NCBI RefSeq assembly: GCF_011038845.1
Contig: NZ_JAAKDW010000003.1
Location: forward strand, 62,001 to 126,000
DNA: 64,000 bases
Origin: Enterococcus sp. ZJ1622
GTDB lineage: Bacteria; Bacillota; Bacilli; Lactobacillales; Enterococcaceae
Direction: 5' to 3'
Under the pieces are notes generated by a model. That model was not told the origin of the DNA. It saw only the letters and a program-made list of their open reading frames with translations, and did no database searches. Below are positions 1 to 64,000 of this stretch, piece by piece. Within the stretch, counting starts at the first letter, position 1, and each line of letters begins with the position of its first letter. The position numbers and the translations under genes are program-made.

Positions 1-2
1 CT

Positions 3-194
3 AATCCCGTGGGTTCCGGTGATGCGATGTTAGCCGGTTTAGTGGCTGCAATCGAAAAGCAGATTCCAGACGATGAAGTGTTAGAACAAGGAAGTACTTT
101 AGGAATGCTGAATGCAAAAGAAGAAACAACGGGCTATGTTGATCTAGCTGATTATCATACACTAGCTGAGCAGATCCAAATAGAAGAAGTTTAG
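3..194 (+). CDS. lacC: Tagatose-6-phosphate kinase (PfkB family), 3' end only
   Basis: Only the last 63 codons are in the window, read from base 3. They contain the PfkB-family C-terminal signature [10 protein letters not shown], whose Asp is the catalytic base in this family. LacC phosphorylates tagatose 6-phosphate to tagatose 1,6-bisphosphate in the cytoplasm. The fragment alone could equally be a 1-phosphofructokinase. The lacC assignment rests on the lacD gene that starts 13 bases after its stop, as in lactose/galactose (tagatose pathway) operons. Confidence 0.75.
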
Positions 195-207
195 GAGGAT
201 TATTGAT

Positions 208-1185
208 TTGAACGAAGAAAAACGACGGTGCATCAAGCAATTATGCAATAGAGAAGGGATAATTGGCGCTTTAGCGATCGACCAACGTGGCGCATTGAAA
301 AAAATGATCACCAGATTCAAAGGTAGTGAAGCAGAAGAATCAGAGATTGTAGAATTCAAGAAAATCGTTTCCTCTGAATTAACGGAGTATGCGTCATCCA
401 TTCTGCTAGATCCGGACTATGGACTACCCGCAGCTGATGTCAGAGCTGTGAACTCAGGGTTATTGTTAGCTTATGAGAAGACCGGCTATGATGTATCTGC
501 TCCTGGACGTCTTCCAGATTTGTTATCTACTTGGTCAGTCAAGCGATTGAAGGAAGCTGGGGCGGATGCGTGTAAAACGCTGCTTTATTATGATATCGAT
601 GAATCTGATGAAATCAATCATCAAAAGCAAGCCTTTATCGAACGGATCGGTCTGGAGTGCCAAGCAGAGAATCTGCCGTTTTTTCTAGAATTACTTGCGT
701 ATGATGCAGCTATTTCTGAGCCGTCATCGCAAGAATATGCGCGCAAAAAACCACATAAAGTCATCGGAATGATGAAAGAATTTTCTAAATCGCGTTACGG
801 GGTAGATGTATTAAAAGTGGAAGTTCCAGTCAACATGAAGCATGTCGAAGGCTATGCTATCGGTGAAGCTGTTTATACAAAAACAGAAGCAGCAGCTTTT
901 TTCAAAGAACAAGCGGAAGCTACCCATCTACCTTACGTCTTTTTGAGCGCTGGTGTTTCTCCTGAATTGTTCCAAGATACCTTATATTTTGCAAAACATG
1001 CTGGTTCTACGTTCAATGGTGTTCTTTGCGGTCGCGCCACTTGGGGTGAGGGCATAAAAAGCTATATTTTAGGAGGAAAAACGGCGACGATCGAATGGAT
1101 GAACACGAAAGGGCGTAAAAATATCGAAAATTTGAATGCGGTGCTAGCTGAAACCGCTACACCTATTGATTTTAACAGAAGCTGA
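208..1185 (+). CDS. lacD: Tagatose 1,6-bisphosphate aldolase
   Basis: This 325-residue protein has the usual LacD length. It is a class I aldolase that splits tagatose 1,6-bisphosphate into glyceraldehyde 3-phosphate and dihydroxyacetone phosphate. The N-terminus has the family motif [12 protein letters not shown] (about residues 22-33). The lysine in VLKVEVPVN (about residue 203) fits the Schiff-base position. The start is TTG at 208, chosen because AGGAGG at 194-199 sits at good spacing and no better ATG follows. It is the last gene of the lac transcript and is followed by a terminator. In some streptococci a LacD paralogue has a regulatory role; nothing here suggests that. Confidence 0.9.
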
Positions 1186-1265
1186 TTCATTTTATCGGCA
1201 TCCCTCTAGTAGTAATGTAGCATTATCAAAACCAAAGAAACCACCTATTATATAAAAGGTTTCAA

Positions 1266-1307
1266 CAAAAGCAGCAGAGCCATTTATCATGGATATGCTG
1301 CTTTTTT
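1266..1307 (+). terminator. Intrinsic terminator after lacD
   Basis: AAAGCAGCA pairs with TGCTGCTTT across a loop of about 19 bases, followed by a run of T. It ends the lac operon. Confidence 0.75.
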
Positions 1308-1617
1308 GCTGTGTAGCAAGGCATTGAATGTTTATTTGACCGATCGTTTCACGTCACATGGAGTACTAAATGCAAGCGTTTATACTTTTTTTATCCGATA
1401 CGCACAAAAAATAATATAATATGCATTTTTTATTTACTTATAATAGCTATTGATTGCAGTTTAGGCAGTCAAGCCACATTTTGATAGATAGGAGTGAAGC
1501 TTACAACTTATGTTAGAGGCTATGGCAGTTGTATTTCTAGTTTGATCTACACCAAGCTGCAATAAAAAAGGAATCGAATCGATTATATGATTATTGAAAA
1601 AAGAAAGAGGAGTATCG
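1308..1617. other. AT-rich intergenic region upstream of WxL cluster
   Basis: No supported gene is present. A TATAAT hexamer at 1415-1420 could be a -10 box for the surface-protein cluster, but no convincing -35 lies 17 bases upstream. That would suit promoters that need an activator. The promoter is not proven. Confidence 0.3.
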
Positions 1618-2346
1618 ATGATGAAAAAAGAAATCGCATTAATAACAACGATGTTATTCAGTATGGCAGCAAGTACGACTTTTGTATCTGCAGCTGACAT
1701 ATACCCAAAGGAATATAACACTGATGGAACGATTACATTTGAAGCAGGAGATGATGGAGTAACCCCTCCAGTTGATCCGGAGAATCCTGATCCCAACAAT
1801 CCTGTCGATCCAGTAGATCCACCAGAACCTAGAACAGGAGGGGAATTATCGATCGATTATGGATCAAAATTCAAATTCGGGACTCAAAAAATTTCTACTG
1901 CGGATAAAACGTATTATGCAGCTGCTGATGAAATGAAAGATGGGTCTAAAAAACCGACATATGTCCAAGTGACAGACAAAAGAGGGACATTGTCTGGATG
2001 GAAATTAAGTGTTTCTCAGCCAGAGCAGTTCAAAACGGCCGGTGGAGACGAACTAATCGGCGCACAGCTGAAATTCACGAAAGGGCAGGCTGTTTCTCTG
2101 GTCGATCCTAAATATACGCCTGGAACGGTCAACTCTGAATTAACACTGACACCAGGAGGGAATAATACATTAGCGATCAATGCTAAATCGGGAACTGGTG
2201 TGGGGACTTGGGTCTATCGATTTGGCGCGATTGAAAATGAAAACCAAGATGCGGTACAGCTTTCAGTACCCGGTAAATCTGTCAAATTAGCACAGCAATA
2301 CTCTACTAAATTAGTTTGGACATTAGAAGATACACCCAATAATTAG
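1618..2346 (+). CDS. Small WxL-domain surface protein
   Basis: This is a 242-residue secreted protein. The start is ATG 1618, preceded by AAAGAGGAG; an in-frame TTG at 1594 has no ribosome site. A signal peptide covers about residues 1-25 (KKE, hydrophobic core, cleavage near VSAAD). A proline/asparagine/aspartate linker (about 45-72) follows. The rest is a WxL domain with the two tryptophan motifs GWKLSV and LVWTLED, the second near the C-terminus. WxL domains bind peptidoglycan non-covalently and attach the protein to the Gram-positive wall. It is the first gene of a cluster with a large WxL protein and a DUF916 protein, the standard enterococcal arrangement. The ligand is unknown. Confidence 0.88.
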   Translation: MMKKEIALITTMLFSMAASTTFVSAADIYPKEYNTDGTITFEAGDDGVTPPVDPENPDPNNPVDPVDPPEPRTGGELSIDYGSKFKFGTQKISTADKTYYAAADEMKDGSKKPTYVQVTDKRGTLSGWKLSVSQPEQFKTAGGDELIGAQLKFTKGQAVSLVDPKYTPGTVNSELTLTPGGNNTLAINAKSGTGVGTWVYRFGAIENENQDAVQLSVPGKSVKLAQQYSTKLVWTLEDTPNN

Positions 2347-2479
2347 ATTGTTTGAAAGTACTCAAAATATACATGAACTGACTCGGAAGTCTGGACAACG
2401 AATGTTAAAGGTCAGACTGAATTCATGTGGGATAGGAAGAGTTTATTTAGGAATTTAATGATCAGGAGGAAAAGATCTA

Positions 2480-4501
2480 TTGAAAAAGAGAATGATCGCG
2501 CTCGTTTTAAGCAGTCTGTTAGCGGCTAATATCTTTCCGATTATAGGATATTCTGTAGAATCGAATCAGGTGGGAAATGAAAATAGAATCGTCGAAGAAA
2601 GCGAACCTGCTTCGACATCCGAGAGTTTGGCAGAATCCAGCCAGACACAAGGAATCAGTGAGGATCCAAGTGTTTCTAATAGCGAAGAGACCACTGGAAA
2701 AATAGAATCCGAGAGGTTAGTCAAGCAGACAGTGGGAGATGTACCGATCTATGCAGTGGGGTTGCCTGATGATCCTAATATTATTTCTATTGATAAAATT
2801 TTCCAGCAGCCTATAGGCACTAGCACGTCCATATTAGAAAACGGAAAGCTATTGCAGTTGAATCCAGCAGAGAGATCGCAAAGAGGCGCTATCTGGTCAA
2901 ACAGGAAAATCAATTTACTCTCGGACTTTACATTCAAATGTTATCTATACTTGGGGGACCAGAAAGACAAAGCGGGAGATGGGATGACTTTTACATTGAC
3001 CGGTGATTCTAGAATGGCTAGTCAACCTAGTCAAGTCATTGGATCACCAGGGATGGGGATCGGCTCGTATTCCACCCGATCCGGACAGCCTTACATCGCA
3101 AATGCGTTATCTATTGAGTTCGATACGTATAAAAATAGCGGTTCTTCTGATCGAATGGATCGAGAAATAAGTGCCGATAATAAAGGCTATGGGCATGTCG
3201 CCTTCGTCACGCCTAAACCAAATAACAATAATTATTCTGGAGAACACACTGGTGTAACAGTAGCACCTACATTTCTCTCTGACGGCACATGGCGAACGCT
3301 GATGATCCAATGGGATGCAGACCAAAAAAGTCTCACCTATGATTTGGAAGGTGTCGGCAGCTCTTCTCATACCGTGCCTGATCTTATCGGACAGTTCGGT
3401 TCGACAGAAGTAAATTGGGGGTTTACTTCTTCAACGGGTACTTTTTTTCAGGAGAATGCTATAGCTATGACGCAACTTCCATCGAATGTGACATCAATAG
3501 CTGATGTAAAAGTCAACGATAGTGATTATGGGGCCATCGCTGAAGTTGAAAGAAACGATAAGATAACAATCAGAAATACATTGAAGATCGCTGGGAATTT
3601 TATTGAAGATAAAAAACCGCAAACTAGTATAGAGCTTCCGAAAGAATTAACGATTCCTGAGCATATCTGGATCAACGGGAAGCAAGTCGACGCCAAAGAT
3701 ATCCTGATAACCGGAAATCGAGTCATGCTCAATCTGGCAGATTATTTTACTGCTGGAGATACGTTAGTGATCGAATTAGAAACCACTCTGCAGGAAGTGA
3801 TTCCCGAAAAGGTACTCAAGATGCACTTTGAATATCTTGAGAAGGCAGAATTGGTCGATCAGTCGAACGAAATAAGTCTAACGATTGCAAAGCTGAAGGA
3901 AATCGATATCCACGTTTATTATAAAGAGAAAGACAGCCAAAAGGATCTTGCTGAAATGAAAACAGTTACTGGGAAAATAGGAGAGAATTACAAAGAAATC
4001 CCTATTGCTATCGAAGGATATGTTTTTGATTCGGATTCAGCGAACACAGAAGGCGTCTTTTCCGAGAACACAGAGGATATCTATTTTTATTACAGAAAGG
4101 GCAGGCTTTATCTCTCAACCGCTCCTCAGCATGTCGATTTTGGGAAACATAAAATATCCAGCAAACCATTAAGTGGATTCGGGCAGTTCTCAGGTGGATT
4201 GAAAGTGATGGACGAACGAGCTTCAGGAAGCTGGAAATTACAATTGAAGCAAGAGAAAGTTCTGACAAACGGAAGTTTTGAACTTCCGGAAGCTCTTTCG
4301 TTTGTTACTTCTGAAAATACAACGGTTATAGGGACATCCGCTGTTACGGTTTTCGAAAGTGATCAAAAGGGTGAAAGCGATCTGTCTGCTCTTTTAGATT
4401 CGACAGCCCAACATGGAATCAGGATCGATATCCCTGTAGAAGACCAAAGGATCGGGACTTTCGAGGGGAAACTATCCTGGATTCTTGCAGATGTCCCATA
4501 A
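2480..4501 (+). CDS. Large WxL surface protein with legume-lectin-like and MucBP domains
   Basis: 673 residues, starting at TTG 2480 behind AGGAGG (2465-2470). The order is: signal peptide (1-25); Ser/Glu-rich low-complexity segment (26-85); a bacterial L-type lectin-like domain (about 90-290) with GDGMTFTLTGD, ALSIEFDTYKN and WNWGFT-like strands; an Ig-like region (about 340-455); a MucBP-type repeat (IDIHVYYKEKDS to EDIYFYYRKG, about 475-545); and a C-terminal WxL domain with SGSWKLQL and GKLSWILAD. It is probably a wall-bound adhesin recognising glycans or mucin. The adhesin role is inferred from domains only. There is no LPXTG motif or membrane anchor, so wall attachment depends on the WxL domain. 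Confidence 0.85.
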   Translation: MKKRMIALVLSSLLAANIFPIIGYSVESNQVGNENRIVEESEPASTSESLAESSQTQGISEDPSVSNSEETTGKIESERLVKQTVGDVPIYAVGLPDDPNIISIDKIFQQPIGTSTSILENGKLLQLNPAERSQRGAIWSNRKINLLSDFTFKCYLYLGDQKDKAGDGMTFTLTGDSRMASQPSQVIGSPGMGIGSYSTRSGQPYIANALSIEFDTYKNSGSSDRMDREISADNKGYGHVAFVTPKPNNNNYSGEHTGVTVAPTFLSDGTWRTLMIQWDADQKSLTYDLEGVGSSSHTVPDLIGQFGSTEVNWGFTSSTGTFFQENAIAMTQLPSNVTSIADVKVNDSDYGAIAEVERNDKITIRNTLKIAGNFIEDKKPQTSIELPKELTIPEHIWINGKQVDAKDILITGNRVMLNLADYFTAGDTLVIELETTLQEVIPEKVLKMHFEYLEKAELVDQSNEISLTIAKLKEIDIHVYYKEKDSQKDLAEMKTVTGKIGENYKEIPIAIEGYVFDSDSANTEGVFSENTEDIYFYYRKGRLYLSTAPQHVDFGKHKISSKPLSGFGQFSGGLKVMDERASGSWKLQLKQEKVLTNGSFELPEALSFVTSENTTVIGTSAVTVFESDQKGESDLSALLDSTAQHGIRIDIPVEDQRIGTFEGKLSWILADVP

Positions 4502-4554
4502 AATAAATAGAAAGAGAAGATGATGGCAAAAGTATGGAGCAACAAGAAGACAAC

Positions 4555-4587
4555 AAGCATGTTTTATCCATAGGCACATGCTTTTTG
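4555..4587 (+). terminator. Weak hairpin between large WxL gene and DUF916 gene
   Basis: AAGCATGT (4555-4562) pairs perfectly with ACATGCTT (4576-4583), followed by T residues. It may attenuate transcription into the next gene rather than stop it fully, since that gene is functionally coupled. Confidence 0.45.
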
Positions 4588-4625
4588 GCAGTCTTCTCTT
4601 ACATAGGATGAAAGGAGCGAGTTTC

Positions 4626-5702
4626 TTGAGACCCAAACAGCAATTATTTATAACTTTTCTAGTTATTTTAGGAACACTTTTGAGCAATTTGCCCGTGACA
4701 GCTAGTGAATTCAATTTTTCGGTGACGCCAATCACTCCTGAAAATCAAATCGATAAGAGAAAAACGTATTTCGATCTTCAACTCGATCCAGATCAGGAAG
4801 CAGAATTAAAAGCAGAATTGAGAAATGATACGGAAAAAGAAGTGAAGATCGGTCTTTCAGTAAACAGTGCAACTACCAATTCAAATGTGATGGTGGAATA
4901 CGGAAAGAACAAGATCGAAAAAGACGAGAGTCTACTCTTCGATCTTACAGATTATGTGGGCTATCCAAAGACAGTGACATTGGAACCTAAAAGTGTCCAA
5001 ACTGTCGTTTTCCATGTCAAGATGCCCAATGATCGTTTCGATGGCGTAATGGCAGGCGGGATCACATTCCAGGAAATCCAGCCAGAAAAAGAACAGACAG
5101 AAAATAAGGACCAAAGCTTATCCATTGAGAATGAATACACCTATGTCGTTGCCTTGTTGATGCGACAGAGCTTGAACGAAGTGGCTCCAAACCTGGTTCT
5201 CCATGAAGTCAAACCCGATCAGATCAATGCAAGAAATGTTATTTTAGCGAATGTGCAAAATGATCAGAAAACCTATATCAATCAAGTAGTGATCGAAACA
5301 AAAATCACGAAAAAAGGTCAGTCTAAAGTTTTATATCAAGAGGAAAGAGAAGATTTACAGATTGCTCCAAACACAAATTTCTCTTTTCCGACTGCTTTGA
5401 ACGGCGACCCGCTGACCCCAGGTGAATACCATCTCACAATGACTGTTTTAGGAAATGAAAACAAAAATGGAAAATTCTCAAGAAAAAAAGAAAATACCAC
5501 TATCAACTATAGTGATCAATGGATATTTGAAAAAGATTTTACAATAGACGGAAAAATAGCCAAGGAATTGAATACGCAGGACGTTACGATCAAAGAAGAT
5601 AATCGATGGATCTACCACTTAGTAGCTTCGCTTTTCGTATTGCTCATGTTATTACTCATTCTTTGGTTTATTTTGAAAAAGAAAGAAGATAAGAAAAGTT
5701 AA
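4626..5702 (+). CDS. DUF916/DUF3324 WxL-associated membrane-anchored protein
   Basis: 358 residues from TTG 4626, chosen because AAAGGAG (4611-4617) sits 8 bases upstream; ATG 4578 lies inside a hairpin. A signal peptide (about 1-30) is followed by a DUF916-like domain (FNFSVTPITPENQ, FDLQLDPDQEAELKAEL) and a DUF3324-like domain (about 165-300). Near the C-terminus are one transmembrane helix (LVASLFVLLMLLLILWFIL) and a KKKEDKK cytoplasmic tail. Proteins of this pair of families accompany WxL proteins and are reported to bind peptidoglycan and WxL partners. It probably tethers the two upstream WxL proteins into a surface complex. It is the last gene of the cluster. Confidence 0.87.
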   Translation: MRPKQQLFITFLVILGTLLSNLPVTASEFNFSVTPITPENQIDKRKTYFDLQLDPDQEAELKAELRNDTEKEVKIGLSVNSATTNSNVMVEYGKNKIEKDESLLFDLTDYVGYPKTVTLEPKSVQTVVFHVKMPNDRFDGVMAGGITFQEIQPEKEQTENKDQSLSIENEYTYVVALLMRQSLNEVAPNLVLHEVKPDQINARNVILANVQNDQKTYINQVVIETKITKKGQSKVLYQEEREDLQIAPNTNFSFPTALNGDPLTPGEYHLTMTVLGNENKNGKFSRKKENTTINYSDQWIFEKDFTIDGKIAKELNTQDVTIKEDNRWIYHLVASLFVLLMLLLILWFILKKKEDKKS

Positions 5703-5984
5703 GAGAACGATCGGTACGTTTTCTTAACATGTGCATGTGAGACTTGAGCTCTTATCATCATAAAGTTAAATGCACTTGTCATGCTATACTCCTTATAATG
5801 GATGTAACAACAAGAAAGGTAAATAGCTTAGTCTCCAAGTGGTTTAGCGAAAAGATGGATTGATGCAGGATATATAAATAAAAGTGTTGGCAGTATGGAT
5901 CCAGAACAAGAAAATTCATTTTATCTCCAGTAAGTTGGTGAATTAGTGGAAACAGCAATATACGCAGAAAAGAGCTGATGACTA

Positions 5985-7430
5985 ATGAATTATGAGTTTT
6001 TTTTAAGCAAGGAAGATTACAGAAGCTATTCGTTACTTAAATATTTAGAGGCAAGCTCAAATTTATCAGAGTCAATATCGAACATCCAAGAGGAACTATC
6101 ACTATCGACATTTCTCTTGAAGAAAACGATCGATAAGCTAAAACATGATTTACGAATGTTCGATCTAGAAAAAAATTTTCGGCTAACTGTCAGTGAAGTG
6201 GATATAAGGTTGGAAATCGACGGCAGATGTTCTAGTAGAGCCTTATTGTCTCGGTATATCACGGATTCTCTCTCGATGAAGATGGTGTTGGCTTTCTTTC
6301 AAGAAAAATATGTCTCGATAGAAAACTTTGCTGAACAGCATCACGTGAGTTATTCTGTCGCTTATAAAGTATTGCAGGGGCTAAAAAGGAATCTCAAGAA
6401 GTATCAGATTTTTTTTGAGAAGAGAAAGCTGACAGGAAACCCAAAAAATATCCGGCTTTTTTTGTATAATCTTTTCAATTCAACAGAGATAAGTTTTGAA
6501 GAAGTGTATGCGCTACCTATAATCATAAAAACAGAAAAGATGTTGAAACAGTTGAATCGGTTTTATGCTCTTTCTGCTTATGAAAAAAAGAAATTGTTCC
6601 ACTTTTTAGCAATCAACCTCTTGGCTGAACAAGCAGATTCATTAGATATCGCTAGAAACCAGCTGTTATTTTTTTCAGATGTTGGATTCTATCATCTAAA
6701 AGGGACATTAGGGATAGAATCAGCTGTTTTTATCTATAAGACACTCTCTTGGCTTTATCTCCATGATAAGCTAGACCAAAGATACTTGAGAAAAAATGAA
6801 GATGAAACGATCGAACGCCTGAATGACCGGTTCATCGAACGTTTTGAAAAGCAGTTCAAAACGCTAGGGGAAGAGACGAGCCAGTTGATTCGAAGCGAGT
6901 TGACCAAAATACATTTTAAACTTCTGTATTATACCATTAACAAATCCGATGAATTCCCACTAGATGTTTCTTTTTTCAGACAAAACTATCCTGGATTTTA
7001 TTTCTATCTGATAGAGTATATGAATGAGTTGATGACAGAGTGCAAAGAGCTGCTTCAAGATAAATTTTTTCTTTTTTTCAGCTATCTACTGTTATTGATC
7101 AATCACATACCTGTCCAACTGGTTTCTGAACCGGTAAAGATCACCATCGATTTTTCTTATGGTGCCGCCTATAACCAGTTTATCAAGAAAAATTTAAGTT
7201 TGTATATCAATCTGAATACTGAAGTGATAGAGGCAGGAAAAACTGATTTTCCAGATGTCATCATTACGAACAGGAACAATTTATACGAAGAAGGGGCGTC
7301 TCAAGTCGTTGTTTGGCTTGATCCGCCAAGAGCATTGGACTGGGGGAACCTTACGAAGATCTTGTTGACGATCCAAGAAGAAAAATACAGAGACAGCAAA
7401 AACGAAAATCAAGAAATCGATTTTTTTTGA
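5985..7430 (+). CDS. Mga/AtxA-type transcriptional regulator
   Basis: 481 residues, ATG 5985. The N-terminus holds two helix-turn-helix regions: about 30-60 (LSESISNIQEELSLSTFLLKKTIDKL) and about 95-135 (SIENFAEQHHVSYSVAYKVLQGLKRNLKKY). An Mga/PRD-like helical middle and a C-terminal EIIB-like fold (VKITIDFSYGAAYNQFIKK ... DVIITNR) follow. This is the domain plan of Mga family activators of surface proteins. Its place right after the WxL cluster suggests it activates that cluster, as Mga-like ElrR does for an E. faecalis WxL-type operon. It is transcribed separately, 280 bases downstream. Target and inducer are inferred. Confidence 0.75.
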   Translation: MNYEFFLSKEDYRSYSLLKYLEASSNLSESISNIQEELSLSTFLLKKTIDKLKHDLRMFDLEKNFRLTVSEVDIRLEIDGRCSSRALLSRYITDSLSMKMVLAFFQEKYVSIENFAEQHHVSYSVAYKVLQGLKRNLKKYQIFFEKRKLTGNPKNIRLFLYNLFNSTEISFEEVYALPIIIKTEKMLKQLNRFYALSAYEKKKLFHFLAINLLAEQADSLDIARNQLLFFSDVGFYHLKGTLGIESAVFIYKTLSWLYLHDKLDQRYLRKNEDETIERLNDRFIERFEKQFKTLGEETSQLIRSELTKIHFKLLYYTINKSDEFPLDVSFFRQNYPGFYFYLIEYMNELMTECKELLQDKFFLFFSYLLLLINHIPVQLVSEPVKITIDFSYGAAYNQFIKKNLSLYINLNTEVIEAGKTDFPDVIITNRNNLYEEGASQVVVWLDPPRALDWGNLTKILLTIQEEKYRDSKNENQEIDFF

Positions 7431-7496
7431 ATAATTCATCGGCAAACTCGAATAGCGAATTTATTGTAGAAAGTGTCATTGCTTTCTTGAAAAATA

Positions 7497-7534
7497 AAAA
7501 ACTTGGTACAAAATTTCTGTACCAAGTTTTTTTG
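7497..7534. terminator. Bidirectional terminator
   Basis: AAAAACTTGGTACA (7497-7510) and TGTACCAAGTTTTT pair across an 8-base loop, with A and T runs on the two sides. It lies between the convergent Mga-like gene and glpF and can end both. Confidence 0.85.
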
Positions 7535-7543
7535 TTATATGAA

Positions 7544-8278
7544 TTAAGCCATAAAGATGAATTTGTATAAGAATACTGCGACGATCCCGGCACAGATAGG
7601 CGCTACAACAGGCACCCATGCGTAACCCCATTGAGAAGAACCTTTATGTTTCAATGGAAGAAGTGCGTGTACAAGACGTGGTGCAAAGTCACGGGCTGGG
7701 TTCAGTCCAGGACCTGTAGGACCACCAAGTGAAGCAACTAATGTCCATACAAGGAAACCAAGTGCTAAGTGAGCTGTACCAAGATTATCTTGGAAGAATG
7801 GTGCTTTTGTAATACCTAGAGCACCGAAGAACAAGACGAATGAACCAAAGAATTCATTGACGAAACCATTGAATTTCGAACCAACACTGTTGATGGTTGA
7901 GAATGTACCTAACACGTGGTTAACGTCTTCTGTCTGGTCGTAGTAAGGTTTGTAACAAGCCACTACGATCAATTGTCCGATCACAGCCCCAACTAATTGT
8001 GCAGCAATGTAAGGCAAGACTTCTGCCCAAGGGAATAGACCGTTTGATGCAAGAGCGATCGTGAATGCTGGATTGATGTGGTTTCCGCTGATTCCGCCAA
8101 AGATCATTGCCGGGATCATTACCCCGCAGCCATATCCTACAGCGATCAGCATCCAGTCGCTGCCATAACCTTTTGTACCTTTCAAATCTACGTTTGCTAC
8201 AGCGCCGTTACCTAAAACGATCAATAATGCTGTACCAATCATTTCCGCCGCAAGACGGGTCATAAGTGAATAATCCAT
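7544..8278 (-). CDS. glpF: Glycerol uptake facilitator (aquaglyceroporin)
   Basis: 244 residues with six membrane spans plus the two half-helices of the MIP fold. The pore motifs are NPA (residues 69-71, context NHINPAFT) and NPARD (193-197, context GLNPARDFAP). The Asp after the second NPA motif marks glycerol-permeable members over water-only channels. The start is ATG at 8278 behind GGAGG (8284-8288); an upstream start at 8290 overlaps that site. GlpF lets glycerol diffuse in for phosphorylation by GlpK. No glpK or glpO is adjacent, so this gene stands alone. Confidence 0.93.
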   Translation of the reverse strand: MDYSLMTRLAAEMIGTALLIVLGNGAVANVDLKGTKGYGSDWMLIAVGYGCGVMIPAMIFGGISGNHINPAFTIALASNGLFPWAEVLPYIAAQLVGAVIGQLIVVACYKPYYDQTEDVNHVLGTFSTINSVGSKFNGFVNEFFGSFVLFFGALGITKAPFFQDNLGTAHLALGFLVWTLVASLGGPTGPGLNPARDFAPRLVHALLPLKHKGSSQWGYAWVPVVAPICAGIVAVFLYKFIFMA

Positions 8279-8597
8279 ATATACCTCCAAAAGTTATAAA
8301 AATGCAAAAAAAAGGAAACAACAACATGAAAGCAATGGGATGGTGTTCCTTGTCATTTTCCAGCAGTCGCAATAAGTGCTAGCACCACAGAATAGAAAAT
8401 CCTGAGATAAAAAGAAATCCGACTGTCTTCCTACCTGACTTGAGATTTTTACACAACCCACCAAGCTTTAATTATAAATATACCAAAAAAAAAACAAGTT
8501 TTTTCTCAAATGTTGTCTCTTATAACCTGCACGTTTTGAAACTTTCTGAAAAAGTTTGTTAGTAAAATGAAAACTAGATGTAAGGAGTGTATTTTTA
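8279..8597. other. Divergent intergenic region between glpF and lrgA
   Basis: No gene is supported. It carries divergent promoters and an apparent glpF 5' leader of over 100 bases containing short inverted repeats. Just upstream of lrgA, TTGAAA and an AT-rich TTAGTAAAAT are the only -35/-10-like elements seen. I did not recognise a known riboswitch or a good CcpA site. Confidence 0.4.
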
Positions 8598-9008
8598 ATG
8601 AAATTTTTTCAAGAATTTTTTATCATCATCTTTTTTTCCGTCTTGGGAGAAGGCATCCGAGTATTTGCCCATCTACCTATCCCAGGAAGTATCTTAGGGA
8701 TACTCTTTTTGTTCCTAGCTTTTCAGATGCATCTTGTCGATCCAGAAAAAATCGGCGCTACTGGCGATTTTTTATTGAATAATCTGACGATCTTGTTCGT
8801 ACCGGCAGGTGTAGGACTATTGGATTATTTTGATGATATTGCATCTATCTGGCCTATTTTGCTAGGTGCAGTTGTCATTTGCTCGATTGTGACCATGGCT
8901 GTTGCAGGAAAAACAGCTGAAGGGGTCGAAGCGATACTGCAACATTTCCGGATCAAACGAGAAGAAAAACTATCAGGAGCAGAAATGGAGGACAATCGAA
9001 TTGAATGA
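8598..9008 (+). CDS. lrgA: Holin-like antiholin/export protein LrgA (CidA/LrgA family)
   Basis: 136 residues with four hydrophobic segments. The N-terminus FFQEFFIIIFFSVLGEGI and the LPIPGSILGILFLFLAF motif (about 28-45) are typical of the family. The start is ATG 8598 behind AAGGAG. CidA/LrgA proteins are small membrane proteins that with LrgB influence murein hydrolase activity, autolysis and, in some Firmicutes, pyruvate transport. The gene overlaps lrgB, indicating translational coupling. The family does not separate LrgA from CidA by sequence alone. Confidence 0.88.
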   Translation: MKFFQEFFIIIFFSVLGEGIRVFAHLPIPGSILGILFLFLAFQMHLVDPEKIGATGDFLLNNLTILFVPAGVGLLDYFDDIASIWPILLGAVVICSIVTMAVAGKTAEGVEAILQHFRIKREEKLSGAEMEDNRIE

Positions 9009-9702
9009 ATTTTTCAGTAATCCGTTGTTTGGATTGAGTTTGACGTTAGGGGTCTACGTCTTATCCGATAAATTCTTGCGTAAATACAAATTGCCAATCA
9101 TCAATCCGTTAGTTTTATCGATCCTAGTGATCATTCTCTTTCTTCATTTTACAGGAATCAGTTATGAAGAGTACAATATCGGCGGGAATTTTTTGACAAT
9201 GCTGATCACGCCGGCAACCGTAGCGTTAGCTATCCCGTTGTATAAGAACTTTTATTTACTGAAAAAACATTTCTTCCCTGTGATTGCGGCGATCTTGGCT
9301 GGAATTGCTGCGAATTGTTTTGTGAGTGTCGGAATCGGTTATTTCTTTGCTTTGAAAAAAGAAATGGTGATCTCCTTACTACCAAAATCTGTCACTACAG
9401 CTATTTCAGTCGATCTTTCTCATACGATGGGCGGTGTGAATGCCGTGACTTTAGCGATCGTCGTTTCGACTGGGATTTTCGGTTCACTGATCGCTACGCA
9501 TATTTTCCGCTTATTTAAAATAAAAAGTCCTGTGGCTCGCGGGGTCGCTTTAGGCAGTACCTCTCATGCGATCGGTACAGCAAAAGCGATTGAGATCGGT
9601 GAAATCGAAGGGATCATTTCGGGACTTGCCATTTGTGTGAATGGGATCTTGACGGTCTTTTTGCTGCCATTTCTTTTTCAACCTTTTGCTGGCTTGTTTT
9701 AG
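9001..9702 (+). CDS. lrgB: LrgB family membrane protein
   Basis: 233 residues from TTG 9001, overlapping the lrgA stop by 8 bases, with GGAGG at 8987-8991; a longer reading to 8902 lies inside lrgA. Six or more membrane spans are visible, with the LrgB signatures ITPATVALAIPLYKN (about 65-80), PKSVTTAISVDLSHTMGG and GTSHAIGTAKA-like LGSTSHAIGTAKAIEIGE. It works with LrgA as a two-component membrane unit affecting autolysis or small-metabolite export. No LytSR two-component system is adjacent; an Mga-like regulator follows instead. Confidence 0.9.
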   Translation: MNEFFSNPLFGLSLTLGVYVLSDKFLRKYKLPIINPLVLSILVIILFLHFTGISYEEYNIGGNFLTMLITPATVALAIPLYKNFYLLKKHFFPVIAAILAGIAANCFVSVGIGYFFALKKEMVISLLPKSVTTAISVDLSHTMGGVNAVTLAIVVSTGIFGSLIATHIFRLFKIKSPVARGVALGSTSHAIGTAKAIEIGEIEGIISGLAICVNGILTVFLLPFLFQPFAGLF

Positions 9703-9711
9703 TGCGAAAAG

Positions 9712-9730
9712 GCACAAATTGTGCTACAAT
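9712..9730 (+). promoter_or_regulatory. Palindrome abutting a -10 box upstream of Mga-like gene
   Basis: GCACAAATTGTGC (9712-9724) is a perfect palindrome around a central base and abuts TACAAT (9725-9730), a good -10 hexamer. There is no good -35. It may be an operator for autoregulation of the next gene. This is inference from position. Confidence 0.4.
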
Positions 9731-9764
9731 AACCAAAACGTCCTAGCATAAAGGAGTGAGAGGC

Positions 9765-11285
9765 TTGTATTTGTCTTCTGAATATCTGAAGCAGTTTGAT
9801 CGGGATCTGTACTATAAGATCCTTCTGCTGGAAAGCTTTGAGGACCAAACATGCCATACAGCAACACAATTAGCACAAATCGTTCAGTTAGATGCGCGAA
9901 GTGTGACGAAATATCTCAATGAATTAGCCAAAAGTTATCAGCGCTTTAGCGGAAAATCACATGCCTTGTTCAGTAAGAATCATCGGACAGGCTACCATTT
10001 TTCCAAAGCGCTAGATTCGATCGAGCATGAACGCTTTTTGATCTACCTCGTGCAAAGTACACTGAAGTTCCAGTTACTGCACGACATTTTTTTTGAAGAA
10101 TTCCATACGATGTACCAGTTTGCACAAAAGCACTACATCAGCGAATCCACCGCCCATCGAAAAATCAATGAGTGGAAGCAGCAGGTGCAGCCTTACGGTA
10201 TTCGTTTGGAGAGAGGTACATATGTTGCCGAAGGAGAAGAAGAAATCATCCGTCTTTATATCCACATGACCTTTTGGCAGTTGTTTCGCGGGAAGATATG
10301 GCCATTTGAAACGATCTCGCAGACGGATGTGAAGCGTATGGCGGAGCAGATCATGCTTTTTTTCAATGTGCGGCTGAATGAAATCAAAAAACGCCGTCTG
10401 GAATACATGCTAGGCGCTTTCTTTTTGAGAAAATCCCAAAAACATTACGTCACGCTGAACAAGAAAAAAAGAGAACTGATCGAAAACAATGAACTGTTCA
10501 AACGATTCTGTCGAATGATGGAACCGATTTTCCCCAATTATTTCCAAGTGGAAGCCGAACTAGGTGCGTTGTTCCTGATTCTAATGACGCGAGAGGAATA
10601 TTATCACGATCCTAAGATCAGAGAGTTGATCTTTTCTTTTCATAAAAACATTTTATCACCACCTTTTGATGCGCTGTGTGAGGCGAAAAGAGCTTTAGTA
10701 AGTTATCAGAATGAGCAGAACTTGCCGGAAGAACCACTGTCCTTCGAAGCAGAGAACTATTTGTTCAGCAGTCACTTATTTGTCTATCTGTTCCCCGAGG
10801 CAAAGGAAACGATCGATGGGAACAGCAGTGATTTCATGAACCATCTAGTGATTGAGAATCAAGCACTCAAGCAGTGGCTGGACTTGTTTTTTACAGAAGA
10901 ACAGAAAAAAGGCTTGAATCCAGCATTTAAAAACACTGCTTTTTTGATGGGAAGATATTTGACTGTTCTAAAGACAATGGGCGCTTTCACCTCTCAACTG
11001 CCGAAGATCACGATTCTGCTGATGACTGACTTCCCGTTATTCGAAGAATGTTTGTTAGAAGAAGGACTGAGGAATTTTTTCCGGAATGATTACCAGCTTG
11101 TTTTCCTTCCGACAGATTATCGCGGCAGAGAAGTCGACTTGCTGATCTCTACAAGCAAGGTGCATCGAAAGCCGTGGGCGGATCTTGATTATTTTATCGT
11201 GTCAGGAGAGTTGCAGCTGTCGGATTATATCCAATTGTTCCAGAAAATCAGATCGATCCAGCAAGCAAAAAGCAATGCACACTGA
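9765..11285 (+). CDS. Mga-like helix-turn-helix transcriptional regulator
   Basis: 506 residues. The start TTG 9765 sits 8 bases after AAGGAG (9751-9756); an in-frame GTG at 9756 overlaps that site and is unlikely. N-terminal helix-turn-helix regions are about 30-60 (ATQLAQIVQLDARSVTKYLNEL) and about 115-145 (MYQFAQKHYISESTAHRKINEWKQQ). A long helical PRD/Mga middle and a C-terminal EIIB-like segment (PKITILLMTDFPLFEECLLEE) follow. It is a second regulator of the same architecture as the gene at 5985 but clearly diverged. It may control lrgAB upstream or the following two genes; the sequence does not decide. Confidence 0.75.
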   Translation: MYLSSEYLKQFDRDLYYKILLLESFEDQTCHTATQLAQIVQLDARSVTKYLNELAKSYQRFSGKSHALFSKNHRTGYHFSKALDSIEHERFLIYLVQSTLKFQLLHDIFFEEFHTMYQFAQKHYISESTAHRKINEWKQQVQPYGIRLERGTYVAEGEEEIIRLYIHMTFWQLFRGKIWPFETISQTDVKRMAEQIMLFFNVRLNEIKKRRLEYMLGAFFLRKSQKHYVTLNKKKRELIENNELFKRFCRMMEPIFPNYFQVEAELGALFLILMTREEYYHDPKIRELIFSFHKNILSPPFDALCEAKRALVSYQNEQNLPEEPLSFEAENYLFSSHLFVYLFPEAKETIDGNSSDFMNHLVIENQALKQWLDLFFTEEQKKGLNPAFKNTAFLMGRYLTVLKTMGAFTSQLPKITILLMTDFPLFEECLLEEGLRNFFRNDYQLVFLPTDYRGREVDLLISTSKVHRKPWADLDYFIVSGELQLSDYIQLFQKIRSIQQAKSNAH

Positions 11286-11322
11286 TGAGGCAAGTTCATT
11301 TATAAAAGAGAGGAAGAAGAGA

Positions 11323-11544
11323 ATGACTTTTGAAGAAATATTACCGGAATTGAAAAAAGGAGCAAAAATCATACGTAAAGGCTGGAGCGGATTTGAGCTT
11401 TATGTCGTATTGGTCTCGGGAGATGAGTTTGACGGCTGCCCAGTCACACCATACCTGCTGATCAAAACAAGTGATGAAGGATTCTCCAGCTTTGCGCCAA
11501 CTGTATGTGATATTCTAGCAGATGATTGGGCAATCGTGGAATGA
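11323..11544 (+). CDS. Tad2-like small protein (DUF2829 family)
   Basis: 73 residues from ATG 11323, behind AGAGAGGAAGAAGAG. The whole sequence fits the DUF2829 pattern: an N-terminal LPELKKGAKIIRKGWSG, a central PYLLIKTSDEG and a terminal DILADDWAIVE. This family includes phage Tad2, which binds the cyclic-ADP-ribose-type signal of Thoeris defence. Chromosomal members are common and their own role is mostly unknown. It overlaps the next gene by 4 bases (ATGA), so the two are co-translated. No Thoeris genes and no phage genes are adjacent. Family membership is fairly sure; anti-defence function is only a possibility. Confidence 0.75.
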   Translation: MTFEEILPELKKGAKIIRKGWSGFELYVVLVSGDEFDGCPVTPYLLIKTSDEGFSSFAPTVCDILADDWAIVE

Positions 11545-12302
11545 AAAACAGTTACCCGGACTTAGCGAAACAGACCGTTTTTGTGACCGGTGCTGCTTCT
11601 GGCATCGGTGCTGCCCAGGCTCAAGCTTTTCTTGAACAAGGCGCTCTTGTGTTTGGGATGGATCAAAAGGCAGGGAAGATGGACGATATGGCTCAAAAAT
11701 TTTCGCAGTCATTTGCGTACCTAGTTGGAGATATTCGGGAAAAAAGTTTACTGGAACAAGCTGTATCCCAATGCCACTCTCGATTCGGTCCGATTACAGT
11801 CTTATTGAATACAGCCGGCATACTCGATGAATACAAACCTCTGATGGAAACAGAAGAAGACCTATGGGACCGTATTTATGAAACGAATGTCAAAAGTATG
11901 TATCGGTTAACGAAACTGATTCTCCCTAGCATGCTCCAGAAACAATCAGGCACGATCATCAATATGGCTTCGATTGCCGGGCTAGTGGCTGGTGGCGGAG
12001 GGATTGCTTATACTAGCATGAAGCATGCAATCATGGGCTTCACCAAACAGCTAGCGCTGGATTATGCAGATCAAGGGATCCGGGTAAAAGGGATCGCACC
12101 AGGCGCAATCCAGACCCCGATGAATGCCGCTGATTTTGCCGGAACAGGTGAAATGGCCACTTGGGTCGCTAATGAAACCCCAGTGAAACGCTGGGCACAA
12201 CCGGAGGAAGTAGCGGAATTGACGCTGTTTCTGGCAACACCGCAAGCAAGTTATATCCAAGGAGCGATCGTACCGATAGACGGTGGCTGGATTTTAAAAT
12301 AA
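11541..12302 (+). CDS. Short-chain dehydrogenase/reductase (SDR), FabG-like
   Basis: 253 residues; ATG 11541 overlaps the previous stop. The cofactor motif TGAASGIG (about 16-23), NTAG at about 90, catalytic Ser in NMASIAG and YTSMK (about 150-156) define a classical SDR with an NAD(P)-binding Rossmann fold. The C-terminus PQASYIQGAIVPIDGGW is the usual substrate/tetramer-end motif. It resembles 3-oxoacyl-ACP reductases, but the fatty-acid fab genes are not here, so the substrate is unknown. Translational coupling to the Tad2-like protein is unusual and could mean a shared small-molecule substrate class. Confidence 0.85.
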   Translation: MKNSYPDLAKQTVFVTGAASGIGAAQAQAFLEQGALVFGMDQKAGKMDDMAQKFSQSFAYLVGDIREKSLLEQAVSQCHSRFGPITVLLNTAGILDEYKPLMETEEDLWDRIYETNVKSMYRLTKLILPSMLQKQSGTIINMASIAGLVAGGGGIAYTSMKHAIMGFTKQLALDYADQGIRVKGIAPGAIQTPMNAADFAGTGEMATWVANETPVKRWAQPEEVAELTLFLATPQASYIQGAIVPIDGGWILK

Positions 12303-12339
12303 CCTTGCGTTTTTAAATAGCTTAGGTATGATTGAATTG

Positions 12340-12374
12340 AGGACTGAGACAAACTGTTGTCTGAGTCCTTTTTT
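12340..12374 (+). terminator. Intrinsic terminator after SDR gene
   Basis: GGACTGAGACAA pairs with TTGTCTGAGTCC with one mismatch, followed by six T. Confidence 0.85.
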
Positions 12375-12392
12375 GAAAGCAAAGATTTAGTG

Positions 12393-12683
12393 AGGCAACG
12401 TGTCTGCTTGGCATATAAAAGGAAACGGTACTGTCACAATCTTTTCATAAATAGTGTTCAAACAATTGACCTTCGATATTAGCTCAGAAAAATACAAAAT
12501 ATGAGGAGCTATTTTTTTCTGACCGTCCTTACTGCTTGATGCAGGACAGCTTTTTCACAACCTCGTACACGGTGTTCCAACTGCTGCTTCTCGGCAATAA
12601 GCTCACTGAACAAGAAAATATGAGGAGCTATTTTCTGTTCAGTGTTCTTATTGCTCAAAGCAAAACGCAGTTGTCACAACCTC
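12393..12683. repeat. Modular intergenic repeat cluster (about 2.5 units, reverse orientation)
   Basis: Units run from ACGGTGTTC to CACAACCTC, the reverse complement of the GAGGTTGTG...GAACACCGT form seen elsewhere. One partial unit (about 12393-12440) and two fuller ones (12454-12564 and 12567-12683) are present. Each fuller unit carries an internal inverted repeat around ATATGAGGAGCTATTTT. No coding capacity is supported. The same family recurs at 13.3, 32.7, 41.5, 49.2 and 55.6 kb. Confidence 0.85.
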
Positions 12684-12691
12684 TTTCTTTC

Positions 12692-12770
12692 ACTGCGACA
12701 CTTCAGCTGGAACGATTTCCCATCCTTTGGTCGCAGTTATCACCAAGATCACTCATCTTGCAAAGGAGAA
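12692..12770 (+). promoter_or_regulatory. Pseudoknot leader of queT, preQ1-II-like riboswitch candidate
   Basis: ACTGCGAC (12692-12699) pairs with GTCGCAGT (12730-12737). The loop segment TCCTTTG (12723-12729) pairs with CAAAGGA (12761-12767), which contains the Shine-Dalgarno sequence of queT. Between them CAAGAT/ATCTTG (12744-12760) forms a 5-base-loop hairpin that abuts the second helix. The result is an H-type pseudoknot with an inserted hairpin that hides the ribosome site, the topology of class II preQ1 riboswitches. Conserved loop bases of that class are only partly recognisable. The gene behind it is a queuosine-precursor transporter, which supports the call. Confidence 0.6.
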
Positions 12771-12776
12771 CTTCTA

Positions 12777-13286
12777 ATGGAAAATAAGAAACAGCGTTCG
12801 GCTACTCGCTGGACAACAACAGAAATGACACGTATGGCACTTGTGACTGGACTTTATGTGGCAGTGACGTTTGCTTTGTCAGTCATCAGCTTCGGAGCGA
12901 TCCAGATACGACTTTCGGAGATGTTCAATTATCTGTCGCTTTACAACAAAAGATATATTTTGGCTGTTACTTTGGGAGTGGCGCTAGCGAATTTGGCCTC
13001 GCCTCTTGGACTGATCGATGTAGCAGTCGGAAGTATCAGCACTTTTCTCGTTTTATCGGTGAATGCAGCAGTCACAAAGCGGGTCAAAAACATGAAATGG
13101 AAGATGGTCATTACGGCTTTGATCTTTTCTTTTTCCATGTTCACTGTAGCGGGACAATTGACGATCTTATATCAAGCGCCTTTTTTCTTTAATTGGGGGA
13201 TCATTGCCTTAGGAGAATTGGCTTCGATGACTATCGGTGGTGTCTTGGTTTACTGGATCGGTAAAAAAATCGATTTGACGAAATAA
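12777..13286 (+). CDS. queT: Queuosine precursor transporter QueT
   Basis: 169 residues from ATG 12777 behind AAAGGAG; a longer frame reading runs back into the pseudoknot and repeats. About five hydrophobic segments are visible, with the QueT features VTFALSVISFGAIQIRLSEMFNYL (about residues 33-56) and LANLASPLGLIDVAVGSISTFL. QueT is the substrate-specific S-component of an ECF transporter for queuosine precursors such as preQ1; energising EcfAAT is encoded elsewhere. The stop TAA touches a repeat element starting at 13287. Confidence 0.88.
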   Translation: MENKKQRSATRWTTTEMTRMALVTGLYVAVTFALSVISFGAIQIRLSEMFNYLSLYNKRYILAVTLGVALANLASPLGLIDVAVGSISTFLVLSVNAAVTKRVKNMKWKMVITALIFSFSMFTVAGQLTILYQAPFFFNWGIIALGELASMTIGGVLVYWIGKKIDLTK

Positions 13287-13509
13287 GAGGTTGTGACAGA
13301 AGTGGGCAGCTTCAAGAAATAAGAAGGAATTTACGAAAATTGCTACTCAAATTTTTGTAAAATTTCGGCTTATTTCGAAGAAGCTACTTCTGGAACACCG
13401 TGTGTGAGGTTATGAGCCTGCCGTTTAACTCTGCGGCATAAGGAACAATTTCAAAAAACAGCTTCTCATGTTTGATGAATATTGAGACTTGTGCCCGAGG
13501 AGTTGGCAG
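13287..13509. repeat. Modular intergenic repeat, two units (forward)
   Basis: Unit one runs from GAGGTTGTGAC (13287) to GAACACCGT (13393-13401). Unit two runs from GAGGTTATGAG (13406) to GAGTTGGCAG-type sequence ending at 13509. Unit two is nearly identical to 32687-32790. Unit one contains an inverted repeat around AATAAG...CTTATT. The right end cuts directly into a peptidase reading frame. Confidence 0.85.
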
Positions 13510-13510
13510 T

Positions 13511-13930
13511 CGTACTATGTATATTGAAGATGTTCTTAAATACCTCAATACTGAATATTCTCAAAATATTAAGTTTATCAAAACATTACTTCCCTTTTCC
13601 GACTTGAAAAAGGAAATTGACAATAACAGTCCTGTTGTTATTGATCTTGAGAACCATACAAACACCGATGGAAAACACAATCATGCAATCACGATGATTG
13701 GATACACAATGACCGCTGATGGGGATACTTCAACATATCCTCCATATTACACCTATTGGAATCCTTGGTGGTCTGAAATATTTATGGTATCTAGTAAATC
13801 AGAAAAACTTGTCTTAGATAATTATGTCTTCAAACCCTATAGAACAACCTATAATTTTCATATCAAATTGTTCTATATTGACGAGCCTAATAATCTGACT
13901 ATGGTATACTATTATAAAATAAAGAATGAG
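13511..13930 (+). pseudogene. C39-like papain-fold peptidase remnant, 5'-truncated by repeat
   Basis: An open frame covers 13472-14149, but its first 13 codons are repeat sequence also found at 32750-32790. From 13511 the product looks like the C-terminal half of a Peptidase_C39_2-type protein: LKKEIDNNSPVVIDLE, then HNHAITMIGY with the catalytic His, then YYTYWNPWW. The N-terminal half with the catalytic Cys is absent, so it cannot be an active protease. From about 13930 the frame runs over the next gene and looks non-native, suggesting a lost stop or frameshift. The original role, possibly bacteriocin- or surface-related, is unknown. Confidence 0.7.
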
Positions 13931-13940
13931 GAATACTTTA

Positions 13941-14327
13941 ATGAGTCGATTAACAAAATTTCGTTTCAAATCTATCCTTATAATGAGTGTATTCATTGGA
14001 TTAGCTTTGATAGTGAGTATAATCCAAGGGGTAACTTCATTCCTCCATTATCTAAAGGAAAATTCTTCTCCAAAAGCTATAGATCTTCTTTTGAAATTAA
14101 TCAGCGAGTTCTGGTGGGAAGTCCTTTTTATTGGAATTTTTCTTTTTAGTATAAAAGTATTCTTTGATAAATTGGTTAACATCTATATGAAAAAAAAGAA
14201 TTATTCTCTTGATATGCTGATTAATGAAGGGAATTTCAAAAAAAAAGATTTCAAATGCAAGGATAATGAGATTATCACAAGCTTTTATAAGCAAAGAAAA
14301 GTCCTCCAATTTTTGAAAAACGTGTAA
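13941..14327 (+). CDS. Small membrane protein, unknown
   Basis: 128 residues from ATG 13941, with only a weak AGG ribosome site. Two hydrophobic segments are visible: about 13-33 (SILIMSVFIGLALIVSIIQGV) and about 60-80 (WWEVLFIGIFLFSIKVFF). A lysine-rich C-terminus (KKKNYSL ... KKKDFKCKDNE) follows. It overlaps the read-through end of the peptidase remnant in another frame. No family is recognised. Low GC and its place next to a decayed peptidase and an IS remnant suggest an accessory or degenerating locus. A small palindrome, TGAGAAAATTTCTCA (14336-14350), follows. Confidence 0.55.
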   Translation: MSRLTKFRFKSILIMSVFIGLALIVSIIQGVTSFLHYLKENSSPKAIDLLLKLISEFWWEVLFIGIFLFSIKVFFDKLVNIYMKKKNYSLDMLINEGNFKKKDFKCKDNEIITSFYKQRKVLQFLKNV

Positions 14328-14440
14328 AGAGATGTGAGAAAATTTCTCAATATATTTTTTGTAGGTCATGTATAAAAATAGAGGTTGTTCTTATTTGATG
14401 AAAATAAGATTATCAACCGTTATAGAATTAAATAAAAGAA

Positions 14441-15121
14441 GAGAGTGGGACAATAGTCAGAAAAAAATCTGATTATTGCCCCACTTTTTTTGATTTTAAA
14501 GTACACAAAAAGCATTCATCCCTATAAGATTAAAGTGACCAAACCCAATCAGAAAGGAAGCGAGTGCTTTATGTTAAAAATTATACCATCAACCAAACAA
14601 CATTACCATTAGATATGGAACAATATATTCCTGAAACAGATGTCGCTTTTGCAGTCAACGCTTTTGTCGAAATAAAAGATAAAAGTGGATTTGTACGTGA
14701 TTTCAAAAATTATGAATGTGAAAATTGTCGAGACTGTCCTGTTCGTAGTCAATGTACAAAAGCAAAAAGTGAGCGAAACCGACAAATTTTAGTGAATAAT
14801 ACATTGTGCTATTTCAAAGCAGAATGTAAAAAGAAGCTTTTAGAGGAAAAAACAGGTTCGATCTATTGGAAACGGAAAATCGATGTCGAACCAGTGTTTG
14901 GACATCTAAAGGCTCATTTGGCGTTCCAACGTTTCCACTTACGAGGGAAACAAGGAGCCAAGATTGACATTGGCTTGGCGCTCATGGCGTTAAATTTAAG
15001 AAAATTAGGAAAATACATGGAGAGGAAGAGACGTAAAGAAGAAAAAACAAGTCCAATTTTGAAATTAACCATCAAAATCGGACTTGTTTTCTTTTGGAGA
15101 AAGGACTATTGTCCCATTCTC
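14441..15121 (+). mobile_element. Internally deleted IS1182-family element
   Basis: The terminal inverted repeats are GAGAGTGGGACAATAGTC (14441-14458) and GACTATTGTCCCATTCTC (15104-15121), matching at 17 of 18 bases. A terminal hairpin with T run (GTGGG...CCCAC) follows the left end. The element is 681 bases long, against roughly 1.6-1.8 kb for intact members, so about 1 kb is missing from the middle. No target duplication is obvious. It lies between a small membrane gene and the 3' end of bioY, 17 bases from the bioY stop. Confidence 0.8.
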
Positions 15122-15211
15122 TTTCCACGTTTTTTTATCAAACAGCAAGAAGGAACTTATCCAATCGTCGTTTCAGCAAAACGCCCATATATGCTGCGCC
15201 CACTGCTTTGA
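14571..15211 (+). pseudogene. IS1182-type transposase remnant
   Basis: The natural start ATG TTA AAA at 14571 is one base out of frame with the body, consistent with loss of one A from a poly-A run. The body reads KNYTINQTTLPLDMEQYIP, an IS1182-type N-terminus. It then jumps at about residue 36 to the C-terminal part: the cysteine cluster CENCRDCPVRSQC, followed by VEPVFGHLKAHLAFQRFHLRG. The catalytic DDE middle is mostly deleted, and the frame runs through the right terminal repeat. It cannot encode an active transposase. Confidence 0.8.
15044..15091 (+). terminator. Hairpin terminator inside the IS remnant
   Basis: AAAACAAGTCC and GGACTTGTTTT arms (15044-15060 / 15074-15090) pair with one mismatch and are flanked by T residues. 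It probably ended the original transposase transcript. Confidence 0.65.
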
Positions 15212-15677
15212 TTATTCCCGGAAGTACAAAAGGAAGGAAGCCACTCGAAAAAGCGCTTGCTAAGGTAAGGCCACTACTGAATTGCAGCCAGAACATCCCG
15301 AAAATCAAAGTCGCGATGGCCCCAAGCAGATTGGCAAACAGAGCGGAGGAATAACTGGTACCGATTTTTTCGAGGAACCAGCCAGTAAGCCAAGCTTGGA
15401 AAGGAAAACCGATCAAGTAGCCGCCCGTTGGTCCAAATAAGACGCCTATTCCGCCAGACATGCCAGCAAATACAGGGAGACCAATCAAACCAAGCAGTAA
15501 GTAGAGCAAAACAGAAGTAGTCCCTAGCTTCTTTCCAAGAAAGGTTGCGGCTAGCCCAATGGCAAATGTTTGTCCAGTCAAAGGGATAAGACCTAAAGGA
15601 ATCGTGAATTGGGAAAGGACAGAGATGATCGCAGCAAATTCTGCTGTCAAGATGAGTTCTTTTAATGTAAATTTCAT
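15138..15677 (-). CDS. bioY: Biotin transporter BioY (ECF S-component)
   Basis: 179 residues, ATG at 15677. Six hydrophobic segments are seen, with the BioY hallmarks TIPLGLIPLTGQTFAIGLAA (about 25-44), GLPVFAGMSGGIGVLFGPTGGYL (about 66-88) and a basic C-terminus. It imports biotin together with the shared EcfAAT module, encoded elsewhere. A BirA operator and a strong promoter lie just upstream, so it should be repressed when biotin is plentiful. No biotin synthesis genes are nearby. Confidence 0.92.
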   Translation of the reverse strand: MKFTLKELILTAEFAAIISVLSQFTIPLGLIPLTGQTFAIGLAATFLGKKLGTTSVLLYLLLGLIGLPVFAGMSGGIGVLFGPTGGYLIGFPFQAWLTGWFLEKIGTSYSSALFANLLGAIATLIFGMFWLQFSSGLTLASAFSSGFLPFVLPGIIKAVGAAYMGVLLKRRLDKFLLAV

Positions 15678-15688
15678 AGAAGCCTCTT

Positions 15689-15751
15689 TTCGTTAACTTT
15701 TTATTTTTATTTGGTTAACGAAAGTATAAAACAGATTGATTTTCGTGTAAA
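15689..15751 (-). promoter_or_regulatory. bioY promoter with BirA-type operator
   Basis: On the minus strand, TTTACA (15746-15751) and TATACT (15723-15728) are separated by 17 bases. Just downstream, TTCGTTAAC and GTTAACGAA (15689-15697 and 15714-15722) form a perfect inverted repeat with a 16-base spacer. This matches the GTTAAC-type operator bound by biotin-loaded BirA in Gram-positive bacteria. Confidence 0.82.
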
Positions 15752-15763
15752 GGGTTTTTTGGT

Positions 15764-15800
15764 AAAAAAAAGCCGCTGTCAAAAAGACAACGGACTTTTT
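15764..15800 (-). terminator. rpsD terminator
   Basis: On the minus strand a GTCCGTTGTC/GACAGCGGC stem with one bulge and one mismatch is followed by a run of T. Confidence 0.75.
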
Positions 15801-15817
15801 CAGCCAAGCTTCTGAAA

Positions 15818-16429
15818 TTATAGGCTTTGGTTGTAGTATTCAACGACAAGAGCTTCGTCGATTTCTGGATATAGTTCGTCACGTTCTGGTAAACGAGTCA
15901 ATGAACCTTCCATTTTTTCAGTATCAAAGCTTACAAATGCTGGACGTCCAACAGTTGATTCTACAGCTTCTTTTACTGTAACGATGTTTTGTGATTTTTC
16001 ACGAACTGAGATCACTTGACCAACTTCTACGTGGTATGAAGGGATATCAACGCGTTTGCCATCAACCATGATATGACCATGGTTAACTAATTGGCGTGCT
16101 TGACGGCGAGTAGTTGCAAGACCTAAACGGTAAACAACATTGTCTAAACGTTGTTCTAGTAAGATCATGAAGTTAACACCATGTTTACCTTCTTTGATTT
16201 TGCTAGCTTTTACGAACAAGTTACGGAATTGACGTTCGTTCATTCCGTACATGTGACGAAGTTTTTGTTTTTCAGTTAATTGCATGCCGTATTCTGATTG
16301 TTTGCCACGGCTGTTAGGTCCATGTTGACCTGGTGCGTAAGGGCGACGTGCTAATTCTTTTCCTGTGCCTGATAATGAAATACCTAGACGACGAGAAATT
16401 TTCCATGATGGTCCTGTATAACGAGACAT
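15818..16429 (-). CDS. rpsD: 30S ribosomal protein S4
   Basis: 203 residues, the normal length for Firmicute S4. The start [10 protein letters not shown] at 16429 has GGAGG just upstream. S4 binds 16S rRNA early in small-subunit assembly. An S4 domain is visible at about 93-155 ([30 protein letters not shown]). The N-terminal region lacks the zinc-binding cysteines of some S4 proteins, so this is the zinc-free form. It is monocistronic with its own promoter, leader and terminator, as in Bacillus. Confidence 0.97.
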
Positions 16430-16640
16430 TAAGATTTCCTCCAATAAATATAGTTTTTGGAGTAAAATAATCCGTTGAAAAATTCATAATCATATAGTTT
16501 GTTCTTCAATCTTCACCTTTGCAGCCGCGGTTACACAATTGAACCCGAAGCGGGGCAACAAACTAGGGATGAGTTATTATTTTTCTGCTGCATTATTTTA
16601 CACAAACTACAGTATAGTTTACATCGATCGTGAATGTCAA
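16430..16640 (-). promoter_or_regulatory. rpsD promoter and structured leader (S4-type autoregulation candidate)
   Basis: Minus-strand TTGACA (16635-16640) and TATACT (16611-16616) are 18 bases apart. The leader RNA of about 175 bases has a long-range 9-bp stem, TAGTTTGTT with AACAAACTA (16495-16503 / 16557-16565). Within it lies a CCCG/CGGG hairpin. In Bacillus, S4 represses its own mRNA through a leader structure. A similar role here is inferred from position and structure. Confidence 0.55.
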
Positions 16641-16746
16641 GGTAATAAATCGTAAAAACGCTTTACAAACTGGTATTCTCTCTATAAAATAAGAAGGTAT
16701 ATGCCAAAGCGGAAAATAGACTTAACAAAATCAAAGGAGAAAAGAG

Positions 16747-17544
16747 ATGAATCCGGTATCACCATTATTTGAGAAGATCGATGCGTCAATTGAAAAAAAG
16801 ATAGACTTGTTTGAGAATAGTTTTGCACGCTACGCCGTCCGGGCGATGCTTGCTTGTTTGTTTCTGACACTTGGGACAGCGGTTGCATTTGCGATCGCGA
16901 TGAAAGGCGAGGACATCGCACATGGTCTCGGGAAGATCTTATATGCATTCATGTTCAGCTGGTCTTTGGTCATGATTTTATACATGAATGCGGAATTAGG
17001 GACTTCGAATATGCTCTATATGACAGTTGGCGTTTTTCGCCGAAGACTGAAAGTCAGTTTAGCCGCAAAGATTTTGTTTTCATGTATTTTGTTCAATCTG
17101 TTCGGCGGTCTGCTGTTTGGATTCTTGGTTTCCCGTACGTCACCGTTCCTTGATTTAACGTTGGATAATTTTATGTTAGAATCAATTGCAACCAAACTGA
17201 CGAAATCGACAGGAACGATCCTGATCGAGGCGATGTTCGCCAACATCGTGGTGAACACAGCAGTACTGATCAGCATGCGGATGAAAGAAGATGCGGGGAA
17301 AGTGCTGACGATCGTCTTTATTATTTTTATCTTCGCATTTTTAGGCTATGAGCATGTGATCGCAAATTTCCCAGCATTCACCTTAGCTTATTTTGCTTCG
17401 AGCGGGCAGATGGATGTGATGACGATGGAGAGTGTCTTACATAACCTGTTCTTTGCCTTGATCGGGAATTATGTCGGAGGAGGCCTAGTCATAGGATTAG
17501 GTTATGCTTGGCTGAATCAATCCCAGTCTTCTTATGTGGATTAG
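16747..17544 (+). CDS. Formate/nitrite transporter (FNT) family channel
   Basis: 265 residues, ATG 16747 behind AAAGGAG. Six membrane spans are seen. Family features include LGTSNMLYMTVG (about 80-91), GYEHVIANF (about 202-210) and GNYVGGGLVIG (about 238-248), the last with the broken-helix pattern of FNT channels. FNT proteins form pentamers that pass small monovalent anions such as formate, nitrite, lactate or hydrosulfide. No pyruvate formate-lyase or nitrite reductase gene is adjacent, so the substrate is not set. Eighteen bases separate it from the next gene, suggesting co-transcription. Confidence 0.85.
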   Translation: MNPVSPLFEKIDASIEKKIDLFENSFARYAVRAMLACLFLTLGTAVAFAIAMKGEDIAHGLGKILYAFMFSWSLVMILYMNAELGTSNMLYMTVGVFRRRLKVSLAAKILFSCILFNLFGGLLFGFLVSRTSPFLDLTLDNFMLESIATKLTKSTGTILIEAMFANIVVNTAVLISMRMKEDAGKVLTIVFIIFIFAFLGYEHVIANFPAFTLAYFASSGQMDVMTMESVLHNLFFALIGNYVGGGLVIGLGYAWLNQSQSSYVD

Positions 17545-17562
17545 AGAAAGGGAGGAGCCGTT

Positions 17563-18198
17563 TTGGAATTACTTGTTTTTCCAAAAAATGAAGAAAAAGC
17601 ACAGTGGATGGAAAACTATATGAAAAACCATTTTCCGTTTGCAGGCGTCCCAAAGCCCGAACGTGCAAAATTGCAGCAGCCTTTTTTGGCACAAAGCAAG
17701 GAGATGCCTGTTCCTGAGTTACTGGCGTTGGTTTCTTATTATTATGGTCAGATCGAACGGGAATATCAGTATTTTGCGATCGATCTGGTCCAAAACAACA
17801 TCGATCGTCTCACTTTCACTGAGTTGGAGATGATGCTTGAACTAGTCGGAACAAAAGAGTGGTGGGACAGCATCGATTCTTGGCGAAAGGTGTACAGCAC
17901 ATGGTGCAAAAAGCATATGGAACAGCGAATGGCTGTATATCAGCTGTTTGCAGGCCAAGAGGATTTTTGGCTGCGACGTATCGCGATCACGCTACAGTTG
18001 GGATTCAAAGAAGAGACAGATAAAGATTTACTAGTACAGGCAATCGAGGCTAATCGGCTGACAAATGAGTTTTTTATTCAAAAAGCGATCGGTTGGGCAC
18101 TTCGAGATTACAGCAAAACGAATGCAGACTGGGTAAAAAAACAATTGGCAGGAGAATTGAGCAAGTTAGCTACCAGAGAAGCAGGCAAATATTTATAG
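17563..18198 (+). CDS. DNA alkylation repair protein (AlkD-like HEAT repeats)
   Basis: 211 residues from TTG 17563 behind GGAGGAG. It is an all-helical protein with AlkD-type features: YYGQIEREYQYFAIDLV (about 61-77), WWDSIDSW (about 105-112), FWLRRIAITLQLGF and FFIQKAIGWALRDYSKTN (about 168-185). AlkD glycosylases excise bulky or cationic alkylated bases without flipping them. It lies between the FNT channel and the HAD phosphatase with short gaps, a likely operon of unrelated functions. Confidence 0.85.
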   Translation: MELLVFPKNEEKAQWMENYMKNHFPFAGVPKPERAKLQQPFLAQSKEMPVPELLALVSYYYGQIEREYQYFAIDLVQNNIDRLTFTELEMMLELVGTKEWWDSIDSWRKVYSTWCKKHMEQRMAVYQLFAGQEDFWLRRIAITLQLGFKEETDKDLLVQAIEANRLTNEFFIQKAIGWALRDYSKTNADWVKKQLAGELSKLATREAGKYL

Positions 18199-18217
18199 GA
18201 AAGCGAGACGACAAAAA

Positions 18218-18991
18218 ATGAAACGCAAACTATTTGCTTTTGATATTGATGGCACGTTGTTAGATACCAATAAACAAGCTTTAGACAGCACGAGAGAAGC
18301 ATTGGACAAATTGCGAAAAGCAGGACACCTAGTGACGATTGCGACAGGTCGCAGTCGGTTCCATGCACAAGAAGTGATTCGTGATCTAGCTTTTTCGAAT
18401 TATATCCTTTGTAACGGAGCAGCAGGATTTCTGGACCATGAACAAGTCTATAAAAATCTGCTGGATCAGGAACAACTCGAACAATTCGTTGAAGAAGCAC
18501 ATGAGAAAAAAATCGACACCGCTTTTGTCAGCTTGGATAATATCAAACGTTCTTCTTCAAATGACGTGGAAGTGATGGAAGAAGCGATGCATTCGTTTGG
18601 CGCCGTATTGCCTGAACTGGATCAGTTTTTTGCAGAAGAGCAAGAAATCTATCAGGCACTGGCTTTCTTTGATCGTAAATACGATGATGAATTCGCACAT
18701 TACGAGAAAATACGATTCGTCCGCTGGCACGAAAACAGTGTGGACGTCGTACCGCAAGATGGTTCAAAAGCGGCAACTATTCTTCAATTGGCTGATCAGG
18801 TTGGAATTGCTCACGAAGATATCATCAGTTTTGGAGATGGACAAAACGACCGAGAAATGTTACGTATGTCGGGGATCGGAGTCGCAATGGGCAATGCTGC
18901 TCCAGAGGTCCAGGCAGAAGCTAAGATGATCACTGACACGAATGACCGAGACGGGATCTGGAAAGCACTACGGGAATTGAGTGTGATCTGA
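18218..18991 (+). CDS. Cof-type HAD-IIB phosphatase
   Basis: 257 residues, ATG 18218. HAD motif I is FDIDGTLLDT (about 7-16), motif II is ATGRS (about 45-49), motif III has the Lys in QDGSKAATI, and motif IV is SFGDGQNDREML (about 206-217). The large C2B cap between about 85 and 185 places it in subclass IIB. These enzymes dephosphorylate sugar phosphates or related metabolites in the cytosol. The substrate cannot be told. Confidence 0.88.
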   Translation: MKRKLFAFDIDGTLLDTNKQALDSTREALDKLRKAGHLVTIATGRSRFHAQEVIRDLAFSNYILCNGAAGFLDHEQVYKNLLDQEQLEQFVEEAHEKKIDTAFVSLDNIKRSSSNDVEVMEEAMHSFGAVLPELDQFFAEEQEIYQALAFFDRKYDDEFAHYEKIRFVRWHENSVDVVPQDGSKAATILQLADQVGIAHEDIISFGDGQNDREMLRMSGIGVAMGNAAPEVQAEAKMITDTNDRDGIWKALRELSVI

Positions 18992-19074
18992 CCTATGACA
19001 GGGCTAGCCAGCTTCTATGCTGAAAAGCCGAGAGTTCGTCCCAATCATAAAGAATGTGTTCGACTATGTGAAAA

Positions 19075-19123
19075 AGTAAAGGGAGGTTAGGACTGATGGA
19101 TGTTCTATCCTCTCTTTTTTACA
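19075..19123 (+). terminator. Intrinsic terminator after HAD gene
   Basis: GGGAGGTTAGGAC and GTTCTATCCTCTC form an imperfect stem followed by six T. Confidence 0.65.
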
Positions 19124-19188
19124 CCTTTTCTTTCTAATCGAAAACAACTATAATATAGAGTGATGTTAAAAGAGAAGAGGAAAATAGT

Positions 19189-19986
19189 GTGCGGGTATTG
19201 TTTATTGGTGATGTAGTAGGGTCAATGGGACGAGAGATGATCACGGAATATGTTCCCAAATTAAAGAAAAAATATCGTCCACAAGTAACGATCGTAAATG
19301 GTGAGAATGCAGCTTCCGGACGAGGGATCACAGAGAAGATCTATAAAAAATTTTTACAAGATGGTGTCGATGTCGTCACGATGGGAAACCACACGTGGGA
19401 CAATCGAGGAATCTTTGAATTTGTCGATCAGGCAAAAAAAATGGTCCGTCCAGCTAATTTTCCCGAAGGTACACCTGGTCAAGGGATGGTTTTTGTCAAA
19501 GTGAATCAACTTGAATTGGCAGTGATCAACATGCAGGCACGTTCATTTATGGTCGATCTTGACGATCCTTTCCGGAAGATGAAGGAACTGATCGAAGAAG
19601 CAAGAAAAAGAACACCAATCATTTTCGTCGATTTCCATGGCGAGACTACAAGTGAGAAACAGGCAATGGGTTGGTTTCTGGATGGAAAAGCTTCGGCAGT
19701 GATCGGGACTCATACGCATGTGCAGACCAATGATGCACGTATTTTGCCAAATGGCACGGCTTATTTGTCAGACGTCGGCATGACAGGCCCTTATGACGGG
19801 ATTTTAGGGATGCGTAGAGAACCAGTGATCGAAAAATTCCTGACGGCTTTACCCAAACGTTTCGAAGTGGTAGAACAAGGACGCAAAATCTTGAGCGGCT
19901 GTATCTTGGAGATCGACGATACAACTGGACAAGCAAAAGATATCCAGCTGATCCAGATCAATGATGACCGACCATTTATGGATTAG
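19189..19986 (+). CDS. ymdB: YmdB-family metallophosphoesterase
   Basis: 265 residues from GTG 19189 behind AGAGGA. Metal-binding motifs are GDVVGSMG (about 7-14), NGENAASGRG (about 37-46), GNHTWDN (about 66-72), DFHGE and GTHTHVQT (about 172-179). In Bacillus, YmdB is a cyclic-nucleotide phosphodiesterase that affects biofilm and global expression and follows rny. Here it heads a run with ricA, mutS and mutL, the same neighbourhood as in Bacillus minus cotE. The start matches the first residue of the domain (MRVLFIGDVVG). Confidence 0.9.
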   Translation: MRVLFIGDVVGSMGREMITEYVPKLKKKYRPQVTIVNGENAASGRGITEKIYKKFLQDGVDVVTMGNHTWDNRGIFEFVDQAKKMVRPANFPEGTPGQGMVFVKVNQLELAVINMQARSFMVDLDDPFRKMKELIEEARKRTPIIFVDFHGETTSEKQAMGWFLDGKASAVIGTHTHVQTNDARILPNGTAYLSDVGMTGPYDGILGMRREPVIEKFLTALPKRFEVVEQGRKILSGCILEIDDTTGQAKDIQLIQINDDRPFMD

Positions 19987-20001
19987 AAAGAGAGGCAAAG
20001 T

Positions 20002-20376
20002 GTGCAGCAAGAGCCGGAAATCCAAAAAGAAGTAGATAAATTGGCACAGCTTTTAAGCGAGAATGAAACGATCATCCGCTACAAGAAGCTGGAAGAAAAA
20101 GTACATCGAAGTCAGTATTTAGAGCAACTAATGGAAGAAATCAGGCAGGCACAAAAAGACGCAGTGAGATTTGCGCATTATGGGAAAAAAGCAGCAGAAC
20201 AAGAAGCGATCGTTCGAGCGGATGAATTAAAGCAAACCTTTGATCAGCATCCGCTTGTACAGGCTTATCGGGAACAGCTGATAGAAGCCAATGACTTGCT
20301 GCATCACTTAACAGAGATGATCCAATCTGAAATAAACGAATCAATAGAGGAGGAAAATTATGCCTCAGAAAACTAA
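20002..20376 (+). CDS. ricA: YlbF/YmcA-family regulator (RicA-like)
   Basis: 124 residues from GTG 20002, overlapping mutS by 17 bases. It is mostly helical with coiled-coil character. RicA/YmcA in Bacillus forms a complex with RicF and RicT that promotes mRNA maturation by RNase Y and carries Fe-S clusters through cysteines. This protein has no cysteine, so the iron-sulfur role seems absent. Position between ymdB and mutS is the strongest evidence. Confidence 0.75.
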
Positions 20377-23017
20377 AAATACTCCCATGATGGAACAATA
20401 TCTAAGCATCAAGGCCCAATACCAAGATGCTTTTTTGTTCTATCGTCTAGGGGATTTCTATGAATTATTTTATGAAGATGCCATCAAAGCAGCCCAACTG
20501 CTGGAACTGACTTTGACAAGCAGGAACCGCAATGCGGATGAACCGATCCCGATGTGCGGAGTCCCGCACCATGCCGCACAAGGCTATATCGACAGTTTGA
20601 TCGAAAAAGGTTATAAAGTAGCGATCTGTGAACAAGTCGAAGACCCAAAAACGACAAAAGGGATGGTCAAGCGCGAAGTGATCCAGCTAGTGACACCAGG
20701 AACAGTCATGGACAGCAAAGGTCTATCTGCCAAAGACAACAATTTTTTGACCGCAGTCGTCAACCAAGATGGAAAATTCGGGTTTGCATACGCAGATTTG
20801 AGTACAGGAGAACTGAAAACTGCGCATCTATCTGATGAAGAAGCAGTGCTGAATGAAGCCTCTGCACTTCAAACGAAGGAACTTGTTCTTGGAAATGAGA
20901 TCCCAGAAGCGTTATCTGAACAATTGAGCGGGCGCTTAGGTCTAGTCTTTTCGAGACAGGACACGATGGAAGAAAATGCTGAATTCAGCTTTCTCACGAG
21001 CGATTTGACGGATCCTTTAGAAAAAGAAGCGACAGGGAAGCTGCTGACTTATTTGGCAGTGACCCAAAAACGAAGCTTAGCACACATCCAAAAAGCAGAG
21101 GAATACCAGCCTGATCATTTTTTGAAGATGGATTATTATTCTAAATTCAACTTGGAATTGAGCCAATCGATCCGTACCGGAAAAAAACACGGAACGCTTT
21201 TATGGCTATTAGATGAAACGAAAACAGCGATGGGCGGACGTCTACTGAAGCAATGGCTAGATCGGCCACTGATCCAATCCAAACAGATCAACGCACGGCA
21301 AGAAATGGTCGCTTCTTTACTAGACAGTTACTTCGAACGGATCGATCTGCAAGGCGCTTTGACCAAAGTATATGATTTGGAACGGTTAGCTGGGCGGGTC
21401 GCTTTCGGCAATGTGAACGGGCGGGATCTGATCCAGTTGAAGACTTCGCTGGAACAGGTACCTATGATCCGGCAGCTGATCGAAGGCATCGACCAAGGAC
21501 AATGGCAGGATCTACTGGCAGACATGCAGCCGATGGATCATCTGGTTGAACTGATCGATCAAGCGATCCAAGAAGATCCGCCCCTTCAGATAACAGAAGG
21601 AAATGTCATCAAAGACGGCTTCAATGAACAATTGGATGCCTATCGCTCTGCGATGAGAAATGGAAAGAAATGGCTAGCAGAGCTTGAAGCGAAGGAACGC
21701 CAAGAAACAGGAATCAAAAACTTGAAAATTGGCTTCAATCGAGTATTCGGCTATTATATAGAAATCACAAAAGCAAATCTCGGCAATGCCCAATTGGAAA
21801 AATACGAACGAAAGCAGACATTGGCAAATGCGGAACGCTTCATCACTCCTGAGTTGAAAGAACTGGAAACTCAAATCTTAGAGGCAGAAGAAAAATCTGT
21901 CGACTTAGAGTATCAATTGTTTCTAGCCGTACGAGAAGAAGTGAAAAAGGCCATCCAGCCGCTACAGATTTTAGCGAAATCTCTCAGTGCCGTCGATGTA
22001 CTGCAAAGTTTTGCTACGATCAGCGAACGTTATCAGTATGTCCGGCCTGAATTAGTGAGTGATAAGCATCAGCTGCTGATCAAAGACGGACGGCATCCGG
22101 TAGTAGAAAAAGTATTAGGGCATCAAGAATATATCCCGAATAGTGTCGAGATGGACGAAGGAGAAATGATCCTGCTGATTACAGGGCCGAACATGTCCGG
22201 TAAAAGTACGTATATGCGCCAACTGGCTTTGACCGTACTCATGGCGCAAATGGGCTGTTTTGTCCCTGCCCAAAAAGCTGTGTTGCCTATTTTCGATCGG
22301 ATTTTCACCCGGATCGGTGCAAGTGATGATTTGATTGCAGGGCAAAGTACGTTCATGGTCGAAATGATGGAAGCCAACCAAGCGCTACGCTATGCGACAC
22401 CGAACAGCCTGATCTTGTTTGACGAGCTAGGACGTGGAACAGCCACTTACGACGGGATGGCATTAGCTCAGGCAATCATTGAATATATCCACAAGCATGT
22501 GAAAGCCAAGACGCTTTTTTCGACCCATTATCATGAGCTGACCGTATTGGAAGAAGCACTTCCGCAATTGAAGAACGTACATGTCGGCGCAGTGGAAAAA
22601 GACGGGGAAGTAGTCTTTCTGCATAAAATGATGGATGGACCGGCAGATAAAAGTTACGGGATCCATGTTGCTAAGATCGCCGGCTTGCCTCCTCGTTTGC
22701 TTGAACGGGCATCTGCTATTTTAAGTGCTTTAGAAGCTGGCGACGAGCAGCATCATGTCGTTGCTGCCAAAACTAGCGAACAGCCAGAAGAAATAGATGT
22801 GAAGGATAAGAAAAAGGAAAAAAATATAGCAGATTCGACAGCGAACCACGTAGGACATGTAGAATATGCAAAAGAAGAGACGCAGCAGCTTTCTTTATTC
22901 GGGGAATTGTCTGAAAATGAAATGCAAGTCGTCGCTTCATTGAAACAACTGAATTTATTGGAAATGACACCGATGGATGCGTTGAACCAATTATACGAAT
23001 TACAAAAACAACTGTAG
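20360..23017 (+). CDS. mutS: DNA mismatch repair ATPase MutS
   Basis: 885 residues, ATG 20360 behind GAGGAGG inside the end of ricA. The mismatch-binding domain I contains FYELFYEDA (Phe-X-Glu, about 32-40). The ATPase has Walker [10 protein letters not shown] (about 610-618), the FDELGRGT Walker B (about 676-683) and STHYHEL. The C-terminus carries a charged insert (about 805-850) and a beta-clamp-like motif QQLSLF. MutS recognises mismatches and recruits MutL. It is in one transcript with mutL, 17 bases downstream. Confidence 0.97.
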
Positions 23018-23034
23018 GAAGAAGGCGTGGACCT

Positions 23035-25140
23035 ATGGCCAAAATCCAAGAATTATCTGAACGTCTAGCCAATCAGATTGCAGCTGGGGAAGTGGTTGAA
23101 CGCCCGGCTTCTGTCGTCAAAGAATTAGTTGAAAATGCAATTGACGCAGGAAGTACCCAGATCGACATTTTAGTAGAAGAAGCAGGACTTCGGAAAATCC
23201 AAGTGATCGACAATGGGGAAGGTATCCTGGCAGAAGATGTCGAAAATGCATTCAAACGTCATGCGACAAGTAAGATCCATAACAGAGATGATCTTTTCCG
23301 TATTCGGACACTAGGATTTCGAGGCGAAGCGTTGCCAAGTATCGCTTCTGTTTCGGAACTGACCATCGAAACAGCGAATCAGGAAGAAGAACAAGGAACG
23401 TATCTAGCATTGAAAGGCGGTGAAGTGATCGAACACCGTCCTGCGCCTTTACGGCAAGGGACCAAGATCACCGTCAGCAATCTTTTTTTCAATACACCGG
23501 CACGATTGAAATACGTCAAAACGCTTCACACAGAACTCGCGAACATCGGTGATATCGTCAATCGTTTGGCATTGAGCCACCCGATGATCGCTTTTCGTCT
23601 GGTGCATGATGGAAACAAAATGTTGGCAACTGCCGGAAACGGCGATCTGAAGCAGACGATTGCTGGGATCTATGGCCTTTCTACAGCAAAGAAGATGCTG
23701 AAGATCGAAGCAAAGGACTTGGATTTCGAATTAGTCGGCTACGTGTCTTTGCCTGAAGTGACACGTGCTAGCCGTAATTATTTATCGACGATCATCAATG
23801 GCCGTTTCATCAAGAATTTTTCCCTCAACAAAGCCATCGTAGCAGGTTACGGTTCTAAACTGATGGTGGGACGTTTTCCGATCGCTGTTCTGGAAATCAA
23901 AATGGACCCTTTGCTAGTCGACGTGAACGTCCATCCGACCAAACAGGAAGTGCGCCTATCGAAAGAAAAAGAATTGACGGAACTGATTGCACAGGCGATC
24001 CAAGAAGCTTTGAGCCAAGAAAATCTGATCCCGAGTGCGGCGGACAATCTTCGTTTCAAGAAAAAAGTACCTGATCAGCCAAAAGCAGAACAAATCGAGA
24101 TCGATCTTTCTTATGCTTTTGAAGAAGAAAAACCGAAAAAACCCCAAAGTTTGAATTTCGATCGGGAAACAGGCACATTTTATGTAGAAGAACCAAAACC
24201 GGAAGTTGTTCACAAAATTGTTGATAACTCTGTGGAAAATGTTGAAAACTTCCCACATTTTTCTGAAGAAACAGTGATTTATCCAGAAAATAATGAAAAA
24301 ATGGTGGATAACTCTGGTGATACTGTTGATAACCCTGTAGAAAACTCTGTGGAAAGATTTGAAAAAGAACAGTTGTCCACTGTTGATAAATTGAAAGCGA
24401 CTGAGCCTCAAAATGAGTCAGAGACAGCTATAGATGAACAGATCTATGAAGAAGAACTCGCGCTTCATCCAGAATTTGATTTTTCTGCCGGGAATGAACG
24501 AACAATGGACCAAGCCATCAAAAAACTGGAGTCAGAAAAAACGACACAGCGGTTCCCACACTTGGAATACTTCGGCCAAATGCACGGAACGTATCTTTTC
24601 GCCCAAAGCCGCGATGGATTATATATCATCGATCAGCATGCGGCACAAGAGCGGATCAAATATGAATATTTCCGGGAAAAAATCGGCGAAGTGTCTGATG
24701 ATCTGCAAGAGCTTCTGGTCCCATTCGTCTTGGACTATCCAAACAGTGATGCCTTGAAATTGAAGGAGCAGAAACACTTGTTAGAAGAAGCAGGGATCTA
24801 TTTGGAAGAATTTGGACAAAACAGCTTCATCGTGCGAGCTCATCCAACTTGGTATCCCTCTGGTGAAGAAGAAACGATCATTCGGGAAATGATCGATATG
24901 CTGTTGACGACTGGGAGTGTGAGTGTCAAGAAATTCCGTGAAGCTACAGCTATCATGATGAGCTGCAAGCGGTCGATCAAGGCGAACCACCATCTGAATG
25001 AAGCGCAAGCAAGAGTATTGCTGGAAGACTTGGCGCAATGCGAAAATCCATTCAATTGTCCGCATGGTCGTCCGGTATTGATCCATTTCACGAATTCAGA
25101 TATGGAAAGAATGTTCAAACGAATCCAAGACCCGCATTGA
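23035..25140 (+). CDS. mutL: DNA mismatch repair endonuclease MutL
   Basis: 701 residues, ATG 23035. The GHKL ATPase has NAIDAGS (about 34-40), DNGEGI and TLGFRGEAL (about 94-102). The C-terminal domain holds the endonuclease motif [12 protein letters not shown] (about 532-543) and CPHGRP (about 678-683), as in organisms without MutH. The linker (about 395-455) is odd: it repeats VDN and VEN units ([29 protein letters not shown]), probably an expanded disordered repeat. It is coupled with mutS. Confidence 0.97.
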
Positions 25141-25162
25141 TGAGAGGAAGAGTAAAAGCAAA

Positions 25163-25726
25163 ATGAAAATCATCTTGGCTTCACAGTCTCCTAGACGAAA
25201 AGAACTTTTAGCCCACATCGAGCCTGTATTCGATATCCAGCCAGCTGATATCGATGAAACACCTTATGAAGGCGAATCACCAGTTGATTACGTCCAACGT
25301 ATGGCAGCAGAAAAAGCAGCTGCTGTCTGGGAACATCGAGCAGAGGAAGCACCGCTGATCATCGCTAGTGATACGACAATTGTCTGGAACGGTGAGATCA
25401 TGGGGAAACCTAAGAACCAGACAGAAGCGGAAGCGATGTTGAAGAAATTAAGCGGACAAACACACAAGGTGTATACCGCTGTTATGCTAAAGAATAGCAA
25501 TCAGGAAGAAACGATTCTAGCGGAAGCAAAAGTCACGTTCTATCCTCTGACAGAAGCAGAAATCAGCCGCTACTTAGCCACAGGTGATTATGCGGACAAA
25601 GCAGGCGCCTATGGCATCCAGAATGCAGCAAGTGTCTTCGTCAAAGAAATCTCTGGTGATTACTACAGCATCGTAGGTTTTCCGGTGGGAGCAGTGAATC
25701 AAGCATTGAAAAAAATGAAGGTATGA
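25163..25726 (+). CDS. maf: Maf family nucleotide pyrophosphatase
   Basis: 187 residues, ATG 25163. Family motifs are LASQSPRRKELL (about 5-16), IIASDTTIVW (about 68-77), GKPKNQTEAEAML (about 82-94), SGQTHKVYTAV and YADKAGAYGIQ (about 143-153). Maf enzymes hydrolyse dTTP/UTP and modified nucleotides and were first linked to septum arrest. It probably shares the mutSL transcript and ends at a shared bidirectional terminator. Confidence 0.95.
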   Translation: MKIILASQSPRRKELLAHIEPVFDIQPADIDETPYEGESPVDYVQRMAAEKAAAVWEHRAEEAPLIIASDTTIVWNGEIMGKPKNQTEAEAMLKKLSGQTHKVYTAVMLKNSNQEETILAEAKVTFYPLTEAEISRYLATGDYADKAGAYGIQNAASVFVKEISGDYYSIVGFPVGAVNQALKKMKV

Positions 25727-25738
25727 ACAACGAGCATA

Positions 25739-25783
25739 AAAAAACGGTGAAAGAAGCGAGAAGCTTCGATTCACCGTTTTTAT
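25739..25783. terminator. Bidirectional terminator between maf and treP
   Basis: AAAAACGGTGAA and TTCACCGTTTTT arms, plus an inner GAAGC/GCTTC, form a strong hairpin with A and T runs on the two sides. Confidence 0.9.
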
Positions 25784-25788
25784 TTTGC

Positions 25789-27768
25789 TCAGGCTTTTAC
25801 TTCAGCCTTTCCGATTTTTTCTCCTGGACGGACAAGCCCGACCTTATCAAAGGAAAGATTGGCTACTTTTTCATTGTTAGTCAAAGCGACAACGATGTCC
25901 GTCTGTTTACCAGCTTGTTCGACTTCGGTCAGATCCATTTCTGCAATCAGAGTCTCAGGTGTTACCTGATCGCCTTCTTTGACATGGACAGTGAAAGGAG
26001 CTCCTTTCAATTCTACAGTATCAAGTCCCATATGAACGAGTACTTCAAGCCCAGTATCAGAGAGAAGACCTATTGCGTGCTTTGTTTCAAAAATGCTCGT
26101 GACTTTCCCTTTTACAGGTGAGTAGACTTTCCCATTTGAAGGCTCTACAGCATATCCGTCCCCCATCATTTTTTGTGAAAAAACAGGATCGTTCACTTCA
26201 GTTATTTGTTTGATTTCACCAGCTGCTGCGGCAAAAAGTGATTCTGGTATGGTTGCAACTGTAGTGGTACTTGCTGATTCGAATGCTTCCGGTGAGACAG
26301 TAGCGCCATTTGCTGTCTGCAGCACGACTGCTTCTTCCGGTTTGACAGGGTCTAACTTGTTCAAGATGCCTTGGCGTCTGAAAATAACGGTTAATCCAAA
26401 TGGGACAATGATCGCGATGATCATCGCAATGATAAAAGGTACCCATGTTTCTGCCTGGATAGCCAAGATTCCTGGTAGACCACCGACGCCGATCGCATTT
26501 GCACGGACATCCATCAAATTGGCGAACATCCCAGCCAGCCCTGAGCCGACCATTGCAGCTACGAAAGGATAAACATATTTCAGATTGATCCCGAACATCG
26601 CAGGTTCAGTTACACCTAGATAACAAGAAATCATTGCAGGAATCGAAATCTGTTCTTCTTTTTTGTTCCCGCGATGTAAGAAAATGATTGCCAGAACAGC
26701 TGAACCTTGCGCGATATTTGACAAAGCGATCATCGGCCACAAATTCGTAGAGCCGAAATCAGCGATCAGCTGCATATCGATGGCATTCGTCATATGGTGA
26801 AGTCCAGTAATAACAAGTGGTGCATACAAGAAGCCAAAGACGGCACTGAATAGCCAGCTGATAGAAGAAGTCAGTCCTGTATTGACGATATTCGAGATCC
26901 AGCTGCCGATCGTCCAACCGACTGGCCCCAAAATGACATGCGCTGCCAAAACAGTTGGTAACAAAGAAAACAGCGGGACAAAAATCATCGAAATCGACTG
27001 CGGGATATATTTACGGAAGAAGATCTCCAGATAAGCAAGCATGAATCCCGCCAGCATTGCTGGAATCACTTGTGCCTGGTACCCGATCATCTGTACTTGC
27101 GCAAATCCGAAATCCCAGAAAGGAATATCTGCTGCTGCTGTGGAGGCTACGCTATAGGCATTCAATAATTGCGGTGAAACCAATGTGATCCCTAAAACAA
27201 TCCCTAAAATCTGCGTAGTACCCATTTTTTTCGCGATACTCCACGTGATCCCTACAGGAAGGAAGTGGAAAATCGCTTCGCCCGGCAGCCACAAGAATCC
27301 GTTGACCCCATTCCAAAATGTCGAATGTTCAACGATGGTCCCCCCAAGGCTTTCAAACTGGATGCCTTCTAGCACATTTCGGAAACCAAGGATCAGCCCG
27401 CCGACGATGATCGCCGGAATCAGTGGTGTGAAGATTTCTGCTAGAACAGCAATGGCACGCTGCACAGGATGGAGATTCTGCTTGGCTGCTGCTTTGCTCT
27501 GTTCTTTAGAGACCCCCTCGACCCCTGAGACAGAAACAAAATCATTATAAAACGTAGAAACATCATTTCCGATGATGACTTGGAACTGTCCGGCATTTGT
27601 GAACATCCCTTTTACACTGGGAATATCTTCAATTGCTTTTTCATTGGCTTTTGTCTGGTCATTCAATACAAAACGCATACGAGTGGCACAGTGGCTGACT
27701 GCAGCAATATTTTCTTTACCGCCGATTTCTTTCAACAGCTTTTCGGCATCTGCTTGATACTTTGCCAT
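25789..27768 (-). CDS. treP: PTS trehalose transporter, EIIBCA fusion
   Basis: 659 residues. The EIIB domain (1-80) has the phospho-Cys in HCATRMRF. EIIC (about 105-460) has about ten membrane spans. EIIA of the glucose type (about 520-655) has the active His in VLVHMGLDTVELKG. Substrate is called trehalose because the divergent neighbour is a clear TreR and a TreR-like operator lies in its 5' untranslated region; domain order alone fits any beta-glucoside/sucrose/trehalose EII. Bacillus TreP lacks EIIA, so this is the longer form. No trehalose-6-phosphate hydrolase gene is adjacent, which is unusual. Confidence 0.85.
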   Translation of the reverse strand: MAKYQADAEKLLKEIGGKENIAAVSHCATRMRFVLNDQTKANEKAIEDIPSVKGMFTNAGQFQVIIGNDVSTFYNDFVSVSGVEGVSKEQSKAAAKQNLHPVQRAIAVLAEIFTPLIPAIIVGGLILGFRNVLEGIQFESLGGTIVEHSTFWNGVNGFLWLPGEAIFHFLPVGITWSIAKKMGTTQILGIVLGITLVSPQLLNAYSVASTAAADIPFWDFGFAQVQMIGYQAQVIPAMLAGFMLAYLEIFFRKYIPQSISMIFVPLFSLLPTVLAAHVILGPVGWTIGSWISNIVNTGLTSSISWLFSAVFGFLYAPLVITGLHHMTNAIDMQLIADFGSTNLWPMIALSNIAQGSAVLAIIFLHRGNKKEEQISIPAMISCYLGVTEPAMFGINLKYVYPFVAAMVGSGLAGMFANLMDVRANAIGVGGLPGILAIQAETWVPFIIAMIIAIIVPFGLTVIFRRQGILNKLDPVKPEEAVVLQTANGATVSPEAFESASTTTVATIPESLFAAAAGEIKQITEVNDPVFSQKMMGDGYAVEPSNGKVYSPVKGKVTSIFETKHAIGLLSDTGLEVLVHMGLDTVELKGAPFTVHVKEGDQVTPETLIAEMDLTEVEQAGKQTDIVVALTNNEKVANLSFDKVGLVRPGEKIGKAEVKA

Positions 27769-27790
27769 AGAAATAAACCCCTTTCTTTTT

Positions 27791-27858
27791 AACTTGTGTA
27801 TACAAGTTGTTTCTGTTCATACTATACTGGTTTCTGCGGACAAATGCAAGCGTTTTAT
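27791..27858 (-). promoter_or_regulatory. treP promoter, TreR operator and cre-like site
   Basis: On the minus strand TTGCAT (27844-27849) and TATAGT (27821-27826) are 17 bases apart. A near-palindrome AACTTGTGTATACAAGTT (27791-27808) lies downstream of the -10 and resembles the tre operator. TGCAAGCGTTTTAT (27845-27858) overlaps the -35 and resembles a CcpA cre site. This suggests repression by TreR and by glucose. Confidence 0.7.
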
Positions 27859-27996
27859 TTAAATAAAGGAAAATTTGTTACCGCTTCAGGTGTGTGGTAT
27901 GTCGCTACTTAGCAGAAATTAGGAGCGTTGAAATCCCCTAAAAGCTGTAGTATAGTGAAGAAACAGAAGAGTCCACAAGGAAAGGAGGAGAATCGC

Positions 27997-28710
27997 TTGA
28001 ATAAATTCAACGAAATTTTTTTAGACTTGGAACAAAAAATTTTGGCAAAGCAGTATCCGCCGCATACACTGTTGCCTAGTGAAAATCAGCTGATCAAGAT
28101 TTACGGTGTTTCACGGGAAACAATCAGAAAAGCGCTTAACCTGCTGACTACAGAAGGATATATCCAGAAAAAACAAGGGAAAGGATCAATCGTTCTCGAT
28201 CGGAATCGATTTGATTTCCCTATCTCTGGATTGACCAGTTACAAAGAACTCCAAGAGACGCAACATATCCCGAGTGAAACAATCGTCCATACGTTGGAAG
28301 AGACTGAAGTGAGTCCGGAGCTGAGCAAAGTGACAGGGTGGAAGGTAGGAACTCCGGTCTGGTATCTCCTTCGACAAAGGAAGATCGATGGCGAAGTAGT
28401 TATTTTAGACAGAGATTATTTATTGAAGGAGATCGTTCCCGTCTTGACTGTCGAACAAGCAGAAAAATCGATCTACGATTATTTCGAGAACCAACTGGAT
28501 TTATCCATTGCATACGCCCAAAAAGAGATCACTGTCGAATCAGTCACGAAGCAGATGAAAGAAACGATGGATCTGCACAATGACCCATATGTCGTCGTTG
28601 TTCGCGGTCTCGTTCATTTAGAAGATACCCGCTGCTTCGAATATACCGAATCTGTCCATCGGCTCGATAAGTTCAGGTTCGTCGAATTTGCCAGAAGACG
28701 AAAAGTATAA
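27997..28710 (+). CDS. treR: Trehalose operon repressor TreR (GntR/UTRA)
   Basis: 237 residues from TTG 27997 behind AAAGGAGG; an in-frame ATG at 27928 lacks a ribosome site. An N-terminal GntR winged helix (about 5-68, LPSENQLIKIYGVSRETIRKAL) is followed by a UTRA effector domain (about 85-230). Segments IDGEVVILDRDY, LSIAYAQKEI and the terminal HRLDKFRFVEFARR closely follow Bacillus TreR as I recall it. TreR represses treP and is released by trehalose 6-phosphate. It is divergent from its target. Confidence 0.9.
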   Translation: MNKFNEIFLDLEQKILAKQYPPHTLLPSENQLIKIYGVSRETIRKALNLLTTEGYIQKKQGKGSIVLDRNRFDFPISGLTSYKELQETQHIPSETIVHTLEETEVSPELSKVTGWKVGTPVWYLLRQRKIDGEVVILDRDYLLKEIVPVLTVEQAEKSIYDYFENQLDLSIAYAQKEITVESVTKQMKETMDLHNDPYVVVVRGLVHLEDTRCFEYTESVHRLDKFRFVEFARRRKV

Positions 28711-28788
28711 ATTTGGCATTTTTTTGAGCAGATTGTTTGATTCTGCCTGCTTTGACGTTATGATTAAGGGACAAAGGGGGCATTTTTG

Positions 28789-29247
28789 ATGAAAGAGTCG
28801 ACAGATCAATCCAAAGAAGTGACAAAAGAAGCACTGAAGGAAGAATTATCGCCAATCGCTTACGCAGTGACCCAAGAAAATGCTACAGAACGGCCATTCA
28901 GCGGGAAATACGATGATTTCTACGAAAAAGGGATCTACGTAGATATCGTGAGTGGCGAACCTCTATTCAGTTCCACAGAAAAATATGATGCTGGCTGTGG
29001 CTGGCCGTCTTTCAGCAAGCCGATCGTGAAGAGACAGGTACGCGAAAAGGCGGACTTTTCTCATGGCATGCACAGAGTAGAAGTCCGCAGCAAACAAGCA
29101 GATTCACATCTGGGGCATGTCTTCAATGATGGACCAGCGGAAAAAGGCGGGTTACGCTATTGCATCAACTCAGCAGCATTGAAATTCATCCCTTATGAGG
29201 ACATGGAACGATTAGGCTACGGTGAATATCGATCGCTCGTAGAATAA
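28789..29247 (+). CDS. msrB: Peptide-methionine (R)-S-oxide reductase MsrB
   Basis: 152 residues, ATG 28789 behind AAAGGGGG. The SelR domain has GCGWPSF (about 69-75), [12 protein letters not shown] (about 105-116) and the catalytic Cys in [10 protein letters not shown] (residue 125). The two CxxC zinc pairs of the zinc-binding type are absent. It repairs the R isomer of methionine sulfoxide using thioredoxin. No msrA is adjacent. Confidence 0.95.
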
Positions 29248-29268
29248 AAAATGTTTCGCAGCGATGCT

Positions 29269-29316
29269 AAAAGCAGAGCACCAAGTATTGACAGCTTGTG
29301 GTGCCTCTGCTTTTTT
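29269..29316 (+). terminator. msrB terminator
   Basis: AAAAGCAGAG with CTCTGCTTTT, plus an inner CACCA/TGGTG, is followed by a T run. Confidence 0.9.
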
Positions 29317-29416
29317 AGCTGCTGTAAAAAGGCGCCACATGGGAAGACTTTTTTCAAAAGAGGAAATGTGCTACAATAAAGGGAACGTATGTGTGTGAAA
29401 GAAAGAGGAAAAGAAT

Positions 29417-30019
29417 ATGTATGAGTATCTGACAGGTGTGGTTACCTTTATCAATCCCTATTACATAGTAGTAGAAACGCATGGAATCGGGTATCAGATC
29501 GCTTTAGGAAACCCTTATCGCTACAGCAGCAAGCTGAATCAGGAAGTCAAGATCTATCTGCATCAGGTCATTCGAGAAGATGCACATTTACTTTACGGAT
29601 TTGACTCATTGGAAGAGAAACAGCTCTTTTTGAGATTAGTCAGCGTCTCGGGTATCGGCCCGAAAAGTGCGTTGGCGATCATGGCTAGCGAGGATCATTC
29701 GGGATTGATTCAGGCAGTCGAGTCAGGGGATGTGACTTACCTGACCAAGTTCCCGGGCGTAGGAAAGAAAACAGCCCAGCAGATGATTCTCGATCTGAAA
29801 GGAAAATTCGGCGAGTTGAGTATCGATACGCCATTCAATCTATTTGACGAAACAGCTGCACAAGATGCAACGGCACTTTCTGAAGCCATGGAAGCTCTAT
29901 CAGCTTTAGGGTACAGCGAACGTGAGATCAAACGCGTCGAGAAACAGCTAAAAGAAGTCGATAACCAGACAACCGATGAGTATTTGCGTCAGGCACTGAA
30001 ATTAATGATGAAGAAATAG
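29417..30019 (+). CDS. ruvA: Holliday junction DNA helicase subunit RuvA
   Basis: 200 residues, ATG 29417. The N-terminal OB domain (1-65) starts MYEYLTGVV. Helix-hairpin-helix segments contain [15 protein letters not shown] (about 75-89) and [16 protein letters not shown] (about 109-124). The C-terminal domain III (about 150-200) contacts RuvB. RuvA binds four-way junctions and loads RuvB for branch migration. ruvB follows after 12 bases. Confidence 0.97.
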
Positions 30020-30031
30020 GAGGAGCACGAT

Positions 30032-31033
30032 ATGACAGACGAACATCTTTTATCACCAGAAACTGGCGAAAATGAACTCAGTTTGGAAAAATCGCTCCGT
30101 CCGCAGTTTCTTTCCCAATATATCGGGCAGAAGAAAGTAAAACAAGAACTTCAAATCTATATTGAAGCAGCAAGGAATCGTGAAGAACCATTGGATCATG
30201 TACTGCTGTATGGACCTCCAGGACTAGGGAAGACTACTATGGCGATGGTGATCGCCAATGAGATGCAAGTCAACATCCGTACGACTAGCGGCCCTGCTGT
30301 GGAACGTCCAGGAGACCTAGTAGCGATCTTGAACGAATTGGAAGCAGGAGATGTATTGTTCATCGATGAAATCCATCGTTTGCCTCGTGTAGCAGAAGAG
30401 ATGCTGTATTCAGCTATGGAAGATTTTTATGTCGATATCATGGTTGGTCAGGGTCCGACTGCGCATCCAGTGCATTTTCCGCTGCCTCCGTTCACCTTAA
30501 TTGGCGCAACCACGAGAGCTGGGATGCTTTCGGCACCTTTACGCGATCGTTTTGGCATTATCTCTCATATGGAGTATTATGAAGAGGCAGACTTGAGAGA
30601 GATCGTCTTGCGTTCGTCGGATATTTTCCAGACAGAGATCATGGAAGAAGGCGCGCTTGAGATCGCCAGACGTTCGAGAGGGACACCGCGAATCGCCAAT
30701 CGATTACTGAAACGAGTACGTGATTTTGCTCAAGTCCAGGGAGACGGGAAAATCGATCAGTCGATTGCAGATCAGGCACTTACTTTGCTACAAGTAGATC
30801 AGGCCGGCCTGGATTATGTCGATCAGAAGCTTCTGCGCACGATGATCGAATTATATGGCGGCGGCCCCGTTGGATTAAGTACTCTTTCTGTCAACATCGG
30901 AGAGGAAAGAGAAACAGTAGAAGATATGTATGAACCATTTTTGATCCAAAAAGGATTTTTGAAGCGTACACCAAGAGGACGCATCGCAACAGCTTATGCG
31001 TATGAACATTTCGGGTACGATTATCAGATTTAA
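30032..31033 (+). CDS. ruvB: Holliday junction branch migration ATPase RuvB
   Basis: 333 residues, ATG 30032 behind AGGAGG. AAA+ features are Walker [10 protein letters not shown] (about 62-70), Walker B DEIHRL (about 111-116), sensor 1 GATTRAG (about 156-162) and a C-terminal winged helix with RTPRGRIAT (about 311-319). It drives junction migration with RuvA. Normal length and no defects seen. Confidence 0.98.
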
Positions 31034-31077
31034 CGACACATGTTCGCAGCTTTCTTGCTTAGAATGGAGGAAAATGA

Positions 31078-31659
31078 ATGGGCGATACACCACATACTAA
31101 ATTGCTGATCAAGAAAGTACTGATCGGTTTATGTCAGAAACAGTCTTTTCGCAAGATCAGTGTCCAGAAAATCGCACACGAAGCAGGAATCAACCGGCAG
31201 ACTTTCTATTATCATTTCACAGATAAATATGATTTGCTTCGCTGGATCTATTTTGAAGATTCACTGCATTTTTTAGATCCTAAGTGTCTGTCTTTAGATA
31301 ATTGGGAAGAACAGGCCTTGAAGATGCTGAAGGCTATTGCTGAGAAAAAAGAATTCTATGAAAATACAGTGATGTCAGACCAGGATATTCTGCAAAAAGA
31401 GTTTTCGACCATCATCCAGCAGTCATTCATCAAGATTTTTGATCAAATGGACGAAGAACGGCAATTGTCGCAAACAGACAAGCTTTTTTATGCACGATTC
31501 TTTTCTTATGGCTGCAGCGGGGTCTTAGTCAACTGGATCACTCATGGCTATGAAGAGACGCCAATGGAGATCGCCATGCAGCTTTTTCGTTTAGCAAAAG
31601 ACACGGAACTGTATTCTTACCGATTATATGCGAAGGAAGAAGAACTGGAAGAAGAATAA
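31078..31659 (+). CDS. TetR/AcrR-type regulator
   Basis: 193 residues, ATG 31078 behind GGAGGAAA. The N-terminal helix-turn-helix (about 24-48, ISVQKIAHEAGINRQTFYYHFTDKY) is of the TetR type. The C-terminal helical region resembles the TetR_C_8 ligand domain of DhaS-like proteins. The target is unknown; a phosphatase gene follows closely and may share the transcript. Confidence 0.82.
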   Translation: MGDTPHTKLLIKKVLIGLCQKQSFRKISVQKIAHEAGINRQTFYYHFTDKYDLLRWIYFEDSLHFLDPKCLSLDNWEEQALKMLKAIAEKKEFYENTVMSDQDILQKEFSTIIQQSFIKIFDQMDEERQLSQTDKLFYARFFSYGCSGVLVNWITHGYEETPMEIAMQLFRLAKDTELYSYRLYAKEEELEEE

Positions 31660-31702
31660 AAAAACGTTAGATCCTATTATCTGCAAAAAGGAGACGAGAA
31701 GA

Positions 31703-32164
31703 ATGACGAAAATCTTATTTGTGTGTTTAGGGAATATCTGTCGCTCGCCAATGGCAGAAGGCTTATTGAAGAAGCGGATAGCTGACGAAGGCTTGGAAGA
31801 ACGCTTCTTCGTCGATTCAGCAGCTACAAGCTCCTATGAAGTGGGAAGCGCGCCACATCCGGGGACACAAAGAATCCTAGACAGAGAACAGATCGATACA
31901 AGTGGGATGATCGCGCGACAGATCACGCCTAAAGACTTTCAGGAATTCGACTGGATCATCGGTATGGACCAAGCCAATGTCGAGGAACTGCAAAGAAGGG
32001 CGCCAGCTTCTACGCAGAAAAAAATCCATTTGTTTTTGAGCGTCATTCCTGGAATGGAACAACAACATGTTCCTGATCCTTATTATACGAATGATTTTGA
32101 GGAGACCTACCAACTGATCACTACAGGATTAGATGCGTGGTGGCACCTATGGACAGAAAAATAA
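31703..32164 (+). CDS. Low molecular weight protein-tyrosine phosphatase
   Basis: 153 residues from ATG 31703 behind AAAGGAG; an upstream in-frame reading overlaps the TetR gene. The P-loop VCLGNICRSPMAEG holds catalytic Cys8 and Arg14. The general-acid Asp is in PDPYYTNDF (about 121-129). It dephosphorylates phosphotyrosine, possibly of capsule or wall enzymes. No tyrosine kinase gene is adjacent. Confidence 0.92.
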   Translation: MTKILFVCLGNICRSPMAEGLLKKRIADEGLEERFFVDSAATSSYEVGSAPHPGTQRILDREQIDTSGMIARQITPKDFQEFDWIIGMDQANVEELQRRAPASTQKKIHLFLSVIPGMEQQHVPDPYYTNDFEETYQLITTGLDAWWHLWTEK

Positions 32165-32300
32165 AATAACAAAATTTCTTTATAGTCAACGCTTACTTAT
32201 TTCTGTTTGCTACAAAGCATTTTCTTGTTTTTTCAATCAGAATTAGGTAAAATGAAACTAATTAAGTAACACTTTCTTAGCTAAAGGAGGAGTGCATTCG

Positions 32301-32675
32301 ATGGACGAAGAAACAGTATCACCGATGAAGAAGCTTACCAAGTTAGTTACTCACACATCGTATCAGCTTTTGGATTCTTTTGTAAATGACACTGAAGAGA
32401 ATGCCGAGAATGTACGTTTGCAGGGAAAGTTTGTTCTAGAACTACAAAAGGCTGCGGCACAGCACAGTTTAGTGATCCTGCAGTTTAGGGAGAATCGCTT
32501 GAGTAACAAATACGAAACGATCTCCGGATGGGTTGCGACAAAGACGGTTGAAAAAGACCGCGTCCTGATCCGGTTACAAAATGAGGAACACCAGATACGT
32601 ATGGTGCCCATAGAACAAATCGAGAAAATCACCAGTCTTTCACCAGCAGGAGAACAGGAAAGACTATCGAAATAA
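32301..32675 (+). CDS. Hypothetical small protein, possibly YolD-like
   Basis: 124 residues from ATG 32301 behind AAAGGAGG. The first half is helical and acidic (DSFVNDTEENAENVRLQGKFVLELQ). The second half predicts beta strands (LVILQFRENRLSNKYETISGWVATKTVEKDRVLIRLQN ... MVPIEQIEKI, here shown in part), a pattern like YolD-type proteins. No signal peptide or membrane span. I do not recognise a firm family. It has its own upstream AT-rich promoter region and is followed by repeats. Confidence 0.6.
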   Translation: MDEETVSPMKKLTKLVTHTSYQLLDSFVNDTEENAENVRLQGKFVLELQKAAAQHSLVILQFRENRLSNKYETISGWVATKTVEKDRVLIRLQNEEHQIRMVPIEQIEKITSLSPAGEQERLSK

Positions 32676-32686
32676 ATACAAACAGA

Positions 32687-33100
32687 GAGGTTGTGATCCT
32701 GCCGTTTAACTCTGAGGCACAAGGAACAATTTCAAAAAACAGCTTCTCATGTTTGATGAATATTGAGACTTGTGCCCGAGGAGTTGGCAGGAGAACACCG
32801 TGAATCAGAGATTGTGAAAAAGCTGCCCTGCATCAAGTAATAAGAACAGCCAAACAAAAATAGCTCTCCACATTTTTCGTTTGGTTGGGCTTATTACCGC
32901 AGATGTAAGCTTTTGAACACCGTTTAGTGAAGAGGTCGTGACAACTGCGTTCTGCTTTAAGTAATAAGGACACTGAACAGAAAATAGCTTCTCATATTTT
33001 CTTGTGCAGTGAACTTATTGCCGAGAAGCAGCAGATGGAACACCATTTATTCGAAACTAAGGAGTTATGACAAGATTTTTGTCATGCCTCCTTTTTTTGT
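32687..33100. repeat. Modular intergenic repeat cluster (three units plus terminator module)
   Basis: The units are 32687-32801 (GAGGTTGTGA to GAACACCGT), 32805-32923, and 32932-33046. They are followed by a TTATTCGAA...GGAGTTATGACAA...TTGTCATGCCTCC hairpin with a T run (about 33047-33100). The first unit shares about 100 bases with 13406-13509. Units two and three contain AATAAG...CTTATT inverted repeats. No gene is supported. Confidence 0.88.
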
Positions 33101-33130
33101 GCGTACGAAGCCGATCGTTTTTTGAACAAA

Positions 33131-33166
33131 AAAAGGTCCTGCTAGCCGGGGAGCTAGCAGGATAAG
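33131..33166 (-). terminator. brnQ terminator
   Basis: TCCTGCTAGC and GCTAGCAGGA form a perfect stem; on the minus strand it is followed by a T run. Confidence 0.85.
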
Positions 33167-33318
33167 GAGTTAAAAAATGAAAAAGTGTTGTTAGGGTTGT
33201 TTGTTGGTATGCTTATATAATAAGCATCAGTTGTGAATATTTTGTGACGAAAGTTTTCGAAAGTTGTTAAGTTTTTTCGTAAAAATTATTTTTTTGTTAG
33301 TGTATCCTTACTTCTGAA
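33167..33318. other. AT-rich spacer with tiny ORF and hairpin
   Basis: AAGGAG precedes an ATG-AAA-AAG-TGT-TGT-TAG reading (five residues, MKKCC). A hairpin ATGCTTAT/ATAAGCAT follows at about 33210-33228. No other feature is seen. It may be meaningless. Confidence 0.25.
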
Positions 33319-34671
33319 TTACACAACAGGTGCTTCTTTTTTTGTCAAACTCACGATGTATCCTACGACAAACCCGATGATTGCCGGTACGATCCATCCC
33401 ATCCCCAAGGTAAAGAATGGTAGATAAGCGCGAGCAAAATCCAGCAAACTCTGGATGAACGCTGTTTGTTTGATAAAATCAGGACAAGCATTCAGTCCGT
33501 CAAAAACAGAAGCAATCAGCGTAAAGTAAGTCGTCATTCGGTAGACCCAAGCTCTTTGCTGGAAAAGAGGTCCAGCGAGTACCAATAGGATCAGCGTCAT
33601 AGCTAATGGATAAACAAACATCAAGACAGGCAAAGAAAATTGAATGATATTGGTCAAGCCCACATTTGCGACTAAACAAGCAAGGACACTTGCAACTGAA
33701 ACAAAGAAAAGGTAGCTGCGTTTGGGAAATAGCTCAGTAAATGTTTCTGAAAAAGCGGTGATGAGTCCGATCCCTGTTTTCAAACAAGCGAGTATGACGA
33801 TAAAGGCAAGCAAGATACTTCCATAAGTGCCCAGATAATGATCTGCGATTTGGGCTAAGGCGATCCCTCCATTCGCACTCATTGGGAACGTCCCTAAACT
33901 CATTGTCCCAAGATAAGCGAGCAACGTATAGATGACACCCATCAAAATGATACTGATCGCTCCGGATTTGATCGTGTCTCGTGCGATCTCTGCCGGTTTC
34001 GTCACACCCATACTTCGGATCGTCGTCACGATGATGATCCCAAAAGCTAAAGCAGCTAAAGCATCTAATGTATTATATCCTTGTGTGAACCCAGTGAAGA
34101 ATGCATGATCCTGGTAATTTGGCTGGATCACTGCCTGATCCACTGGTCCGAGCGGATTCAAAAAGGCAAGAAGCAAAAGTGCCCCTAACAAGATCAGAAA
34201 GGCAGGATTCAAAAACTTTCCTACGTAATCAAGGATTTTGGTCGGTCTTCTGGAGAACCACCAGGCAAAGAAAAAGAATAAGATACTAAAAATAGCTAAA
34301 AACAATGCCTGTTTGTCGCTTTCGATGAAGGGAGCCAATCCGATTTCAAAAGAAGTGGTCGCCAGACGAGGCAAAGCGAAGAAAGGCCCAATCACTAGAT
34401 AAAGCAAGACAGTAAAAATCATGGCATATGTTTGATTCACACGTTTGGCTAATTCAAAGACTCCGGAACTCTTTGATACGCCGATCGCGATCACTCCTAG
34501 AAAAGGAAGTCCGATCCCAGTAACTAAAAAGCCAAGATTTGCCCAAAAAACCGCTGAACCAGCCTCTTGTCCCATGTGTACAGGGAAAATGAGGTTCCCA
34601 GCTCCGAAGAACAGACCGAAAAGCATAGAACCGATAAAAAGATACTCTTTGAACGATAATTTTTTTGTCAT
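33319..34671 (-). CDS. brnQ: Branched-chain amino acid:cation symporter BrnQ
   Basis: 450 residues; the start [10 protein letters not shown] at 34671 follows AAAGGAG, whereas an 18-residue longer frame lacks a site. About twelve spans are seen, with the LIVCS family motifs [11 protein letters not shown] (about 19-29), [10 protein letters not shown] (about 101-110) and [14 protein letters not shown] (about 198-211). It imports isoleucine, leucine and valine with sodium or protons. No T-box leader is recognisable upstream. Confidence 0.94.
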
Positions 34672-34817
34672 ATAAAACTCCTTTACATTTTTTTTAAAAG
34701 TAACAAACTTTTCCGTAATATGCAATAATTTTCAGAAAATTATCTGCTAAAAACGGTGGTTATTTAATAACGGTAGTGATAAAATGAGAGCGCACGTCTT
34801 TCCAAGGAGTGGTTGAA

Positions 34818-35423
34818 TTGACAAAATCAAGATTAGAAGCGCTTACAGATGGGGTAGTCGCAATCGTTTTGACTGTCCTAGTATTGGATATCAAAATCCC
34901 TGATCCGGCAGGTTTTCAGTCATTATGGAATATTCGTAATACCCTGTTAGCTTACGCCATCAGTTTTATTTTTGTGGGAGTGATCTGGGTGAACCATCAT
35001 CGTGTCTTCCAAATGGCAGATAAAATCAATTATCGAGTCGTATGGGCGAATATCTTCTGGCTGTTCTGGCTGACTTTGTGCCCGTCTGTGACTAGTTGGG
35101 TAGGGAGAAACCCGGGAGAATTCTGGCCTGAACTGTCTTATGTGCTGGTTTATACGATGTGGAGTTTTTCTTTTGGTATTTTGATGCGGCAGGTGATGAA
35201 GGCGAACGAACCGGATTCTCATGTGGTGAGAGTTTTATCGAAAGATCACCGGAGTGCCTTATCGATGTTCATCAATCTATGCTTGATCGTAGGTGTTTTT
35301 TTCGTCCCGATGATCGGATTGTTCGGCCGTTTCTTCGTTTCTGGTATTTGGATTCTCTCGTATCGCAAGGCAGAAAGCTATTTTCGACATCTGGTTTTTT
35401 ATAAGCACACAAAAGATGAATAG
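34818..35423 (+). CDS. TMEM175-family (DUF1211) potassium channel
   Basis: 201 residues from TTG 34818, 8 bases after AAGGAG; GTG 34809 overlaps that site. The N-terminal signature SRLEALTDGVVAIVLTVLVLDI is the prokaryotic TMEM175 motif (usually RxxxFSDxVxAI), here with LTD in place of FSD. Six hydrophobic helices are seen, with GVIWVNHHRVFQM in helix 3. Bacterial members are tetrameric K+-permeable channels of unknown physiological role. Confidence 0.87.
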   Translation: MTKSRLEALTDGVVAIVLTVLVLDIKIPDPAGFQSLWNIRNTLLAYAISFIFVGVIWVNHHRVFQMADKINYRVVWANIFWLFWLTLCPSVTSWVGRNPGEFWPELSYVLVYTMWSFSFGILMRQVMKANEPDSHVVRVLSKDHRSALSMFINLCLIVGVFFVPMIGLFGRFFVSGIWILSYRKAESYFRHLVFYKHTKDE

Positions 35424-35478
35424 AACAGCCCACTTTCCATCCGCATTCAGCGAGTTGGAAAGTAGGCTGTTCTATTTA
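35418..35478. terminator. Bidirectional terminator
   Basis: AATAGAACAGCC and GGCTGTTCTATT arms plus ACTTTCCA/TGGAAAGT form a long hairpin between convergent genes. Confidence 0.88.
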
Positions 35479-36822
35479 TTTCTTGCCATATTTCAAATGA
35501 TAGATCAGAAGCAGACAGAAAAACCAGACGGGTGTCAGCAGCAAAGCGATTCTTGTATCTTTTCCTAGGAACAACACTACGCAAACAAAAATCATATAAA
35601 GAAACACCAAGAAGTTGCTGAATGGATAAAACGGCATTTTGAACGAATGGGCTTTTTTTCCGATCATGCTTTTCCGATACTTCATGTGTGTATACACGAG
35701 GATGCTCCAGATAAACAAGAAGCAAGTCGTCGCGATACTACTTACGAGAGTAAATACTTCGCTAGGCATCACATAATTCAAGATCACGGAGATGAAAATG
35801 ACGATGGTCGAAAAAGTCAAAGCATTTCCTGGAACGTGATGGGTAGTCAGCTTTCGGAATTTCTTAGGTGCACTGCCTTCTTGAGACAACGAGCGGAGCA
35901 TTCGCCCAGTACTGTAGATCGCACTGTTACAGGCAGACGCTGCAGCACTCAACACGACAAGATTGACTAAAGAAGCAGCGATAGTGATCCCAATCTCTGA
36001 AAAAACTTCAACGAATGGGCTATTATCAGGATTCAAGCTGTTCCATGGGTAAATAGCCATGATCACAAACAATGAACCTAAATAAAATAGTATGATCCGG
36101 ATCGGGATATTGTTGATTGCTTCAGGAAGCACTTTTTCAGGATTTTCCGTTTCACCTGCAACGAGACCGACTAGTTCGATCCCTGCAAAAGCAAAAGTCA
36201 CCATTTGGAAGGAAAGAATAAATCCTTTTGCTCCCGTAGGAAACAGCCCGCCATGGGACCACAGATTTGAGACAGCAGCAGTACTCGTCCCTGTCTGGTA
36301 ATGAGTAAGGATCATGTAAGCTCCCACTAAAATGAAGGCGATGATCGCAACGACCTTGATCAAAGCAAACCAAAATTCCAATTCACCGAAAAGAGAAACA
36401 GCTACCATGTTCAATGCAAGCAGTAATGCCAACGCAATCAGCTCCGGCAGCCACTGGGGGACGCCAGGCGCCCAATAGCGCACATACATCCCGATTGCAG
36501 TCAAATCAGCCATGGCTATCGCTACCCAGCAAAACCAGTACGTCCAGCCAGTGACGAACGCGGCTCGCTTTCCAAGATACTCTGCCACAAAATCTAGAAA
36601 CGAATGGTTATTCGTATTCGATAATAAAAGCTCTCCTAGGGCGCGCATAATGAAAAAACAAATACAGCCAGTGATAAGATAGGCAAATAATATCGAAGGC
36701 CCTGCGAGCTGGATCGATTTCCCCGATCCTAAAAACAGCCCTGTTCCGATCGCACCTCCAATCGAGATCAGCTGAACATGTCTGTTCTTCAGTCCTCGTT
36801 GTAATTCTTGCTCTTCATTCAT
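35476..36822 (-). CDS. Amino acid permease (APC superfamily, AAT type)
   Basis: 448 residues, ATG 36822. Twelve spans are seen. The N-terminal GGAIGTGLFLGSGKSIQLAGPS (first part at about 22-34) and the motif FQMVTFAFAGIELVGLVAGE are typical of AAT-family proton symporters such as CycA and aromatic or Ser/Thr permeases. Substrate cannot be fixed; closest in style to D-serine/D-alanine/glycine transporters. It is convergent with the TMEM175 gene and transcribed alone. Confidence 0.87.
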   Translation of the reverse strand: MNEEQELQRGLKNRHVQLISIGGAIGTGLFLGSGKSIQLAGPSILFAYLITGCICFFIMRALGELLLSNTNNHSFLDFVAEYLGKRAAFVTGWTYWFCWVAIAMADLTAIGMYVRYWAPGVPQWLPELIALALLLALNMVAVSLFGELEFWFALIKVVAIIAFILVGAYMILTHYQTGTSTAAVSNLWSHGGLFPTGAKGFILSFQMVTFAFAGIELVGLVAGETENPEKVLPEAINNIPIRIILFYLGSLFVIMAIYPWNSLNPDNSPFVEVFSEIGITIAASLVNLVVLSAAASACNSAIYSTGRMLRSLSQEGSAPKKFRKLTTHHVPGNALTFSTIVIFISVILNYVMPSEVFTLVSSIATTCFLFIWSILVYTHMKYRKSMIGKKAHSFKMPFYPFSNFLVFLYMIFVCVVLFLGKDTRIALLLTPVWFFCLLLIYHLKYGKK

Positions 36823-37138
36823 TTAATAATCATCCTAACTAAAAAAGTTTAATTATATTTATCTTAAGAGAGTTTTCAGGAAAATACAATGATATTCCAA
36901 AATTTTCAGAAAATAACCCAGACACACTAAAGGATACAACTATTTAAATTTTTTCTAAAAACGAAAACAGGAAATCCATACAAAAAGTCTGTTACATAAC
37001 TGAAAAGCATCCCTGTTTGAAGAGATACGTGATTTAAATAACGTTTATGTTTGATTTTTAATCGATTTTTTGCTTTTTACCAAAAAGATTTTTTCAAGTA
37101 TAATCTGTTAATTAAATAACTTTAGAAAGAGGTATGGA
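36823..37138. promoter_or_regulatory. Divergent promoter region
   Basis: The region is AT-rich and without genes. For the plus-strand phosphoesterase, TTTACC (37076-37081) and TATAAT (37099-37104) are 17 bases apart, 35 bases before the ATG. The permease promoter on the minus strand was not resolved. Confidence 0.6.
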
Positions 37139-38143
37139 ATGAAGCAGATATATAAACGATCCGTTCTGACAACGATTTTATCGGTGGTTGTTCTTTTGAT
37201 CATCATGACTGATGTAATTATCTATGCGGCAGAAACAGAAGATTTCTCTTTTGTGATCACTTCTGATCCGCAATATCCGTGGACAGACAAGACAGACGCT
37301 GGAGAAAGTGAGCCAGGCAATGTGAAAAAAAGACGCTCTAAAGAATTGATACGACAGCAATATGAAAGTATCAATGATTATCATGAAGCAGTCAAGAACA
37401 ATCAGCTAATGATCATAAACGGAGATATGACAGCCTATGGACATTTGTCCGAGTGGTTCGTTATCGAAAGAAAACTGAAACGATTGAAGATGCCTTATGC
37501 TTATGGGCTAGGAAACCATGATATCGAGAACAACTGGTATGACACCTTCAGAAACAATGCGTGGCGGCGCTCCTTCGCAAAAGCACTGCATCACATCGAT
37601 GAGGTCCCGAATCTTCTTGCAAAAGATGTCCAGGTAACAAAGCACTTTCCATGGCGACGGACGTATACTGGGAGCTTGAGCTATTCTTTTCAATTAGGGG
37701 ATTTCCGCGTGATCCAGGCACAAAACCATCCGATGATGAATTACACTTCGCATGGGCGGCTTACTTATTCCTTAATTGATGGGATCGACTGGATTCTCCA
37801 GCAGTTGGAAGAGGCAAAGCAAAAGAATGAGCCAGTCCTTTTGAATGTACATAAACCATTAAGTATTTGGTGGGGCGATGGCGAAAAACGAGCGATGTTT
37901 TCTGATAAATTGGAAGAATACCATGAGGAGGGGATATTGAAAGCTGTTTTCCATGGGCACTATCATACGGATTTAGGAGAATCAGAAGATTGGGAGCTTT
38001 TTGATCAGCTGCCTGTTTATTATTCAGGAAGTGCTTCACAGCGAAGCTATCTGATCAATGAAGTAAGAGAGGGACAGTTATCGATCTATAAAGTACAAGA
38101 AAATGATTGGCGAAACAAAGAACTCATCAGTGTGATCGATTGA
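37139..38143 (+). CDS. Membrane-anchored or secreted calcineurin-like metallophosphoesterase
   Basis: 334 residues, ATG 37139. A hydrophobic N-terminus (about 9-29, TTILSVVVLLIIMTDVIIYAA) acts as signal peptide or anchor, so the enzyme is extracytoplasmic. Metal motifs are SDPQYPW (about 42-48), NGDMTAYG (about 96-103), GLGNHDIENN (about 122-131), NVHKP and HGHYHTD (about 278-284). The first motif has DPQ in place of the usual DxH, as in some purple-acid-like families. The substrate is unknown. The stop TGA lies in a repeat-family TTGAACACCGT sequence, so the C-terminus ends at a repeat insertion. Confidence 0.82.
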   Translation: MKQIYKRSVLTTILSVVVLLIIMTDVIIYAAETEDFSFVITSDPQYPWTDKTDAGESEPGNVKKRRSKELIRQQYESINDYHEAVKNNQLMIINGDMTAYGHLSEWFVIERKLKRLKMPYAYGLGNHDIENNWYDTFRNNAWRRSFAKALHHIDEVPNLLAKDVQVTKHFPWRRTYTGSLSYSFQLGDFRVIQAQNHPMMNYTSHGRLTYSLIDGIDWILQQLEEAKQKNEPVLLNVHKPLSIWWGDGEKRAMFSDKLEEYHEEGILKAVFHGHYHTDLGESEDWELFDQLPVYYSGSASQRSYLINEVREGQLSIYKVQENDWRNKELISVID

Positions 38144-38200
38144 ACACCGTTTATTCGAAAAAAAGAGCTGTGACAAGATTTTTGTCACAACTCTTTTGGA
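38142..38200. terminator. Repeat-derived terminator module
   Basis: GAACACCGTTTATTCG followed by AAAAGAGCTGTGACAA/TTGTCACAACTCTTTT (38161-38197). It is the same module as at 33047, 49113 and 57260. It separates the convergent phosphoesterase and ABC transporter. Confidence 0.8.
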
Positions 38201-38217
38201 TAGAAATATATGAGATA

Positions 38218-38958
38218 TCAGCTATTTAGAATACGTGATAAGAATTCTTTGGTCCGTTCTTCTTTTGGATGAACGAAGATTTCTTCTGGAGAGCCTTCTT
38301 CTGCAATGATTCCTTTGTCCATGAAAATCACTCGATCGGAAACATCTTTGGCGAATTCCATCTCATGGGTCACGATGACCATTGTCAATCCTGTATGAGC
38401 CAAATCTTTGATCGTATTCAGCACTTCGCCGACCATTTCAGGGTCAAGAGCGGAAGTAGGTTCATCAAAAAGCAGGACGTCAGGATTCATTGACAATGCG
38501 CGAGCAATTGCGACCCGCTGCTTTTGACCACCGGATAATTGAGCAGGTTTTGCTTCGATATAACGATCCATCCCTACTTTTTCTAAATTCTCGATCGCTA
38601 TTCTTCGGGCAGTCTCTTTATCTCGTTTCAATACCGTTGTTTGGCCTGATATACAGTTTTCCAGTACATCCATATTGTTGAACAAATTGAAGGACTGGAA
38701 GACCATGCCAAGGTTCGTACGATATTTAGGCAAATTATATTTAGGTTTCAAGACGTTTTCGCCATTATAGATGATCTCACCGTCTGTTGGTTTTTCCAAC
38801 AAATTGATACAGCGCAAGAAGGTGGATTTTCCTGAACCTGAAGAGCCGATGATCGTCACGACTTCACCTTTGTTCACGGTGACGCTGATATCTTTTAATA
38901 CTTCGTTTTCGCCGAAGTTTTTTCTTAAATGGTTGATTTCGATGATTTTTTCACTCAT
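38218..38958 (-). CDS. Amino acid ABC transporter, ATP-binding protein (lysine-regulated)
   Basis: 246 residues, ATG 38958 behind AGGAGG. Walker A is GSSGSGKST (about 38-46), the signature [15 protein letters not shown] (about 140-154) and Walker [12 protein letters not shown] (about 161-171). It belongs to the polar amino acid subfamily (GlnQ/HisP type). It follows the substrate-binding/permease gene by 12 bases in one operon whose leader is a lysine riboswitch, so lysine or a related basic amino acid is the likely cargo despite GlnQ-like annotation. Confidence 0.9.
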
Positions 38959-38970
38959 GATTCTTCCTCC

Positions 38971-40563
38971 TTATTCCTGCAAGTTTGAGTTATCGATCTC
39001 TTCAAGTTTCGTATAAGCAGAAGGTCCATCGATTTTCTTTTCTAACGCACGCAGGATTCTCGTGATCGTGAATGTCATGATCAAGTAGATGATCCCAACG
39101 ATCGTGAATGTCTGGAAGAATTGGAAATTGGCACCGGAAGCTGAATTCCCCTGGAAGAACAAGTCAGCTACACCGATGACACTCAATACAGCAGTATCTT
39201 TGATGTTGATCACGAATTCGTTCCCTGTTGCTGGCAAGATATTTCGTAAAACTTGTGGAATCACGACTTTACGCATCGTTTGACCATGCGTCATCCCGAT
39301 TGCTTGTGCAGCTTCGAATTGTCCTTCATCGACAGCAAAGATGCCTCCACGAACGATCTCTGTCATGTATGCCCCAGTGTTGAGGGAAACGATAAACAAA
39401 GCTGCGATCGTACGATTCAATGAAATGCCAAAAGCTAAAGCTAATCCATAGAAGATGACCATTGCTTGTACCATCATCGGTGTGCCGCGGAAGATCTCGA
39501 CATAGATCGATAAGATCGCATTTCCGATTTTCTGGAGCCAACGAGTCACAGTGTTACTAGATTCAGGAACTGAACGAGAGACGCCGATCAGCAACCCCAG
39601 CGTCGTCCCGACGACTGTACCGATCAAAGCGATGAATAATGTGAGACCTGCACCACGCAAGAACATATTCCCGTACTGTTTCCAGATCGTCGTGAAATCA
39701 GAGATGATCCCTGATTTTTCTCCGCTATCTGTTGCTGCGGGCTGATCTTTGACTGCTTGATCCATGATCTTTGTTCGTTCTTCCTGAGAGATACCGCCAA
39801 GGATCGTGTTCACTTTTTGGATATCTGGGTCGCCTTTACGCATCCCGACAGAGATCTGTACATCTTCAGGATTAGTTTGGAACCCATTTGCACCGTTGAA
39901 TTCCAGCATTTTAAGTTTTTTATCGACACTTGTTGCAGTGACTCCTTCAGGTCGTTCGCTGACATAGCCATCGATCATTCCAGAAGACAATGCCGTACGC
40001 ATCGCTGAGAAGTTATCCATTGCTTGCTGTTTTTGTACATCAGGAATCTGATCGATCACGGTGTAATGGAAAGTATTCAGCTGAGCAGTGATTTTGGCAC
40101 CAGACAAATCAGCTAATTTTTTCGCATTTGCATATTTCCCGTCTTTTTGAACCACGACCACTAATTGTGATTCATAATAAGGGTCTGTAAAGTCGATTTC
40201 TTTTTTTCGTTCAGCGGTAGGGCTCATCCCTGCGATGATCGCATCGATCTTGCCTGACTGGAGCGCAGGGGCGAGACCATCCCATTTTGTTTGGACAATG
40301 ACTAATTTCTTTCCTAAGTCATCCGCTATTTTTTTTGCGATTTGAACATCATAGCCGCCAGCGTAACTATTTTGACCTTGGATCGGCAAAGCACCGTTTT
40401 CGTCTGTTTGCTGTGACCAGTTGAAGGGCGCATAACCCGCCTCCATTCCTACGCGAAATTCATCGCTCGGGGTTTTTTCATCTGCATTTGCCGAATATCC
40501 AACGCTGATCAGTGAAAGGATAAAGGCGAAGAGTACGGTAACTGAAACCATATTTTTTTTCAT
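38971..40563 (-). CDS. Amino acid ABC transporter, fused substrate-binding and permease protein (lysine-regulated)
   Basis: 530 residues, ATG 40563. A signal peptide (1-28), an SBP_bac_3 domain (about 35-260; VGMEAGYAPFNW, DAIIAGMSPTAERKKEIDFT), then a permease domain (about 295-510) with five spans and the EAA-type loop QFEAAQAIGMTHGQTMRKVVIPQ. This GlnPH-like fusion tethers the binding domain to the membrane. The lysine riboswitch in the leader points to lysine uptake, as proposed for similar transporters in Lactobacillales. Confidence 0.88.
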   Translation of the reverse strand: MKKNMVSVTVLFAFILSLISVGYSANADEKTPSDEFRVGMEAGYAPFNWSQQTDENGALPIQGQNSYAGGYDVQIAKKIADDLGKKLVIVQTKWDGLAPALQSGKIDAIIAGMSPTAERKKEIDFTDPYYESQLVVVVQKDGKYANAKKLADLSGAKITAQLNTFHYTVIDQIPDVQKQQAMDNFSAMRTALSSGMIDGYVSERPEGVTATSVDKKLKMLEFNGANGFQTNPEDVQISVGMRKGDPDIQKVNTILGGISQEERTKIMDQAVKDQPAATDSGEKSGIISDFTTIWKQYGNMFLRGAGLTLFIALIGTVVGTTLGLLIGVSRSVPESSNTVTRWLQKIGNAILSIYVEIFRGTPMMVQAMVIFYGLALAFGISLNRTIAALFIVSLNTGAYMTEIVRGGIFAVDEGQFEAAQAIGMTHGQTMRKVVIPQVLRNILPATGNEFVINIKDTAVLSVIGVADLFFQGNSASGANFQFFQTFTIVGIIYLIMTFTITRILRALEKKIDGPSAYTKLEEIDNSNLQE

Positions 40564-40630
40564 TTTTTTCTCCCTTTCTTCTTATATGATACACGAGCGG
40601 TCTAGATGAAATGCGTCAAAGCTTTATCAA

Positions 40631-40942
40631 TAAAAATAAAAAGCGACCGATTTATGGATATAAAAAGGCCGCTAAAATTTCACAAGGTGATAAACCTCTC
40701 ACAAAACATAGCGCAACTTAGCATCACTGCTAAGACAGTCCGCAAGCTCTTAACTTGCGTCCCAACATACACTTCAAGCAAAAAAGTGCACATTTCGGCG
40801 ATCCTCCCTACACCTGCTTCACTGTGTTTGCTTCACTCCACAGGATTAATGATTCTCGCGACCTCTACCTCATTGATTGAGGCATCTCGTATTCAGTTAT
40901 TTATACAAAAAATAGTGTACGATAGTCTAGAGGCTTTGTCAA
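40631..40942 (-). promoter_or_regulatory. Lysine riboswitch (L-box) with promoter and terminator
   Basis: Minus-strand promoter: TTGACA (40937-40942) and TACACT (40914-40919), 17 bases apart. The aptamer (about 40885-40705) contains the hallmark AGAGGTCGCG and GATCGCCGAA. Its hairpins are GTGCACTT/AAGTGTAT (P3), CGCAAG/CTTGCG (P4, 40741-40759) and TTAGCA/TGCTAA (P5). A terminator AGCGGCC/GGTCGCT with T run (40673-40631) follows, so lysine should cause premature termination. The call rests on core motifs and helix order; P1 pairing is imperfect as I draw it. Confidence 0.85.
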
Positions 40943-41084
40943 TCTATAACTGCTGTTTTTTGAAAAAAATGCTGATAAGCATAGAAGTGCTTACTTTTAA
41001 TCAGATCCCTTTCAAAACGTGGATCAATTTCTTTAAATTCAACAATAGTATAATTATACATAAAAATGAATGGAACGCAATAAA

Positions 41085-41130
41085 AAAAGAGCTGGTTCAG
41101 AAATAGATATCTCTGAAACCAGTTCCAATA
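41085..41130 (-). terminator. Terminator of small membrane protein gene
   Basis: On the minus strand AACTGGTTTCAGAGATA pairs with TATTTCTGAACCAGCT, followed by a T run. Confidence 0.85.
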
Positions 41131-41139
41131 GTTCTATAC

Positions 41140-41436
41140 TCAGGCAACGGCTTTTTTTGGCTCGCGCCCTAAGACGGCTTGCGCAATGATCGTCACGCCG
41201 TAGATTGCTAATATTAAATAGATCAGGCTTGAGTATTGTGTGATCCCCCAGCCCCATGTTCGATAAATTGCTAAAGTAATGGCTAAAACTATCGCAGCAA
41301 GCACATTGAAAAATGCGAATGCCCAAAGATTTCCATTTTCTTTGCGTACAAAATAGAAGACGGAAAAATAAATGCTTAATGCTAACCAGGCGATACAAGC
41401 CAAAATAACGCCCCAGTAAATAAAGAATGGTAACAT
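41140..41436 (-). CDS. Small membrane protein, unknown
   Basis: 98 residues, ATG 41436 with a GAGG ribosome site. Three hydrophobic helices: about 4-28, 38-58 and 68-90. The tail GREPKKAVA is basic. No family is recognised. It has its own terminator and stands between the lysine transporter leader and a repeat cluster. The 300 bases downstream of its terminator are occupied by the riboswitch promoter region. Confidence 0.7.
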   Translation of the reverse strand: MLPFFIYWGVILACIAWLALSIYFSVFYFVRKENGNLWAFAFFNVLAAIVLAITLAIYRTWGWGITQYSSLIYLILAIYGVTIIAQAVLGREPKKAVA

Positions 41437-41520
41437 ATCGATTCACCTCGCTTCAGCAGTATTGTAACACGTTTACATTTATTTGTCAGGGAGATTGTGA
41501 GAAAATGTTCAAGAAATAAA

Positions 41521-41715
41521 AAGGTCATGAAAAAGCTGGTCTGCATCAAGTAATAAGAACAGACAAACAAAAATAGCTTCTCATGTTTTTGATTTGGCTG
41601 GACTTATTACCGCAGATGCAAGCTTTTGAATGCCGTGTATCGAGAGGTCATGAAAAACTGTCCTGCATCAAGCAGAGCAATCAAACAGATAAAAACAGCT
41701 GGTCCTGTTTGTCTG
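41521..41715. repeat. Modular intergenic repeat (one full and one degenerate unit)
   Basis: Unit one runs from AGGTCATGAAAAAGCTG (41522) to TTTTGAATGCCGTGT (about 41634), with AATAAG...CTTATT inside. Unit two (about 41642-41715) starts GAGGTCATGAAAAACTG and is degraded. It lies between the small membrane protein gene and the Sir2 pseudogene. Confidence 0.8.
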
Positions 41716-41805
41716 CTGAAGGGAATAGTTGTTGAATAATCAATTGTCTATTTTACCGAGAATAATCTTCTCTTTTGGATTATAATAAAGAAGAGGTGAC
41801 AGGAC

Positions 41806-42531
41806 ATGAAAAAATTGACGGTCGAAGAAGCAGCAGAAAAGATCCTTGCAAAAAAACACGTGACTTTTTTAACTGGCGCAGGTGTCTCTACGCCTTCTGG
41901 AGTGCCGGATTACCGTTCATTGAAAGGTGTGTATCAGGGCATCGAGCAGCCAGAATATCTATTGAGTCATCAAGCAATGTAGAAGGAGCCAGAAAAATTT
42001 TATAGCTTTGTCAAAAAATTGTATCATCCAGAAGCAGAACCGAACGTGATCCATCATGAGATAGCAGAACTGGCAAAGAAAAAAGACGTCTGGGTCGTCT
42101 CACAAAATATCGACGGCCTGCATGCAAAAGCAGGAAGCACCCAGTTAGTTGATTTCCATGGGAGCCTCTATCATTGTCATTGCCGAAAATGTGGAGAACC
42201 TGTTTCTTGGAGAGCTTATCTAAAAAGCGATAGCCATGAAACATGCGGGGGACAGATCCGTCCCGACATCGTTTTATACGGAGAAGGATTCCAGGACGAA
42301 ACACTTGAGCAGGCGACTGACGCAGTACGCAAAGCTGAGCTTATCGTGATTGCTGGTACGAGCTTCCAAGTCCATCCGTTTTGTGATCTGGTTCAATTTC
42401 GTGCAGCAGACGCCTCGATTCTAGTGATTAACCAAACGCCGATCCATCTAGCCCAGGATTATGAATTTATCCAAGAAGACGGAGCAGTCGTCTTCAACAA
42501 AATACAAGAATTAGGAGCAGAACATGACTGA
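41806..42531 (+). pseudogene. Sir2-family NAD-dependent deacetylase with one in-frame stop
   Basis: From ATG 41806 a single frame of 242 codons is intact except for TAG at 41980-41982 (codon 59). Upstream: FLTGAGVSTPSGVPDYRS, the NAD-binding GAG motif. Downstream: SQNIDGLHAKAGS, four-Cys zinc site (CHCRKC and CGG), GTSFQVHPF. Without the stop it would be a normal class U/M-type sirtuin. A TTG-to-TAG or similar single change could explain it. Restart at ATG 42019 lacks a ribosome site and would miss the GAG motif. It overlaps the next gene by 8 bases. Confidence 0.85.
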
Positions 42532-43375
42532 AATCAAAAGTGAAAAAGAAAAAATGATCGCAGGAGAGCTTTATTTTGCCAACGACCCAGAGCTTGTAGC
42601 AGACCGGAAATTTGCCCGGGGACAAAGCCAGATCATCAATCAGGCCGAAACGGCAGAATTACGAGCACAATTGCTCAAAGAGACATTCGGACGCACAGGG
42701 AAAAAAATCTATATGGAACCCACCATCAATTTTGATTATGGCTATAATATATTTATCGGAGAGAATTTTTATGCGAATTTCAATTGTACGTTTTTAGACG
42801 TGAGTACGATCGAAATCGGAGATAACTGCATGTTCGCACCAAACGTCCAGCTTTACACAGCCACTCATCCGCTACATCCAGTGAAACGAAACAGCGGGTT
42901 GGAATACGCGAAACCGATCAAGATCGGGAACAATGTCTGGCTTGGCGGTGGTGTGATCATTACACCAGGCGTCACGTTGGGGGACAATGTTGTCGTAGGT
43001 GCAGGGGCAGTCGTCACGAAATCGTTTCCAGATAACGTAGTGATCGCAGGGAATCCGGCACGGATCATCAAAACTGTGGAAGAAGAACAGCCTAGACCTT
43101 CTCTTGATTCGCTACGGCAAACGATCGATGCCATCGATCAAGAGTTAGTCAGATTGCTTGAAAAAAGGATGGATACCGTAACGAGAGTCGGCGCATTGAA
43201 AAAAGAAACAGGGAAAGCTGTTCTTGATGAAAGACGCGAACAGCAAGTCTTGGCAAAAGTAGCAGGATTACTGAAAAAACCAGAGTATAAAGAAACAATC
43301 ACCAATACCTATGCAGATCTTATGAAACATTCTCGTGCATATCAAGACAAGATGAAAAAGGAGGAGCAGGAGTGA
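42524..43375 (+). CDS. Maltose O-acetyltransferase-like protein fused to chorismate mutase domain
   Basis: 283 residues, ATG 42524 behind AGGAG. The N-terminal part (1-187) has the Mac region ([16 protein letters not shown]) and a left-handed beta helix with hexapeptide repeats ([18 protein letters not shown]-type, GNPARIIK end), like maltose/galactoside acetyltransferases. The C-terminal part (about 194-275: [40 protein letters not shown]) is an AroQ-type chorismate mutase domain. The two functions are not normally linked. Neither a missing active site nor a frameshift is apparent. It is coupled to the Sir2 remnant and to NiaR by overlaps. Confidence 0.85.
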
Positions 43376-43893
43376 TCGAAGGAGACAAACGGCGCCAGCA
43401 AATCATGCAGACCTTAGCAGGTGAACAGCGGCCTATCAGTGCCAGCCGATTCGCCAAGAATTTTGGTGTGAGTCGTCAGATCATTGTGGGAGACATCGCA
43501 CTGCTACGTGCCGCTGGAAAGAACATCATTGCAACAGCAAGAGGATATATCCTTGAAACAGAAGAAACCAATACTGGACATGTCAGTAAAATCGCTGTGC
43601 AGCATGGGAAGGATCAGACGGAAGAAGAGCTTCGTCTGATCGTAGAAAATGGTGGAGAGATCATCGATGTGATCGTGGAGCACCCGCTCTATGGAGAACT
43701 GACAGGAACGCTACACATCAAAACGGCACAAGACATCGATTCGTTCATGAGACGTTACGAAAAAAGCAATGCCTCTTTATTGTCCGAATTGACCGATGGG
43801 ATCCACCTGCATACGATCCGCTATCCAGAAAAACACATGCTGAAAACCATCAGACAAAAGCTGGCTGAAGCAGGGATCTTGTACGAAGGATAA
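43372..43893 (+). CDS. niaR: NAD biosynthesis/niacin-responsive repressor NiaR (HTH-3H)
   Basis: 173 residues from GTG 43372, overlapping the previous stop by 4 bases. N-terminal HTH_11 (about 5-58; [25 protein letters not shown]). The C-terminal 3H domain (about 75-170) has its conserved His residues in [16 protein letters not shown] and LHTIRYPE. NiaR binds nicotinic acid and represses NAD synthesis or niacin uptake genes in Firmicutes. No nadABC or niaP is adjacent. Link with an NAD-consuming sirtuin gene in the same transcript is suggestive. Confidence 0.88.
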
Positions 43894-43935
43894 CATGCTC
43901 TACACAAAAACAACTGAATAGAACAACCTTAAAGA

Positions 43936-43966
43936 ACTGGCGAAATCCTAACGCCAGTTTTTTTAT
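43936..43966 (+). terminator. niaR terminator, start of the shared intergenic block
   Basis: ACTGGCG (43936-43942) pairs with CGCCAGT (43952-43958), followed by seven T. The CGCCAG-T-run-TTTTGAGAAAAA sequence recurs before the next two genes. Confidence 0.88.
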
Positions 43967-44028
43967 TTTTGAGAAAAAATTGTTCTACTTATCAGAATAA
44001 ATCACTGTATACTTTTTAATAAAAGGAG
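43951..44028 (+). repeat. Shared terminator-promoter block, copy 1
   Basis: AACGCCAG, T run, ATTTTTGAGAAAAA and TTGTTC are followed 22 bases later by TATACT and then AAGGAG. Copies stand at about 45333-45450 and 47927-48022. In copies 1 and 3 the TTGTTC to TATACT distance is the same (22). The block probably carries the promoter of the downstream gene. Confidence 0.6.
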
Positions 44029-44037
44029 ATGTTCAAA

Positions 44038-45306
44038 ATGGATTCAGAGAAACAGAAAGGACAAAAAATCAGTTTATTTGTAAAAGAAAATGCAACAGAT
44101 TGGGATAAAAATCTTGATGAAATTATTTTTAAATTGAAAAATCCTACGAAAAAAGACCATGAGATTTCATACATTAATGATTATATCTCTGCTACAGTCG
44201 ATGCACTCTTCGCAAATCAAAAGGAATTTTCTAACAAAGACCATAGGCAACACTTTTTTGAGAATTTCACAAATTATATCCCATCAGATAAAAAGAACTG
44301 GAATTTGTGGGACGATTTCCAAAAAGTCAGTAGAAGTTTTGAGGAACTCAAATTAGAAAACATATGTAACAATCTAGGCGTCCATTTTGACAAAGAATTG
44401 ACGAATGATGATAAACTAAAAATCATTGGTTACTTGAATGATTTGAAAGGAGAAATAACCGTAGAAATAGCAAAGATCAATCCAATGACGGAATTGAACT
44501 TTGATTATGATCCGATGCGAATATATGCAGAAGACCAACTAGAGGATGTATCTCATGCTCCATCAGATTATTACGATAGTGAGGTCAGTTATGATTGTTA
44601 TATTGATAGAAAGGATTTTGATAAATATGCCGATAAACTAGAGGCTAAGGGGGGAATTTACTATGTAATTCTGGATATTGAAAAGCAAATTCCAAGTGGA
44701 AAAGAAGATCATTTTTACAGTAAAACATCGGACCATCCAGCAATTAGATATGCATATTACAATAAGGAAAGTTTGAAAGGACAGATTTTTCTGTTTGATC
44801 GCAATTTAAAAATTGCTGATAAACTACCATGGGAAAGAGAAGAACTTGCTGAAGAATGGAAAAAATGTAAAATAATCCCTCTTACACCTGTCACTCAAGA
44901 AGAAAACACGCTTCCTAAAGAGAAATTGAGCGAAACACGGATACACCAGCCAATACATTCACAACAAAATCAGCAAACAAATAAACCAAAAAGGCAAAAA
45001 CACGCTTTGCCAGACATCTTGGAAATAGATGTAAAAGAATATAAGCTAATGAGAACTGCTCAATGGGTAGCAGCTTCGACATCAGGATTAGTACCAGAGA
45101 ATCTAAAACAGTCCACATCTGAAGCAAAACAACAAAGTCGTACAAAAGAGAATATCGACATGAAAGACCCTTCAGTCATCCGCGCCACTCATGATACTAA
45201 AAAACTAAAAGAATTGGTTGTACCAGCGGTCTGCGCAGCAACTAAACAGAAGAAAGCGGAGAAAAAAAAGAACTGGTTAAAAAATTTGATAGTTTGCTAT
45301 AGATGA
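44038..45306 (+). CDS. NLWxxFQ-module protein A (unrecognised family)
   Basis: 422 residues, ATG 44038, ten bases after AAGGAG; ATG 44029 is too close. I do not recognise the family. One module spans about 40-285: YISATVDALFANQKEF, then NLWDDFQKVSRSFEELKLENIC (first part at 89-95), VEIAKINPM (142-150), LNFDYDP (153-159), LPWERE (263-268), W274 and LTPVT (282-286). It is followed by a long polar Gln/Lys/Asn-rich tail (290-422). No signal peptide, no membrane span. It is nearest to the third module of the next gene. Cytoplasmic location is inferred. Low GC relative to neighbours suggests acquisition or fast evolution. Confidence 0.7.
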   Translation: MDSEKQKGQKISLFVKENATDWDKNLDEIIFKLKNPTKKDHEISYINDYISATVDALFANQKEFSNKDHRQHFFENFTNYIPSDKKNWNLWDDFQKVSRSFEELKLENICNNLGVHFDKELTNDDKLKIIGYLNDLKGEITVEIAKINPMTELNFDYDPMRIYAEDQLEDVSHAPSDYYDSEVSYDCYIDRKDFDKYADKLEAKGGIYYVILDIEKQIPSGKEDHFYSKTSDHPAIRYAYYNKESLKGQIFLFDRNLKIADKLPWEREELAEEWKKCKIIPLTPVTQEENTLPKEKLSETRIHQPIHSQQNQQTNKPKRQKHALPDILEIDVKEYKLMRTAQWVAASTSGLVPENLKQSTSEAKQQSRTKENIDMKDPSVIRATHDTKKLKELVVPAVCAATKQKKAEKKKNWLKNLIVCYR

Positions 45307-45332
45307 GCCGCGATGAAATAAAACAGATAGAA

Positions 45333-45450
45333 AAAGCCAACGCCAGTTTTTTTATTTTTGAGAAAAAGCTGTTCTATTTGTCTGGATACATTCTGTTAAA
45401 CTTTTCGGATAAGCAGTTGAATCGCAAAATGATACACATAGGAAAGGAAA
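45333..45450 (+). repeat. Shared terminator-promoter block, copy 2
   Basis: AACGCCAG, T run, ATTTTTGAGAAAAA, CTGTTC, then TTAAACTTTTCGGATA where copy 3 has TATACTTTTCGATA. The matching CTGGCG arm is missing here, so this copy no longer forms the terminator hairpin. Confidence 0.55.
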
Positions 45451-45459
45451 AGTTGACAA

Positions 45460-47889
45460 ATGAATCCAAAAGAGCGAACGATGGAAGAACTAAAGATCCA
45501 ATTGTTTTACCCTAGAGCTAGAGAGTATGGCGAATGCTTGGACGATTATTTGAAAATAATGGCAAGATCGCTCGCACAACGAGATAGTAATGAGCTTGAT
45601 TCAAGAACATTCCAGGAAGAATTTTTTAACACTCTACCTCAGTTTATTGACTACAGGGAAAAAAATCGGAATTTATGGGGAGCGTTTCAAGAGGCCAGCC
45701 ATTTTTTTGTGGGGGCTTTTACCCATGATTTTTTTGGTAATCGAACATTTAGCAGGGCTTTTTCTAATTCAGAAGGTGAAGAAAGATATCAGTTAATCTA
45801 TGATCTTTTAAGAAAACACGGAGCAAAAGCAGCAGTAGAAATAATGAAAGCTAGGCCCGAACTTCAGATGAACCTTTTTTACGATCCGCAGTATGAACGG
45901 GCGCTTGAGCTAACGTCTGGAAGTGACAAGACAGTCGAACTGTCTCCGGGCATTTTAACGGATCATCTTGAATCTTGGGATGAGAAAGTAGAAGTGATCG
46001 AGGCAGACATTGCCTTAGGAAAAGATCAGACCGAAACAGGCGAAGTGATAAGAGAGGTCTATGCCGCCAAAGAAGCGTTGGAGAACAGAGTGCACTACTT
46101 TGGAGCAATGAATAAAACAGCTGTCCCTGCACCGTGGGAAAAAAACGAAAAGCTTTCCGAAATTTGGAGAGGAACGGTTCCTTTTCGGCAAGAGGATCGT
46201 CTTATCGATGAGAGCGAACAGATTCATAAAGGCATCCAGGGGAAAATCCTATTAACTTACGGAAAAGAGTTTTCAGGTCAGGAAAACGGATTTGTTTTAG
46301 AACGTTGTGAGAACTACGTCGAAGCGATCGCCATAATGATCGAGAAACAAAAAGAAACGAAAGACTTGTCTAAAGATGTTTTAGAAAACTTTCTTAAATA
46401 TATCGAACCTGATCAAAGACAGGGGAATCTATGGGGAGAATTTCAAAAAGTCAGCCGTAAGTTCGAGGAGTTTCATTTAGAAAATATCCTGAAATGGGAG
46501 GAGTCTAGTAGACAGATACATCCAGTTTATGATGTAAAGCAGAGTTTGAATCAATGGGTCGGGAAAATGGCAGTAGAATTAGCAAAAGAAAATCCGCAGA
46601 TTGCCTTGGGTATCTACTATGATCCTCAATTGGAATGTGTGAAGTATCAGAACTTGGATCGTCCGTTGAATGCTCTTGAGATCCTCACGACGAAGCTTAC
46701 GCGCGATCAAGATTTATATCAAATGGAAAAGGCACTGGCAAAGAAGGAATATGTATCTGGCACCTCTCATTGTCTAAATTATTTATATCGTAATGAAGAA
46801 CAGCTTTCTGACAGGATTTATTTTTATGATAGGAAAAGTAGACTGAATGATGAGGCGCCTTGGAGCAAAAAGAACGAGCTAGGTACCATATGGAAAGAAA
46901 TGAACGCCCAAGCTTGGGACGGGGTGGATATGAATGCTGCGTTGACACTTGCTGGTAAACTACGTGAAAAGCAAAAAATCAGTTTCTTTTTCAACAGAGA
47001 TGAGATAAGAAAAGGGAAAAATAATAAAAAAAACATCATGCCATGGCTCAGAGGCTATTTTTCAGCTATAGCCGATACATTGATCGAACATCAGTCCAAA
47101 CTTTCTGATCCAGGTTTTAGACAATACTTTTTTGAACACGCTACAGAGTATATTTTGCCAGAAAAAAAACACTGGGTATTGTGGGACGACTGGCAAAAAG
47201 TCAGTAGAGGATTTGAGGAACTCAAACTAGAAACGATCTGTAAAGAACTAAATGTCAACTTTGATCATAAGCTTGATAACAGCTTCAAGAAAAATCTCGT
47301 GGAATATTTAGGCGACATGGAGCACGCCATAGCGATAGAAATAGCAAAAATAAATCCAATGGTCGAATTGAATGTTTATTATGATCCCACGTTTTTCCAT
47401 GCGCTAGAAGTAAAGCAAGAATCGTTTGGCGCGACTGAATTAATCGAAATAGTAGAAGGTTGGGAAGAGGGGATAGCCTTAAAAGAAAAAGAGATCGCAG
47501 ATGGAACGGAAGGAAGTTATTCCAGTCAAGCGCTCCAAGAGGTGTATCCTCATCATAAAAAATTAACGGGAAGGATCTGTTTATTTGATGAAAAGAATAA
47601 TATCTCTAATGAGTTGCCATGGGAAAGAAACGAGAAGTTAGCTCGAATATGGGAAGAAAAATGTAAAAAGAAGACACTTACGCCAGTTGCCGGACAAGAT
47701 GTCCAGCATCCGTCGAATAAACGAAAAAATATAGAAGAAGGCCAACGAACAATTGAACAAATCAAATATAGAGTCATGCATCGCATGAAGACAAATGAAA
47801 AAATCTCATTGGACAGTCATCCATTGTTCCAGTCCAAGAAAAAACAGCATGTTGAGAAAGAAGCGGCAGAAGCCTTTACTAACAAGTGA
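45460..47889 (+). CDS. NLWxxFQ-module protein B, three tandem modules (unrecognised family)
   Basis: 809 residues, ATG 45460 after AAAGGA. Three copies of a ~240-residue module: about 11-240, 261-480 and 504-735. Each has, in order: NLWGAFQEAS (71), NLWGEFQKVS (323), VLWDDWQKVS (573); AAVEIMKARP, MAVELAKENP, IAIEIAKINP; LFYDPQYE, IYYDPQLE, VYYDPTFF; then an F/Y-D turn and APWEKNEKLSEIW, APWSKKNELGTIW, LPWERNEKLARIW. Modules 2 and 3 are the most alike. A polar tail (about 740-809) has IEQIKYRVMHRMKTNEKISL, echoed in protein C. No enzyme motif, signal or membrane segment is seen. Function unknown; scaffold or binding role is a guess. Confidence 0.72.
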   Translation: MNPKERTMEELKIQLFYPRAREYGECLDDYLKIMARSLAQRDSNELDSRTFQEEFFNTLPQFIDYREKNRNLWGAFQEASHFFVGAFTHDFFGNRTFSRAFSNSEGEERYQLIYDLLRKHGAKAAVEIMKARPELQMNLFYDPQYERALELTSGSDKTVELSPGILTDHLESWDEKVEVIEADIALGKDQTETGEVIREVYAAKEALENRVHYFGAMNKTAVPAPWEKNEKLSEIWRGTVPFRQEDRLIDESEQIHKGIQGKILLTYGKEFSGQENGFVLERCENYVEAIAIMIEKQKETKDLSKDVLENFLKYIEPDQRQGNLWGEFQKVSRKFEEFHLENILKWEESSRQIHPVYDVKQSLNQWVGKMAVELAKENPQIALGIYYDPQLECVKYQNLDRPLNALEILTTKLTRDQDLYQMEKALAKKEYVSGTSHCLNYLYRNEEQLSDRIYFYDRKSRLNDEAPWSKKNELGTIWKEMNAQAWDGVDMNAALTLAGKLREKQKISFFFNRDEIRKGKNNKKNIMPWLRGYFSAIADTLIEHQSKLSDPGFRQYFFEHATEYILPEKKHWVLWDDWQKVSRGFEELKLETICKELNVNFDHKLDNSFKKNLVEYLGDMEHAIAIEIAKINPMVELNVYYDPTFFHALEVKQESFGATELIEIVEGWEEGIALKEKEIADGTEGSYSSQALQEVYPHHKKLTGRICLFDEKNNISNELPWERNEKLARIWEEKCKKKTLTPVAGQDVQHPSNKRKNIEEGQRTIEQIKYRVMHRMKTNEKISLDSHPLFQSKKKQHVEKEAAEAFTNK

Positions 47890-47917
47890 GCTAGACAATT
47901 GAATGAGCCAGCATTCG

Positions 47918-48022
47918 AACTGGCGGGAGTCCAACGCCAGTTTTTTTATTTTCAAGAAAAAGTTGTTCCTTCGGTCTGTACAAACTACTCTATACTTTTC
48001 GATAGGTCAGGAAAAGGAGAGA
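47918..48022 (+). repeat. Shared terminator-promoter block, copy 3
   Basis: ACTGGCG/CGCCAGT hairpin with T run, ATTTTCAAGAAAAA, TTGTTC and, 22 bases on, TATACT, then AAAGGAGAG. It acts as terminator of gene B and probably as promoter of gene C. Confidence 0.6.
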
Positions 48023-48028
48023 GTAAAA

Positions 48029-49093
48029 ATGAACCAAGAAAAACAGAAAGAACAAAGAAGCCGTACGCGAGTGGATAAGTCGTCAGAACAAACAAATCTT
48101 TTTTCGAAAGAAGGAGCTGAGACCATCGAAGCTAAAAGTGACAAAAATATGTATATGGTTTATGGGAAAGAAAAGGACATAAGAAGTTTTCTCGATAAGA
48201 ATCCAGCCTGGAAAAAAGAACTTAGTGAAGGAGAGAAAAGAAATGTTCCTTTTACACCCTATACCTATGGTTATGATCTTAAGGTTGAAAATGAACGTTA
48301 TAAAGATTCAGACGTTCTTATCAGAGAATTTCTATTTACAGGTTACTGGGTGGTTATAGAACCTGACAACAAAAAATTTATCTTATGGGATGACATCCAT
48401 CCGATTATGACATCTCGCGAGGCATTTAAACCAGATAATCTTGCGAAAGGAGCAGATATAGATGCCTGCTTTGAAATGATCCTGTTAGAAGTCGCAAAAG
48501 AACGTTCGGATTTAAAGATCGTTATGTGTGACGATCATAGCATAGCAGATAAAGATGCAAAAATTGTTGACGGGCGTCGGACAGACTCGCTTGCTGCGGC
48601 TATCCGTTACATTTATCATACGCCAGAGCTTAGAGATAAAGTCTTTTTTTATGATGGTGACAAACAATTGGAAGTGCCATGGGAGAAAAATCCTAAGTTG
48701 TGGAAGTCCTGTTCCAGAGACTTTGGGATGGATCTAAGTCTAGTTGCTCCATTGACTCAGTCGAAAAGTTTACCTCAAGACAAGTCAGCTCAGCTACCTG
48801 ACTTAGCTTCTCGTCATAACCAAAAATCTTTGACAGATTTCATAAATGGTGCCAAGACTAAGCAAGAAGACACACAGCAGCATAAAGAGTTGAAAGCACA
48901 GCGATCATTGGGAGGTGTAAGTTCAAAGATGAAACGCAGTGGAACAAAAAAAGATTCTCCATCAAAAGCAGGGCAACAAAGGATAGAACAACTCAAAAAG
49001 GATTCAGTGGGACATAGAGAAAGCCTATTATTAGATAGAAAACCAAATAATAAATTATCTCTACCGAGGTCAACGCAGCATTATGAAGTTTAA
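48029..49093 (+). CDS. NLWxxFQ-module protein C, diverged single module (unrecognised family)
   Basis: 354 residues, ATG 48029 behind AAAGGAGAG; the frame extends upstream only through the shared intergenic block. It is a shortened, diverged relative: polar N-terminus (1-40), then FILWDDIHPIM (about 118), MILLEVAKERSDLKIVMCDD (about 146), KVFFYDGDKQLEVPWEKNPKLW (in part, about 209) and APLTQ. The Q/K-rich tail includes RIEQLKKDSVGHRESLLL (about 315), similar to the tail of protein B. It lacks the FQKVSRxFEE helix. No signal peptide or membrane span. Confidence 0.68.
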   Translation: MNQEKQKEQRSRTRVDKSSEQTNLFSKEGAETIEAKSDKNMYMVYGKEKDIRSFLDKNPAWKKELSEGEKRNVPFTPYTYGYDLKVENERYKDSDVLIREFLFTGYWVVIEPDNKKFILWDDIHPIMTSREAFKPDNLAKGADIDACFEMILLEVAKERSDLKIVMCDDHSIADKDAKIVDGRRTDSLAAAIRYIYHTPELRDKVFFYDGDKQLEVPWEKNPKLWKSCSRDFGMDLSLVAPLTQSKSLPQDKSAQLPDLASRHNQKSLTDFINGAKTKQEDTQQHKELKAQRSLGGVSSKMKRSGTKKDSPSKAGQQRIEQLKKDSVGHRESLLLDRKPNNKLSLPRSTQHYEV

Positions 49094-49112
49094 CTTTAGT
49101 TATCGAAGAGAC

Positions 49113-49161
49113 ATAAAAAAAGATGGAGCTGTGACAAAAGTCTTGTCGTAGCTCCTTTTTT
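49113..49161. terminator. Repeat-derived terminator after protein C gene
   Basis: GGAGCTGTGACAA pairs with TTGTCGTAGCTCC, followed by six T. Same module as at 33047, 38142 and 57260. Confidence 0.85.
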
Positions 49162-49661
49162 CGAATAAACGGTGTTCCAGTACCAACTTTTCGGAGATAA
49201 GCCTAATTTATGCCAAAATGTGAGAAGCCATTTTCACAAAATTTTTCTTATTGCGTTAAATCACGAAGAACATCAGTGATTCGATGATGCAACGTACCTA
49301 CTTGGCCCTCAAAGCTGAACGGCACTGTCACAACCTCTCTATAAACAGTGTTCCCCTGCCAACTCCTCGGGCACAAGTCACAATATTCATCAAACATGAG
49401 AAGCTGTTTTTTGAAATTGTTCCTTATCGCTCAAGGTTGAACATCTCTTTCGCAACCTCTCCACTAAACGGTGTTCAAAAGCTTGCATCTGCGGTAATAA
49501 GCCCAACCAAACGAAAAATATGAAGAGCTATTTTTTTTGGTTGTTCTTATTACTTGATGCAGATCAGCTTTTTCACGACCTCTGATTCACGGTGTTCAAA
49601 TTGCTGCTTTTCTGTTCAGTGTCCTGATTCCTTAAAGCAGAACGCAGTTGTCACAACCTCA
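49162..49661. repeat. Largest modular intergenic repeat cluster (at least four units, reverse)
   Basis: Reverse-oriented units run from GGTGTTC to CACAACCTC or CACGACCTC, with boundaries near 49171, 49348, 49463 and 49590, ending at 49660. One unit contains CTGCCAACTCCTCGGGCACAAG, in part the complement of 13480-13509. Others carry AATAAG/CTTATT inverted repeats. Unit types are mixed and some are truncated. No gene is supported. Confidence 0.85.
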
Positions 49662-49700
49662 TCTCCTGATCGTATAAAAGCAACAAATCATCCACGCTCT

Positions 49701-50264
49701 TTATTCGATCACCAGCACGCCTTCTTTTAACGCAAATGGGTTTTTATCATTGATGTGGTCATAGAACATCACACCGTTGATATGATCGATCTCATGCTGA
49801 ACGACGATCGATTCATAGTTTTTCAAACGGATCTTGTGCTTTTCACCGTTCATATCATAATAAGAGACAGTGATTTTTGCGTGACGCACCACATATCCTG
49901 GAACTTCACGATCGACAGACAGACAGCCTTCTCCTTCGCCCAAGCAGGCATCTTGGACAGAATGGCTCAAGATCTTCGGATTGTACATGACAGTACTCAA
50001 TGTTGGCTCCTCAACTTCCGGATCAGCACTTGGCACATGTACAGCGATGATTCGTTTCGAGATGTCTAGTTGTGGCGCCGCTAAACCGACACCGCCTCGC
50101 AGATGCAGTTCTTCTGCTTTGATTGGGTCTTGACTGTTTTTCAGGAATTCAAGCATTTCTTTTCCCAGATTGATGTCTTCTTCGCTTAATGGAAGAGACA
50201 CTTCTTTTGCTACTTCGCGTAATGTCGGATTACCTTCACGAATGATATCATCCATTGTGATCAT
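49701..50264 (-). CDS. def: Peptide deformylase
   Basis: 187 residues, ATG 50264 behind AAGGGG. Motif 1 is GGVGLAAPQ (about 57-65), motif 2 EGCLSV (about 112-117), motif 3 [12 protein letters not shown] (about 156-167) with the HExxH-type metal ligands. The long form with insertion after motif 1 marks Gram-positive type 2 deformylases. It removes the formyl group from new proteins. No fmt is adjacent. Confidence 0.97.
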
Positions 50265-50420
50265 GGAATATGTACCCCTTTCTTATGAGACTTTGTTTCA
50301 AGTCTATTTTCGCATTATAGTGTAACACAAAATCGAAAAAGTAGTAGTAGGATTGTTTGAAAACTAGATTTTCTTAATGATTATCCACTTGATTTCCAGT
50401 GGATTTTCAGGTAAAGTATA

Positions 50421-50489
50421 CCTGTGTGCTCAAGGCATACAGCCTGTCACTTGGTTAAGCGAATCACCAACGTTTTACTCAGTCACAGG
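50421..50489 (+). promoter_or_regulatory. rpsO leader, three-way junction (S15 autoregulation candidate)
   Basis: CCTGTG (50421-50426) pairs with CACAGG (50484-50489). Between them are AGGC-ATACA-GCCT (50433-50445) and TTGGT/ACCAA (50451-50470). A three-way junction right before the S15 ribosome site suits the known habit of S15 to bind its own mRNA. Sequence match to a described class was not tested. Confidence 0.5.
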
Positions 50490-50514
50490 GGAATAATCGA
50501 AAGAGGTGGAAAAA

Positions 50515-50784
50515 ATGGCAATTTCAAAAGAACGCAAAAATGAAATCATCAACGAATATGCTCGCCATGAAGGGGATACTGGTTCTCCAGAAGTACAAAT
50601 CGCTGTATTAACTGAAGAAATCAACCACTTGAATGAACATGCACGCGTGCATAAAAAAGATCATCATTCATACCGCGGCCTAATGAAAAAAGTTGGTCAC
50701 CGTCGTAACTTGTTAGCTTACTTACGTAAAACTGACGTACAACGTTACCGCGAATTGATCAAACGTCTAGGCTTGCGTCGTTAA
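50515..50784 (+). CDS. rpsO: 30S ribosomal protein S15
   Basis: 89 residues, standard length. The start [11 protein letters not shown] at 50515 follows AAGAGGTGG. S15 binds the central domain of 16S rRNA; the region [10 protein letters not shown] (about 20-29) and [12 protein letters not shown] (about 46-57) are the family signatures. It is followed by its own terminator, with pnp next, the conserved bacterial order. Confidence 0.98.
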
Positions 50785-50795
50785 TTTTAGTAAAA

Positions 50796-50828
50796 AAGAG
50801 TGGGATTCACATGAATCTCACTTTTTTT
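50796..50828 (+). terminator. rpsO terminator
   Basis: AGTGGGATTCA and TGAATCTCACT form a near-perfect stem with a 2-base gap and a T run. Confidence 0.9.
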
Positions 50829-50876
50829 ACTCGTATATCAATCAACCAAATTTCCGTGATCAAGCTCGATGGACTC

Positions 50877-50936
50877 CTACTAACCAAATGAAAGCCGCTA
50901 ACAGCGGAAAGTCAGCAGTTTTCATTTGTTTAGTAG
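50877..50936 (+). promoter_or_regulatory. Long hairpin in pnp leader
   Basis: CTACTAACCAAATGAAAG (50877-50894) pairs with TTTTCATTTGTTTAGTAG (50919-50936) at 16 of 18 positions, with an inner CCGCT/AGCGG hairpin. It ends 34 bases before the pnp start. In enterobacteria a leader hairpin cut by RNase III lets PNPase control its own mRNA; a similar design is inferred here. Confidence 0.6.
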
Positions 50937-50970
50937 CGTCTTGCTTTCACGTGAAGGAAAAGGAGAAGTT

Positions 50971-53097
50971 ATGTCAGAAAAACAAGTATTCAAAACGACA
51001 TGGGGCGGCCGTCCCTTACAAATCGAAGTCGGTCAATTAGCAAAACAAGCCAATGGAGCAGTACTGGTCCGTTATGGCGATACAGTGGTATTAAGTGCGG
51101 CTGTTGCCTCTAAGGAAGCAAAAGACACAGACTTTTTCCCATTGACGATCAATTATGAAGAAAAAATGTACGCAGCAGGAAAAATCCCTGGTGGATTCAT
51201 CAAACGTGAAGGCCGTCCAAGTACAGAAGCAACATTGACAGCGCGCCTGATCGACCGTCCGATCCGTCCGATGTTCGCAGAAGGATTCCGTAATGAAGTC
51301 CAAGTAACGAATATCGTGATGAGCGTAGACACAGACTGTTCACCAGCAATGGCTGCAATGCTAGGCTCTTCACTTGCATTATCGATCTCAGATATCCCAT
51401 TTGACGGGCCAATCGCAGGCGTAGAAGTCGGTCGTGTTGACGGCGAGTATGTCTTGAATCCTACAGTAGAACAAGCAGAACAAACAGATATCGAATTAAC
51501 TGTTGCTGGGACGAAGCAAGCGATCAACATGGTTGAAAGCGGCGCGAAGGAAGTCTCAGAAGAAGACATGCTGGGCGCATTGCTCTTTGGGTTCGACGCA
51601 ATCAAAGAACTAGTTGCATTCCAAGAAGAGATCGTTCAAGCAGTCGGCAAAGAAAAAATGGAAGTCTCTTTATTGCAAGTCGATGCAGAACTGAAAAAAG
51701 AGATCTTTGATGCTTCTTACGCTACCATGAAAGCAGCAGTCATGACCGAAGAAAAACTTGCTCGTGAAGACAATATCGAACAAGTGAAAATCGATATCCG
51801 TGAAGCATACGCTGAAAAATTTGCTGGTCACGAAGACGAAGATCATTTACTGAAAGAAGTAAAACAAATCACCGAAGATTTGGAAAAAGATGTGGTCCGC
51901 GAATTGATCACGATCGATAAAATCCGTCCAGATGGGCGTAAATTGGACGAGATCCGACCATTGTCTTCAGAAGTCGGCTTATTGCCAAGAGTTCACGGAT
52001 CAGGACTATTCACTCGTGGACAGACTCAAGCATTATCTGCTTGTACATTAGCACCTTTAGGAGAACATCAAATTATCGATGGTCTGGGTGTAGAAGTAAG
52101 CAAACGATTCATCCACCATTACAATTTCCCTCAATTCTCTGTTGGTTCAACAGGACGCGCCGGATCTCCAGGACGTCGGGAAATCGGACACGGTGCATTA
52201 GGTGAGCGTGCCTTGGCACAAGTGATTCCTTCAGAAGAAGAATTCCCTTATACGATCCGTTTAGTGGCAGAAGTACTGGAATCGAATGGTTCATCTTCTC
52301 AAGCAAGTATCTGTGCCGGAACATTGGCATTGATGGATGCAGGTGTGCCGATCAAAGCACCAGTTGCCGGTATTGCTATGGGATTAGTCTCTGATGGCGA
52401 AAACTATACGATCTTAACTGATATCCAAGGCCTAGAGGATCATCTTGGCGACATGGACTTTAAAGTTGCTGGTACGAAAGATGGAATCACAGCTCTTCAA
52501 ATGGATATCAAGATCCAAGGAATCACCGAACAAATCTTGACTGAAGCATTGACTCAAGCAAAACAAGCACGTATGGAAATCTTGGAAGAGCTGACATCAA
52601 CGATCGCAGCTCCTCGTGAAGAATTGAGTCCTTACGCACCGAAAATCGAAATGATCCAGATCGAACCTGCCAAGATCAAAGATGTGATCGGTAAAGGGGG
52701 AGATACGATCAACGGGATCATCGAAGAAACAGGTGTGAAAATCGATATCGATCAAGATGGAAAAGTAAGTATTGCTTCAGCAGATGCAGAAATGATCAAA
52801 AAAGCAATCAAGATCATCGAAGATTTGACGAAGGAAATCAAAGTCGGCGAAGTATATCTAGGGAAAGTCGTTCGTATCGAAAAATTCGGTGCATTCGTCA
52901 ACTTGATCAAAGGAAAAGACGGACTTGTCCATATCTCACAACTAGCGAACGAACGTGTGAACAAAGTAGAAGATGTTGTGAAGCTAGGCGATGAGATCCT
53001 TGTCAAAGTGACAGAAATCGACAAACAAGGTCGAGTAAACCTATCTAGAAAAGCAATGCTGAACGAAGATGGTTCAACAAAAAGTGAAACAAAATAA
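50971..53097 (+). CDS. pnp: Polynucleotide phosphorylase
   Basis: 708 residues from ATG 50971 behind AAGGAG; an in-frame ATG at 50926 lies in the leader hairpin. Two RNase PH domains (about 10-140 and 325-465; second with [13 protein letters not shown] and [11 protein letters not shown]), an all-helical linker, KH (about 555-615, [11 protein letters not shown]) and S1 (about 622-690, [13 protein letters not shown]). It degrades RNA from the 3' end with phosphate. Confidence 0.98.
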
Positions 53098-53112
53098 ACA
53101 GTGATTCGTTCG

Positions 53113-53148
53113 ATCCAGTAGAAGCAATAGCTTCTGCTGGATTTTTTT
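53113..53148 (+). terminator. pnp terminator
   Basis: ATCCAGTAGAAGC and GCTTCTGCTGGAT pair across a 4-base loop, followed by seven T. Confidence 0.92.
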
Positions 53149-53234
53149 GTTTGGATACGTTGATGCAATTCTTTGGAGTACACCTGAATAAAGCGTAAAA
53201 TGAAAAGAGAGGGATCAGCAAGGAGGGGAAAAAG

Positions 53235-53489
53235 ATGCTTCATTTTTTATTCTCGTTGATTGTTGGAGGCGTGATTGGACTGATTGCCGGTCTGGTCTTA
53301 GGAAAAGAAGTACCGGGTGGTGTCACCGGCAACATCGCGATCGGTTTCTTAGGGAGCTGGCTAGGTGAGTTCATCCTTGGCGATCTAGGGCCGGAGATTG
53401 CAGGATTTTACTTGATACCTGCACTGTTAGGCGCCATTTCTTGTTTAGGTATCTATTCCTATGCCGCAAGGAGATTTCGAGAAAAATAG
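53235..53489 (+). CDS. GlsB/YeaQ/YmgE-family stress membrane protein
   Basis: 84 residues, ATG 53235 behind AGGAGG. Three glycine-rich hydrophobic helices (LIVGGVIGLIAGLVLG, GGVTGNIAIGFLGSWLGEFI, IPALLGAISCLGIYSYA) match transglycosylase-associated (Tgl/YeaQ) proteins, often induced under stress. In Enterococcus, GlsB accompanies Gls24; no gls24-like gene is here. Confidence 0.88.
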   Translation: MLHFLFSLIVGGVIGLIAGLVLGKEVPGGVTGNIAIGFLGSWLGEFILGDLGPEIAGFYLIPALLGAISCLGIYSYAARRFREK

Positions 53490-53551
53490 GTGCAAGAATT
53501 TAGTATTTAAAAGAGTTGACAGGTGCAGTAGTTACTTGGATAATAAGAAGC

Positions 53552-53608
53552 AATTTAGGGGAAAGACGGGAATCTTTGACACGGAAAAAAGCGTTTTTCC
53601 CCTAAATT
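53552..53608 (+). promoter_or_regulatory. Hairpin just upstream of kup
   Basis: AATTTAGGGGAAA (53552-53564) pairs perfectly with TTTCCCCTAAATT (53596-53608) around a 31-base loop, ending 28 bases before the kup start. No T run follows beyond four T, so it may be a translational or stability element. It does not match the c-di-AMP (ydaO) riboswitch core as I know it. Confidence 0.5.
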
Positions 53609-53636
53609 TTATACAGAAAGGAAATGAGGGGGAAAT

Positions 53637-55628
53637 TTGACTACGAAACACAATACCAAAAAAATCTCGATGGCTGGTCTTTTAGTAGCCATGGGTGTGG
53701 TTTACGGAGATATCGGGACAAGCCCGCTTTATGTGATGAAATCGATCGTGGAGGACAACGGCGGACTCAGAGGCATCAATCCTGACTTTGTGATCGGCTC
53801 TGTTTCATTGATTTTTTGGACGTTGACTTTATTGACCACGATCAAATATGTCGTCATTGCATTGAATGCCGACAATCATGGAGAAGGCGGGATCTTTTCG
53901 CTTTATACGCTTGTGCGAAAAGGCGGGAAATATTTGATCATCCCTGCCATGATCGGAGGAGCTGCATTACTCGCAGATGGCGTTTTGACACCAGCGGTCA
54001 CAGTGACGACTGCGATCGAGGGTTTGCGTGGCATCCCGCAGTTTTTTGACCGATTCGGCAATAACCAGAACGTGATTGTGATCATTACTTTAGTTATTAT
54101 CTTAGTGTTATTCATGGTCCAGCGTTTCGGGACAGAGATCGTCGGGAAAGCTTTCGGGCCGATCATGTTCGCGTGGTTCACTTTTTTGGGGGTCATGGGG
54201 CTAGTGAATTTCAGTCAAGACTGGACGGTGATCCGCGCGCTGAATCCTTATTATGCGGTACAATTGTTATTTAGCCCGGATAACAAATTAGGTTTGTTTA
54301 TTTTGGGCAATATCTTCTTAGCCACCACAGGAGCAGAAGCACTGTATTCTGATTTGGGGCATGTCGGAAAACGGAATATACGTCTGAGCTGGCCCTATGT
54401 TAAAGCTTGCCTAGTCATCAATTATTTCGGACAAGCGGCTTGGTTGCTGAATGTGTATCAAAATCCGACTGTACAAGAAATGGAAAATCTCAATCCATTT
54501 TTCCAAATGATGCCAAAAGGCTGGATCGTGATTGGTGTCGCTTTTGCAACAGTGGCTGCGGTAATTGCTTCTCAAGCTTTGATCACTGGCTCATTTACGC
54601 TAGTCTCTGAAGCAATCAAATTGAAGTTGCTTCCTCGATTGAAAATCATGTATCCAGGAAACAGTATCGGACAGATGTATATCCCAGCGGTCAATCTGAT
54701 CTTATGGATCGCTTGTTCGTTAGTGGTCGTAACGTTCAGGACTTCTCACCATATGGAAGCGGCTTATGGTCTATCCATTACAGTGACGATGCTGATGACG
54801 ACGGCATTGCTTTACTTTTATCTTATCCAAAATGGGCATTCTCGTTGGTTTGCTTATATAGTGACAGCTTTCTTTGGCGCAGTCGAGGTGGTCTTTTTCA
54901 TCTCCAGTGTCGTCAAATTCTTCCGTGGCGGTTTTGTTGCTGTACTGATCGGTCTGGTTATCTTAGCAGTCATGTTTATTTGGGAACAAGGAAATATCAT
55001 CAGAGAATCAGTAGCAGAAGATGTCTCTTTGAAAGAATATATCCCTCAATTAGCTCAGTTGCGAGAAGATACGACCCTTCCTATCTATCAAACGAATGTC
55101 GTCTTTTTAGTTCCGGATATGGCGGATGGAAAAGTCGGCAGACAATTTGTCTATTCGATCTTGGACAAACGTCCTAAACGTGCCAAAGTTTACTGGTTTG
55201 TCCATGTAGAAGTCACGGACGAACCATATACGAAAGAATATCAGATCGATATGATGGATACCGATTTTGTCGTTCAAGTGAATTTGTTCTTAGGATTTCG
55301 CGTGCAGCAAGAGATCAATGTCTATATCCGTCAAATCATCCATGATTTGATGAAACAGGGACGGCTGCCCAAACAGTCACAAAAATATTCATTGACACCA
55401 GGACGTGAAATCGGGGACTTCCAGTTCGTTCTGATCGACGAAGTGGTTTCAAATGTGACAACGCTTGGCAAATGGAAACGTCAGATCATGCAGGCTAAAC
55501 TAGCCATCAAAAAAATCGCTACGACGCCAGAGACTTGGTTTGGGTTAGAATACAGCGAAGTCAAACATGAAACCGTGCCTTTGCTGATCGGGGATACGAG
55601 GAAAACTTGGTTGAAAGAGAGGTTGTGA
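53637..55628 (+). CDS. kup: Potassium uptake protein Kup
   Basis: 663 residues from TTG 53637, with GAGGGG upstream. About twelve spans (1-435) include the family motif [16 protein letters not shown] (about 22-37) and [18 protein letters not shown] (about 75-92). The long cytoplasmic C-terminal domain covers 436-663. Kup is a K+/H+ symporter; in many lactobacillales it is inhibited by c-di-AMP binding to that domain. The last codons and stop (AGG TTG TGA) lie within a repeat element, so the native C-terminus was probably replaced. Confidence 0.95.
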
Positions 55629-55790
55629 TCCTGCCGTTTAACTCTGAGGCACAAGGAACGATTTCAACAAACAGCTTCTCATGTTTTCCATCTGTTTGGA
55701 CTTAGTGCCGCAGATGCAAGCTTTTGAACACCGTATATCAGAGGTCATGAAAAAGCTGTTCTGCTTCTAGCAGCAAAACGATTCTTGGAA
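55617..55790. repeat. Modular intergenic repeat overlapping the kup stop
   Basis: GAGGTTGTGATCCTGCCG at 55618 begins the unit; TTTTGAACACCGT ends it near 55735. It is a hybrid: the first 65 bases match 32687, the later part matches 32880-32923. A second partial unit starts AGAGGTCATGAAAAAGCTG. The kup stop codon is inside the first unit. Confidence 0.85.
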
Positions 55791-55833
55791 AAAGCACCCC
55801 GCTTTTTCGAACAACGAAGATCCTGATTCCAAG

Positions 55834-55868
55834 GAGCTGCGCCTGAAAAGAGGTCGCAGCTCTTTTTT
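55834..55868 (+). terminator. Terminator between kup and CNNM gene
   Basis: GAGCTGCG and CGCAGCTC with inner CCT/AGG pair, followed by seven T. Confidence 0.85.
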
Positions 55869-55949
55869 TGTTTGAACGGCTAGTGCGCTTTATTCACGAT
55901 TTTTTACAGAAAAAGGGTACAATAAAAGAGAAAAGGAAGGCGGGAAATT

Positions 55950-57263
55950 ATGCTGTTGAATTTTGTGATTTTATTTTTGATGATTGCAATCACTTCATTT
56001 TTTGTAGCGAGTGAATTTGCATTGGTAAAAATACGGCGTTCGCGATTAGAACAGCTGGAAAAAGAAGAGGTGAAGAATGCCAAGCTTGCTCTTCATGTCA
56101 CGCACCATCTGGATAACTATTTGTCTGCGAGCCAATTAGGAATCACTTTGACTGGACTGATCATCGGGTGGGTCGGCGAAGGATCCGTTGCTGCACTATT
56201 AGAACCAGTAATCGGTAAATTACCATTCAGCTCAGCAATCAGCGGGACGATTTCTGTAGCGCTTGGGTTTATTTTAGTGACTTATGTCGATGTGGTGATT
56301 GGTGAACTTCTGCCTAAAAGTTACAGTATCGTGAATACTGAAAAAGTCGTGCTGTTCGTTGTGAAACCTCTGCACTATTTCTATAAGCTGATGTTTCCTT
56401 TTATCTGGGTACTGAATCACTCAGCGGCTTCATTGGGAAAGCTTTTAGGCGTGCGCCTAGTTTCTGAAGGTGAAGAAACCTTGTCCCAAGAAGAGCTGAC
56501 TTTAGTCGCATTGAATTCGTATGAAAAAGGGGAACTGACAAAAGAAGAGTATCATTATCTAGAAAATGTCTTCGAGTTCGATGATACTCTTGCTAAAGAT
56601 ATCCAAGTCGATCGTACTTCGATGCAAGTCTTTGAAGCATCAGATACCGTGAAAGAGGCGATTCAAGCATCGATCAAACAAGGACATACTCGTTACCCTG
56701 TGATTCTGGAATCGAAAGACAATATTCTGGGCTATGTGACTTTACCAGATTTGATCAAGCAGTCCTTTGTCGATGATCAGCTGACTGTCGAGCATTTGAT
56801 CGAAGAACCGATCGTGACAGGGGAGACGATCCCAATCAAGAAATTATTGACGATCATGCGAAAAAAAGGAAAGCATATCGCAATTTTGAAAGATGAATAT
56901 GGCGGTACAAGCGGGTTAGTGACGATCGAAGACATCTTAGAAGAAATCGTCGGTGAAATACGAGATGAAACAGATCTGGATGAAGCTTTGGTAGCTAAGC
57001 AGACAGATGGCAGTTACATTGTCTCAGGAAAATTGACCTTGGATGATTTTCAGCGTTATTTCGATGCGGAGATACCGGAATTTGAAGAGACGAATTTCAC
57101 CACACTTGCCGGATTCATCTCTAGTCAGTATCGGGAAATAACTACAGGATCAGTCATTGAGATCGACCGCTTTCGTTTGACAGTCGTTGAGTACCAACAT
57201 GCGCATATCGATTATTTCAAAGTAGAGATCTTGGCAGAAAAAGATCATAAAAAGAGGTCGTGA
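55950..57263 (+). CDS. CNNM/CorC-type transporter (DUF21-CBS, hemolysin family)
   Basis: 437 residues, ATG 55950. DUF21 membrane domain (about 1-185) with SEFALVKIRRSRLEQL and LGITLTGLIIGWVGE; CBS pair (about 205-335); C-terminal CorC_HlyC domain (about 350-430). Members export magnesium or cobalt, or cope with ion stress; the hemolysin label is historical. The C-terminus KKRS and its TGA (AGG TCG TGA) lie in a repeat, so the native end may have been changed. Confidence 0.88.
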   Translation: MLLNFVILFLMIAITSFFVASEFALVKIRRSRLEQLEKEEVKNAKLALHVTHHLDNYLSASQLGITLTGLIIGWVGEGSVAALLEPVIGKLPFSSAISGTISVALGFILVTYVDVVIGELLPKSYSIVNTEKVVLFVVKPLHYFYKLMFPFIWVLNHSAASLGKLLGVRLVSEGEETLSQEELTLVALNSYEKGELTKEEYHYLENVFEFDDTLAKDIQVDRTSMQVFEASDTVKEAIQASIKQGHTRYPVILESKDNILGYVTLPDLIKQSFVDDQLTVEHLIEEPIVTGETIPIKKLLTIMRKKGKHIAILKDEYGGTSGLVTIEDILEEIVGEIRDETDLDEALVAKQTDGSYIVSGKLTLDDFQRYFDAEIPEFEETNFTTLAGFISSQYREITTGSVIEIDRFRLTVVEYQHAHIDYFKVEILAEKDHKKRS

Positions 57264-57320
57264 ACCTACCGTTTATTCGAAAAAAGGAGCTACGACAAGA
57301 CGTTTGTCATAGCTCCTTCA
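57254..57320. repeat. Short repeat with terminator module
   Basis: AGAGGTCGTGA, then ACCGTTTATTCGAAAA, then AAGGAGCTACGACAA/TTGTCATAGCTCCTT (57284-57318). The T run is on the minus strand, so it can end the convergent MATE transcript. It is the unit boundary joined directly to the terminator module. Confidence 0.8.
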
Positions 57321-57418
57321 TTATCTGCAAAACAATTTTTTCGGTAAAAAGGTAAATAATTTTCATACATCTCTTTCATTTTTTTCCAAAAGAAATTTCC
57401 TTTTATTTATAAGCTTTG

Positions 57419-58789
57419 TTATCTTGCTTCGATCTGCTCAAGCGTGTAATGCTGTTCTGCATCCAACTGCTTCAATTGTTTCATCGAACGCATATAAGAG
57501 TAAAGTAAGACAGCGACAGATCCAGCCCATGCAAGCGGAGAAGCAGCAGCGGCTCCTGTATAGCCCCACAAACCGGTCAAGATGATCGCGGCAAAGGAAC
57601 GCATCAGCAATTCCATCATCCCGGCAATCGTCGGCACCTTGCTTTGTCCAAGACCTTGAAGCGTATAGCGCAAGATGAACAAGGCTGCTAAGATCCAGTA
57701 AAGGGAACCATTGATATTGAAATAAGTCTGTGCCAAATCAAATACTTTCGATTCTGTTGGGCTGACGAAAAGCTGGACGAATGAGTGTCCGAAGAAAATC
57801 ACGACTGCACCCGCCAAAAGACTGAATCCGCCACTCATCAGTAGAGTTTGACGTACACCTTGCAAGATCCGGCCATATTCTTTTGCACCATAGTTTTGTG
57901 CCGTGAAAGTTGCCATTGCAATACCAAAGGACATCATCGGCTGTGTAGCAAATTGGTCGATACGACCAGCAGCAGCTTGTGCAGCAACGACATCGGTACC
58001 TAGACTATTCAAGGCAGCTTGGAGAACGATAGCACCTACTGCGATGATGGAAGATTGAAAAGCCATTGGCAAAGCGACATTTAGATGTACACGAAATTCT
58101 TCTTTTTCAAATTTGAAATCTTTTTTACGTAACTGCAGCAATGGGATTTTTTTCTTGATATAAAACAAGCAGAGCACGCTAGAAGAGATTTGCGCAATCA
58201 CTGTAGCGAAAGCTGCTCCTTCAACGCCCATACCGAAGTAGAGAATAAAAATCAAATCCAGCACGACATTGATGATCACTGCGATAATCAAAAAGAATAA
58301 CGGTGTGCGACTGTCGCCAAGCGCACGAATAACATTAGAAAGCAGATTGAAACTGACGGATGCAAAAATCCCTACCAAGATGATCGAGATAAAGGTTTGT
58401 GCCTGATCCAGGATTTCTGGAGGAGTTTGCATCAACTGAAGCATCGGACGAATAAATACAAGACTAAGGACAGTTAGAATCAAAGTGACAACAAGACTGA
58501 TCAATACACTAGTGGCAAAACTTTTCTTTAAACCCCGATAGTCTTTCGCGCCATAACGCTGAGCAGTGATGATTGACAAACCAGCTGTTAACCCTTGGGC
58601 AAATCCAATGATGAGGAAGGTCAGACTTCCTGTAGATCCCACGGCAGCTAGCGCATTCTTCCCTAACGTCTGGCCCACGATGATCATGTCGACCATGTTG
58701 TAAAACTGCTGAAAAACATTTCCGATCAGTAAAGGAACAGTGAACATCAGAATCAGTTTAGCGGGGCTTCCTTTTGTTAAATCGCGCAT
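57419..58789 (-). CDS. MATE family efflux transporter
   Basis: 456 residues, ATG 58789. Twelve spans in two similar halves; N-terminal MRDLTKGSPAKLILMFTVPLLIGNVFQQFYN (first part 1-15) is the common MATE/DinF-like start. It exports drugs or metabolites using Na+ or H+. Substrate unknown. No regulator is adjacent. Confidence 0.92.
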   Translation of the reverse strand: MRDLTKGSPAKLILMFTVPLLIGNVFQQFYNMVDMIIVGQTLGKNALAAVGSTGSLTFLIIGFAQGLTAGLSIITAQRYGAKDYRGLKKSFATSVLISLVVTLILTVLSLVFIRPMLQLMQTPPEILDQAQTFISIILVGIFASVSFNLLSNVIRALGDSRTPLFFLIIAVIINVVLDLIFILYFGMGVEGAAFATVIAQISSSVLCLFYIKKKIPLLQLRKKDFKFEKEEFRVHLNVALPMAFQSSIIAVGAIVLQAALNSLGTDVVAAQAAAGRIDQFATQPMMSFGIAMATFTAQNYGAKEYGRILQGVRQTLLMSGGFSLLAGAVVIFFGHSFVQLFVSPTESKVFDLAQTYFNINGSLYWILAALFILRYTLQGLGQSKVPTIAGMMELLMRSFAAIILTGLWGYTGAAAASPLAWAGSVAVLLYSYMRSMKQLKQLDAEQHYTLEQIEAR

Positions 58790-58875
58790 CTTTTGAACTC
58801 CTTATTTCTTTAAAATTTAGTTAGTAGTATATAGTGTTTACCCTGAGAATACCAATTAGAAATTGATGATAACAC

Positions 58876-58922
58876 ATAAAAAGAAGCCAAGAATTGAATC
58901 AAAGAATCAACAACTTGGCCTT
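58876..58922 (-). terminator. DUF960 gene terminator
   Basis: GCCAAG and CTTGGC arms (58887-58920), extended by TTG/CAA, are followed on the minus strand by a T-rich stretch. Confidence 0.65.
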
Positions 58923-58961
58923 ATATAAAAACAAAGGGTATCCATAGAAAGAAAGATTACC

Positions 58962-59285
58962 TTAGTACTGTTTGATCTCACTAGGCAAAAGGATCGTTTC
59001 TCGCGTGCCGTCATCGTAGGCGTACACTTGCGCAGGAAATTGAGTAGAATAGGTAAACGGCAGATCAATGGCCATCTCTACGCTGCTTCCTGCTTGAGAA
59101 AAATGCATCGTCACTTTTCCGTGATTATCAATCAGGTCAAAGGCTAAAATATTATCTAATGGAATAACTCCCTTAAGGTCTAAGTCAATAATAAACCAGA
59201 TACTGTCGATCAACTCATCTGGCAAACTCGATACAACGCCAACTGAGGCATACCGGTTGCGACTGCTATCAAAACTTTCAAACAT
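58962..59285 (-). CDS. DUF960 protein
   Basis: 107 residues, ATG 59285 behind AGGAGG. The start MFESFDSSRNRYASVGVVSSLP and ELIDSIWFIID pattern match DUF960 proteins of Lactobacillales (first part at 1-12). No signal peptide, membrane span or catalytic motif. Function not known. Confidence 0.8.
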   Translation of the reverse strand: MFESFDSSRNRYASVGVVSSLPDELIDSIWFIIDLDLKGVIPLDNILAFDLIDNHGKVTMHFSQAGSSVEMAIDLPFTYSTQFPAQVYAYDDGTRETILLPSEIKQY

Positions 59286-59539
59286 CTGTTTTTACCTCCT
59301 TCGTTTTACCGAATGTTTTTTTCCTGCGAATCATGTCATAGGATAAACTAAAATACTTACTTCAACGAGGGTTCATTCTAATAAAGAAATAGAAAAAATG
59401 CAACAATAATCGCATACTTTTTTTCAAATTATAAATTTTTATAAAGGTACGATAAAAAGTAAACGCAAGAACCGCATGACACCAATGTTTCAGCTTGTTC
59501 GTACGATAGAAGCATCGTTAGAAATCACTCGTCAAAAAC
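59286..59539. other. Intergenic region without recognised genes
   Basis: AT-rich; presumably holds the DUF960 promoter on the minus strand. No open frame or conserved RNA was recognised. A weak CGTTAG-type inverted sequence near 59500 is not convincing. Confidence 0.4.
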
Positions 59540-59588
59540 AAAAAAGGCATGTCAAAATCAGCTGAATCTGCTTCTTTTGACACACCTC
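59540..59588 (-). terminator. rplY terminator
   Basis: On the minus strand AGGTGTGTCAAAA pairs with TTTTGACATGCCT, followed by a T run. Confidence 0.8.
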
Positions 59589-59601
59589 CTTAAGTGAAAG
59601 A

Positions 59602-60210
59602 TTATTCTTCGGTTGAACCGATTACTTCTGGCTCGCTTCCTTCACCTGTACTTGCTTCTTCTTCGCTTTGAGCGACAACTGCAGCAATTTGTTCTTCGCT
59701 GTCTGTGACGATCGTATAGTCGCTGTTTTCTGGAAGATCCGCAACAGTGATGGAATCACCCAATTCCATGTTTGTGATATCTACTTCGATACGTTCAGGC
59801 AATTTGTCTGGCGTAGCGGAAACGATCACTGTATACAGGTTTTGAGCCAATACACCGCCGGATTTCACACCAGCAGATTCACCAACAAGAACAACTTCTG
59901 TTTCAACTTCTGTTTGTTCTGTCATATTCACGGATAAGAATTCAACATGTTCAAAATGCTTAGTGAAAGTGTTTGTTTGGACTTTGTGAACCAATGTGTT
60001 GACTTTTGTTCCGTCGATATCCATTGTGATAACTGTGTTTGCACCGTTGTCACGCAAGATTTTGCTAAGGATTTGTCCGTCAAATGAGATTGGTGTGCTT
60101 TCTACATTGTATCCATAAACGATAGCAGGGACCTTTCCTTCATGACGCAACTTGTTTCTTAACGAACGGGGACGTACTTCTCTTTTACTTACTTCTAATG
60201 ATACTGACAT
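59602..60210 (-). CDS. rplY: 50S ribosomal protein L25/general stress protein Ctc
   Basis: 202 residues, the long Ctc form. The start MSVSLEVSKREV at 60210 has AAGGAGG ten bases upstream. An N-terminal 5S-rRNA-binding domain (about 1-92; LRHEGKVPAIVYG) is followed by the TL5 C-terminal domain (about 95-180) and a Glu/Ser-rich tail. It binds 5S rRNA; Bacillus Ctc is stress-induced. A structured leader lies upstream. Confidence 0.95.
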   Translation of the reverse strand: MSVSLEVSKREVRPRSLRNKLRHEGKVPAIVYGYNVESTPISFDGQILSKILRDNGANTVITMDIDGTKVNTLVHKVQTNTFTKHFEHVEFLSVNMTEQTEVETEVVLVGESAGVKSGGVLAQNLYTVIVSATPDKLPERIEVDITNMELGDSITVADLPENSDYTIVTDSEEQIAAVVAQSEEEASTGEGSEPEVIGSTEE

Positions 60211-60460
60211 AACCAAAATTCCTCCTTAAAATGTGACTGTCTGCTTTGGTGTCAGACAGATTTTTTTTAAGTGAATTTTCGATGGCTATTCTCTTGCACA
60301 TTATTGGGCAGGGCGCTTAAAAAAACGCAAAAGGGCAGATTTGCGCATCTGCCCTTAGAAAGTCAGGATTCAACTTTTCTCCACCAGGTCATTACGCTGT
60401 GTATGAGAAATCCAATTCACTTTACTCTTTAACCCTAGCGCTAATTCCAGCTTAAGTCAA
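60211..60460 (-). promoter_or_regulatory. rplY leader with terminator-like hairpin
   Basis: On the minus strand a weak promoter TTGACT (60455-60460) with TAGGGT 17 bases on is possible. Downstream lies AAGGGCAGAT/ATCTGCCCTT (60331-60356), perfect, followed by TTGCG and seven T. A CTGTCTG/CAGACAG hairpin (60237-60259) then lies just before the ribosome site. No minus-strand gene lies upstream, so the first hairpin looks like an attenuator of rplY. Confidence 0.5.
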
Positions 60461-60537
60461 GGAATAACGATGGTATTCTTATTTTCAATAGAAGTGATTC
60501 GGGTTATAATTCTTTTAGTGTAGGAAAGGAACCAATG

Positions 60538-61254
60538 ATGCGTTTAGATAAATTGATTGAAGAACGAATGAAAACCACTAGAAAAGAAATGAAGCGTCTC
60601 TTCGCCTCAAAGCAAGTCACAGTTGATGGCAAAGTAGAGTTTCAGCAGAATCGAAATGTCGACAGTCTGCTGCATGTGATCGAAGTAGCTGGCCAGCGTC
60701 TCGAAACGAATGAGTCTTATTTTCTTCTCAACAAACCGAAAAAATCAGTCACCGCTGTGAAAGATGGAGAAAAAATGACGGTGATCGATCTGATCGCTTC
60801 AGGAGACCGCCTGAAGCCGCTTTATCCTGTCGGACGTCTTGATCGGGATACCACAGGACTACTTTTGATTACTTCTAATGGGCAATTGGGTTATGAGATG
60901 CTGCTTCCAGAAAAAAAGGTCTCGAAAACCTATCAGGCCGTCATCAACGAGGAAGTGACGATGGAAGACGTCACTGCTTTTGACGAGGGAATCGTGTTCG
61001 AAGATGGCTATCGCTGCCGTCCTGCTGACCTGGAGATCCTTTGTGCAGGAAAAAAAGAAAGCCTCGTTTCACTGACGATCCAAGAAGGCAAATTCCATCA
61101 AGTCAAAAAAATGTTTCTTGCTCGAGGGAAAAAAGTGACCGCCTTGAAACGAACAGGGATGGGCCCCTTGCAGCTAGACGAACGTTTGGCTACCGGAGCG
61201 TACCGGTCATTGACGCTGACAGAATTGAAAAAACTGAAGAACTATTTCAAATAG
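60538..61254 (+). CDS. RsuA/RluB-family rRNA pseudouridine synthase
   Basis: 238 residues from ATG 60538 (an ATG at 60535 is closer to AAAGGA). S4 domain at 1-50, then the catalytic motif GRLDRDTTGLLLIT (about 100-113) and KTYQAVIN. C-terminal EGKFHQVKKMFLARGKKV. It modifies a uridine in 16S (RsuA-type, C-terminal TGMGPLQL) rRNA. It is followed after 10 bases by the nucleotidase gene. Confidence 0.92.
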   Translation: MRLDKLIEERMKTTRKEMKRLFASKQVTVDGKVEFQQNRNVDSLLHVIEVAGQRLETNESYFLLNKPKKSVTAVKDGEKMTVIDLIASGDRLKPLYPVGRLDRDTTGLLLITSNGQLGYEMLLPEKKVSKTYQAVINEEVTMEDVTAFDEGIVFEDGYRCRPADLEILCAGKKESLVSLTIQEGKFHQVKKMFLARGKKVTALKRTGMGPLQLDERLATGAYRSLTLTELKKLKNYFK

Positions 61255-61264
61255 GAGGGAAAAG

Positions 61265-61960
61265 ATGAAGTATAAAACATTGTTGTTTGACGTAGATGAT
61301 ACATTACTAGATTTTCAAATAACCGAAGCAAAAGCCTTAAACGCCCTATTCGCTGAACAAGGGATCGATCTGACCCCAGAAGTAAAAACAAGCTACAAAG
61401 CGTTGAACCATCATTTATGGCGTGAATTCGAGAACGGGAAGATGACAAGAGAAGAAGTCACAGGAAGCAGATTCGGACGACTGTTCCAGCAGTTCGGTCA
61501 AACAGTGGATAGCTTGGAAATGGAGAAACGCTACCGTCATTACTTGAATCAGGGGCATGATCTGATTCCAGGAAGTCGTGAGCTATTAGAAACTTTAGCA
61601 CCAGAAGCAGATCTGTATATCGTGACGAACGGGGTCTCACAGACACAGCACCAGCGCTTGACTGATTCCGGCTTGCTACCTTATTTCAAAGAGGTTTTCG
61701 TCTCAGAAGAGGTAGGAGCGCAAAAACCGATGAAAGAATTTTTTGATTACGTATTTGCCCGGATACCTGAGATAGAAAAAAGTAAGACCGTGATCATCGG
61801 AGATTCATTGACTTCTGACATCAAAGGCGGGAATTCAGCTGGGATAGACACTGTCTGGTTCAATAAAAACCAGTTGCCTGAGATATCGGAGATACAACCT
61901 ACTTATCGTATCGATTCACTGAATGAGCTTCTTCGTGTTTTGGAAATCGAAAAAGACTAA
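61265..61960 (+). CDS. yjjG: YjjG-type noncanonical pyrimidine nucleotidase (HAD-IA)
   Basis: 231 residues, ATG 61265 behind AGGAGGG. Motif I FDVDDTLLDF (about 8-17), VTNG (about 120-123), EEVGAQKP (about 148-155) and IIGDSLTSDIKGG (about 178-190). It dephosphorylates non-canonical pyrimidine nucleotides in the cytosol, complementing Maf-type house cleaning. It is probably in one transcript with the preceding gene. Confidence 0.9.
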   Translation: MKYKTLLFDVDDTLLDFQITEAKALNALFAEQGIDLTPEVKTSYKALNHHLWREFENGKMTREEVTGSRFGRLFQQFGQTVDSLEMEKRYRHYLNQGHDLIPGSRELLETLAPEADLYIVTNGVSQTQHQRLTDSGLLPYFKEVFVSEEVGAQKPMKEFFDYVFARIPEIEKSKTVIIGDSLTSDIKGGNSAGIDTVWFNKNQLPEISEIQPTYRIDSLNELLRVLEIEKD

Positions 61961-62043
61961 TTTTCAGAAAAATATAGCATTTTCGCGTTTTTTCGCTATA
62001 ATAGATTAGAATGAAAAAACGGATATGAAAGAGGTTTTAGTCA

Positions 62044-62673
62044 ATGACAAAAAGCAAGCCAATTATCATTGGTGTGACGGGTGGATCAGGAAGCGGGAAA
62101 ACAAGTGTCAGCCGCGCCATTTTTAATAACTTTCCAGACCATTCCATCATGATGCTTGAACAGGATTCTTATTATAAGGATCAAAGCCATTTGAGTTTTG
62201 AAGAACGATTGAATACAAACTATGATCATCCCTTTGCCTTTGATAATGATCTGCTGATTCAGCATGTGGAAGAACTACTGAACTATCAAGCCATTGAAAA
62301 ACCAGTGTATGATTATGTCGAACATACAAGAAGTCAAGCAACGATTATCCAAGAGCCAAAAGAAGTCATTATTTTAGAAGGAATCTTGATTCTGGAGGAC
62401 GAGAGGCTTCGTGATTTGATGGATATCAAAGTATATGTGGATACAGATGATGACATTCGCATTATCCGACGAATCAAGCGAGATATGGAAGAGCGGGGAC
62501 GGACATTGGATTCAGTGATCGAACAGTATCTTACGGTCGTCAAACCGATGTATCATCAATTTATCGAACCGACAAAACGCTACGCAGATATCATCGTTCC
62601 AGAAGGCGGAGAAAACCACGTCGCCATCGATTTGATCACGACGAAGGTTGCTAGCTTTTTAAACCATGATTGA
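62044..62673 (+). CDS. udk: Uridine kinase
   Basis: 209 residues, ATG 62044. P-loop [12 protein letters not shown] (about 10-21), DSYYKD (about 41-46), DHPFAFD (about 60-66), EGILIL (about 113-118) and the lid [13 protein letters not shown] (about 140-152). It phosphorylates uridine and cytidine for pyrimidine salvage. It has its own -10 (TATAAT at about 61997) upstream. Confidence 0.96.
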
Positions 62674-62689
62674 TAGATAACCGTTTCAT

Positions 62690-62762
62690 TGCAAACAGTT
62701 GAATGGACTGCAGCGGTCTAAAGAATTTTTAGCCAGCACGTCAGTCAACTGTTTTTTTGTTT
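62690..62762 (+). terminator. udk terminator
   Basis: AAACAGTTGA and TCAACTGTTT arms enclose a long loop and are followed by seven T. The loop is about 45 bases, longer than usual. Confidence 0.7.
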
Positions 62763-62797
62763 CTGTTCGATCTGCGAAAAAAAGACGAGGAGTTGCC

Positions 62798-63400
62798 ATG
62801 ATTAAACACACATCCAGTTTACAAAAGTACATACGGCTGATACCGATCATCGGACTGCTTTTCTTTTTGGCACTGATTATTTATGCGTATAGGCACGGGA
62901 TCTTCCAATCGACTGAGTCGCTGCAAGCCTTTATCCAGCAGTTTGGACAGTATGCAGTGGTCATTTTCATCCTTCTGCAGATCATTCAAGTGATCATCCC
63001 GATATTGCCGGGAGGGATTTCTTCTGTAGTTGGGATGTTGATGTTCGGTAATGGATTTGGTCTGTTTTACAGTTGTATCGGTCTGGTGATCGGTGAAGCG
63101 ATCGGTTTTTTGCTTGTGAGGTATTACGGAGTCGGTTTCGTCCAGCTGATCCTATCACCAAAAAAATATCAGAAATTCGATCAGCTGCTGACTCGAAAAA
63201 CAAAGGACATCAAAAAAGTACTGGTGGTGACACTGCTTCTTCCTTTTGCGCCGGATGACTTGATCTGTCTGGTCGCAGGGCTTACGAAGCTCACCTTCAA
63301 AGAATACATGCAGATCGTCATTTTGCTGAAGCCATGGTCTGTAGGAGCATATAGTATGATCATGCTCTTTTTGTTCCACAAAGCACAAGGACATTTATAA
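62798..63400 (+). CDS. TVP38/TMEM64 (DedA-like, VTT domain) membrane protein
   Basis: 200 residues from ATG 62798 behind GAGGAG; a longer frame reads into the udk terminator. Five hydrophobic segments are seen, with the VTT domain motifs VIIPILPGGISSVVGMLMFG (about 63-82), IGEAIGFLLVRYYG (about 95-108) and LLLPFAPDDLICLVAGL (about 146-162). Members are putative lipid scramblases or transporters. Physiological role unknown. Confidence 0.87.
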   Translation: MIKHTSSLQKYIRLIPIIGLLFFLALIIYAYRHGIFQSTESLQAFIQQFGQYAVVIFILLQIIQVIIPILPGGISSVVGMLMFGNGFGLFYSCIGLVIGEAIGFLLVRYYGVGFVQLILSPKKYQKFDQLLTRKTKDIKKVLVVTLLLPFAPDDLICLVAGLTKLTFKEYMQIVILLKPWSVGAYSMIMLFLFHKAQGHL

Positions 63401-63427
63401 CTTGGTGAAAGAAAGGGATGCAGAGAC

Positions 63428-63916
63428 ATGGAAAAAATCAACGTAACAGAAAATGAGCTGGATGAGCTGATCGCTATCATACAAGAAGTATGGCCAGAAG
63501 CGTTCGTACCGATCATCGGGCAAGCACAAGTTGCGTATATGCTGGCAACGTATCAATCAAAAGAACAGATCAAAAAAGAACTGGCAGAAGGTGTCGCTTA
63601 TTTTTTATTGAAACAAGAGGGTGAGACTGTCGGCTATACAGCCTATGAACATATTGACGGAAAGATCTATCTGAGCAAATTGTACCTACTGGATCGCGTA
63701 CGCGGGCAAGGATTGACGTCTTCTGTGTTTCGCTGGTATGAAGAACTGGCTGCACAGACTGAGAAGAAAGAAATCTTTCTGCGGGTGAACCAAGGAAACA
63801 AACAAGCGATCGAGGTCTACAAGCATGAAGGCTTCATCATAACAGGAGAATTGATTTCAGCTATTGGCCAAGGATTTCAGATGGTTGATTATAAAATGGA
63901 AAAATCACTCGCATAA
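63428..63916 (+). CDS. GNAT family N-acetyltransferase
   Basis: 162 residues, ATG 63428. The GNAT acetyl-CoA binding motif A is LYLLDRVRGQGLTSSVF (about 79-95), followed by LRVNQGNKQAIEVYKHEGF (about 118-136), motif B. The N-terminal region is typical of the RimI/PaiA-like family. Substrate unknown. It may share a transcript with the preceding membrane gene (28-base gap). Confidence 0.88.
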   Translation: MEKINVTENELDELIAIIQEVWPEAFVPIIGQAQVAYMLATYQSKEQIKKELAEGVAYFLLKQEGETVGYTAYEHIDGKIYLSKLYLLDRVRGQGLTSSVFRWYEELAAQTEKKEIFLRVNQGNKQAIEVYKHEGFIITGELISAIGQGFQMVDYKMEKSLA

Positions 63917-63960
63917 ACGGGCAAACTATGTTAAAGTAGCTTTATGCGACGGGTCGAGAA

Positions 63961-63999
63961 GGCCTCTGGTTTACAGAGCGCCTAATTGATTTTGGAGGC
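63961..63999 (+). promoter_or_regulatory. Hairpin leader of next gene, cut by window end
   Basis: GGC-CTCTG pairs with CAGAG-C-GCC (63961-63982), and GCCTC in it is complementary to the GGAGGC at the window end, which looks like a ribosome site. A translational switch is possible; the gene itself is not in the window. Confidence 0.35.
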
Positions 64000-64000
64000 A

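Follow-up and report, generated by a model that had tools for sequence, protein, structure and literature searches.

A species-variable enterococcal gene array very probably built from diverged relatives of the EspK/GogB C-terminal domain

The window, by which we mean the whole 64,000-nucleotide stretch of Enterococcus sp. ZJ1622 DNA analysed here, carries three consecutive genes whose products share a module that a sequence-only reading had assigned to no known family. What is this module, where else does it occur, and what might an array of it do? That reading had placed one, three and one modules in the three open reading frames, and our analysis agrees with it in place, lengths and counts (Table 1).

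Table 1. Features of the array and its flanks (positions in the window)
Feature	Position	Strand	Description
Left flank, conserved regulator gene, niaR-like by eye	43372..43893	+	in 15/15 genus genomes, twice in G005
Leader copy 1	43934..44021	+	terminator-like stem 3' of upstream gene, T run, candidate promoter (promoter by eye)
Gene 1	44038..45303	+	422 aa; one module, then polar tail
Module P1	44047..44898	+	in gene 1; M3-P1 E 2e-46
Leader copy 2	45323..45410	+	stem without 5' arm, 3' arm only
Gene 2	45460..47889	+	809 aa; three in-line modules, then tail
Module M1	45475..46209	+	in gene 2
Module M2	46225..46929	+	in gene 2
Module M3	46966..47691	+	in gene 2; AlphaFold2 pLDDT 88.1, pTM 0.84
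Leader copy 3	47917..48004	+	stem intact
Gene 3	48029..49093	+	354 aa; diverged module, then tail
Module P3 (diverged)	48140..48745	+	in gene 3
Right flank, peptide deformylase gene def (name by eye)	49701..50264	-	in 15/15 genus genomes

That one module is common to all three proteins was borne out by pairwise comparison and by the profile searches described below. In single-sequence phmmer comparisons, for which the best E-value among 1000 shuffled targets per query ranged from 4e-4 to 0.5, M3 matched M2 at 2e-23 and M1 at 5e-21 in addition to its match with P1 (Table 1), M1 matched M2 at 4e-14, and M1 matched P1 at 8e-12. The diverged module P3 was found by M3 (4e-9), P1 (2e-6) and M2 (5e-6), whereas its match to M1 (0.015-0.08) lay at the level of the shuffled targets. 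The landmarks of the module, LW..[FW]Q, [VI]E.[AM]K, YDP and PW[ES], kept their order in four of the five modules, but in P3 they read LWDDIH, LEVAK, CDDH and PWE. Likewise, the IEQ[IL]K segment proposed as a shared tail is common to genes 2 and 3 but is missing from gene 1.

An 88-nt leader copy precedes each of the three module genes. Copies 1 and 3 have a strong stem and a T run, and the folding z-scores were -4.65, -1.79 and -3.37 for copies 1, 2 and 3, respectively. The presence of a leader before each gene suggests that tandem duplication probably expanded the array, its breakpoints falling close to the terminator of the niaR-like gene upstream; it is the repeat that we observe, and the order of events that we infer. 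Because the stem of copy 1 directly follows the niaR-like gene, the duplicated units probably began at that terminator. Read by eye, module genes at several loci are preceded by a TATACT box with a GAAAAAA stretch about 30-40 bases ahead of it; before the genes of the window this arrangement is less clear. Separately, the degenerate repeats at 49124-49680, between gene 3 and def, are part of a dispersed repeat: queried with 317 bases of them (49124-49440), the same genome gave 98 matches on many contigs.

Searches of Pfam, NCBIfam, PHROGs and PADLOC gave no convincing match for the three window proteins. No Pfam family matched consistently, and none of the leucine-rich repeat families was found in the three proteins at E <=5; at the same threshold no NCBIfam family and no PADLOC family was matched. 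When 25 module rows were compared with PADLOC, four models each matched one row at E <=1 (best 4e-4), and we judged these matches to be due to chance.

A remote link nevertheless emerged from profiles, to the NCBIfam models of the EspK/GogB type III effectors (NF011916 and NF011913-NF011915). Among the 15 genomes of the genus, the EspK/GogB model found 11 places in 5 genomes at E <=10 (best 1.3e-7, weakest 0.049), a threshold at which 3 of 14 control genomes also matched. All 11 places align to positions 349-451 of the 454 in the model, and all 11 overlap places found by our A1 profile. None of the 15 genomes rose above the curated EspK/GogB cut-offs, which are calibrated on effectors of full length. 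The same model matched 10 of the 14 proteins in our A2 alignment at E <=10 (best 2.7e-6); this alignment comprises 13 proteins from other loci and one from the niaR-def site in the genome G008. It also matched proteins of Candidatus Odyssella (6.8e-6, positions 357-444 of 454), a Rhodocyclaceae bacterium (3.7e-4) and a Paracaedibacteraceae bacterium (0.015). In a one-to-one profile-profile comparison, A1 matched A3 over 86 columns with a probability of 97.3 and an E-value of 2.3e-11.

Since the EspK/GogB model had no match in the genome that carries the window, the window is tied to EspK/GogB through intermediates. We searched 1086 targets, among them the ORFs of the window, 900 shuffled sequences and 3 reversed proteins, with profiles free of this locus. 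A profile of 15 canonical Lactobacillales members from other loci found gene 2 at 1.4e-21, gene 1 at 3.8e-13 and gene 3 at 7.9e-9, against 0.057 for the best shuffled target. A profile of four proteobacterial members found gene 2 at 2.4e-15 and gene 3 at 9.2e-6 (best shuffled 0.14), whereas gene 1, at E 1.2, was missed. Searching the other way, with the window modules and G010 combined in one profile, we recovered canonical members with E-values starting at 6.2e-13 among the matches listed, and the Paracaedibacteraceae protein with 4.6e-9. Judged on these sequence comparisons and by way of the intermediates, the window genes are very probably diverged copies of an EspK/GogB C-terminal-type domain that other enterococci and some proteobacteria carry as a stand-alone protein. 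The verdict of no known family thus gave way to a remote relationship detected by profile; for a characterised family, the search yielded this EspK/GogB link but no consistent Pfam match and no solved relative by sequence.

How widely is the family distributed? The A1 profile matched 12 of 105 genomes of the family Enterococcaceae; 11 belong to the genus, which is represented by 15 genomes, and the remaining one, outside the genus, was a marginal match that we rejected. With the A5 profile, members were found in 7 of 295 genomes of the order: six belong to the genus, and the seventh, G228, lies outside it and has two genes. Members away from the niaR-def site lie near trxB/pgm-like and murJ-like genes (names by eye) and elsewhere. 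Of 31 pattern stretches in a contig scan with A2, 16 proved to be relatives, which lie at 15 loci: ten enterococcal, one each in Candidatus Odyssella, Paracaedibacteraceae and Rhodocyclaceae (a MAG), and two in Methylomonas, whose relatives match over 47 residues only. A further stand-alone member is encoded on the Enterobacter soli plasmid pENTAS01, 1.4 kb from an OspG-type kinase gene (6049-6627 of locus L077, minus strand) that passes the Pfam cut-off for OspG effector kinases with 27.9 against 27 bits. The relatives in Odyssella, Paracaedibacteraceae, Rhodocyclaceae and pENTAS01 have the same conserved core, and each protein in the loci read has a single module. Two alphaproteobacterial members have signal-like N-terminal stretches by eye, and they belong to groups that we take to be amoeba endosymbionts.

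Within the genus, the niaR-def site is a hotspot. The gap between the niaR-like gene and def is 5.8 kb in the window, 1.8 kb in G010, 3.3 in G006, 3.5 in G014, 4.6 in both G012 and G004, 7.8 in G008, 3.9 in G011, 1.1 in G002, about 40 in G005 (with N runs), 1.74 in each of G003, G009 and G013, and 0.26 in G007; in G001 the two genes are on separate contigs. The module is present in 10 of the 14 intervals that lie on one contig, with from one to many module genes. At the other extreme, the site in G007 is empty and the leader is absent, and in G003, G009 and G013 a sigma-factor-like and anti-sigma-like pair (by eye) takes the place of the modules. G012 carries a decayed module copy with 10 stops. 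In G010 there is a single protein of 510 residues, consisting of a P1/M3-like module (46% identical to M3) and a gene-3-like tail (37% to gene 3 over 145 residues, E 2.9e-23), so that this fused gene looks as if an array had collapsed. The variation in copy number that had been anticipated for the locus is strong between species, from 0 to many module genes, with one genome sampled per species.

The modules appear to have retained their fold. AlphaFold2 predicted an alpha/beta fold with a pLDDT of 88 for M3, the one window module that was folded, and 93.5 for a second model; to this extent the earlier expectation of a shared fold is supported, by a confident prediction for M3. Comparison of the models with the PDB, with solved TIR and SEFIR domains as candidate folds, gave no clear match. 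In the A2 alignment, W90, G143, G147, D164, T185, E188, L189, R190, Y191, R194 and F205 are invariant. Counted in a single MAFFT alignment of low identity (A5), E188 occurs in 18 of the 20 rows from outside the window and in none of the 5 window modules; for R194 the counts are 19 of 20 and 1 of 5, and for R190 they are 20 of 20 and 3 of 5, with D164 retained in all 25 rows. E188 and R194 have also been lost together in one row from elsewhere, at the niaR-def site of G005 (L071:1708). This polar signature, which the window modules mostly lack, is retained in the three proteobacterial stand-alone relatives aligned in A5.

Between the window and G010, dN was 0.44 for M3, 0.43 for P1 and 0.47 for the tail, compared with 0.07 for the niaR-like gene, 0.01 for def and 0.10 and 0.04 for two further neighbours. 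Thus, the modules change far faster than the flanking genes. Because dS exceeded 1 in all of these pairs except the tail (0.74), the dN/dS of 0.19-0.25 for the two module pairs comes from saturated dS; the tail gave 0.64. These values fit relaxed constraint as well as they fit diversification.

Taken together, we tentatively read the window array, with somewhat less than even confidence, as binding modules of an effector-type domain, both degenerate and in the course of diversifying. They would keep the fold, as predicted for M3, while most of the canonical polar signature is gone, and it is this loss that leads us to regard them as possible protein-binding units rather than enzymes. Their likeliest role, which we put forward more guardedly still and by analogy with the C-terminal part of GogB and its partner Skp1, would be to bind host or other partner proteins, with changing partners driving the diversification. 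A host-directed role is favoured by the proteobacterial relatives, some of which belong to the presumed amoeba-endosymbiont groups and one of which lies beside the OspG-type kinase gene. On the other hand, the relatives in Methylomonas and in the Rhodocyclaceae MAG need not be host-directed, and for the window proteins themselves, whose modules have lost most of the conserved site, such action is conjecture. To our knowledge no type III system is to be expected in Gram-positive bacteria, and, with signal peptides and secretion genes sought by eye, we know of no export route for such proteins in enterococci.

Drift and bacterial conflict are serious rivals to the reading as binding modules. The array could be the product of mostly neutral birth and death, in which leftover paralogues drift under weak constraint and are freely lost; the loss of the polar signature, E188 included, would fit such a history, as would the empty site in G007, the decayed copy in G012 and the single gene of G010 that joins a P1/M3-like module to a gene-3-like tail. 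We consider this account unlikely. Against it, all three window ORFs are open, up to 809 residues, the fold of M3 is predicted with high confidence, dN is below dS in every pair tested, and the leader copies have been kept. Alternatively, the canonical members could be enzymes in which the K, T, E, R, Y, R and D residues, almost never substituted, make up the active site, and the window modules could be pseudoenzymes that regulate or mimic them, which we regard as improbable.

The idea that these are cytoplasmic conflict proteins, serving for instance in phage defence, immunity or as decoys, with the Gram-negative effector domain borrowed from such a bacterial family, would fit the hotspot arrays that differ between species, the presence of the family in environmental proteobacteria, and the three window proteins, in which no signal or membrane segment was seen by eye. 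It has to contend, however, with the PADLOC results given above and with the records of mobile elements: gene 2 had no match among 50,697 phage and 72,556 plasmid records at E <=0.01, and none of 43 pattern stretches from viral contigs encodes an A2 relative. Nor did we recognise, on reading the loci by eye, any gene for toxin, immunity or defence. We think this quite unlikely. The earlier suggestion of a binding, immunity or defence function stays conjectural, as PADLOC offered nothing convincing and no partner or immunity gene was recognised.

A second family, family B, shares the hotspot loci and the habit of tandem arrays with the module family and is unrelated to it in sequence. The two are fused in G008, G004 and G011. 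By eye, the niaR-def interval of about 40 kb in G005 holds a long array of family B with about 500 residues per unit, some genes having 2-4 units, and its members there have conserved H.CG.TVYKK and GNC.VSEVEASL motifs, several of them with a short QYEK-like C terminus. In the window's genome, the A6 profile found one family B gene at E 5.6e-44. It lies beyond the window, at about 54.6-55.7 kb of G000:C33 (5629-6750 of locus L085, minus strand), encodes 373 aa and adjoins a DeoR-like regulator (by eye). Family B resembles Legionella AnkH/LegA3 at E 0.0024-0.23, over the same model stretch at five places in four genomes, where 6 of 14 controls also match at E <=1; among family B members, 1 of 13 matched (E 0.0024). 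This weak likeness in sequence is a lead and not a test. A broader scenario that would join both families, and that seems to us rather unlikely, is that enterococci, as Gram-positive gut commensals lacking type III secretion, maintain arrays of the GogB/EspK C-terminal domain and diversify them together with a second effector-like family, both host-directed and released by some route; the window would then represent a fast branch that lost the ancestral site and gained new binding surfaces through module duplication.

What the locus offers is a species-variable enterococcal array tied to a domain for which the searched libraries give names only within Gram-negative effectors, and for which the four scanned have no separate model. 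The GogB study reports that the C-terminal part of GogB binds host Skp1 and dampens NF-kappaB signalling, with binding of Skp1 and FBXO22, and maps Skp1 binding to an F-box-like stretch at residues 270-334 (PMC3386239); EspK is reported to aid persistence in calves (PMC8565820). Skp1/F-box proteins are thereby suggested as a class of partner, and the C-terminal half of GogB/EspK may have originated outside type III systems. Should these proteins reach host cells, this would be a commensal lineage of Gram-positive bacteria that employs an effector domain with no injection machine. The EspK/GogB C-terminal domain is homologous to the canonical enterococcal members over the last 100 model positions, and the proteobacterial go-betweens match the same stretch and have the conserved core. 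Unlike the canonical members, the window copies lack most of the polar signature and have no direct EspK/GogB match. Unlike EspK and GogB themselves, the module family showed no leucine-rich repeat part and occurs both in tandem and as stand-alone proteins.
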